Source: a bacterium (GTDB taxonomy: Bacteria > Sysuimicrobiota > Sysuimicrobiia > Sysuimicrobiales > Thermofontiviventaceae). From it: a stretch of 35,495 bases of DNA. Below the pieces are notes generated by a model. It did not search any database. It was not told where the DNA came from and was given only the letters and a program-made list of their open reading frames with translations. This document shows positions 1-35,495 of the stretch, piece after piece. The DNA lies in the NCBI GenBank assembly GCA_030550015.1, contig JAUQQG010000031.1:1-35495 (forward strand), written 5' to 3'. The first letter of the stretch is position 1; every line of letters starts with the position of its first letter. Position numbers and translations under genes: made by a program.

Positions 1-260
1 ACATACGCGATCCCAGGTGCTCCCCACATGATCTCGCTCCTCGGCGTCCGCACCCGGGCGTGGCTTGCAGGATCGTCTTCTCCGCCGTATGCCTCTACCT
101 CGACAATTCTCCCCACGCACCGTACCTGCGCGGTCTCGTGCACCAGAAAATGTCCCAGGAGCTCCCGGGCAACGGAGACGGGATCTCGCGAGAAGAACTC
201 CCTGGGTAGCGGATGTAAGGTGGACCTTTGGAAAAGATGCGCGCTGGTAAGGATCTCCAT
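1..260 (-). CDS. mpg: 3-methyladenine DNA glycosylase (partial, N-terminal part)
   Basis: The window edge cuts this gene, leaving about 86 N-terminal codons. They read as the start of the AAG/MPG family, which removes alkylated purines such as 3-methyladenine in base excision repair. Visible family signatures are an [10 protein letters not shown] segment, then [19 protein letters not shown], which contains the catalytic-region EAY, and then [10 protein letters not shown], matching the family MfgpPGhaYVY stretch that would continue outside the window. The ATG at 258-260 lies 8 bases after the polX stop, so the two repair genes are probably co-transcribed. The match rests on recognised motifs in a fragment; no other family fits the [13 protein letters not shown] signature well. 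Confidence 0.85.
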
Positions 261-268
261 GATCCCTG

Positions 269-1984
269 TCACCGGTTGTGGAGGAAATCGAGGAGGTCGT
301 TGAGGGGTAGGGTATTCACGACGTCCTTGGGCTCGATCCATCCCCGACGAGCCGTCCCCACCCCGAACGCCATGTAACGGAGCTGATGACGGCTGTGAGC
401 ATCGGTGTTAATCGCCAGCTTAACCCCGTGCTCCTTGGCCATCCGGGCGTGGGTATCCTTGAGATCCAATCGCTCAGGGGTGGCATTGATCTCAAGGACC
501 GTCTGTGTGCGCCGGGCGGCTTCGATGATCTCCTCTATGTTCACTTGATAAGCATCGCGCTGGCCTAGGAGGCGGCCTGTGGGATGGCCGAGGATGTCTA
601 CGTGGGGGTTCTCCATCGCTTTGATGATGCGCTTGGTCATCTCCTCTTCACTCATCCGGAACCGGGAGTGCACGGAGGCAACAACCACGTCCAACTCCTT
701 GAGCACCTCGTCAGGATAGTCCAGGCTTCCATCGGGCAGGATATCCACCTCAGAACCAATCAAGATGGCGATCCCCAGCTTATCGGAGAGACGGCGGACG
801 ATGCGGGCGTGCTCGCGCAATTCATCAATGGGGACACCCCCGGCGAACTTGAGGGACTGGGAGTGGTCTGTGATACAGATATACTCATACCCCCGATCCT
901 TGGCAGCCTTAGCTATCTCCTCGACACTGTCAGCGCCGTCGCTCCACTTGGTATGGATGTGCAGATCCCCCTTCACATCAGAGAGCTGGATCAGGGTCGG
1001 TAGTTTCCCCTTCTCTGCGAGGTCGATCTCCCCTTGATCCTCCCGGATCTCCGGAGGGATCCAGGGGAGCCCGAGAGAAGCATAGACCTCCTCCTCGGTG
1101 CGGCCGGCAATGCGTTTCTCGTTCTTCACCAGGAAGACCCCATACTCATTGATCTTCAGCCCCTTGCGCACAGCTCTCTCGCGGAGGCGGATATTGTGTT
1201 CCTTGCTGCCGGTAAAGTACTGGAGGGCTGCCCCGAAGGACTCTGGTTCCACCACCCGCACGTCGGCTTGGATCCCAACATCCAAGACCACGCTGCTCCG
1301 CGTCGTTCCCTTACTGAGCACCCGGCTCACCCGCGGGAGGGTGGTGAAGGTATCCATCACAACATCGGGTTCGTCGCTCGTCACCAGGATGTCGATATCC
1401 CCGATGGTCTCCTTCATGCGCCGGATGCTTCCCGCCAAGCTAATCTCATGTACCTGCTTGAGGCGACCTAGGATATCCACAATCTCCTGGGCATGGGGGA
1501 GGACAACGCCCAAGGGCAAGCGCTCCTTGGTCCGCCGCAGGAGCTCGATACCCTTGAGAATGTTCTCCTCGGTCTTCGCCCCCATTCGTGGCAGAGTGCG
1601 CACCTTTCCCTCTTTGCAGGCCTTTTCCAGTTCCTCGATGGTGGTGATCCCGAGCTTCTCGTACAAGAGGAGGGCAGTTTTGGGACCCACCTCTGGGACC
1701 TGCATCAGCGTCACGACCCCTGGGGGGAGGCTCGCGCGGAGCTCCTCGAAATAGGTCATGCGACCTGTCTTCAGGTACTCCGCGATCTTCTCTGCGAGGC
1801 TCTCCCCAACCCCAGGGATATTGCGGAGCTCCCCACGCCGGAAAATCTCTTCGATATCTTCGGAGAGCGCCTCCATCGCTCGAGCTCCCCGGCGGTAGGC
1901 TTGGATCCGGAACGGGGACTCCCCTTTGATTTCCAGCATGTCGGCGATCTCGTTGAAAATCCTCGCCAGCTCAAGGTTCTTCAT
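269..1984 (-). CDS. polX: DNA polymerase/3'-5' exonuclease PolX
   Basis: Family X DNA polymerase fused to a PHP phosphoesterase, 571 aa, the normal length for bacterial PolX, which acts in gap filling and base excision repair. Residues 1-150 hold helix-hairpin-helix repeats ([36 protein letters not shown]). The palm follows, with GSIRR at about 185-189 and the catalytic DID at about 196-198. From about residue 335 comes the PHP domain, starting [13 protein letters not shown] with the metal-binding HIH, later TDHS, ASVHSR, GHPTGR and a NTDAH metal site near the C-terminus. All these residues are intact, so exonuclease activity is expected. The start ATG is one base after the cvpA stop, so the two genes are translationally linked. 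Confidence 0.95.
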
Positions 1985-1985
1985 A

Positions 1986-2477
1986 TCAAAAGACCTTCCC
2001 TGGACTGCCCTGTTGTCTTAAATACTCCATCACCAGCCTCCCTCCCTTGACCACGAAGGGGGCGAGGCGGGACTTCTGTACGTCCTTGGATACCAGAGGT
2101 TCTAAAGGAGATCCTAGCAAGATAGCAAGGAACACCCCACTCAGCACGATCCCGCGCAAGAATCCCAACGAAGCCGCCACGAACCGCTGGGGAAGGGTGG
2201 GCCGCGACGGTGGCCGCAGGAGGATCGACCCCAAGGTGCCAACTGTCACATCACCCGCTCCCACGAGGAGGAGAAAGGCAGCGGGCGACGACCAGGGAGC
2301 CGCAATGGGGGCGACTTGAGAAATACCCTGGGCAAGGTAGGGGGACCACTCGAACGCAGCCCACACCCCTGTAACAATCCCCACCAAGCTAGACACCGCA
2401 CGGGGCCAACCCCCCTGGACGCTGCGGAGAATCGCCCACAAGAGGATGGCCACGATGGCCCAATCCAGCCAGCTCAT
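1986..2477 (-). CDS. cvpA: CvpA family membrane protein
   Basis: Small membrane protein of 163 aa from the chosen ATG. It opens with MSWLDWAIVAILLWAILRSV, the typical CvpA N-terminus (a conserved D-W pair followed by a membrane segment). Three further hydrophobic stretches follow: LVGIVTGVWAAF, AAFLLLVGAGDVTVGTL and LGFLRGIVLSGVFLAILL, with a conserved RG in the last. CvpA proteins are linked to colicin V production and envelope homeostasis; the molecular function is not settled. An in-frame upstream ATG at 2508-2510 exists, but a purine-rich GGGGGACGAGAGG sits directly before the ATG at 2475-2477 and the family starts there. The position between pheT and polX is the same as in Bacillus, but the zapA and rnhC genes usually found beside it are absent. 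Confidence 0.85.
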   Translation of the reverse strand: MSWLDWAIVAILLWAILRSVQGGWPRAVSSLVGIVTGVWAAFEWSPYLAQGISQVAPIAAPWSSPAAFLLLVGAGDVTVGTLGSILLRPPSRPTLPQRFVAASLGFLRGIVLSGVFLAILLGSPLEPLVSKDVQKSRLAPFVVKGGRLVMEYLRQQGSPGKVF

Positions 2478-2524
2478 CCTCTCGTCCCCCTTCCCCTCTC
2501 CTGCCGTCATTCTACCATACGCCT

Positions 2525-4588
2525 CTACTGGCCCCGGATCCAGGCATTCAACCGTTGGGTCAGGAGCTGGCGCGCGCGGGCAAGAAGCTCTTCTACCTCT
2601 TCGGAGGAGAGGGTCCGATCCCCGGCACGGAAGGTAAGGGTGTAAGCCAGGCTCTTGTGACCCTCAGGGACTGGTGGCCCTTGGTAGAGATCGAACAGCT
2701 CGATACGTTCCAGCAACGACCCACATGCCTCTGCAATGACCTTCTCCACCTCTCCAGACGGGATTTCCTCCTCCACGACGACGGCGAGGTCACGGTAGAC
2801 CGCTGGGAACTTCGGGATGGGTCGATACGCCCGTCTAAGGGAGACAAAGGGCAAGATTGCCTCGATGTCCACAGTGGCCAGGTACGCCCGAAGGGGGAGA
2901 TCGTAATGGCGTGCAACCTCCGGGTGAACCTCTCCCAATACGGCGATGACCGTGCCGTCCAGGAGGAGCTCTGCACTCCTCCCTGGATGGAGCCATGGCC
3001 TTGTCCCCCTCCGGAGCTGATAGCCGCTGACTCCGAGTTCCTCGAAGAGCGTTTCCACAGCTCCTTTCAGGTGGTAGAAGGTCGCCTGGACTTGCTCCGG
3101 CCGAAGGTTCCAGTTTCCTTCCGTCAGCTCCCCCATCATGGCGAGGCCGAGCTCCCGTCGCTCTTGGACCTCCCCTGAAAGAGGGTGGAAGGTCTTCCCG
3201 AGCTCAAAGATGTGCACATCCTTCGTCCCCCTCGCCGCGTTGGTCGAGAGTACCTGCAAGAGCCCAGGGACAAGGGTTGTCCGCAGGATTGTGTGGTCCT
3301 CCACCAGGGGATTCCGCAGCCTCACAACCTCCCTCAGCGCATCCCCCTCTGGAACTCGGATCCGCTGGAAGACCTGCGGATTGGTCAAGGTGTAAGTGTG
3401 GACCTCGTGGAAGCCACACCGTACCAAGATTTCACGGATTGTATCCTCGATCTCCAAAACGGGGTCGCGCCTTCCTTGAGTGGTCGCTTCCACGGGCATC
3501 TTGGCAGGGATCTGATTATAGCCGTAGATCCTGGCTACCTCTTCGATTAGGTCCTCCTCGATGGCCAGATCTGGACGGAAGGTGGGCGGGATTACCTCTA
3601 GGGATTCTCCTCGCGTGACAGCGCAACCGAGCTTCTCCAGGATTTGTTCGATCTTCTCCCCAGGCACTTCCACGCCAAGGAGTCGCTTGAGGCGTTCTGG
3701 CCGCAACCGAATCCGCCGCGGGGATACCTGGAGGGGATAGACATCGACCGCACCAGCCAGCACTCTCCCGCGGGCCACCGACTGGAGAAGTTGGCATGCT
3801 CGGGCACTGGCAATGACAGGCCCGTTGGGATCCATTCCCCGCTCGAATCGGCTGCTCGCCTCAGTGCGCAGGCCAAGACGCTTGCTCGTACGGCGGATGG
3901 AGGTCGGGTGGAAGTATGCGGCCTCAAGTAGGACGCGTCTCGTAGAGGGACCAATCTCCGTCTCCGCCCCACCGATGATCCCGGCGAGTGCCACGGGACG
4001 CTCGACATCGGCAATCACCAGCATGGACGGATCGAGGGACCGGACCTCTCCATCAAGGGTGAGCAAGGTCTCGCCCTCCATCGCCCGGCGGACAATGATG
4101 CGGCCACCGCGCAGGCGGTCATAATCGAAGGCGTGGAGAGGTTGACCGAGTTCGAGCATGACGTAGTTGGTGACATCCACGACATTGTTGATGGCTCGGA
4201 TCCCTGCAGCCTCCAGGCGGCGCTGCATCCAAGGAGGAGAAGGGCCGACCTCCACGTCCAAAATGACCCTGGCGACGTACCGCGGGCAAAGTTCAGGATC
4301 GAGGATCTCCACGGAAATGTATCGAGATGCCTCCTCTTGCTCCTCGCGGAGATCCACCTTGGGAGGACGCAAGGGAAGGTCGAGGAGCACGCTGACCTCG
4401 CGGGCAATCCCCAACATGCTCATGCAGTCTGGGCGGTTGGGGGTTAGTTCGATGTCCAAAACAAAGTCGTCGCCGAAGGGCTCGACCGCCTCCACGGCAA
4501 GGCCGGCCATGGAGAGGCGCTCGCTCAACTCCGGAATGGAGATCGGCACATCCACGTACTCGGAAAGCCAGGAGATGAGGACTCTCAT
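2525..4588 (-). CDS. pheT: Phenylalanyl-tRNA synthetase beta subunit, lacking the EMAPII-like tRNA-binding domain
   Basis: Beta chain of the alpha2-beta2 enzyme that charges tRNA-Phe. The protein has 687 aa from the ATG at 4586-4588, which follows an AAAGGGGGAG ribosome binding site. The open frame continues 98 codons further but would run into pheS and is not homologous. The first ~40 residues ([14 protein letters not shown]...[12 protein letters not shown]) go straight to [21 protein letters not shown]. In E. coli PheT about 110 residues of OB-fold tRNA-binding domain (B2) separate these parts, so this is a short form. B3/B4 editing region ([39 protein letters not shown]), B5 ([24 protein letters not shown]), the catalytic-like core and a C-terminal FDX-ACB anticodon-binding domain ([12 protein letters not shown]) are all present. 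Confidence 0.95.
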
Positions 4589-4650
4589 ACGCTCCCCCTT
4601 TGGTACCCCGGCAAAACCTCTTTTGACCTCTTTCTCGGGGCTTCTAGAAT

Positions 4651-5673
4651 TTAGAATTGCTCCAGAAACCTCAGGTCGTTCTCGAAGTAGAGCCGGATGT
4701 CGTCGATTCCGTACTTCAGCATCGCTGGCCGTTCCACGCCCATCCCAAATGCGAACGCCGTATAGCGCTCCGGATCGATTCCGGCCATCTCCAACACGCG
4801 CGGATGGAACATCCCGCACCCGAGGATCTCCAGCCACCCGTTTCCACAGACAGCACAACCCTTCCCACCACAGAAGACACACGAGATCTCCATCTCCGCG
4901 CTGGGCTCGGTGAACGGGAAGAAAGAAGGGCGGAAGCGCGTCCGGGTCTGGGGACCGAAGAACTCCCGAGCGAACGTCATCAATACCCCCTTCAAGTCTG
5001 CAAACGTGACCCCCTCCCCGACCATGAACCCATCCGCTTGGTGGAACATGGGAGAGTGAGAAGCGTCGGGGGCGTCGCGCCTGTAGCAGTGCCCTGTCGA
5101 AAGGACGCGCATAGGTGGTCGCCGTCCCTCCATCACCCGTACATCCACGGCAGTCGTGTGCGTGCGCAGGAGCCAGTCTGGATTGCCCTCCAAGTAGAAG
5201 GTGTCCTGCATGTCCCGTGCGGGGTGGTCCCTGGGGACGTTCAGGCGCTCGAAGTTATACAGCTCAATCTCGACCTCCGGACCCTCCACCACCTCAAACC
5301 CCATGCGCAAGAAGATCTCCTGGATCTCACGGACGGTGCGGGTGAGGATGTGGAGGCGTCCAATCTTCCTGCGCCGGCCCGGAAGGGTGATATCGAGCGT
5401 CTCCTCGGCAAGACGTCGCTGGAGGGCTTCCTCCTCCAGGGCGCGCATCCGGGAGGCGTACAGGTTCTCGAGCTCCTCGCGCAATCGATTGATCTGCTGC
5501 CCAAGGAGCGGGCGCACCTCCTGGGGAGCGGTACCCAGCCTTTTGATGAACTGGGCGAGGGCTCCCTTCCGACCCAGGTAGCGCCGGCGTACTTCCTCAA
5601 GTTCCTCCAGAGTCCGGGCCCCATCTATGTCCCTGGTTGCCTTCTCCTGGAGTACCTTGATCTCCCTTTCCAT
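4651..5673 (-). CDS. pheS: Phenylalanyl-tRNA synthetase alpha subunit
   Basis: Catalytic alpha chain of PheRS, 340 aa, the usual length. The first ~90 residues form the coiled-coil tRNA-binding arm ([16 protein letters not shown]). The class II core begins near [20 protein letters not shown]. Motif 2 is [23 protein letters not shown] and motif 3 is [21 protein letters not shown] zinc-like [16 protein letters not shown] stretch, common in bacterial PheS, precedes motif 3. The open frame begins at 5730, but the ATG at 5671-5673 has a strong AGGAGG seven bases upstream and matches the family start, so it is preferred. pheT follows after 62 bases. Expression is expected to be controlled by the T-box leader upstream. 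Confidence 0.96.
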
Positions 5674-5793
5674 GATTGCCCTCCTATCCGGTGCAATCTC
5701 CTGTAGCCTTCGCGAAATCTTTTGCCACATCCATCGTTTCGCCTGGGGCCCCAGTTGCAGCCCACAACATCCACAGCAGACCCATGAAATCTT

Positions 5794-5824
5794 CAGGGCC
5801 CCCGTCCAAGGGACGAAGGCCCTG
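5794..5824 (-). terminator. T-box terminator hairpin upstream of pheS
   Basis: On the minus strand CAGGGCC pairs with GGCCCTG, with an additional inner GTCC/GGAC pairing, directly after the T-box sequence. It is the expected alternative to the antiterminator. The tail is AAGATTTC, a weak U-tract, so efficiency as an intrinsic terminator is uncertain. Confidence 0.7.
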
Positions 5825-6150
5825 CCTCCGCGGTACCACCCTCCTTCCGGCAGCGGGCTCTCCCACCGCCGGCACTCAGGTCTGGACGCTATCGGGATCC
5901 CCGGTTACCCTACTTAACCCGCTGGACCTGTGCCTTCAAGGCGAAGCCAGGTCTGCGGTGTTCAGGCAACGGCTCGGAAGCGAACTTCAGCCACCTCAGC
6001 ACCAGGAGAGCTTCCAGTCGCGGCCCTCCCTCCCTGTCCCCTCCCCCTTAGAGTCGGCCTCTCCAAGGCCTACAGAGGAGAGTGCGGCACGAGGGTTGGC
6101 CTACTCCTCTTCCTCATTGCCCATGGCCTGACTCCGACAGGCCATGATAG
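5794..6150 (-). promoter_or_regulatory. T-box riboswitch (Phe specifier) controlling pheST
   Basis: Read on the minus strand, the leader contains every T-box landmark. The kink-turn side is AATGAGGAAG with an AGTA-containing specifier loop near 6105-6120. The opposite strand of stem I carries GAAG-TTC-G-CTTCC-GAG, in which CTTCC pairs with GGAAG and exposes the phenylalanine codon TTC (5982-5984). The invariant AGGGTGGTACCGCGG lies at 5828-5842. Uncharged tRNA-Phe is expected to pair its anticodon with TTC and its ACCA end with the TGGT bulge, stabilising the antiterminator and turning on pheST. The 5' boundary is approximate; an 8-bp hairpin (ATGGCCTG/CAGGCCAT) occupies 6121-6145. No convincing promoter was found just upstream. 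Confidence 0.92.
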
Positions 6151-6158
6151 ATTTTCCT

Positions 6159-6185
6159 CCCGGCAACAGGAAAAGACTTGCCGGG
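6159..6185 (-). repeat. 8-bp inverted repeat between yqzL and the pheS T-box
   Basis: CCCGGCAA and TTGCCGGG form a perfect 8-bp stem around an 11-base loop, starting four bases after the yqzL stop. It could end or stabilise the upstream transcript. Neither side is followed by a T-run, so a classical terminator is not supported. Confidence 0.45.
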
Positions 6186-6188
6186 TAC

Positions 6189-6314
6189 TTAGTTCCATTC
6201 TACGGGATTCCAGCCTCCCAAGGAGAGCCTGCGGTAGAGCAGGTACGCCCAGATCGATCCGGTGGATTCGAATAGCCTCCAGAAGAATTCAGGCGTCCAT
6301 AAAGGCTCCACCAT
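6189..6314 (-). CDS. YqzL-like microprotein (41 aa)
   Basis: Short reading frame of 41 codons between the rRNA methyltransferase gene and the pheS T-box. The ATG at 6312-6314 is preceded by ATTGGAGGGG at good spacing. The product contains EFFWRLFESTGSIWAYLLYR, which resembles the core of the YqzL-like family (pattern W-x-x-F-x-x-T-G-x-x-x-A-Y-L-x-Y) that in Bacillus is encoded beside recO. Function is unknown in that family. The recognition rests on a short motif, but the strong ribosome binding site and absence of any other gene in the 670-base gap support a real gene. It is probably co-transcribed with the methyltransferase, whose stop lies about 80 bases upstream. Confidence 0.72.
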   Translation of the reverse strand: MVEPLWTPEFFWRLFESTGSIWAYLLYRRLSLGGWNPVEWN

Positions 6315-6396
6315 ACCACCCCTCCAATTGCCTGGCTAGGCTCCAGAATCAGCCATTCCCAGCTCGCACAGGCGGTTTTCGTTGGAAGGCTTGTCC

Positions 6397-7233
6397 TTAG
6401 TATATCACAGGGGCGTGGGAGAGGGTAGAGGGAGGAAACTTTCTGGCGAGTTCGTAGAGGAGGATTGCGGCCGCTGACGCCACGTTAAGCGACTCCGCCT
6501 TCCCGAAGATCGGGATGCGCACTGTGAGAAGAGAATGTGCCCTCCACACTTCGCTCACGCCGGATGCCTCGTTCCCCAAGACCAATGCCACGGGCGGGGA
6601 ATAGTCCACCTCAGTGTACACCCTCTCCCCCCGGGCATCCGCTACCAGTACCTTGACGCCCCTTCTCTGAAGGAGCGCCAACGCCTCCACCTCCTCTTCC
6701 TCTCCGAGGTCTACAACAGGCAGGTGGAAAAGGGACCCGGCGCTTGCCCTCACGGTCTTTGGGTTATAAGGATCTACGCTCCCTGGGGTCACGAGCACTC
6801 CTGCGATGCCCGCAGCATCGGCGATGCGAATGATCGTGCCTAGGTTCCCAGGATCCTGGATCCTGTCTGCAACGACCAGGGTGGGCGCGGAATCTACCAG
6901 GTGCCGGAAGTCCGGTCTCTCGATCCGTGCCACTGCTACGACTCCCGAAGGGGTCTTGGTATCGGCGATGGCATCGAGGACACGTTCGCTGACGGTGGTG
7001 AGGGGAATCCCACGGGCGCGGGCCAAGGCGAAGAGATGTTCCCCCCGCGCGCCTTCCAGAAGGTTGGGAACGTAGACGATTTCTTCGACGGGGGCACCAG
7101 CCCGCAGGGCCGTCTCCACGGTCCGGATCCCTTCTACCAGAAACCGGCCGGACAGGTCCCTGTTCTTCCGATGGTGCAGGGCTCTCAGCCTTTTCACCAG
7201 GGGATTCCTGGTGCTGGTAATGACTTCGCGCAT
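6397..7233 (-). CDS. TrmH/SpoU-family 23S rRNA 2'-O-methyltransferase
   Basis: SPOUT-class RNA methyltransferase, about 278 aa, most like the YsgA/RlmB/TsnR group that methylates ribose 2'-OH in rRNA. An N-terminal substrate-binding domain begins TSTRNPLVKRLRALHHRKNR and includes FLVEGIRTVETAL. The catalytic domain shows motif 1 (DRIQDPGNLGTIIRIADAAG), motif 2 (LVLGNEASGVS) and motif 3 (IPIFGKAESLNVASAAAILL), which build the trefoil-knot SAM site. The ATG at 7231-7233 fits the family start. An in-frame TTG at 7261-7263 adds ten residues and follows GAGGG, so it remains possible. The location just upstream of pheST is conserved in Bacillus, where ysgA sits at the same place. The exact rRNA target cannot be read from sequence. 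Confidence 0.9.
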   Translation of the reverse strand: MREVITSTRNPLVKRLRALHHRKNRDLSGRFLVEGIRTVETALRAGAPVEEIVYVPNLLEGARGEHLFALARARGIPLTTVSERVLDAIADTKTPSGVVAVARIERPDFRHLVDSAPTLVVADRIQDPGNLGTIIRIADAAGIAGVLVTPGSVDPYNPKTVRASAGSLFHLPVVDLGEEEEVEALALLQRRGVKVLVADARGERVYTEVDYSPPVALVLGNEASGVSEVWRAHSLLTVRIPIFGKAESLNVASAAAILLYELARKFPPSTLSHAPVIY

Positions 7234-7305
7234 AGACGGTGGAACCGCTTTCCCCTTCTCCAAACCCTCAGCAAGATCTCCTCATGAGGTGTTGACCAGG
7301 GTTCC

Positions 7306-7953
7306 TCAGAGGAAGGCCTCCAACCTGCTGAGCTGGCGGTTCTCCCCTACCACAATCAGGATGTCCCCACACCGCAGGATGGTCTCGCCCGCCGGGGAAA
7401 TGATCAATTCGCTGTCCCGCCTGATCAGGAGGACATTCACGCCGAAGCGGGCCCGCAGATCGAGATCCTTCAGGGACTTTCCATCGAACTTCTCAGGGAC
7501 GACAACCTCCTCTACGCTGTACTCTGGGGTAAGCTGCAGGAAATCGATCACGTTGGGCGAGCAGAGGGTGTGTGCGAGGCGGACGCCCATATCTCGCTCC
7601 GGGAAGACGACCATGTCCGCCCCGACTTTCTCCAGGACCTTCCCTTGGAGCTCATCCACTGCCTTGGCAATCACCTTTTTTACGCCCAGCTCCTTGAGGA
7701 TCAACGTGGTGAGGATGCTCTCTTGGATGTTCACCCCAATGGCGACGATCACTGCATCGAAGTTGGTGATCCCCACCGCCTTCAACGCCTCTGGATCGGT
7801 CGAGTCGATTTGCATGGCCTGGGTGACATGTTCCATGATGGCATTCACCGCGTGCTCGTCTTTATCAAGAGCGAGGACATTGTGGCCGAGTTGGTGCAAG
7901 GTCTTAGCGACACTGGAGCCAAACCGGCCCAGGCCGATCACTGCGAAGTCCAT
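7306..7953 (-). CDS. ktrA: Potassium channel regulatory subunit KtrA/TrkA
   Basis: Cytosolic RCK protein of 215 aa that gates the KtrB-type potassium channel encoded next to it. The N-terminal Rossmann domain starts MDFAVIGLGRFGSSVA (GxGxxG-type nucleotide loop) and ends its second strand with ALDKD, the acidic residue that contacts ribose of NAD or ATP. A C-terminal RCK_C (TrkA-C) domain covers about residues 135-215. One RCK_N plus one RCK_C, rather than the duplicated E. coli TrkA, matches the Ktr type. A GGAGG lies eight bases before the ATG at 7951-7953; the ATG six bases further upstream is too close to it. The gene follows ktrB after 54 bases on the same strand. Confidence 0.92.
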   Translation of the reverse strand: MDFAVIGLGRFGSSVAKTLHQLGHNVLALDKDEHAVNAIMEHVTQAMQIDSTDPEALKAVGITNFDAVIVAIGVNIQESILTTLILKELGVKKVIAKAVDELQGKVLEKVGADMVVFPERDMGVRLAHTLCSPNVIDFLQLTPEYSVEEVVVPEKFDGKSLKDLDLRARFGVNVLLIRRDSELIISPAGETILRCGDILIVVGENRQLSRLEAFL

Positions 7954-8007
7954 ACCCATCCCTCCACTTCTTCCATTCGCAATATCCCAGGATCTCCGTT
8001 CCTCCCC

Positions 8008-9363
8008 TCACCCTACGAGGACGCGCTCTTCGGGATACCTGTACCGCATGGGAGCCTGCCGCCTCATGAACGCCAGGGTGAAAGTCAGGAGCCCCACCCT
8101 TCCCAGGAACATGGTGACGATGAGCAGGACCTTTCCCGCTGCCGTGAGACGCGGGGTGATCCCTGTGGTAAGTCCTACTGTACCAAATGCCGAGGTTACT
8201 TCGAACAGCGCAGGGACCACTTTGGACCTCTCCAGAGTGGCTAGCAGGATCGTCATGGTGACAACGAGGGCGACGGCGACAAGGGCAATGGTCAGCGCTT
8301 TATAAATGACGACCGACGGGACCCGCCGGTTGTAGATCTCTACATCCTGCCTCCCACGGATCATCGTCCAGATTGCTGCAAGGAGAACCGCGAACGTCGT
8401 CGTCTTGATCCCCCCTCCCGTTCCCCCTGGGGAGGCCCCGATGAACATGAGCACGCTCAGGAGGAGGAGAGTGGGCTCCCGGAAGTGAGCGATATCCAGG
8501 GTGCTGAATCCTGCCGTCCTGGGGGTGACGCTCTGGAAGAACGCCGCCAACAGCTTCCCTGCAGGTGGAAGTTTCCCCAACGTGAGGGGATTCTTTCCCT
8601 CCAGGAGAAAGATCGACAGGGTGCCAACCCCAATGAGCGCTGCTGAAGTTGTCAGGACGACCTTCGCGTGCAGGTTGACCCTTGGGAAACGGGGGAGGTT
8701 GATGAGAACGATGAATCCAAGGCCTCCGGCAATAATGAGAGCGCTCACCACCAGGTTGACATAAGGGTCTACCACATACTGGGTGAAACTCCGGAAATTC
8801 CCCATGAGGTCGAATCCGGCATTGTTGAATGCGGAGACAGCGTGGAACAAGCTATAGTATAACCCGCGCCACACCCCGAACTCGGGAATCCAGCGGAGGG
8901 ATAAAAGGACCACTCCGATCCCCTCAAACGCCAGGGCCATGAGGACGATGTTCCTGGTCAGCCTCACAACCCCCCCGAGGGTGTCGAGGTTATACGCTTC
9001 CATAAGAATGATCCGCTCACGGAGACCGATGCGCTTACCCACCAGAATGCTGAACAGCGTGGCGGAGGTCATGTAGCCGAGACCTCCAACCTGGATGAGG
9101 AGCAGGACTACGAGCTCGCCAAATAGGGAGTAATAGTCCGCTGTATCCACGACAACGAGCCCGGTCACACAGGTTGCGGAAGTCGCTGTGAAGAGGGCAG
9201 TAAGCAAGGGAGCGCCCTTACCGTCAGCTGTGGAGAAAGGCAGGCTCAAGAGGACGACACCGATGAAGACAGTCAAGGCAAATCCCAGGACAATGGTCTG
9301 GGCCGGATTGAGCTCAAGCCTGCGGTATGCTTCCCGCACGGGGAAGTGTAGCACTTTTGCCAT
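8008..9363 (-). CDS. ktrB: Potassium transporter KtrB/TrkH family
   Basis: Integral membrane K+ translocating subunit, 451 aa, with four membrane-pore-membrane repeats. The four pore loops with their filter glycines are visible: TSATCVTGL, SAFNNAGFD, GASPGGTGGGIKTTT and SAFGTVGLTTG. The third repeat includes the GASPGGTGGGIKT segment that is the best known signature of the TrkH/KtrB family. The length (about 450 aa) fits KtrB better than TrkH (about 480). It forms a two-gene unit with ktrA, implying nucleotide-gated, probably sodium-coupled potassium uptake. No clear ribosome binding site precedes the ATG at 9361-9363. The block is inserted between the ribosomal protein operon and the methyltransferase gene. 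Confidence 0.94.
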   Translation of the reverse strand: MAKVLHFPVREAYRRLELNPAQTIVLGFALTVFIGVVLLSLPFSTADGKGAPLLTALFTATSATCVTGLVVVDTADYYSLFGELVVLLLIQVGGLGYMTSATLFSILVGKRIGLRERIILMEAYNLDTLGGVVRLTRNIVLMALAFEGIGVVLLSLRWIPEFGVWRGLYYSLFHAVSAFNNAGFDLMGNFRSFTQYVVDPYVNLVVSALIIAGGLGFIVLINLPRFPRVNLHAKVVLTTSAALIGVGTLSIFLLEGKNPLTLGKLPPAGKLLAAFFQSVTPRTAGFSTLDIAHFREPTLLLLSVLMFIGASPGGTGGGIKTTTFAVLLAAIWTMIRGRQDVEIYNRRVPSVVIYKALTIALVAVALVVTMTILLATLERSKVVPALFEVTSAFGTVGLTTGITPRLTAAGKVLLIVTMFLGRVGLLTFTLAFMRRQAPMRYRYPEERVLVG

Positions 9364-9383
9364 AGGTTCTGGGAAGGGGGACC

Positions 9384-9743
9384 TTATCTCTGTATGCTCT
9401 CCTTGACCTGCTCAATAAGCCCGGAGAACGCCTGCCGGTCTCTTACGGCGAGATCCGCCAGAGCCTTTCGGTTCAGATGGATCCCCTCCCTGCGCAGGGC
9501 CCTGATGAAGGTGCTATAGGTGAAGCCGTGTTCGCGACAGATGGCGTTGATGCGGGCGATCCACAACCTTCGGAACTCGCGCTTCCGGAGCCTCCGATCG
9601 CGATAGGCGGCGTGAAGGGCCCGCATCACGTACTGGTTGGCCAGCTTGAACCACCGGCTGTGCTTACCCCAGTACCCCTTGGCCAACTTGAGGATCTTCT
9701 TGTGTCTGCGACGGGCGGTAACCCCGCGCTTGACGCGTGCCAT
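9384..9743 (-). CDS. rplT: 50S ribosomal protein L20
   Basis: Primary 23S rRNA-binding protein needed for early assembly of the 50S subunit, 119 aa, standard size. It starts MARVKRGVTARRRHKKILKL, and the internal RWFKLANQYVMRALHAAYRD and IARINAICREHG segments are family hallmarks. A strong AGGAGGGAAAGGGAGATC precedes the ATG. It is the last gene of the infC-rpmI-rplT operon. In Bacillus and E. coli L20 represses this operon. No leader structure for that control could be identified by eye here, because the infC 5' leader is only about 30-65 bases long. Confidence 0.98.
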   Translation of the reverse strand: MARVKRGVTARRRHKKILKLAKGYWGKHSRWFKLANQYVMRALHAAYRDRRLRKREFRRLWIARINAICREHGFTYSTFIRALRREGIHLNRKALADLAVRDRQAFSGLIEQVKESIQR

Positions 9744-9767
9744 GATCTCCCTTTCCCTCCTACCGGG

Positions 9768-9968
9768 TCAGCCCTTGAAAGGGATCAGACGTTCCACCCT
9801 CTTGAGGTCCGCAGGGTGAACAGATGCCGGTACCTTCAATACTCGCATCCGTTTGCTCCGCTTCTTCATGCGGAGGTGCGAGATCATCTGGTGCCGGCGC
9901 AGGAGCTTCCCCGAACCTGTCACCTTGATCCGCTTCGCTGCTCCCTGATGTGTCTTTGCCTTTCCCAT
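9768..9968 (-). CDS. rpmI: 50S ribosomal protein L35
   Basis: Small basic 50S protein of 66 aa: MGKAKTHQGAAKRIKVTGSG, followed by KLLRRHQMISHLR and ending in LKRVERLIPFKG. These are typical L35 features. The ATG at 9966-9968 follows TAGGGGGAAC; an in-frame GTG two codons earlier is too close to that ribosome binding site to be the start. The gene lies between infC and rplT in the standard order. Confidence 0.97.
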   Translation of the reverse strand: MGKAKTHQGAAKRIKVTGSGKLLRRHQMISHLRMKKRSKRMRVLKVPASVHPADLKRVERLIPFKG

Positions 9969-9981
9969 GTACACGTTCCCC

Positions 9982-10497
9982 CTACGAGGTCTTCTTGGGG
10001 GCCAGGACCATCACCATATTCCGCCCCTCAAACTGAGGGGGTCGTTCGACTTGTCCAACTTCCGAAACCATCTCCGCCAGGCGGTGGAGGATCTGCTCGC
10101 CAAACTTTGGGTGCGCCATCTCCCGCCCCCGGAACCACATAGAGACCTTGACCTTATTTCCTCCCTTCAGAAATTCGTACACATGCTTTGCCTTGATCTG
10201 AAAGTCGTGCTCCCCGATCTTCGGACTCAACCGCATCCCTTTGATCTCGAACTGCTTGTGCTTCCGATGTGCCTCCCGTTCCCGTTTGCTCTGCTCGTAC
10301 TTGTACTTCCCATAGTCCATGATCTTGGCAACGGGAGGCTGGGCCGTCGGGGAAACCTCAACAAGGTCAAGGCCATACTCCTGGGCAATCCGCAGGGCTT
10401 CGCGTAGGGGCATAATCCCCAGCTGCTGCCCATCGGGCCCAATGACGCGGAGCTCCCGTGCTCGGATCCGCTCGTTTACCCGATGTTCTCGCTCGAT
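9982..10497 (-). CDS. infC: Translation initiation factor IF-3 with a probable AUC start codon
   Basis: IF-3 binds the 30S subunit, prevents premature 50S joining and checks start-codon pairing. The N-domain REHRVNERIRARELRVIGPD, linker MDYGKYKYEQSKREREAHRK and C-domain KVSMWFRGREMAHPKFGEQI are all recognisable. The open frame has an ATG at 10576-10578, but this lies inside the -10/-35 region of a clear promoter and cannot be in the mRNA. The first codon that fits the family is ATC at 10495-10497, placed after GGGAGGGAAAGGT, giving 171 aa, the size of Bacillus IF-3. No in-frame ATG, GTG or TTG exists between promoter and homology. Non-canonical AUU or AUC starts are known for infC and allow IF-3 to repress its own translation, which is the inferred control here. 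Confidence 0.93.
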   Translation of the reverse strand: MEREHRVNERIRARELRVIGPDGQQLGIMPLREALRIAQEYGLDLVEVSPTAQPPVAKIMDYGKYKYEQSKREREAHRKHKQFEIKGMRLSPKIGEHDFQIKAKHVYEFLKGGNKVKVSMWFRGREMAHPKFGEQILHRLAEMVSEVGQVERPPQFEGRNMVMVLAPKKTS

Positions 10498-10531
10498 ACC
10501 TTTCCCTCCCGGGAGGCCAAGTTCTAGTTCC

Positions 10532-10560
10532 AGTATACTGAAGGCTGCCTCCGCGGTAAA
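10532..10560 (-). promoter_or_regulatory. Possible second (proximal) infC promoter
   Basis: TTTACC and TATACT on the minus strand are separated by 17 bases. The -10 lies in the palindrome CAGTATACTG (10531-10540). Transcription would begin about 30 bases before the ATC start. Weaker than the upstream promoter. Confidence 0.4.
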
Positions 10561-10568
10561 GCGCCGAC

Positions 10569-10598
10569 AGTATACCACATCCCCATTTCCCCCGTCAA
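10569..10598 (-). promoter_or_regulatory. infC-rpmI-rplT promoter
   Basis: Minus-strand TTGACG (10593-10598), 18-base spacer, TATACT (10569-10574): a near-consensus sigma70-type promoter. The predicted transcript starts near 10562, which excludes the upstream in-frame ATG of infC. Confidence 0.82.
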
Positions 10599-10626
10599 CA
10601 CGCCGCTCTCCCCTTGTGCCGCCAAG

Positions 10627-10648
10627 CCCGTATGCGAGGGAATACGGG
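10627..10648 (-). terminator. Candidate terminator hairpin after the GNAT gene
   Basis: CCCGTAT and ATACGGG form a 7-bp stem with an 8-base loop between the end of the acetyltransferase gene and the infC promoter. The place is right for ending the rplU-to-GNAT transcript, but no U-run follows, so this is only a candidate. Confidence 0.35.
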
Positions 10649-10689
10649 AAAGGTCGAAGGTACCTACCGCTAAGCGCGAAAGATTTTCT

Positions 10690-11628
10690 TTAAAGCTGTT
10701 TCTCGAAGTACATGTATACACGCTCTGGAGTGAACCCAAGACGGCGGGTGAACCGCTCGGCGAGAGGGTTGAGCGCCCAATGGGTTGTGAAGACCCGGGA
10801 TACGTGCCTCCGGGAGAGGAAATTCAGCCCGAGATTCCCCAACGCCTTCCCCAATCCCTTTCCCCGGTGGTACTCCCGGACACCCACAACCATCTCCCCT
10901 ACCTGCCCATCTCGCACCTGCACCAGGAGGAAGCCGACAGGATACTCCCCGGTGCTCCCTGCAAGGAACCCCTTAGGGGCCGAGGCTTCGCCAACGTGGA
11001 CGGCCAGGAATCCCCGGTGGGATGGCCGGGTGAGGAACTTGCGAATGTCCTCCGGTTTGAACGGGTCCTCCAAACATTCCTGAGACATCCTGGCGATGTG
11101 CGTCACGTCCTCCAGACCTGCCTGTCGGATGTTGTATCCCTCAGGGATCTCCACGGGGATCTTCCCTGAGAGGTTCCGGCTCATCACCACGAGCGCGTTG
11201 GAGAAGGTAAAGGCGAAGCGATGAGCCAGCGAGAGGGCGAAGGAGTTGCTCTCCGCGGCTCGCAAGAGGAGGAGATCTTGCCGCTCCTCCTGAAACTTTC
11301 GACTCAGGAAAGTGTACACACGGTGGATCAGCGTCTCTGCTTCTCCCCCAGCCCTCAGCGGAGATGGGCGCCCACTACCGGCCTCTCCAATGAGCTCCTC
11401 CACAACCAGCCTGCCCTCATCCTTCCCAATGATCACAAGGCCGATGGGACGCCTGTTCACTTCCAGCAAGTATACCTCTTTCTCCGATTGAACCCACCAG
11501 AAGTCCTGGGGCGTCACCGCTCCGTACTTGTCGAAGCAGGCGGAATACCCTCCCAAGTAGGCCCGCTCATAGATGTCCACAAGCACCGGGATGTCTTGCG
11601 CTGTTGCCTTGCGCAGATTGACCTTCAT
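10690..11628 (-). CDS. Tandem GNAT-family N-acetyltransferase
   Basis: Protein of 312 aa that appears to contain two GNAT folds. The N-terminal half begins MKVNLRKATAQDIPVLVDIYERAY and has a degenerate acetyl-CoA region. The C-terminal half begins YNIRQAGLEDVTHIARMSQE and holds a good motif A: VGVREYHRGKGLGKALG, in which R-G-K-G-L-G is the pyrophosphate-binding loop, followed by NPLAERFTRRLGF near the end. Only the second half therefore looks catalytically complete. The substrate is unknown. The open frame continues upstream through rsfS, but ATG 11626-11628 is where homology starts. It is the last gene of the rplU-rpmA-obgE-nadD-rsfS series, 47 bases after rsfS, and no close functional link to those genes is evident. 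Confidence 0.8.
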   Translation of the reverse strand: MKVNLRKATAQDIPVLVDIYERAYLGGYSACFDKYGAVTPQDFWWVQSEKEVYLLEVNRRPIGLVIIGKDEGRLVVEELIGEAGSGRPSPLRAGGEAETLIHRVYTFLSRKFQEERQDLLLLRAAESNSFALSLAHRFAFTFSNALVVMSRNLSGKIPVEIPEGYNIRQAGLEDVTHIARMSQECLEDPFKPEDIRKFLTRPSHRGFLAVHVGEASAPKGFLAGSTGEYPVGFLLVQVRDGQVGEMVVGVREYHRGKGLGKALGNLGLNFLSRRHVSRVFTTHWALNPLAERFTRRLGFTPERVYMYFEKQL

Positions 11629-11675
11629 CTCAATACCCCGGCAACAAGTCTTCTCGCGTTCGCTGAGGATCCTTC

Positions 11676-12032
11676 CTATCCCTTTTGTTCCCAATCCACG
11701 CGCTCTGCATCCCCCCAGAGGCGCTCCAGTTTGTAATACTTGCGCTCCTCGGGGGCGAACAGGTGGACGACCACATCCCCATAGTCCAGCAGGACCCACC
11801 GCCCATCCTCTAGACCCTCCCTTCCCAGGGGATGCCGGCCTTCCTTCGACATTGCCTCCTCGACCGCCTCCGCAATCGCCCTGATTTGGATCGTCGTTGT
11901 TCCTGTGCAGATGACGAAATAGTCCGTCACCAAGGTCAGTTCCCGCAGGTCCAAAACGAGGATATCCTCGCCTTTTTTCTCCGCCGCCACCTCTGCAATC
12001 CGTAGAGCCCTTGCCAGCGCTTCGCTCGCCAA
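11676..12032 (-). CDS. rsfS: Ribosomal silencing factor RsfS
   Basis: RsfS binds L14 on the 50S subunit and blocks subunit joining when nutrients are scarce. The 118-residue protein shows the family core: KKGEDILVLDLRELTLVTDY, FVICTGTTTIQIRAIAEAVE and WVLLDYGDVVVHLF, followed by YYKLERLWGDAE. It begins with TTG (12030-12032) placed about nine bases after GGAGGGTAGG, part of which is the end and stop of nadD. The tight junction suggests translational coupling with nadD, the gene pair seen in most bacteria. Confidence 0.95.
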   Translation of the reverse strand: MASEALARALRIAEVAAEKKGEDILVLDLRELTLVTDYFVICTGTTTIQIRAIAEAVEEAMSKEGRHPLGREGLEDGRWVLLDYGDVVVHLFAPEERKYYKLERLWGDAERVDWEQKG

Positions 12033-12037
12033 ATATC

Positions 12038-12694
12038 CTACCCTCCTTCTCCCTCTCCTGCCGCCTTTGGGCGGTAAAGTCCATGTTTGAAAATATAGTC
12101 CTCCACCGGCTCGGGAACAAGATATTTGATTGGCCGTCCTTGCCGCACCCTCTCCCGGATATCGGTGGAGGAGATAGCCAGCGCAGGGATCGTCATGGCG
12201 TGGACGTTCCGAAGGTCGTTCCCGGTGAGATTATTCCGCTCAAGCTGCTCCCTGTCCAGGATATACCCAGGTCGAGAAGCTGCAATGAACTGGCACATCT
12301 GCAGCAACTCCCTGGCCCCATGCCACATCCCCCGGAGGATCTGCAAGAGGGCATCGGCCCCGGTGATGAAGAAGAGGTCCGCATCCGGGTAAATTTGGAG
12401 AAATGCTCGAAGTGTATCGATGGTGTACGAAGGCCCAGGCCTGTCGATCTCAATCCGCGAGACGGTGAAGTAAGGGTTCCCTACCGTGGCGAGGACGGTC
12501 ATGAGGTAACGGTGTTCAGGATCGGTAACCTCGCGGGGGTCCTTGAGGGGAGGATGCCGGTTGGGAATGAAGATCACTCTCTCCAGGGAGAACTGGACGC
12601 GGGCTTCCTCCGCAGTAACCAGGTGACCGAAGTGGATGGGATCAAACGTCCCACCCATAAGTCCGATTCTGCGCTTTGATGCGTGCTTCTCCAC
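12038..12694 (-). CDS. nadD: Nicotinate-nucleotide adenylyltransferase
   Basis: Adenylates nicotinate mononucleotide to deamido-NAD in NAD biosynthesis. The 218-aa protein has the nucleotidyltransferase signature [20 protein letters not shown], including the HxGH-type motif (H-F-G-H), then [13 protein letters not shown]. The C-terminal [20 protein letters not shown] is the ISSTxIR motif that binds ATP phosphates. The frame starts with GTG at 12692-12694 just after GGGAGG, an unusually short spacing. No better start precedes the conserved glycine loop. It lies 145 bases downstream of obgE; this gap contains no reading frame that could be supported. Confidence 0.95.
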
Positions 12695-12839
12695 GAACCT
12701 CCCGATCCATGCACCTCCCTGGACCTTTTGAAGTCTTTTCGCTCTCTCTCACCCTTCCTCCTCTAGAGGTCCATGCCAGAATCAGAGCGCAGGACATACC
12801 GCTTGATCCATGGAAGGGCCCCGGTAAGGATTGCCCGAT

Positions 12840-13844
12840 TCAAGAGGCTTGTGCCGGAGGCGCCAGAAGAGCGAACAGAGCATCGAGCAGGGACGAGACG
12901 CCCTCCCCCGTCAGCGCGGAGATGGGGAAACACCGAAATCCCTGCGCATGAAGTACAGAAGCCACTTCCTCCACACGGGCCCTCGCCTCAGGAAGGTCGA
13001 TCTTGTTGAGAGCCACCACCATTGGGCGGGAAGTCAGGGAGGGGTCGTAGAGCTCCAGTTCTCTGTTGATTGCAGAAAAGTCCCCGAGGGGGTCCCGCGG
13101 TGCAGAAAGGTCGAGGATGTGTACGAGGATACGCGTCCTCTGGATATGCCGGAGGAAGTCGTGGCCCATCCCTGCCCCGCGATGCGCACCCTCGATAAGG
13201 CCGGGGATGTCCGCCATCACCAATCTCCTCCCATCCTCCCTCGTCACCACACCCAGGTTCGGGTGAATCGTAGTGAAAGGATAGTCGGCAATCTTCGGCC
13301 GGGCAGAGGAGACCTTGCTCAGGAGCGTGGACTTCCCCGCGTTCGGCATGCCGATGAGCCCCACATCGGCCAGCAATCGCAATTCTAACTCAATCCATCG
13401 CTCCTCCCCCTTTTCCCCAGGCTCCGCAAACATGGGTGCCTGCCGCGTCGACGTTGCGAAGCGCGCATTCCCTCTTCCTCCCCTTCCCCCCCTCGCGACC
13501 ACTGCCTTCTGCCCATGGACGGTGAGGTCGGCCAGCACCACTCCAGTTGCTTGATCCCGCACGATGGTACCCGCAGGGACCCGGATCACCAAATCCTCCC
13601 CATCCTTCCCATGGCGGTTGTTCCCCTGGCCATGACCACCGTCTTCGGCCCGGAAGTGACGCCGGTACTGGAAATCGAGAAGGCTATGCATGCCCTCATC
13701 GGCGATCAGGACCACGTTCCCACCCCGACCCCCGTCGCCACCGTCAGGTCCCCCACGGGGGCGGAACTTTTCCCGATGGAAGCTGATACATCCGCGTCCC
13801 CCATTGCCGCCTTTTACATAGATCACAGCTCTGTCCACAAACAT
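12840..13844 (-). CDS. obgE: GTPase ObgE/CgtA
   Basis: Essential ribosome-associated GTPase in 50S maturation and stress signalling, 334 aa from the ATG at 13842-13844. The glycine-rich Obg fold occupies about residues 1-158 (YVKGGNGGRGCISFHREKF, GGPDGGDGGRGGNV, AEDGGHGQGNNRHGKDG). The GTPase domain follows with G1 GMPNAGKST, G2 around DYPFTTIHPNLG, G3 DIPGLIEGA, G4 NKID and G5 SAL. The protein ends shortly after the G domain, so the C-terminal OCT domain of Bacillus Obg and the acidic tail of E. coli ObgE are absent. The frame extends 26 codons further upstream without homology, across the terminator-like hairpin. obgE follows rplU and rpmA as in most bacteria. Confidence 0.95.
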   Translation of the reverse strand: MFVDRAVIYVKGGNGGRGCISFHREKFRPRGGPDGGDGGRGGNVVLIADEGMHSLLDFQYRRHFRAEDGGHGQGNNRHGKDGEDLVIRVPAGTIVRDQATGVVLADLTVHGQKAVVARGGRGGRGNARFATSTRQAPMFAEPGEKGEERWIELELRLLADVGLIGMPNAGKSTLLSKVSSARPKIADYPFTTIHPNLGVVTREDGRRLVMADIPGLIEGAHRGAGMGHDFLRHIQRTRILVHILDLSAPRDPLGDFSAINRELELYDPSLTSRPMVVALNKIDLPEARARVEEVASVLHAQGFRCFPISALTGEGVSSLLDALFALLAPPAQAS

Positions 13845-13865
13845 GGCTCCGCTTCTTGCTCCCCT

Positions 13866-13898
13866 GGGAAAAACAGAAAGGGGCTCGCTGGGGCCCCT
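13866..13898 (-). terminator. Intrinsic terminator or attenuator between rpmA and obgE
   Basis: AGGGGC and GCCCCT form a GC-rich stem (13879-13898) followed on the minus strand by TTCTGTTTTTC (13866-13878). It is the best-formed intrinsic terminator in the window. It would partly separate the abundant ribosomal protein message from obgE and the genes downstream, which then depend on read-through or a local promoter. Confidence 0.7.
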
Positions 13899-14036
13899 GA
13901 TCGCGTGTCCTCTTGGCATCATGAACGAGTCCAGCGAACCCTTCTCACAAAATTTCGACGGGCTCCATTTCCCCCCCTACGAAATTGCAGTGCAGTTTGT
14001 GGGAGTGCTCGTGAGAAAAGAGACGTTCTGCTCTCC

Positions 14037-14290
14037 TCAAACCGGGACCACACTAACAACCCGGCTGTCACGCCCCCTCCGCTCGAATACAACGATCCAT
14101 CGGTCAGGGCGAAAAGCGTAAAATCCCGCCCGATTCCTACATTCACTCCGGGTTTGATCCGCGTCCCTCTCTGCCGGACCAGAATATGACCGGCACGGAC
14201 GAACTCGCCGGCGAACCGCTTAACCCCGAGCCTCTGTCCTGGGCTGTCGCGCCCGTTCCTAGTGCTCCCTCCACCTTTCTTATGGGCCAT
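14037..14290 (-). CDS. rpmA: 50S ribosomal protein L27, with an apparent one-base deletion
   Basis: L27 lies near the peptidyl transferase centre. The first part, [20 protein letters not shown] then [20 protein letters not shown] and LFALTDG, is a normal L27. After the GGA codon at 14096-14098 the zero frame changes to [11 protein letters not shown], while the neighbouring frame gives [19 protein letters not shown] and a TGA stop at 14037-14039, the expected L27 ending. One extra base after GGA would restore an 84-residue protein. No slippery heptamer is present, so programmed frameshifting is unlikely. A sequencing or assembly error in a near-essential gene is the simplest reading. There is no N-terminal extension and no Prp protease gene between rplU and rpmA, unlike Firmicutes. 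Coordinates cover the repaired gene; the unrepaired frame runs on to 13919. Confidence 0.88.
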
Positions 14291-14308
14291 CACGCATCCC
14301 CCCCGACC

Positions 14309-14653
14309 TTAGCCGGACTGGTTGGAGGTTTCTCCTCCAGAGGCGAACTCAATCCTCTCGATCCGGATCTCGGTATAAGGCTGGCGGTGACCAAACCTTC
14401 TCCGATAGCGTACCTTGGGCTTATATTTGAGACCCCGGATCTTCTTGTGCCTCCCGTGCCCCAGGACTCTGGCCACAACCCTAGCCCCTTCCACGACAGG
14501 CTTTCCGACAGTAATCCGATCCCCCTCTGCAATCAGGAGAACCTGGTCAAGCAGAACCTCCTGACCAGGTTCTTCCGGTAGCTTGTCCACGCACAGGACC
14601 ATGCCCTCTTCAACCCGATACTGCTTCCCCTTGGCCTCCACGATCGCGTACAA
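14309..14653 (-). CDS. rplU: 50S ribosomal protein L21
   Basis: 23S rRNA-binding protein of the large subunit, about 114 aa. It shows YAIVEAKGKQYRVEEG, typical of the L21 start, and later RHKKIRGLKYKPKVRYRRRFGHRQPYT, the basic C-terminal rRNA-binding part. A tail of about 15 residues follows (FASGGETSNQSG). The open frame begins at an ATG (14684-14686), but that codon lies between the -35 and -10 elements of the promoter and cannot be translated from it. The TTG at 14651-14653, eight bases after GGAGG and at the family start position, is chosen; a GTG at 14660-14662 is the other possibility. Confidence 0.93.
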   Translation of the reverse strand: MYAIVEAKGKQYRVEEGMVLCVDKLPEEPGQEVLLDQVLLIAEGDRITVGKPVVEGARVVARVLGHGRHKKIRGLKYKPKVRYRRRFGHRQPYTEIRIERIEFASGGETSNQSG

Positions 14654-14676
14654 TGTTGCCACCTCCGACCTTCCGG

Positions 14677-14705
14677 ATTCTACCATGGGGCCATTTGGGT
14701 GTCAA
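14677..14705 (-). promoter_or_regulatory. rplU-rpmA promoter
   Basis: Minus-strand TTGACA (14700-14705), 17-base spacer, TAGAAT (14677-14682). This near-consensus sigma70-type promoter would start transcription near 14670, giving a very short leader before the L21 start. Confidence 0.85.
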
Positions 14706-14942
14706 TCTCGGTCGCTACGCCTCACCAGTCAGGCGATTCCGAAACTGCTGTCCTCCGCTTCCCAGGAACTTCCCTTGCAAGCGGCGGAGGGGTAGGTCGA
14801 AGCCGAGGCACTGGAAGTGAAAGGTGGACCCAGGCTCAGACACGCTGTGTGAAGGGGAAGCGCCAAAGGATGTCGAATGCAAGCTTTCAAATCTCCGCCA
14901 AAGCCGAACGCGGGGTCAGTCAACTCGCAGAGGGGGGAAACC
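14706..14942. other. Intergenic region between divergent rplU and the solute-binding protein gene
   Basis: 237 bases. It must carry the promoter for the plus-strand transporter genes, but no convincing -35/-10 pair was found by eye. A purine-rich GCAGAGGGGGGAAA just before 14943 is the ribosome binding site of the binding-protein gene. No small gene is supported. Confidence 0.5.
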
Positions 14943-16217
14943 ATGGACCATTGGGTGAAGCGATGGGTGACACTCCTTGCCCTCGGTGTTGCGTTTCTGT
15001 TGGGGGGCAACCAGCTCCACGCACAGCAGGCCATTCCATCAAGCGTGAAGATCGGAGGGATCTTCGATACCAGCGGCCCCACCTCCGACGTAGGTGTGGA
15101 TTACAGCAAGGGGGCACTCGACCACATCCGGTACATCAACGAGATCGAAGGCGGGATCCGTGGGAAGGTCAAGCTTGATTTCGTCTGGTCTGATTACGGG
15201 TACAAGATCCCTGAAGCTGTGGCCCTCTATCGGAAGTACCGGGACGTCGACCGTGTCACCGCCATCATTGGATGGGGGACCGGGGACACCGAGGCACTCA
15301 CACGCGAGGTAGCCAAGGACCGGATCCCTTATATCTCAGCGAGCTACTCTTCCCACCTGGACGACCCGAAGAAAGCTCCCTACAACTTTTACCCTATCAC
15401 GAGCTACTCCGACCAACTCCGCGGCATGCTCAAGTTCTTCAAGGGCCTTGCCGAGAAGGAGGGGGTCAAGAACCCTAAGATTGTGTTCATCTACCCGGAC
15501 GTCCCCTACGGCCGCGCCCCTATCCCCGCAGGAAAGGAGTACGCGAAAGAGCTAGGCTTCGAGATCGGGCCGGATCAAATCGTGGCCCTCACCGCCCTGG
15601 AGGCCCGCTCCCAATTGCTCGGTGTCAAGTCCTTTGGAGCGGACTTCGCCTGGATCGGCGGGACGACCAACTCCACGGCAGTGATCATCCGGGACGCCAA
15701 AGCCCTGGGGCTGCGCACGCGCTTTGGAGTGAACGTGTGGGGATATGACGAGAACCTCCTCAAGCTCGCAGGAGCCGCCGCCGAGGGCGTGTACGGGAAC
15801 ACGCCGCACGCCTACTATGGGGAGCCGGTCCCCGGGATGAAGAAGATGTTCGACGCCCTGCGCCGGTTCTACGGGAAAGAGCCGAACTTCCAGTGGGGGA
15901 CGACGCAGACGCCTTTCATCGCCTCTTACATCCGGGGGTGGATGAACGTCTACCTCCTGAAACGGGCGCTAGAGATCATCGTGGAGAACTACGACACCTA
16001 TACGCGGACCTATGGAGGGATCACCGGCCCGGCGATTAAGGCGGCCCTGGAGAGCATCCGCGGGTGGGATCCCGAAGGGCTCGCGCCACGGATCAGTATT
16101 ACCGCTGACGATCACCGGCCCTCCACGACGACGCGGATCTTCGTGATCAAGAAGGGGAGGATCACCCTGAACTCTTCCATCAGTGTAGAGCGGAGGCCGA
16201 ACTGGCTAGGGTTCTAA
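14943..16217 (+). CDS. ABC transporter substrate-binding protein (branched-chain amino acid/organic acid type)
   Basis: Type I periplasmic-binding-fold protein of 424 aa. A signal peptide is clear: positively charged MDHWVKR, hydrophobic VTLLALGVAFLLGG and a likely cleavage at HAQ-Q near residue 29. The mature part starts SVKIGGIFDTSGPTSDVGVD, the usual opening of LivJ-like proteins, with IIGWGTGDTEAL and IPYISASYSSHL as further family-like stretches. LivJ-family members bind leucine-like amino acids, but also benzoates, amides or urea; binding residues cannot be assigned by eye. An upstream in-frame ATG at 14877 would put 22 residues before the signal peptide, so 14943, which follows AGAGGGGGGAAACC, is preferred. 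livF follows after 8 bases. The two CoA-ligase-like genes in the cluster suggest a carboxylic acid ligand. Confidence 0.9.
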   Translation: MDHWVKRWVTLLALGVAFLLGGNQLHAQQAIPSSVKIGGIFDTSGPTSDVGVDYSKGALDHIRYINEIEGGIRGKVKLDFVWSDYGYKIPEAVALYRKYRDVDRVTAIIGWGTGDTEALTREVAKDRIPYISASYSSHLDDPKKAPYNFYPITSYSDQLRGMLKFFKGLAEKEGVKNPKIVFIYPDVPYGRAPIPAGKEYAKELGFEIGPDQIVALTALEARSQLLGVKSFGADFAWIGGTTNSTAVIIRDAKALGLRTRFGVNVWGYDENLLKLAGAAAEGVYGNTPHAYYGEPVPGMKKMFDALRRFYGKEPNFQWGTTQTPFIASYIRGWMNVYLLKRALEIIVENYDTYTRTYGGITGPAIKAALESIRGWDPEGLAPRISITADDHRPSTTTRIFVIKKGRITLNSSISVERRPNWLGF

Positions 16218-16225
16218 GCGTTCCT

Positions 16226-17011
16226 ATGCTCAGCGTGAACAACATTGAGGTGATGTTCTGGGGAACGATCCTGGTGCTCAAGGGGATCTCCCTGATTGTC
16301 CCCCCAGGACGGATCACGGCCATTGTCGGAGCAAACGGTGCAGGGAAGACGACGACCCTCAAGGCGATCTCAGGCCTCATCAAGCTGGAGCGCGGGGAGG
16401 TCACGAGGGGAACTATTGAGTTCGAGGGGGAACGAATCGAGAACCGGTTCCCGGAGGAAATCGCCCGCCGGGGCATCATTATGGTCCGGGAGGGGAGGCG
16501 CCTGTTTGAAGAGTTGGGGGTGGAGGAGAACCTCCTCGTCGGCGCCTCCCTCCACCCCCGCGGCGCCCGCGAAAGGCTCGATCTGGTCTATCATTACTTC
16601 CCAAGGCTGAAGGAACGCCGCCACATCCGAGCAGGCTACCTCAGCGGCGGCGAGCAACAGATGCTTGCCATCGGGTGCGCCCTCATGGCCCGGCCGAAGC
16701 TGCTCCTCCTCGACGAACCCTCCCTCGGCCTCGCTCCTCTCTTCGCCAGGGAGATCTTCGCACTGATCCGGCGCCTCAACGAGGAGGAGGGGATTACCAT
16801 CCTCATCGTGGAGCAGAACGCGAGGATGGCATTGGAGCTAGCCAGCTATGGCTACGTCATGGAGACAGGGAAGATCGTCTTGGATGGGCCTACGGAAAAG
16901 CTCAGGGAGGACGCGGACGTGCGGGAGTTCTATTTGGGCATCAGCAAGGAGGGGAGGCGAAGGTTCAACGAGATCAAAAGTTACAAACGCCGCAAGCGCT
17001 GGCTGGCTTGA
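16226..17011 (+). CDS. livF: Branched-chain amino acid-type ABC transporter ATP-binding protein LivF
   Basis: Cytoplasmic ATPase of 261 aa, one of two in this importer. Walker A is GANGAGKTT, the ABC signature is LSGGEQQML and Walker B is LLLLDEPSLGL, with the H-loop position replaced by LIVEQNAR, as is normal for LivF (a Q-N after the E). It resembles LivF rather than LivG through the EGRRLFEELGVEENL segment. A 20-residue basic tail (SKEGRRRFNEIKSYKRRKRW) extends beyond the usual end. The gene is paired with the binding protein on the plus strand and converges on livM, 24 bases away, while livG, livH and livM are on the other strand. Confidence 0.94.
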   Translation: MLSVNNIEVMFWGTILVLKGISLIVPPGRITAIVGANGAGKTTTLKAISGLIKLERGEVTRGTIEFEGERIENRFPEEIARRGIIMVREGRRLFEELGVEENLLVGASLHPRGARERLDLVYHYFPRLKERRHIRAGYLSGGEQQMLAIGCALMARPKLLLLDEPSLGLAPLFAREIFALIRRLNEEEGITILIVEQNARMALELASYGYVMETGKIVLDGPTEKLREDADVREFYLGISKEGRRRFNEIKSYKRRKRWLA

Positions 17012-17035
17012 GCATTCCTTCCCTCCCGGCTTCCT

Positions 17036-18079
17036 TCAGTACGCAAAAGGCCACAGGTCGAGGTACCGCTTGAACTTCCTCAGGAGCATGGCTAGGCCCC
17101 CCGGCTCCCAGATCAGCAAGCCGATGATCACCATCCCAAACAGGACCTCGCGCGCAGGGACTGCGATCTTCCCGAACATGGGGAGGACTTTGATGAGCAG
17201 TGGGGTCAGGATCTTCAGGCCCTGGGAGAGGAAGACGACGAACGCTGAACCTAGGTGCGGTCCCCAGATGCTTCCCATCCCGCCGATCACGATCATCGCG
17301 ATGTAGTCGATGGAGGTCAGGATGGTGAAGTGCTCGGGAGTAACAAGCTTGTTGTAGTGGGCCCAAAGGCTCCCAGCGAGGCCTGCGTAAAGCGCGGCCA
17401 ATCCGAAGCTTAACACCTTGTACCGGAGCAGATTGATCCCCAGGACCTCCGCCGCATAGTCTCGATCACGCACAGCCATGAAGGCAAGCCCGTACCGGCT
17501 CCGGATGATGTTTGCCGCGAAGATCCCGCTCCCCAGCCAGAGGACCAGCAGGAGATAGTAGAACTGCACTTCCGTCTCCACAACAAACCCTCCCACCCCT
17601 GCGGGCGGAACAAGGATCGCCCCAGTCCCCCCGGTGGCGTGGATGATCATGTACTCGATGAGGAACTGGAAGGCAAGGGTGGCGATGGCAAGGTAGAGGC
17701 CCTTGATGCGCAGGGATGGAAGTCCTACGGCTGCCCCAAACAGGAAGGCGACCAAGCAGGCCAACACCATGGCCACGGGGAAGGCAAATCCGAACCGCTC
17801 AGATGCGAAGGCAGATACATAGGCCCCTACAGCCATGAACGCAGCATGCCCCAGGGAAATCTGCCCTGTAAACCCTGTGAGGATGGCCAAGCCCGTTGCA
17901 CCAATAGCGAAGATGCCGATGATGTTCATCAGGAAGATGTACCGGCCAAGGAGGAAGGGAGCGGCGGCGAGGGCAGGGACGAGGAGGGCGAACCCAACTC
18001 GGTAGAAGGCCGTATCCAGCAAGGCCATATCTGCCGCGTAGCTCACCTTATAATCCCCACAGGGGCGCACAGCCGCCAT
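17036..18079 (-). CDS. livM: Branched-chain amino acid-type ABC transporter permease LivM
   Basis: Membrane permease of about 347 aa with eight or more hydrophobic segments. The family signature LTGFTGQISLGHAAFMAVGAYVSA is visible in the first third, RIKGLYLAIATLAF in the middle, and IVIGGMGSIWGPHLGSAFV, the coupling EAA-like region, in the last third. The open frame begins at 18133, but an ATG at 18077-18079 with GAGGGACTGAG upstream is a better start; the M 17 residues further in (MALLDTAFYRVG) is also possible. It lies 92 bases downstream of livH, with which it forms the channel. Confidence 0.92.
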   Translation of the reverse strand: MAAVRPCGDYKVSYAADMALLDTAFYRVGFALLVPALAAAPFLLGRYIFLMNIIGIFAIGATGLAILTGFTGQISLGHAAFMAVGAYVSAFASERFGFAFPVAMVLACLVAFLFGAAVGLPSLRIKGLYLAIATLAFQFLIEYMIIHATGGTGAILVPPAGVGGFVVETEVQFYYLLLVLWLGSGIFAANIIRSRYGLAFMAVRDRDYAAEVLGINLLRYKVLSFGLAALYAGLAGSLWAHYNKLVTPEHFTILTSIDYIAMIVIGGMGSIWGPHLGSAFVVFLSQGLKILTPLLIKVLPMFGKIAVPAREVLFGMVIIGLLIWEPGGLAMLLRKFKRYLDLWPFAY

Positions 18080-18171
18080 CTCAGTCCCTCTCGCACATAT
18101 TCCCTCTCTCGCAAAGGGAGAGGGGGTACGCACGCACCGAACCCGATGAACCCGATCAACGCAATGAACCT

Positions 18172-19050
18172 TTAGAGTCGCTCAATGTGCTCCGTCCCAA
18201 ACAGGCCGTAGGGGCGAATCATCATGACCGCCAGGATGATCAGAAATGCGGTGATATCCTTGAACCCGTAGATGATGTGCGCGTCGATATATCCCCCGAT
18301 GAGGTTCTCTACAAGCCCCACGATGAAGCCACCCAGGATCGCACCTGGGATACTGTCGAGGCCACCCAGGATAACTGCGGCGAGAGCCTTCAGCCCCACG
18401 AAGCCCAGAGCGACGTTCACCCCGAGCCAGAGACCGAGGAGGACCCCTCCGATTGCAGCAGCGATGGCCGCAAAGGCCCACGCATAGGCCACGACCCGCG
18501 TGAGGCTCACGCCCAGGGTGGAAGCGGTGAGCTGTTCATTGGCCGCTGCGCGCATGGCGATGCCTAGGTAGGTCATCTTGAAGAAGAGGCCAAATGCCGC
18601 AAGGAGCAGGATTGCAGTCAAAGCGCTCCAGATCCCAAGCTGGGGGACCTGCGCTCCGCCGAGGCGGATGAGGCCCGCTGGGAGAACGGGAGGGAACTGG
18701 CGGGTATCCCCTCCCCAGATCCCCACCATAAGCCCACGGATGATGTAGCCAAGGGCAAGGGTCACGATGATCACCGAAAGGAGGGGTTGCCCGAACAGGG
18801 GGCGCATGATTACCCGCTCGACGGCGAACCCCAGGAGCGCCGCGATGACGAGAGTCCCAAGCACTGCCAGGGGGAACGGGAGAACACCGGTCAGAGCAAT
18901 GGCCAGGTAGCCGCCAAAGAGCACGAGCTCCCCATGGGCGAGGTTCAAGACCTTCGTAGCCTTGAACAGAAGAGCGAACCCAAGGGCGATGAGGGCATAG
19001 ATGCTCCCTACCGCAATCCCCATCACCATAGACTGGACTACGAACTCCAT
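18172..19050 (-). CDS. livH: Branched-chain amino acid-type ABC transporter permease LivH
   Basis: Second permease, 292 aa, with about eight transmembrane helices. Family signatures are GIAVGSIYALIALGFALLFK at the start, then VLNLAHGELVLFGGYLA, and AAVILGGLDSIPGAILGGFI as the cytoplasmic coupling loop. A purine-rich GAGGCGGGAG precedes the ATG. It lies between the acyl-CoA synthetase-like gene and livM on the same strand, so livG, the synthetase, livH and livM most probably form one transcript. Confidence 0.93.
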   Translation of the reverse strand: MEFVVQSMVMGIAVGSIYALIALGFALLFKATKVLNLAHGELVLFGGYLAIALTGVLPFPLAVLGTLVIAALLGFAVERVIMRPLFGQPLLSVIIVTLALGYIIRGLMVGIWGGDTRQFPPVLPAGLIRLGGAQVPQLGIWSALTAILLLAAFGLFFKMTYLGIAMRAAANEQLTASTLGVSLTRVVAYAWAFAAIAAAIGGVLLGLWLGVNVALGFVGLKALAAVILGGLDSIPGAILGGFIVGLVENLIGGYIDAHIIYGFKDITAFLIILAVMMIRPYGLFGTEHIERL

Positions 19051-19107
19051 CTCCCGCCTCTAGGCCTTGGCCCAAGCAAGAGGAACAATGTCCCTGAAGC
19101 CATTCTT

Positions 19108-21075
19108 CTACTCCTTCACACTCCGCAACAGCAACACGGGCCGGATCTCCCCGATACGCCCGTCCTCGTACCGCACGGTGAAGGTCGCCTGGTAGGTCTC
19201 TTGATCACCGAACAGGGCCTCGATGAGGTCCTTATACCGCTCCGCAATGAACCGGCGCCTCAGCTTCCGGGTCCTGGTCAGCTCATCGTCATCGGGATGG
19301 AACTCCTTATAGAGGGAGACGAACCTGCGGATGCGCCACTCCGGCCGCAGGCGCCGGTTCACCTCGGCGACGATCCCTCCTAGGAGGTCCAACACCTCGG
19401 GCTTCTGGGAGAGATCGGTATAGCTGGTGTAGGCGATCCCTCGATCTTCCGCCCACTTCCCCACGTTGCGCATGTCGATGTTCAGGATCGCGGCAAGGTA
19501 AGGCCGCTCCTTCCCTCCCACCACCATGGCCTCCTGGATGTAGGGAGTGAACTTCAGCATATTCTCAATCACCTGCGGCCCCACCTTGGAGCCGTCGGAA
19601 AGCTCGATGACATCCCCCATGCGGTCGAAGCAGATCACGTCCCCACTCGGGTCGATGGCGCCGTAATCCCCGGAGTAAAGCCACCCGTCCCTGAGGGCCT
19701 GCATCGTCGCCTCAGGGTTCTTGTAATACCCCAGGAAGACGCTCGGGCTACGGCTGACGATCTCACCCTCTGGGGTGGTGCGCACCTCCGTCTCTGGCAG
19801 CGGCGCACCCATGGTCCAGAAGCGTACCTGCCCGTCCCTGTGGACGCAGGAGATCCCAGCGATCTCCGTCTGTCCATAGATCTGTTTGAGGTTCAGGCCG
19901 AGGGCGCGGAAGAATTTGAAGTAGTCAGGACCCAGGGCAGCCCCTCCTGTCCAGGCGACGCGCATGCGCCGCAATCCTGCTTTGTCCAGGACTGGCCGGT
20001 AGACAAGCCAGTAAGAAAGGAGCCGTGCGAGCTTGAGCCAAAAGGGAAGGGGCTTCCCTTCGGACTCCATATGCACGAACCTCTCCCCGAGATGCATGGC
20101 GAGGTCGAAGATCCGCCTCCGGACCCACCCACTGTCCATGATCCGGACCATGATGGAGGAGTGGATCCCTTCCCAGATGCGCGGGGGCGCAAAGGTAAAG
20201 TGCGGTCCGATCTCCCGGAAGTCGCGCTGGGCCGTCTCCGGCTCCTCCGGGAAGTTCACCGTAAACCCTGCCAGGAGGTGGAGGGAGACGGAGATCATCT
20301 GCTCTCCGATCCAGGCGAAGGGCAGGTAGGAGACGAACTCGTCGCGCTCGGAGATCGCCTCGACTTGGCGGAAGTTGCAGGCCTGGGAGAGGAGGTTCCT
20401 GTAGGTCAGCATGGCGAGCTTGGGGAGGGCGGTTGTCCCGGAGGTCTGGCAGAAGATGGCCACGTCGTCGCCCTTCCCCTGGGAGACCATGGCCGCAAAT
20501 CGCCCGGGATCCCTGCGGGATGCCTCCTCCCCCAGTCGCTCCACCTCCTGAAAGGAGATCAGCTTGGGGTGGCGGTACCGCCACATCCCCCTCCAGTCGT
20601 CCACGATGATGCGGACGATTTTGGGGAGGCGGTCCTCCATCTCCAGGACTTTGTCGGCCTGCTCCTGGTCCTCGCAGAAGACAAACCGCGCATCGGAGAA
20701 GTCAAGTAAGATCGCAAGCTGCTCAGCAAGGCTGTCCTGATAAAGGGCGTAGGAGATCCCTCCCGCAGCCTGGGCCCCCAGCGCGGCGTAGTAGAGCTCC
20801 GGCCGATTATCCCCGATGATGGCGAGAACCTCCCCCTTTTGGAAGCCAAGCTCCACAAGCCCAAGGGAGAAAGTCCGCACGTGGTTTAGGTACTCTTGCC
20901 ATGTGATCCCCTGCCAAATCCCCATCTCCTTTTCCCGAAAAGCCACCTTTCCATGGCCAAAGCGCTGGGCATTGTGCATGAGAAGCTTGGGAAAGGTATC
21001 GAGGTCAGGGGAGACCTCCAAAGGTTCTCGTGGGCCCCGCCGCTTCACCTCTGCAGGTGCCTGCACGGCCGTCAT
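19108..21075 (-). CDS. Long-chain acyl-CoA synthetase-like AMP-dependent ligase in a liv operon
   Basis: Adenylate-forming enzyme of 655 aa in the long-chain acyl-CoA synthetase class. The phosphate-binding loop reads QTSGTTALPKLAMLTY, where TSGTTGxPKG is usual, so two conserved glycines are changed. The motif around QIYGQTEIAGIS fits the family A5 region, and WLYSGDYGAIDPSGDV corresponds to the A7 D-G-WxxTGD. The C-terminal domain has FDRMGDVIELSDGSKVGPQVIENMLK, in which the SDG-K-V-P pattern is that of long-chain ligases. The gene overlaps livG by ATGA and is followed by livH, so uptake and CoA activation are probably coupled. Similar synthetases are found in liv-type operons of other bacteria. 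The substrate is not determinable from sequence; a medium, long or aryl carboxylic acid is inferred. Confidence 0.85.
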   Translation of the reverse strand: MTAVQAPAEVKRRGPREPLEVSPDLDTFPKLLMHNAQRFGHGKVAFREKEMGIWQGITWQEYLNHVRTFSLGLVELGFQKGEVLAIIGDNRPELYYAALGAQAAGGISYALYQDSLAEQLAILLDFSDARFVFCEDQEQADKVLEMEDRLPKIVRIIVDDWRGMWRYRHPKLISFQEVERLGEEASRRDPGRFAAMVSQGKGDDVAIFCQTSGTTALPKLAMLTYRNLLSQACNFRQVEAISERDEFVSYLPFAWIGEQMISVSLHLLAGFTVNFPEEPETAQRDFREIGPHFTFAPPRIWEGIHSSIMVRIMDSGWVRRRIFDLAMHLGERFVHMESEGKPLPFWLKLARLLSYWLVYRPVLDKAGLRRMRVAWTGGAALGPDYFKFFRALGLNLKQIYGQTEIAGISCVHRDGQVRFWTMGAPLPETEVRTTPEGEIVSRSPSVFLGYYKNPEATMQALRDGWLYSGDYGAIDPSGDVICFDRMGDVIELSDGSKVGPQVIENMLKFTPYIQEAMVVGGKERPYLAAILNIDMRNVGKWAEDRGIAYTSYTDLSQKPEVLDLLGGIVAEVNRRLRPEWRIRRFVSLYKEFHPDDDELTRTRKLRRRFIAERYKDLIEALFGDQETYQATFTVRYEDGRIGEIRPVLLLRSVKE

Positions 21076-21833
21076 CCCGCCTCCTCCCCGAGATAGGCCT
21101 GGATCACAGCTGGATGATTCTGGATCTCCGAGGGGGGTCCCTCTGCGATCTTGACGCCGTAGTCCATCGCGATGAGACGGTCGGAGATGTCCATAACCAC
21201 GCCCATATCGTGCTCAATAAGCAGGATAGGGAGGCCTCGCACCTCTTTGAGTTCCAGGATATACCGGGCCATATCCATCTTCTCATCGACGCTCATCCCA
21301 GCCATGGGCTCATCGAGCAGGAGAATCCGTGGTTCCATCGCCAGGGCCCTTCCCAGCTCGACCTTCTTCTGGATCCCGTAGGGGAGGTCGGCCACCGGGT
21401 GGTAGCGGTATTCCTCGATCTCCAGGAAGTCGATGATCTCCTCGACCACGCGACGGTGCGCGGTGTGCTCCCGCTGGGCCGGTCCAAACCAAAGGCCGCA
21501 GGCAAGGAGGTTGGACCGCATGTGATGGATGCGTCCTGACATGATGTTGTCGAGCACGCTCATCCCCCTATAGAGGGCGATGTTCTGAAAGGTCCTGGCG
21601 ATCCCCATGGCCGCGCGGGCGTCCGGGGGAAGGTGGGTAATCTCCTTACCGTGGAAGATGATTCTTCCCCGTTGCGGCCGATAGAACCCGTTGATGCAGT
21701 TAAGGACGCTTGTCTTTCCGGCGCCGTTTGGTCCGATGATCCCGAGGATCTCCCCTGGTTCGACGGAGAAGCTCACTCCGCGCAGCGCCTGGACTCCTTT
21801 GAAGCTCACATGGAGATCCTCAACCTGGAGCAT
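21072..21833 (-). CDS. livG: Branched-chain amino acid-type ABC transporter ATP-binding protein LivG
   Basis: Second ATPase of the importer, 253 aa. Walker A is GPNGAGKTSVLN, followed by CINGFYRPQRGRI and the LivG-specific GIARTFQNIALY. Walker B is ILLLDEPMAGM and the H-loop is LLIEHDMGVVM. The ABC signature appears replaced by PYGIQKKVELGRAL, the normal degenerate form of LivG (LPYGxQRxLEIARAL). The stop overlaps the start of the synthetase gene by four bases. The gene is the first on the minus strand of this cluster and is divergent from the PaaK-like gene; the 100 bases between them should hold both promoters, though none is convincing by eye. Confidence 0.95.
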   Translation of the reverse strand: MLQVEDLHVSFKGVQALRGVSFSVEPGEILGIIGPNGAGKTSVLNCINGFYRPQRGRIIFHGKEITHLPPDARAAMGIARTFQNIALYRGMSVLDNIMSGRIHHMRSNLLACGLWFGPAQREHTAHRRVVEEIIDFLEIEEYRYHPVADLPYGIQKKVELGRALAMEPRILLLDEPMAGMSVDEKMDMARYILELKEVRGLPILLIEHDMGVVMDISDRLIAMDYGVKIAEGPPSEIQNHPAVIQAYLGEEAG

Positions 21834-21933
21834 GGAGGGGTACGGAATGTTCGCATAATTTTGGATCCTTTAATACTCTGGAGAGGTGTCAAACTCCTTC
21901 CGGCGAACTGTATAGGGCAAGGGGTGAGGGGGG

Positions 21934-23186
21934 ATGACCGACCCATCGTACGTCTTGTTTGACCCGGAGGAGGCGCTTCCTCTTGAGCACGCGCTGCGGC
22001 CCAAGAAGCGCGGCTTCGGGAGGTCCTCCAGTGGGCCTACGAGAGAGCCCCGGCAGTGAACGCCTTGTTCCACCAAGCTGGAATCCAGCCGGAGGAGATC
22101 CGCACCATCGACGACCTCCATCGCCTCCCCGTGACCAAGAAGGATCAGCTCCCGGAGATCCAACAGCGTTCCCTCCCTTTCGGCGGGTTCCTGGCCGTCT
22201 CCCGCGACCAGCTCCGACGGATCTTCGTCTCCCCCGGGCCTATCTACGACCCCGAAGGGACAGAGCAGGATTACTGGGGCTTCGCCCCTGCACTTCATGC
22301 TGCGGGGTTTCGCCGTGGTGATCTGGTCCTCAACACCTTCAGTTATCACCTGACCCCGGCGGGCCAGATGCTCGACCAGGCCCTCAGCGTGCTCGGATGC
22401 GTGGTGATCCCCGGTGGCGTCGGGAACACCGAGATCCAGGCCAGGGCAGTCCTGGACCTCGGTGCCAACGGGTTCACTGGCACCTTCAGCTTTCTTTCCA
22501 CCCTCCTCCACAAATTGGCAGAACAGTCCCCCCTGAGGGTTGCGTTCGTGACCGGGGAGATGGTCCCTGAGGCAGGGAGGAAACGATTGGAGGAAGCATA
22601 CCGGATCCGGATCAGTCAAGGATACGGAACGGCGGATGTTGGCCTCATCGCCTACGAGTGCCCCCTGAGGATGGGGATGCACCTATCCAGCCGTGTCCTG
22701 GTAGAGATCCTCGACCCGGAAAGCTCTGCTCCCCTCCCTCCGGGGCAAGTGGGGGAGGTTGTGGTGACATTCCTCAGCAAGGTCTACCCCCTGGTTCGCA
22801 TGGCCACCGGGGACCTCTCCTCTCTCACCGTGGATCCCTGCCCGTGCGGAAGGACGAGCCCGCGCCTCGTGCGCGTCATTGGACGCGTGGGGGATGCTGT
22901 GAAAGTGCGGGGGATCTTCCTCCACCCCCTCGAGGCCGACCGCGCCCTCTCCCAGGTGTCGGAGGTGGCGCGCTATCAGTTCGTGGTGACGAGACCAAAG
23001 GATCAGGATGAGCTGGAACTTCTGGTCGAGCTACATAATGAGGGGCCAGACCACCACGCCCTGCAAGAGAAGATTGCTCTCCTCATCCGTGAGAACCTCA
23101 AGCTGCGTGCAGATGTCAAGATCGTTCCCCCAGGGACGATTCCACTAGATGCCAAAAAGATCGAGGACCGCAGGGTGTGGGAGTGA
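21934..23186 (+). CDS. Phenylacetate-CoA ligase (PaaK)-like protein, with an apparent one-base deletion
   Basis: An adenylate-forming protein of about 417 aa if repaired. The ATG at 21934 follows GGTGAGGGGGG and opens MTDPSYVLFDPEEALPLEHA. Near 22000 the frame changes: the next frame gives QEARLREVLQWAYERAPAVN, the usual PaaK N-terminal helix, and continues to the stop at 23184-23186. One missing G in GCGGCCC would explain this. The PaaK fold is recognised from SQGYGTADVGLIAYEC (A5 region), VRMATGDLSSL and GRVGDAVKVRGIFLHPLEAD (A8 region). The ATP-binding loop, SSGTTGKP in PaaK, is replaced by SPGPIYDPEG. It may therefore act on a bound acid differently, or not as a ligase. It is divergent from livG and belongs to the transporter cluster. 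Confidence 0.78.
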
Positions 23187-23254
23187 ACTCAACCCTGCGG
23201 CTGTGCTCACGTCTCCCCTTCGCTCCCGGCCGTCGGCCTCCACCGGACTCACCC

Positions 23255-23274
23255 CGCCAAAATGAAGTTTGGCG
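23255..23274. repeat. Hairpin between convergent genes
   Basis: CGCCAAA and TTTGGCG form a 7-bp stem with a 6-base loop between the converging ends of the PaaK-like gene and the DUF488 gene. The position suits a bidirectional terminator. No T-run follows on either strand, so function is uncertain. Confidence 0.4.
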
Positions 23275-23295
23275 AGGGAGGGTCACTGATCGCCT

Positions 23296-23874
23296 TCACA
23301 CATGCGTGCCCGGTCGCCACACACGGCCAGGTTCGATGAGATGGACGACCTCCCAGGATCGGGACTGGAGCGCACGGGCAATGAATCTTCGATGGCAGCG
23401 CCATGGGAAGCGCTCGCTGCAAACCACCACAACCTTCTTCTCTCGTGCAAGCGCTTCCAGACGAAGGATCCCCTCCTGAAACAGCCTTGTCTCCATGAAG
23501 GCCTCATAGCCCCCTGGCCGGTATCCGCCGAGCTCCCTCCCGAGATGGACGTAGGCGATGCCCGCCTCCTCCAGGAAGGCCCGGAAATTCTCTTGGACGA
23601 AATGGGGGAACCGCTGGCTCGTCGGGAACCTCCGGACGTCCACGACAACTTCGATCCCGAAGGCTCGCAGGAGGTGGAGGAATTCCTCACGCGAGCGGGT
23701 GCTGGTTCCTGCGGTGAATACAAGTCCACGGAATCCTTTGCTTTCCCCTCGCAGAGCCTCTCCTCCTGGGCCGGCGCCTTCGTAGGAATGCCTAAGGCGC
23801 CCTGACCCCAAGCGGAGCCAAAGGGAAGGATCCGGGCTGAGGGGCTCAGGAGATCGTGAGAGGTGTAGCGTCAT
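23296..23874 (-). CDS. DUF488 family protein
   Basis: The conserved DUF488 domain covers about residues 50-190: TAGTSTRSREEFLHLLRAFG, VVVDVRRFPTSQRFPHF, AYVHLGRELGG and the characteristic VVVCSERFPWRCHRRFIA with its Cys and HR. The biochemical function of this family is unknown. The frame starts 28 bases inside the end of speE with ATG 23872-23874, leaving a 49-residue N-terminal part without homology; no better in-frame start lies closer to the domain, so the true start is unsure. The overlap implies translation coupled to speE, but a link to polyamines has not been shown for this family as far as I can recall. Confidence 0.8.
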   Translation of the reverse strand: MTLHLSRSPEPLSPDPSLWLRLGSGRLRHSYEGAGPGGEALRGESKGFRGLVFTAGTSTRSREEFLHLLRAFGIEVVVDVRRFPTSQRFPHFVQENFRAFLEEAGIAYVHLGRELGGYRPGGYEAFMETRLFQEGILRLEALAREKKVVVVCSERFPWRCHRRFIARALQSRSWEVVHLIEPGRVWRPGTHV

Positions 23875-24790
23875 CGATGACTCTCTCTTCTCCCTCCAGT
23901 GCCCTCCGCAGGACTTTGGGGAGGTGAAAGATCCGGATGTGGGTCTGGCCGTCGTAAAAACGGAGTCCCTGCAGGTTCCGCTTGGCGAGCCGGTTGTCTA
24001 CCTCCCCAGAGGAGAGAGCCAGGGGATCGTGCACGGAGGAGCCCGTTACGAATCCCCACAGGGAATCAAACGAGAAAATGAACTCGGCATAGGATCGCAC
24101 AATGGGGAACGCGGTCTTAAGAGTTCGGTGGATCGCCGCATGGTGGATATCCTGCCGATCGTAGCGGATGCCGAGAGCCTGGGCTACGACGATCCCCCCC
24201 TCTTTCAACCGGGATGCGAGAAGGGCAAAGAACTCCTTGGTGAACAGGTGGATGGAGGCGGAATCGGAGACGGGATCGGTCACGTCGTTGATAATCACGT
24301 CGTACTGTTCTTCATGCTCGGCAAGGTATCTCCGGGCATCGTCATACACCATCCTCACACGGGGGTCCTCGAAGCTGTTCTGATGCCAGGAGGGGAGGTA
24401 GGTGCGGCAAAGGTCAACGAGTTCCTCGTCGATATCGACCATCGTCACGGACTCCACAGTGGGATGCTTGAGGACCTCCCGGAGGGTCGCCCCTTCCCCT
24501 CCACCGAGGATGAGCACCGTGCGTGGCGCAGGGTGCGTGGTCATGGCGGGATGAACAAGGAGCTCATGGTAGATATACTCATCTGCCTCGACCGATTGGA
24601 TCTTCCCGTCAAGGATCAGGCACAACCCTAAGGAGGGGCTCTCCTGGATCACCACGTGCTGGAACTTCGTCCTGCGGTCCACGAGGGTCCGGCCGATGCG
24701 ATAGGCATGGAAGGTATCGGGTGTGTACCAATCGTAGAACCACACTCCCCGCATGATCTCTTCCTGCTCGTCCTTCCATCGATAGCGCAT
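23846..24790 (-). CDS. speE: Polyamine aminopropyltransferase, Thermus/thermospermine-synthase-like subtype
   Basis: Transfers an aminopropyl group from decarboxylated SAM to a polyamine acceptor. The 314-aa protein shows SVEADEYIYHELLVHPAM (acceptor and dcSAM contacts), then LGGGEGATLREVLKHPTVES. The E-G-A-T form, in place of the D-G-G of canonical spermidine synthase, is shared by Thermus SpeE and thermospermine synthases. MVDIDEELVDLC binds the adenosyl moiety, and NDVTDPV carries the catalytic aspartate. This suggests agmatine, or a triamine, as acceptor rather than putrescine. The ATG at 24788-24790 follows GGGAGAGGGACC; a second ATG 12 codons on is possible. It lies 82 bases after the DNA ligase gene and overlaps DUF488. 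It is one of two aminopropyltransferases in the window. Confidence 0.9.
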   Translation of the reverse strand: MRYRWKDEQEEIMRGVWFYDWYTPDTFHAYRIGRTLVDRRTKFQHVVIQESPSLGLCLILDGKIQSVEADEYIYHELLVHPAMTTHPAPRTVLILGGGEGATLREVLKHPTVESVTMVDIDEELVDLCRTYLPSWHQNSFEDPRVRMVYDDARRYLAEHEEQYDVIINDVTDPVSDSASIHLFTKEFFALLASRLKEGGIVVAQALGIRYDRQDIHHAAIHRTLKTAFPIVRSYAEFIFSFDSLWGFVTGSSVHDPLALSSGEVDNRLAKRNLQGLRFYDGQTHIRIFHLPKVLRRALEGEERVIDDATPLTIS

Positions 24791-24872
24791 AGGTCCCTCT
24801 CCCTGGTTGTTGGTTCTGTTGAACCCCGTGAGCGCGCGGGCCGGGATGAACGCAATCCACGCTTAAGGGTGC

Positions 24873-26627
24873 TTAGCTCGCGGCGACAGTCTTGAGCTGC
24901 CGCTGGTACATCGAGATGATCTCCTCACACGTCGTGGCATCCTCGGGAGACTTATCATCGCGGTACCTCCCCGTGAACCGGGGGAACCGAATGGCGAGGC
25001 CGGCATTGGGTTTTATCGCGCCCCATCCGCAGGTGTGCGTTGGACTCAAGGTAATCTCCGCACCGATCACCTCGATCACCATCCCAGGGGCGAACCAGAC
25101 ATCGGCCTCCATCTTGGAGTCTACCCTGGGGTGTCGGTGATCCAGTTTGTATTCCTTGAGGCGCTTGGGGAGCTGTTCGAGGTCTTCATCCGAGAACCCT
25201 GAGCCACATTTGGTAACGGACCGGAAGAGGTCGGCCTTGGGGTCGTACGCAGCAAGGAGGAGCGCTCCATAGGTCCCTCCTCTCCTGCCACGCCCGTAGA
25301 AGGCGCCAACCACGACGAGATCCACTGTGTCGGTCATCTCGCTCTTGTAGTCCCGCTTGTACTTGATCCACAACCATCCCCGCGCTCCCGCTTGGTAGAC
25401 GGCCTTGGGATGGACCGCCTTGCAGATGACTCCCTCGCATCCATCCTGGATGGCCCGCTGGAAGAAGAGCTCGAGTTCTTCCGGGTCCTCGGTGATCAGG
25501 TATTCGGCGATACGGAACCGATCAGAGGGCTCGATGATCTTCTCCAGCATGCGGTGGCGCTCCTCATAGGACTTTAACGTGAGATCCTGCCCATCGACGT
25601 AGAGGACCTCGAAGGCGAACAGGGAGATAGGGTAGAGCTCCATCGCTTCGCGGATCCCGTACTTGCGCCGCCGGTGCATGAGCTCCTGGAACGGACGCAG
25701 CTCACCGGTATCGGGATCGATGGCGACGGCCTCGCACTCAATGATCGCGTCCTTTGCCTTGACGTGGGCTCGAACCAGCTCAATGGCGTCGGGATACTGC
25801 GCCGTGATATTTTCCAGGCGTCTGCTATAGAGGACCACATCCTTCCCTCTTTTGTGGACCTGGACTCGTTCGCCGTCGTACTTGTATTCAGCAATGCACC
25901 GTCCGCCCAGCTTCTGAAGGATCTCCTCGGGGGACGCCAGACGCTCGGCGAGCATGGGCCGGATAGGGTGCCCCACGGAAACGTGGAACTTCCGAACCTC
26001 CTCGATCCCACCCTTCGCCAGGGTCTCGGCGACAAGCCCCAAATCCGAGGAGAGGTTATAGGCACGCTCAAGATCCACCCTGAACCTCTTGTCCCCTGCG
26101 AGGGCCACAGCGAGCGCATCGAGGACGGTCATATCCCCAACACCCAGGCGTAGCTTCCCCGTGACCGTGCGGACAATGTACTTGGCCTCTTTCGGGGAGG
26201 CCCTCCGCAGGAGATCTCGGAGCAGGTTGATCTTCTTCTCCTGGGATCCTGCCCCCGACGCCCTGGCCATCTCGTCCAGGGTGGAGTAGACGTCTTGCAC
26301 GGTAAGACGCTCCCCTTTCGGGCGATGCCCCTCCATCAGGCGCATGGTGGCTTCTCCCAAGTCCCCGAGGGCGTGGAGCTGCTTCTGGACCTCTGTCTCG
26401 CTCACCGAAGCGGCCTGGGCGACGGCTCGGATCGCCAGTTTCTCCGCGACCCCCACCTCCACCCCCACGTAATCGGGATAGAGTTTCCCCTGAGTCAGGT
26501 AAACCACTTGAGGGAGGACTGCCTTGGGGGTCATCTTGAACAGGTCCACAAGGAGCTGGGTCATCTCCAACCGACCGGTGGTCCGCTCGATACGCTCATA
26601 AGCTTCCGCAATGCGAGCGTATTCCAT
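24873..26627 (-). CDS. lig: Archaeal-type ATP-dependent DNA ligase
   Basis: Replicative-type ATP-dependent ligase of 584 aa, close to the length of archaeal Lig1 and unlike the short bacterial LigD or LigC. An N-terminal DNA-binding domain includes TGKLRLGVGDMTVLDALA. The adenylation domain has the lysine motif I EYKYDGERVQVHK, motif Ia YSRRLENIT, motif III FEVLYVDG, motif IV EGVICKAV and motif V WIKYKRDY. A C-terminal OB fold ends with RFPRFTGRYRDDKSPEDATT, the archaeal motif VI region (R-F-P-R). ATG 26625-26627 follows GGAGGCGGAGAGGGA; the frame extends 19 codons more without homology. Bacteria normally use NAD-dependent LigA, so this is probably a transferred additional or replacement ligase. 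Confidence 0.94.
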   Translation of the reverse strand: MEYARIAEAYERIERTTGRLEMTQLLVDLFKMTPKAVLPQVVYLTQGKLYPDYVGVEVGVAEKLAIRAVAQAASVSETEVQKQLHALGDLGEATMRLMEGHRPKGERLTVQDVYSTLDEMARASGAGSQEKKINLLRDLLRRASPKEAKYIVRTVTGKLRLGVGDMTVLDALAVALAGDKRFRVDLERAYNLSSDLGLVAETLAKGGIEEVRKFHVSVGHPIRPMLAERLASPEEILQKLGGRCIAEYKYDGERVQVHKRGKDVVLYSRRLENITAQYPDAIELVRAHVKAKDAIIECEAVAIDPDTGELRPFQELMHRRRKYGIREAMELYPISLFAFEVLYVDGQDLTLKSYEERHRMLEKIIEPSDRFRIAEYLITEDPEELELFFQRAIQDGCEGVICKAVHPKAVYQAGARGWLWIKYKRDYKSEMTDTVDLVVVGAFYGRGRRGGTYGALLLAAYDPKADLFRSVTKCGSGFSDEDLEQLPKRLKEYKLDHRHPRVDSKMEADVWFAPGMVIEVIGAEITLSPTHTCGWGAIKPNAGLAIRFPRFTGRYRDDKSPEDATTCEEIISMYQRQLKTVAAS

Positions 26628-26855
26628 TCCCTCTCCGCCTCCATTCCCACGAGGGAGACCTCTGTATATTTTGTAATTCGGCACACTCCCTCCGGTCCCT
26701 GTTGAATACCAGGCAAACAGAGAGATTTCACTGGAGTGATGGAGAGGGAAGGAGGCGAAGGGGAAAGATGGAATTTAAGGAAGAAGTGTCCGGGCTCCCC
26801 AGGGATGTCCCAGGGTGGAGTTTCCCCGGAAATCTGCGGAGAAAGGAAGAGGATC
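26628..26855. other. Intergenic region between divergent lig and pdaD
   Basis: 228 bases shared by two divergent operons. On the minus strand TATACA (26663-26668) could be a -10 for lig, but no good -35 is at the right distance. No convincing pdaD promoter was seen. Purine-rich plus-strand sequence at 26736-26855 is open in one frame but has no recognisable protein. Confidence 0.4.
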
Positions 26856-27317
26856 ATGTGGGAGGTACCAAAAGCCATCTCTCTCGTCGCGGGTGCTGGT
26901 GAGGGGTCGACCGAGATCAATGCCTTTGACCGGGCGCTCCTTGACGCCGGGATCGCCAACCTCAACTTCATTCGGGTGACCAGCATCCTTCCCCCGCAAG
27001 CGAAGATCGTTCCCTTGCGCACCATTGTCCCAGGGAGGTTGACCCCTGCTGTGTACACCCGCGTGACCAGCAGGGAACCGGGGCACAAGATCGCCGCTGC
27101 CATCGCTGTAGGGATCAGCAAGGAGGACTATGGAGTCATTATGGAGGAAGCTTGTCATGGAACAGCAAAGGAAGCGGAGGCGAAGGTGCGGGCGATGGTG
27201 GAGGAGGCATTTGCGATCCGGAACCTCCCCCTCCTGGAGATCGCTGTGATCAGCCGGGAGCATGTGGTGGAACGGTGCGGATGCGTTGTCGCAGCCGCGA
27301 TTTTTTGGCCAGAATAA
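26856..27317 (+). CDS. pdaD: Pyruvoyl-dependent arginine decarboxylase
   Basis: Converts arginine to agmatine with a self-generated pyruvoyl group. The 153-aa product aligns with the Methanocaldococcus enzyme: SLVAGAGEGSTEINAFDRAL, LLDAGIANLNFIRVTSILPP, IMEEACHG (with the catalytic glutamate of the archaeal IMEY) and a C-terminal GCVVAAAIFW. The self-cleavage site of the archaeal enzyme is Ser-Ser in ISSIMPP; here it is Thr-Ser (VTSILPP), so cleavage before the serine remains possible. The frame extends 40 codons upstream, but ATG 26856 after AGAAAGGAAGAGGATC is where homology begins. speE follows after 15 bases. This enzyme type is common in archaea and scattered in bacteria. Confidence 0.93.
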   Translation: MWEVPKAISLVAGAGEGSTEINAFDRALLDAGIANLNFIRVTSILPPQAKIVPLRTIVPGRLTPAVYTRVTSREPGHKIAAAIAVGISKEDYGVIMEEACHGTAKEAEAKVRAMVEEAFAIRNLPLLEIAVISREHVVERCGCVVAAAIFWPE

Positions 27318-27332
27318 GCGCAGGTGAGGGAA

Positions 27333-28205
27333 ATGCAGACATGGCTTATTGACCAAGGAGGAAAAAGCTTTGGGGGCGCCTTCCTTGTCCAGGAGGAGCT
27401 CTATAACCAGGCTTCACCCTTCCAGCACATCCGGGTCATCGTCAATGCAGACTTTGGGAGGATGCTGATCCTGGACGAGGCCGTGCAAACCAGCGAGCGT
27501 GACGAGTACTTTTACCATGAGATGCTCACCCACGTCCCACTGTGCACCCACCCGGATCCACGCACGGTCCTGATTATCGGAGGCGGAGACGGGGGGCTAC
27601 TGGAAGAAGTCCTCAAGCATCCTGTGGATAAAGTGACCATGGTGGAGATCGATCCAACTGTGGTTGAGGTATCCCGCAGGTATCTTCCGGGAATCTCCGC
27701 CAACGCTTTCGACGACCCTCGGACGGTCCTGGTATTCGGGGACGGAGCGCGGTTTGTGCAGGAGACACAGGAGCGTTTCGATGTTGTCCTGGTGGACTCC
27801 ACAGACCCCAAGGGGCCGGCGGTGAACCTGTTCGCTGCGGAGTTCTACGTGGCCATTGCCCAGAAGCTTACCCCGCAAGGGATCCTGGCTGTACAGAGCG
27901 GCTCCCCGCTGTACCAGCAGAAGGTAATCCGCATGGTCCGACGGAACATGGGAACCATCTTCCCCATTGTCCGGACCTACCTCTGCCCGGTGCCCACCTA
28001 CCCGGGTGGCCTCTGGTCGTTCACCCTGGGATCGCTCTCCCGAGATCCCCTCACCGTCCCTGAGCAGGAGATCGAAAGGAGGATGGCCTCGATCGCAACA
28101 TTCTACTACACCCCTTCTGTCCATCGGGAGGCGTTTCGGATCCCGGCACCTATCTGGGCCGAGCTGGAAGACAATGCAAAGGTTCCTGGCGAGCAAGGAG
28201 GTTAG
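27333..28205 (+). CDS. speE: Spermidine synthase (canonical aminopropyltransferase)
   Basis: Second aminopropyltransferase, 290 aa. VQTSERDEYFYHEMLTHVPL contains the Asp/Tyr/His contacts of spermidine synthase, and IIGGGDGGLLEEVLKHP is the canonical dcSAM loop with D-G-G, unlike the EGAT of the minus-strand paralogue. MVEIDPTVVE and LVDSTDPKGPA, the latter with the catalytic aspartate, follow. Putrescine or agmatine is the likely acceptor. ATG 27333 has GGTGAGGGAA in front; a GTG at 27324 is too close to the upstream stop to be favoured. It lies between pdaD and speB and overlaps speB by 32 bases, so the three genes form one operon. Confidence 0.93.
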   Translation: MQTWLIDQGGKSFGGAFLVQEELYNQASPFQHIRVIVNADFGRMLILDEAVQTSERDEYFYHEMLTHVPLCTHPDPRTVLIIGGGDGGLLEEVLKHPVDKVTMVEIDPTVVEVSRRYLPGISANAFDDPRTVLVFGDGARFVQETQERFDVVLVDSTDPKGPAVNLFAAEFYVAIAQKLTPQGILAVQSGSPLYQQKVIRMVRRNMGTIFPIVRTYLCPVPTYPGGLWSFTLGSLSRDPLTVPEQEIERRMASIATFYYTPSVHREAFRIPAPIWAELEDNAKVPGEQGG

Positions 28206-29010
28206 TCATCCTCAGGTCGCGATCATCGGGCTTCCCTACGACGCCACTGCGACCTTCCGCCGTGGAGCACGGTTTGCTCCAGCAGCCATCCGCTGGGCTT
28301 CGTGGAGCATCGAGTCCTACAGCCCCGTCCTGAACCGGGATCTAGAAAATCTCTGCCTCCAAGATTTCGGCGACGTGGAGCTTCCTGACCCTCCAGAGGA
28401 GATGATCGAGTCGGTAATGCAGACGATGCATGCCCTCCCTGAGGGTTGTCTCCCTCTCCTCCTGGGCGGGGAGCATACGATCACCCTTGGGGCGGTCAGG
28501 GCGCTCGCTCGACGTTACCCCCGACTCGCTGTTCTGAACCTAGACGCGCACCTGGACATGCGGGATCGCTATGAGGGGAAATCTCTTTCCCATGCCACCG
28601 TGATGCGCAGGCTCGCGGAGGAACTTCCAGGATCTCTCGTCCAGCTGGGCGTCCGCTCTGGGGTCCCTGAGGAGTTCGAGGCCGCACGCCGCCTGTGCCT
28701 ATGGTCCTCCCCCTACCTCTTTCTTCCCCCATCGATCTATGAGATGCTCCGGGAGAGGCCTATCTACCTCACCGTAGACATCGATGTCCTCGATCCCGCC
28801 TACGCCCCGGGAACCGGGAATCCGGAGCCGGAGGGACTCTCGGCCCACGAGCTCCTTCGCTTCCTCCGGCACCTCCAGTCCTTGCACGTTGTGGGCATGG
28901 ATGTGGTGGAAGTCTCTCCTCCCTACGACCCTTCCGGCATGACCGCGGTCCTCGCGGCGAAGATCGCCAGGGAAGCCATCCTCTGCTTTGTTCCACACCT
29001 TTCGTGCTGA
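28174..29010 (+). CDS. speB: Agmatinase/aminopropylagmatinase family ureohydrolase
   Basis: Dimanganese ureohydrolase, 278 aa. The metal ligands are visible: H101 in LLGGEHTITLG, D124-H126-D128 in LNLDAHLDMRD, H140 in SHATVMRR, and the pair in TVDIDVLDPAYAPGTGNPEPEG (about 195-201). With pdaD and speE upstream, it should release urea either from agmatine (giving putrescine) or from N1-aminopropylagmatine (giving spermidine, as described in Thermus). The family alone does not separate these. The frame extends 69 codons upstream inside speE, but homology begins at ATG 28174, 32 bases before the speE stop. It converges on the dipeptidase gene; the 70-base gap has no clear terminator. Confidence 0.92.
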   Translation: MQRFLASKEVSHPQVAIIGLPYDATATFRRGARFAPAAIRWASWSIESYSPVLNRDLENLCLQDFGDVELPDPPEEMIESVMQTMHALPEGCLPLLLGGEHTITLGAVRALARRYPRLAVLNLDAHLDMRDRYEGKSLSHATVMRRLAEELPGSLVQLGVRSGVPEEFEAARRLCLWSSPYLFLPPSIYEMLRERPIYLTVDIDVLDPAYAPGTGNPEPEGLSAHELLRFLRHLQSLHVVGMDVVEVSPPYDPSGMTAVLAAKIAREAILCFVPHLSC

Positions 29011-29080
29011 AGTGTGCGAAGGTAGCTGAGGTACTCCGAGATGGGATTTCTCCATCCCCCTGGGATCCGGTAAGATTGCG

Positions 29081-30052
29081 TCAGTGCCTCCAGACCTCCC
29101 GGAAGACGCGCAGGGCGTTTCTGCCTAAAATCTTCTTCACCTCTTCTTCCGTGTACCCCCGCGCGAGCAGTCCCCGGGTGATGGCAGGGACTTTACTCAC
29201 ATCTTCGAGCCCCGCTGGAGTCTTGGAGATCCCGTCGAAATCCGATCCCAGAGCGACGTGGTCGACCCCCATGACGCGCGCCATGTAGGTGATATGCTCG
29301 AGCACACTCTCCACCGTTGCGTCTCCGCGGCCGAGGAATTCTGGGTAGAAGTTCACTCCCACCACGCCTCCGCGCGCAGCAATCGCCCGGAGCTGTTCAT
29401 CTGTGAGGTTGCGCGGGTGGGGAGCTAGGGCAGCCGCATTGGAGTGGGTAGCGACCACAGGTCCCTTCGCCACCTCCAGTGCCTGCCAGAACGCCTGCTC
29501 GGAGAGGTGGGAGACGTCAAGAACCATGCCCAGTTCGTCCATGCGCTCGATGACATCCTTGCCAAGGGGAGTAAGCCCACCATGGACCTGCTCCCTCGCC
29601 CCATCTGCGAGAGCGTTGGCGTGGTTCCAGGTCAACGAGAGCATCCGGACCCCTTGCGCATAGAGGTGGTCCAAATTCTCCACCCTGCCCTCCAGGGCAT
29701 CCCCGTTCTCCACCGCGAGGACCGCAGCTACCTTCCCCTGCTGGAGGAGGGATTCGATCTCCTCCACGGTCCTGGCGTGCCCGATCGCTTCCCTATTGTG
29801 CTGGATCTCCCTGTGGAAGGCCTCGATGAGCTCCACAGCCCGCTGATATCCCCTTCCTGCCATTTCTGGAGCGATGTACAGAGCGAAGACCTGGACATCC
29901 ACCCCTCCCGCCTTTAACCTGGGGAGGTCGATGTGCCCTTCCTGAGGGCCTGAGGGAACGAGGGTGCGCTTCCCTGCCTGGAGGTCCTGCAGGGTATCGC
30001 AGTGGAGGTCCACGACCACTGCCTCAAAATGGATCCTCTCAGATGTCTGCAT
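29081..30052 (-). CDS. Membrane dipeptidase (renal dipeptidase family, M19)
   Basis: Zinc dipeptidase of 323 aa. Family signatures are VVDLHCDTLQDL (HxD metal ligands), VLAVENGDALEGRVENLDHL (bridging glutamate), LTWNHANALADGA, LDVSHLSEQAF (His ligand), ATHSNAAALAPHPRNLTDEQ (His ligand plus substrate residues) and GSDFDGI. No signal peptide is visible, so it is probably cytoplasmic in spite of the family name. M19 enzymes hydrolyse dipeptides, including some with D-residues. The ATG at 30050-30052 follows GGAGGAGAATCCC. It is the last gene of the leuS-comEA-mazG series, 57 bases after mazG. Confidence 0.93.
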   Translation of the reverse strand: MQTSERIHFEAVVVDLHCDTLQDLQAGKRTLVPSGPQEGHIDLPRLKAGGVDVQVFALYIAPEMAGRGYQRAVELIEAFHREIQHNREAIGHARTVEEIESLLQQGKVAAVLAVENGDALEGRVENLDHLYAQGVRMLSLTWNHANALADGAREQVHGGLTPLGKDVIERMDELGMVLDVSHLSEQAFWQALEVAKGPVVATHSNAAALAPHPRNLTDEQLRAIAARGGVVGVNFYPEFLGRGDATVESVLEHITYMARVMGVDHVALGSDFDGISKTPAGLEDVSKVPAITRGLLARGYTEEEVKKILGRNALRVFREVWRH

Positions 30053-30109
30053 GGGATTCTCCTCCGGGTCACGAAATCGCTTCTCGTTGGTCTTCTCCCA
30101 AAGGTTCTG

Positions 30110-30418
30110 TTACGAGCGCGCCTCCCCTGGACAAGCGCAGGGGATCGCTTTGCACTTGGGGCACCCGCGGGCGTACCTGGCCATTGCCTCCGCCATGTCA
30201 ACCCCGCAGAGGGCTGCAAGGCTCACGAGCCACGCCAGGACGTCGGAGAACTCTTCCAGTTGCTTCACTCGGTCCCCAGACCTCAGTGCCCTGGCGAGCT
30301 CCCCGACCTCCTCGACGAGCCAGCGGAAGGTTCCCTCAGTGCCGCGAGCCCCGTCGCGCTCCCCATAGGTCCTCACAATGATCGACTGGAACTCCCGAAT
30401 GTCCACAGGAACCTCCAT
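30110..30418 (-). CDS. MazG-like nucleotide pyrophosphohydrolase with a cysteine tail
   Basis: Single-domain MazG-type all-alpha NTP pyrophosphatase, 102 aa. The metal-binding signature is FRWLVEEVGELARAL (E-E-x-x-E), followed further on by EEFSDVLAWLVSLA (E-x-x-D). The C-terminus carries a Cys cluster, GCPKCKAIPCACPG, which could bind a metal; similar tails occur in related small MazG proteins. The preferred ATG at 30416-30418 is preceded by GGAGGGATCACTCCC, in which GGGA can pair with TCCC, so the ribosome binding site may be partly folded. The frame extends 23 codons upstream into the comEA end without homology. It sits 40 bases after comEA. Confidence 0.85.
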   Translation of the reverse strand: MEVPVDIREFQSIIVRTYGERDGARGTEGTFRWLVEEVGELARALRSGDRVKQLEEFSDVLAWLVSLAALCGVDMAEAMARYARGCPKCKAIPCACPGEARS

Positions 30419-30458
30419 CAAAGGGAGTGATCCCTCCGAAAATAGCCCCTCCTTCCCA

Positions 30459-31022
30459 TCACGGGGTGAGCTCCCGGACGGTAACATAGGGACGCAATTT
30501 TGCCACTAGCTTGGGGCCTACTCCCCTTACTTTGAGCAACTCCTCCACCCTACGAAAAGGTCCGGCTTTGCTCCGATACTCCACGATTCGCCTTGCCAAG
30601 ACAGGTCCGATCCCTGGAAGGGCTTCCAGCTCCGCTACGGACGCTTTGTTGAGGTCGATCACGCCCTCTCTCGCCCCTGGCTGTGCGCCTTTCGATCGGG
30701 GTAGGCGTGGGGGGACCACCACACGATCCCCATCGCGCAATGGCATTGCAAGATTCAACCCTCGAAGGTCCGCCTCCTCCGTCGGCCCTCCTGCCTTGGT
30801 GAGGATATCCCCTACGCGCGACCCAACCCGAAGGCGGTAGAGACCTGGGAAACGGACAGCACCGGAGATATGTACAGCGATCAGGGAAGGAACTGCAAGG
30901 TCTTCCGCTGGGGGCGGCGCAGGAGGGTACGCTGCGAGGAAGAGGCGTACGAGCGCCCCAACAAGAATGGCGCCGATCCCCATCGCCAGGAGCACCCACT
31001 CTGTTCTCCTCGGCCACGTCAT
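30459..31022 (-). CDS. comEA: ComEA-type DNA-binding competence protein
   Basis: Membrane-anchored DNA receptor of natural transformation, 187 aa. Residues 8-31 form a transmembrane anchor (WVLLAMGIGAILVGALVRLF). An SLBB-like domain follows (IAVHISGAVRFPGLYRLRVG, then GDILTKAGGPTEEADLRGLN). The C-terminal part has two helix-hairpin-helix motifs, VAELEALPGIGPVLARRIVE and VEELLKVRGVGPKLVAKLRP, introduced by DLNKAS, the usual ComEA pattern. The start ATG 31020-31022 is 5 bases after the leuS stop, so it is co-transcribed and also under T-box control. The comEC channel gene, often adjacent, is not in this window. Confidence 0.92.
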   Translation of the reverse strand: MTWPRRTEWVLLAMGIGAILVGALVRLFLAAYPPAPPPAEDLAVPSLIAVHISGAVRFPGLYRLRVGSRVGDILTKAGGPTEEADLRGLNLAMPLRDGDRVVVPPRLPRSKGAQPGAREGVIDLNKASVAELEALPGIGPVLARRIVEYRSKAGPFRRVEELLKVRGVGPKLVAKLRPYVTVRELTP

Positions 31023-31027
31023 CGGGG

Positions 31028-33478
31028 CTACTCGGTGACCACATTCACGAGGCGGCCTGGAACGACGATAACTTCCTTGACCCGCTTCCCATTTAAGAAC
31101 TTGCGGACCTTCTCCCTCCCTAGGGCCAACTCCCGCGCCATCTCCTCGGTGATGTCTGCGGAAACGGTGACCCGGTCGCGGACCTTCCCATCCACCTGGA
31201 TGACCAGGGTGATCTCCTCCTCCTTTACCCACTCCTCTTCCCAGCGAGGCCACGGCTGGTTGTGGACGCTGTATTCCCCTCCTAGACGTGCCCACAGCTC
31301 CTCTGCCAAATGCGGCGTGATCGGAGCCAGGAGGAGGACGAGAGTGCGGATCGCCTCATCCCATAGCTCGTGCCGTGCAAGAGGAGTCTCCTTGGCCCTT
31401 GCGAGGTAATTGGTGTACTCCATGAGCGCCGCGATCATGGTGTTGAACCGGAAGTTCTCTATATCCTCCGTAGCTTTCTTGATGGTCCGGTGGATCCACC
31501 GGCGCATCTCCCGGATGGCTTTCTGGCTAGGCCGGCCCTGGACAGGCCCCGGCGGCTCCGTCACCAACGCCCAGACCCGGTGCAGCCAGCGGTGGACCCC
31601 TTCGATTCCCTGAGGATCCCATGGCCCGCCCTCGTTCCACGGCCGCATGAACATGAGGTAAGCCCGCACCGTGTCAGCCCCGTACCGCTGGACCTGCTCG
31701 TCGGGATCGACCACGTTCCCTCTCGATTTGCTCATACGCTGCCCGTCGGGGCCGAGGATGATCCCTTGGTTATACAGACGAAGCATGGGCTCGTCGAACC
31801 AGACCAACCCGAGATCCCGCATCGCTTTCGTGAAAAAGCGCGTGTACAGCAAGTGCATGGTGGCGTGTTCGATCCCACCCGTGTACTGGTCTACGGGGAG
31901 CCAGTAGCGCGCGACCTCAGGATCGAAGGGACCTTCCTGGTAGTGGGGGCTCAGGTAGCGGTACTGGTACCAGGAGGAGTCTACGAATGTGTCCATCGTG
32001 TCCGTCTCACGCTCCGCAGGGCCCCCGCAGCGTGGGCAGGTAGTCTTTCGGAAGCCCTCGTGGTACTTAAGCGGCGACTCCCCTGTGGGAAGGAACTCAG
32101 CATCGTGAGGCAGGATCACCGGAAGGTCTTCTTCAGGGACGGGAACGGTGCCGCAGCTCGGGCAGTAGATGATGGGGATGGGAGTCCCCCAGTAGCGCTG
32201 GCGGCTGATGAGCCAGTCGTGCATGCGGTAGTTGGTCTTGCGGCGGCCGATCCCCTTTTCCTCCATGTAGTCGGCGATGCGTTCCCACCCCTCCTTGGAG
32301 GGAAGGCCGGTGAAGGGTCCAGAGTTGACCATGGTGCCTTCCTCGATGTAGGCCTGCTCCAAGGGTTCCCCGTTCCACCCAGGGGGAGCGATGACCACCC
32401 GAATCTCCAGGCCGTACCGCCGGGCGAAGTCAAAGTCCCGCTCGTCATGGGCAGGAACCCCCATGATTGCCCCCGTGCCATAGGTGAGCAGGACGTAGTC
32501 GGCGATCCAGATGGGCACTTCCTCGCCGTTCATGGGGTTGATGGCATAGGCGCCGATGAAAACCCCATCCCTTTCGCGCTCAGTGGCCTGGCGCTCGATA
32601 TCGGAGGAACGCGCAGCCTTCATCTTGTAGGCCTCCACGGCCTCCCGGCACTCCGGCGTTGTCAGCCTGTCCACAAGGGGATGCTCCGGGGCCAGCACGA
32701 CGAAGGTCATCCCGTACACGGTGTCAGGGCGCGTGGTGAATACAGGGATTTCCACGTCGGGATGGCCCTTGACAGGGATGCGGAACTCCACACCGCGGCT
32801 GGGGCCAATCCAGTTCTGCTGGAGGATGCGCACAGGTTCGGGCCAGTCAAGCTTGCTGAAGTCCAACAGCTCCTCCGCGTACGCGGTGATCCGGAAGAAC
32901 CACTGCTCCAGGGTCTTCTTGATCACCGGCGTCCCACACCGTTCACACACGCGTTCCTCCCCCACCACCTGCTCGCGCGCAAGCGAGGTATTGCACTTCG
33001 GGCACCAGTCCACGGGGGCGAGTGCGCGGTAGGCCAGGCCACGTTCGTAGAACTTCAGAAAGAACCATTGGTTCCACTTGTAGTATTCGGGGTCACAAGT
33101 GACGATCTCCCTGTCCCAGTCCCACATTGCGCCCATGGATCTCAGTTGCCTGCGCATGCGCTCGATGTTCTGCATGGTCCAGGTATAGGGGTGAATGCCG
33201 TGATTGATGGCTGCGTTCTCCGCGGGGAGGCCGAAAGCGTCAAACCCAATAGGGAGCATCACGTTGTACCCGCGCATGCGCAGGTATCGCGCTTTCGCAT
33301 CGGAGGGTGCCATGGCATACCAGTGCCCAATGTGCAGGTCCCCGGAGGGGTACGGATACATGGTGAGGAAGTAGTACTTGGGGCGGGGGTCGAAATCCGG
33401 AGCATGGTAGAGCTTGTCACGCTCCCAACGCTCCTGCCATCGCGCTTCGATTTCCTGGGGATTATACCGCTCAGCCAT
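31028..33478 (-). CDS. leuS: Leucyl-tRNA synthetase
   Basis: Class I synthetase of 816 aa, the bacterial length. The HIGH motif is YPSGDLHIGHWYAMAPSD near residue 40; the CP1 editing domain is present with VFTTRPDTVYGMTFVVLAPE (T-rich editing site) and GTGAIMGVPAHDERDFDFA with its conserved Asp. KMSKS is QRMSKSRGNVVDPDE. The zinc-type CPKCNTSLAREQVVGEERVC lies between. A C-terminal domain ends ITEEMARELALGREKVRKFL. All activities appear intact. The ATG at 33476-33478 lacks a strong ribosome binding site but fits the family start MAERYNPQEIEARWQERWE. Transcription is expected from 33910 through the T-box leader, which contains tRNA-Ala. Confidence 0.97.
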   Translation of the reverse strand: MAERYNPQEIEARWQERWERDKLYHAPDFDPRPKYYFLTMYPYPSGDLHIGHWYAMAPSDAKARYLRMRGYNVMLPIGFDAFGLPAENAAINHGIHPYTWTMQNIERMRRQLRSMGAMWDWDREIVTCDPEYYKWNQWFFLKFYERGLAYRALAPVDWCPKCNTSLAREQVVGEERVCERCGTPVIKKTLEQWFFRITAYAEELLDFSKLDWPEPVRILQQNWIGPSRGVEFRIPVKGHPDVEIPVFTTRPDTVYGMTFVVLAPEHPLVDRLTTPECREAVEAYKMKAARSSDIERQATERERDGVFIGAYAINPMNGEEVPIWIADYVLLTYGTGAIMGVPAHDERDFDFARRYGLEIRVVIAPPGWNGEPLEQAYIEEGTMVNSGPFTGLPSKEGWERIADYMEEKGIGRRKTNYRMHDWLISRQRYWGTPIPIIYCPSCGTVPVPEEDLPVILPHDAEFLPTGESPLKYHEGFRKTTCPRCGGPAERETDTMDTFVDSSWYQYRYLSPHYQEGPFDPEVARYWLPVDQYTGGIEHATMHLLYTRFFTKAMRDLGLVWFDEPMLRLYNQGIILGPDGQRMSKSRGNVVDPDEQVQRYGADTVRAYLMFMRPWNEGGPWDPQGIEGVHRWLHRVWALVTEPPGPVQGRPSQKAIREMRRWIHRTIKKATEDIENFRFNTMIAALMEYTNYLARAKETPLARHELWDEAIRTLVLLLAPITPHLAEELWARLGGEYSVHNQPWPRWEEEWVKEEEITLVIQVDGKVRDRVTVSADITEEMARELALGREKVRKFLNGKRVKEVIVVPGRLVNVVTE

Positions 33479-33529
33479 ACGCTTCCCCCCTGCTGCTCCG
33501 TTTTGGATCTCTTCCTAGTTTTGAACTAA

Positions 33530-33564
33530 GCGGCCCTCCGCCCCGCCAGGGACGGAGGGCCGCT
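33530..33564 (-). terminator. T-box terminator hairpin upstream of leuS
   Basis: AGCGGCCCTCCG pairs perfectly with CGGAGGGCCGCT (12 bp, 11-base loop), directly downstream of the T-box sequence. The tail is TAGTTC rather than a T-run, so termination may depend mainly on the strong stem. It lies downstream of tRNA-Ala. Confidence 0.75.
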
Positions 33565-33605
33565 CCGCGGTACCACCCTGCTTGACAGAACCCGTCACGA
33601 AGACG

Positions 33606-33680
33606 TGGTGGAGCTGGCGGGACTTGAACCCGCGACCTCCTCCACGCCAAGGAGGCGCTCTCCCTCTGAGCTACAGCCCC
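33606..33680 (-). tRNA. tRNA-Ala (GGC), inside the leuS T-box leader
   Basis: A complete 75-nt cloverleaf. Acceptor GGGGCTG pairs with CAGCTCC, including the G3-U70 pair that identifies alanine tRNA. D stem GCTC/GAGC has a 7-base loop. Anticodon stem CCTCC/GGAGG carries loop TTGGCGT with anticodon GGC. The variable loop is AGGTC, T stem GCGGG/CCCGC has loop TTCAAGT, discriminator is A and CCA is encoded. No mismatch disturbs any stem, so the gene should be functional. No separate promoter was found directly upstream; the leuS promoter 240 bases away is the likely source. The terminator lies after it, so it is transcribed whether or not leuS is. Confidence 0.96.
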
Positions 33681-33916
33681 AAGTCCTCGCCCATCTGGGC
33701 ATAGACACCCATTCAAGGGCCCGGATCTGTCCACTCATTGCCCCTAACGCCGGCCGCGGCGCGGATTACGCATCCCTTCTTGGGAGTTCAGCCGCGCAGC
33801 TCCCGGGCGAGTTCAGGAACGGCTTCCCACGGGCTTCCACCAGTCCCCGCTCGCTTGAGAGGTCGCAAAGGGAAGAACCGCCCTTACTACTCCCGTTCAT
33901 TGCCTTTCGTGGAATG

Positions 33917-33946
33917 ATTATAAAAAATGGAAGCCTGCATCGTCAA
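33917..33946 (-). promoter_or_regulatory. Promoter for the leuS T-box leader and tRNA-Ala
   Basis: Minus-strand TTGACG (33941-33946), 18-base spacer, perfect TATAAT (33917-33922). Start of transcription is expected at about 33910, just before stem I of the T-box. Confidence 0.88.
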
Positions 33947-34015
33947 GGAAAGTGTTTTGTGATACAGTGTACCCGGGGATCCATGAGCACCCACCAAGAG
34001 GGCGGGAGAGGGAAT

Positions 34016-34792
34016 ATGCACTTCGTCCTCGCGTTCCTCGACCAAACCGGGCGGGCAACGCTCGCCCTCCTACGGCAGATTATCAAGGTCTTCGATCTCC
34101 TCGGGCAATCCGTAGGGTGGCTAGTCCGCGGTCGCTGGGAGCTCCAGCAAACCGTGACCCAGATGGCCCGGGTGGGGGTGGAGTCACTGCCCATCGTGAT
34201 CATCACAGGCCTGTTCTCGGGCATGGTCCTTGCTTTCCAGACCTCCCGCCAGTTCCTCCAGTTCGGCGCCCAGGGATTCATCGGGGGGCTTGTGGCGGTC
34301 ACCATGGCGAGGGAGGCAGCGCCAGTCTTCACGGCCGTGGTCATCGCCGGCCGGGTGGGAGCCGGGTTCGCCGCAGAAATCGGTACCATGGCGGTAACGG
34401 AACAAATCGATGCACTCCGCGCTCTCGGCATCGATCCCGTCCGTTACCTCGTTGTCCCGCGGTTGAATGCCTGCCTTGTGATGCTCCCTGCGCTCACCCT
34501 GTTCAGCAACCTCCTCGGGTCCGTCGGGGGGTTCTGGATCGCCACCCTCCAGGGGGTCGGGCCGGAGATCTACATAGAATCGATCCGCCGGTTCTTGGAC
34601 CTCTACGACCTTACTGGGGGCCTGATGAAGGCTTTGGTCTTCGGGGTCATCATTGCCATCATCGGCTGTCTTCGGGGAATCACCACCACGGGCGGCGCAA
34701 TGGGAGTGGGACGGTCCACGACCTCGGCTGTCGTGGCAGCGATTGTGGTCATCTTGATCGGCAACTATTTTCTCGACGTCTTGCTCTACTGA
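34016..34792 (+). CDS. mlaE: ABC transporter permease MlaE (lipid transport)
   Basis: Inner-membrane permease of the Mla/Mce-type phospholipid transporter, 258 aa, usual length. Recognisable segments are the N-terminal amphipathic part (LGQSVGWLVRGRW), SLPIVIITGLFSGMVLAFQT, VAVTMAREAAPVFTAVVIAG, and the family-defining GRVGAGFAAEIGTMAVTEQI followed by DALRALGIDPVRYLVVPR. ATG 34016 follows GGGAGAGGGAAT; an in-frame ATG at 33983 is an alternative and the frame itself continues through the leuS leader without homology. mlaF follows. The system moves phospholipids between inner and outer membrane, so a diderm envelope is inferred. Its MlaD (MCE) partner is not in the window. Confidence 0.94.
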   Translation: MHFVLAFLDQTGRATLALLRQIIKVFDLLGQSVGWLVRGRWELQQTVTQMARVGVESLPIVIITGLFSGMVLAFQTSRQFLQFGAQGFIGGLVAVTMAREAAPVFTAVVIAGRVGAGFAAEIGTMAVTEQIDALRALGIDPVRYLVVPRLNACLVMLPALTLFSNLLGSVGGFWIATLQGVGPEIYIESIRRFLDLYDLTGGLMKALVFGVIIAIIGCLRGITTTGGAMGVGRSTTSAVVAAIVVILIGNYFLDVLLY

Positions 34793-34835
34793 GGATCCCC
34801 AGCAAAAGCTCTCGTTGAGATTTTGCTGGGGATCC
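34793..34835 (+). repeat. Perfect 15-bp inverted repeat between mlaE and mlaF
   Basis: GGATCCCCAGCAAAA (34793-34807) and TTTTGCTGGGGATCC (34821-34835) form a perfect 15-bp stem around a 13-base loop. It begins directly after the mlaE stop codon. There is no T-run after the stem. It may be an mRNA-stabilising element, a processing site or a partial terminator that sets mlaE above mlaF. Confidence 0.8.
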
Positions 34836-34884
34836 CTGCGCGGAATCGTTCTTGTTCCAATGACACCTAGCAGGTGCATGCAGG

Positions 34885-35495
34885 ATGGGCGAACCACTCA
34901 TACGAATCGTGGGACTCTACAAAAGTTTTGGGGACCGGAAGGCACTGGAAGACATTCACCTAGAGGTCTATCCCGGAGAGATCATGGTGATCATGGGACC
35001 GAGTGGGTGCGGCAAGACTGTTCTTCTCAAGCACCTTATCGGGCTGCTCCACCCTGATGCAGGCGAGGTGCTCGTGGACGGCCAGAGGATCCACTCCTTG
35101 CACGAGAGGGAGCTCAACCGGCTGCGCCAGCGGATCGGGATCGTCTTCCAGACATCCGCCCTGTTCGATTCCATGACCGTAGGGGAGAACGTGGCATTCC
35201 CTCTCCGCCAGCACCGCAAGCTCCCCGAATGGGAAGTGCAACGCCTCGTCCGTGAGAAATTAACGATGGTCGGAATGGAAGGCACAGAGCACCTCTTCCC
35301 GTCGGAGCTGAGCGGCGGGATGCGCAAGCGCGTCGCCATTGCCAGGGCCCTGGTCTTAGAGCCAGAGATCCTCCTTTACGATGAGCCTACGGCAGGGCTG
35401 GACCCTATCATGAGCCGTGCCATCGACGAGTTGATCCTGCGCTTGCGGCGAGAGCTGGGCGTTACCTCCCTTGTGGTCACGCATGACCTCCACAC
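34885..35495 (+). CDS. mlaF: ABC transporter ATP-binding protein MlaF (partial, C-terminus outside window)
   Basis: ATPase partner of MlaE; 203 codons are visible. Walker A is GPSGCGKTVLLKHL, the Q-loop VFQTSALFDSMTVGENVAFP (S-A-L-F-D-S is typical of MlaF), the ABC signature LSGGMRKRVAIARAL, Walker B ILLYDEPTAGLDPI and the H-loop VTHDLH at the window edge. Continuing homologues end about 40-60 residues further on. The ATG at 34885-34887 has GCAGG immediately before it, a weak ribosome binding site. A 92-base gap with a strong hairpin separates it from mlaE. Confidence 0.94.
   Translation, partial: MGEPLIRIVGLYKSFGDRKALEDIHLEVYPGEIMVIMGPSGCGKTVLLKHLIGLLHPDAGEVLVDGQRIHSLHERELNRLRQRIGIVFQTSALFDSMTVGENVAFPLRQHRKLPEWEVQRLVREKLTMVGMEGTEHLFPSELSGGMRKRVAIARALVLEPEILLYDEPTAGLDPIMSRAIDELILRLRRELGVTSLVVTHDLH

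Follow-up and report, generated by a model that had tools for sequence, protein, structure and literature searches.

A tRNA-Ala(GGC) gene at the tip of stem III in a leucine T-box riboswitch upstream of leuS

The window, a stretch of 35,495 nucleotides from a bacterial draft genome, carries a leucine T-box riboswitch upstream of leuS, and the apical part of its stem III is a complete tRNA-Ala(GGC) gene. The order of the parts, a single promoter-like site, the T-box landmarks, a covarying stem III and the sole-copy status of the tRNA in three genomes were all observed. We infer from these observations how the leader is expressed and processed. In the reading preferred here, which we consider about 75% probable, the element is a transcription-attenuating leucine T-box holding the cell's tRNA-Ala(GGC) gene in stem III, and its attenuated leader is the pre-tRNA-Ala. 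One short RNA seems to be both a leucine sensor and the precursor of an essential tRNA. As judged from sequence comparison, the nested tRNA recurs as a conserved arrangement in four phyla or more and is no one-off.

Organization of the leuS leader

The leader lies on the minus strand and contains the following parts.

33917-33946, minus strand: promoter TTGACG-18-TATAAT, with 11 of 12 consensus matches
33545-33909, minus strand: whole T-box riboswitch including the embedded tRNA (RF00230 model positions 1-219)
33809-33811, minus strand: leucine specifier CTC in the specifier loop of stem I (GAA-CTC), from sequence and alignment
33745-33750, minus strand: GCGTTA in the stem IIA/B region, from the RF00230 alignment
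33732-33736, minus strand: RRRxG motif (GAGTG) 5′ of stem III, as the motif is given in the discriminator passages of PMC7583486
33723-33731, minus strand: 5′ arm of stem III, GACAGATCC, from alignment, fold and covariation in relatives
33606-33680, minus strand: tRNA-Ala(GGC) with encoded CCA, apical part of stem III (ARAGORN; RF00005, 68.5 bits)
33584-33592, minus strand: 3′ arm of stem III, GGTTCTGTC, from alignment, fold and covariation
33582-33583, minus strand: conserved AA after the 3′ arm of stem III
33565-33579, minus strand: T-box sequence AGGGTGGTACCGCGG, 5′ part of the antiterminator
33572-33575, minus strand: UGGU bulge within AGGGTGGTACCGCGG
33547-33580, minus strand: antiterminator
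33530-33563, minus strand: terminator hairpin with a 15-bp stem, overlapping the antiterminator, from the fold
31028-33478, minus strand: leuS, leucyl-tRNA synthetase, the regulated gene (TIGR00396, 1008.6 bits)

A first-pass annotation, made from the letters alone, had already proposed the promoter, the CTC specifier, the GCGTTA/GAGTGG region, a flawless tRNA-Ala(GGC), the invariant T-box sequence behind the tRNA, and leuS downstream, and each of these was recovered. The tRNA has an intact cloverleaf, a GGC anticodon and A73. The terminator had been given as 12 bp, but its stem folds as 15 bp. It is followed by a weak U tract (TTAGTT), which is why the terminator/promoter scan scored no terminator here. 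The same scan found no other promoter-like site on either strand of 33440-34100 (shuffle mean 0.1), hence a separate promoter for the tRNA inside the leader was rejected.

A single RF00230 alignment spans both halves of the T-box (model 1-219, E 1e-16) at 75.9 bits, which falls below the gathering score of 93 bits. The alignment places stem I and the antiterminator in one T-box and opens an insert of 134 nt in stem III, which holds the tRNA. Because one covariance match spans both sides, the proposal of a leucine T-box with a tRNA-Ala gene placed between its sensor and its antiterminator stands. The host genome contains 15 T-box matches, and only the one in the leuS leader has a tRNA inside; it also encodes tRNA-Leu(GAG), which matches the CTC specifier. 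The second T-box of the window (5806-6126, minus strand) has an ordinary stem III without a tRNA and a score of 48.6 bits, under the gathering score.

In the Bacillota members with the same architecture, the RF00230 match spanning the tRNA reaches 99.7-119.4 bits, above the gathering score. In other members, T-box covariance matches spanning the tRNA score 43-81 bits, and in two loci (L096 and L104) RF00230 matches the stem I part only. A GAACTC-type specifier is present in 57 of the 64 loci scored, some of the 64 being cut by contig ends. The specifier, UGGU, RRRxG and AA are retained across phyla, as would be expected if the switch still works with the tRNA inside it. By every feature testable on sequence, the window element is a T-box.

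The tRNA gene as the tip of stem III

According to the passages of the review PMC7583486 that deal with the discriminator, the conserved motif of this T-box domain is 5′-RRRxG-stem III-AA-3′, and stem III is part of the aminoacylation-sensing domain. In the unconstrained minimum-energy fold of the window leader, the arms GACAGATCC (33731-33723) and GGTTCTGTC (33592-33584) pair with each other and enclose the tRNA cloverleaf together with three small hairpins. The paired arms are bracketed by GAGTG and AA, in agreement with the motif as those passages give it, and the tRNA can therefore be assigned to the tip of stem III with the functional flanks kept. The linker between specifier domain and antiterminator, which the tRNA had been thought to replace or extend, is thus better described as a stem III whose apical part is the tRNA and whose helix and RRRxG/AA flanks are retained.

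Covariation of the arms was measured on 40 distinct arm pairs that represent the host phylum, Anaerolineae and Bacillota; the set excludes two loci with no clear arm (L221 and L227) and some others. The arm strings were cut by script and joined by a filler loop, and the 5′ arm was picked among RRRxG sites by pairing, which biases the result somewhat toward pairing. Standard pairs made up 92.9% of the base-pair cells in this set versus 65.0% in shuffled sets, and slid registers were 19-41% paired. The covariation score was 0.830 versus 0.281, and two-sided changes occupied 104 cells versus 34.7 in shuffles. In an unconstrained search, the arm was found directly behind RRRxG in 52 of 63 loci. 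From the covariation and this placement, the helix enclosing the tRNA looks selected as a helix. The spacers between stem III and the tRNA range from 0 to tens of nt. In one family (f4; L108, L118 and L131), repeat-like hairpins beginning with GCACCACTCGC and GACTCCGCTCAGGGCGGCC enlarge the stem III insert and leave the arms undisturbed.

Distribution across phyla

The search pattern, applied to whole genomes, consisted of a tRNA T arm and, behind it, GGGTGGHACCRCG; its reversal served as the control. The pattern was found in 19 of 43 genomes and 13 of 22 genera of the host phylum, where two further cases with longer spacers (L118 and L131) come in addition to the 19. It was also present in 69 of 396 genomes of an Anaerolineae class (the one with the Anaerolineales MAG UBA6131), in 79 of 399 genomes of the phylum containing the Bacillota MAG AS08sgBPME_117, with one place (G575:C52) that looks false, and in 4 of 150 genomes of a phylum with Actinomycetota MAGs in it. 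None of the 148 Dehalococcoidia genomes contained it. The reversed pattern gave zero matches in every genome scanned, which, together with the recurrence in many genera, indicates that the arrangement is not due to chance.

Individual reading covered 19 loci of the host phylum, 30 of Anaerolineae, 12 of Bacillota and 3 of Actinomycetota, the other matches being counted by pattern alone. A few of the loci read are cut by contig ends (e.g., L208 and L210), and in L264 no stem I is recognisable in the 330 nt read. The tRNA is kept in the leaders of related genomes, and it is tRNA-Ala(GGC) in all the loci read except one of Anaerolineae (L221), which carries Ala(CGC) and has lost stem I. The genes downstream of the nested leaders are leuS or the branched-chain aminotransferase gene ilvE (NCBIfam), often in the order ilvE-leuS. 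Two leuS-like genes stand side by side in some loci (L118, L131 and L139-L141, from G021, G022, G019 and others), one about 70-78% and the other about 50% identical to the window LeuS.

Most Anaerolineae leaders, 27 of 31, also carry a tRNA-Ala(CGC) immediately 5′ of stem I (L018, L020 and most of L197-L226), so that the leucine sensor would have an alanine tRNA on either side. The L018 copy of this tRNA has a promoter-like sequence ahead of it and is followed after 9 nt by the start of the T-box match. The presence of a second alanine tRNA fits the use of the leader as a tRNA precursor.

The sole tRNA-Ala(GGC) copy

Among the 40 tRNA genes of the host, in an assembly that is 94% complete and without a few expected tRNAs, the embedded gene is the one tRNA-Ala(GGC); the Ala TGC and CGC genes lie elsewhere. 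BLAST with the tRNA as query was abandoned as a test for second copies because it was too insensitive, having omitted a diverged tRNA-Ala(GGC) near the T-box in G005. Hence the covariance-search tRNA lists of two other genomes were read, with all their other short-form tRNAs. The embedded copy is the only tRNA-Ala(GGC) in both, that is, in G001, which is assembled in 4 contigs, and in G035, which is 100% complete by estimate.

Six long genes of the window use GCC more often than any other alanine codon. Given the sole tRNA-Ala(GGC), leader transcription is therefore probably needed for normal decoding of this codon. The sole-copy status would also make transcription of the leader not easily dispensable, which would explain the long conservation of the arrangement.

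Intermediate states and history of the locus

Several loci combine or separate the two elements in other ways. The T-boxes of G003 and G004 lack a tRNA, their stem III being a short hairpin of the ordinary kind; G005 has such a T-box too, and there a tRNA-Ala(GGC) stands upstream of the T-box promoter. At the loci L116 and L117, the tRNA is lost and stem III is closed by an ordinary hairpin. In L071 (an Anaerolinea MAG), the T-box is intact and free of a tRNA, and two alanine tRNAs precede it. Loss of the T-box is seen in the genomes G036, G037 and G039, which retain promoter, tRNA, terminator and ilvE, and at the loci L120, L121 and L123, which retain promoter, tRNA and terminator. Just upstream of leuS in one Bacillota locus (L237) and one Anaerolineae locus (L221), stem I is lost and the tRNA-Ala, a stem III remnant and the antiterminator are kept; these two may represent half-way states of T-box loss.

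In family f5 of the host phylum (L183-L192), neither T-box nor tRNA was seen at leuS, and tRNA-Ala(GGC) stands alone with its own promoter-like sequence and no T-box. This lone tRNA lies directly behind rsfS in 7 of 10 loci checked together, L192 included. The rsfS gene (PF02410) also precedes the T-box, its tRNA and leuS in five Bacillota loci (L227, L228, L229, L237 and L238) and in L105 of the host phylum. A neighbour common to two phyla speaks for common descent of the nested locus; its transfer between phyla is possible.

Proposed mechanism and alternative explanations

In T-boxes, the uncharged cognate tRNA favours read-through and the charged tRNA favours termination. Applied by homology to the window leader, RNA polymerase would start at the one promoter and would transcribe in turn stem I with its CUC specifier, the stem II region, stem III with the pre-tRNA as its tip, and the antiterminator/terminator region. 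Uncharged tRNA-Leu(GAG) would pair with the specifier and the UGGU bulge and stabilise the antiterminator, allowing read-through into leuS, whereas charged tRNA-Leu would leave the terminator formed; leuS would accordingly be expressed only under leucine shortage. Because the tRNA-Ala lies upstream of this decision point, each initiation event would yield it. The pre-tRNA-Ala would be the short attenuated transcript itself, and the T-box terminator would double as the terminator of the tRNA gene. RNase P and 3′ processing would then release the tRNA, probably after the decision, since the terminator stem ends only 76 nt beyond the 3′ end of the tRNA. Two points weigh against this account: the U tract of the window terminator is weak, and cleavage could come before the decision if the polymerase is slow or RNase P very fast.

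The first-pass annotation had argued that processing must cut the sensor from its effector. This need not be the case, as stem III could still pair the flanks after excision, and the retained helix could hold the cut halves together. A more far-reaching version, which we regard as possible and rather doubtful, is that of a split riboswitch coupled to processing, in which the tRNA is excised while the switch works, the halves are joined only by stem III, and tRNA maturation is linked to leucine sensing. If so, maturation could limit the lifetime of the antiterminated state or tie the supply of tRNA-Ala to leucine status.

A related explanation, somewhat less probable again, makes processing part of the switch: RNase P or a 3′ nuclease would cut before or during the decision, and the rate of maturation would set or reset leuS expression. 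The cut sites do fall exactly between sensor and effector, and the retained, covarying stem III could keep a cut leader together and readable. Such control is harder to reconcile with the variable spacers that separate the tRNA from stem III (0 to tens of nt) and with the lack of a conserved leader dinucleotide that could slow or time RNase P. A brake on RNase P by leader nucleotides pairing with the 3′ CCA has been described (PMC9433436). G-2U-1 is present in 9 of 12 Bacillota members, but also in 11 of 39 of the host's other tRNAs, and no enrichment was seen in the members from the host phylum and Anaerolineae. A conserved brake of this type was rejected, as enrichment is confined to the Bacillota members.

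A T-box that survives only as a dead relic, in a locus that is now a plain tRNA gene read from the old leader promoter, is improbable. End states of this kind do exist, the T-box being lost in L120, L121 and L123 and stem I in L237 and L221, and the weak U tract of the window terminator points the same way. However, all the T-box landmarks are intact in the window and in most members, and stem III covaries.

Still less credible is an action of the embedded tRNA in cis, for example by pairing of its 3′ ACCA with UGGU, by which the leader would also sense alanine or tRNA maturation. The embedded tRNA does encode ACCA, complementary to UGGU, in members from the host phylum and Bacillota. In Anaerolineae, however, only 4 of 31 members encode it at the end, so that in most of them the unprocessed RNA could not pair with UGGU, and the specifier is for leucine, not alanine. 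This pairing was accordingly rejected as a conserved mechanism. Finally, an assembly artefact, conceivable in a draft of 127 contigs, was dismissed, as the same order with covarying flanks recurs in independent assemblies of four phyla, including that of G001 in 4 contigs.

Relation to known systems and significance

The element resembles transcriptional T-boxes (RF00230; TBDB) in its stem I with specifier, stem II region, RRRxG-stem III-AA discriminator, UGGN antiterminator, competing terminator and downstream aminoacyl-tRNA synthetase gene. It differs from ordinary T-boxes, in which stem III is a short hairpin, as stem III here carries a complete tRNA gene for another amino acid. On sequence grounds, it is a T-box variant whose distinguishing trait is a stem III made of a tRNA gene.

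Other transcripts combine a tRNA with a second function. In tRNA-mRNA cotranscripts such as the tRNA-tufB operons, the transcript runs from a tRNA into a protein gene, and the tRNA is then cut out. The leuS leader likewise shares a transcript with a protein gene and would need excision of its tRNA; in tRNA-tufB, however, the tRNA lies beside the gene, whereas here a regulatory RNA domain encloses it and a conditional terminator follows. The tRNA genes in the spacers of rRNA operons are flanked by processing stems. Like them, the embedded tRNA would be cut from a larger precursor that is folded and can keep its flanks paired, but this precursor is a riboswitch and not an rRNA. Contiguous (tandem) riboswitches (PMC12452182) also place more than one RNA device in a leader, but they are serial sensor arrays, and the passages of that paper describing them mention neither a tRNA gene nor leuS. 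No description of a tRNA gene inside a T-box was found in full-text searches of an open-access library and passages of several T-box papers, a scope outside which two main T-box surveys lie. Because the score of some members exceeds the Rfam threshold for T-boxes, T-box collections may already contain them without a label.

The finding implies that one folded transcript can be both riboswitch and housekeeping tRNA. It challenges the view of attenuated T-box leaders as waste, as the short transcript here is probably a source of tRNA. It also raises a testable question, namely the fate of a cotranscriptional switch when RNase P cuts its middle, and it offers a natural construct for how far stem III can change while the sensing of aminoacylation persists.
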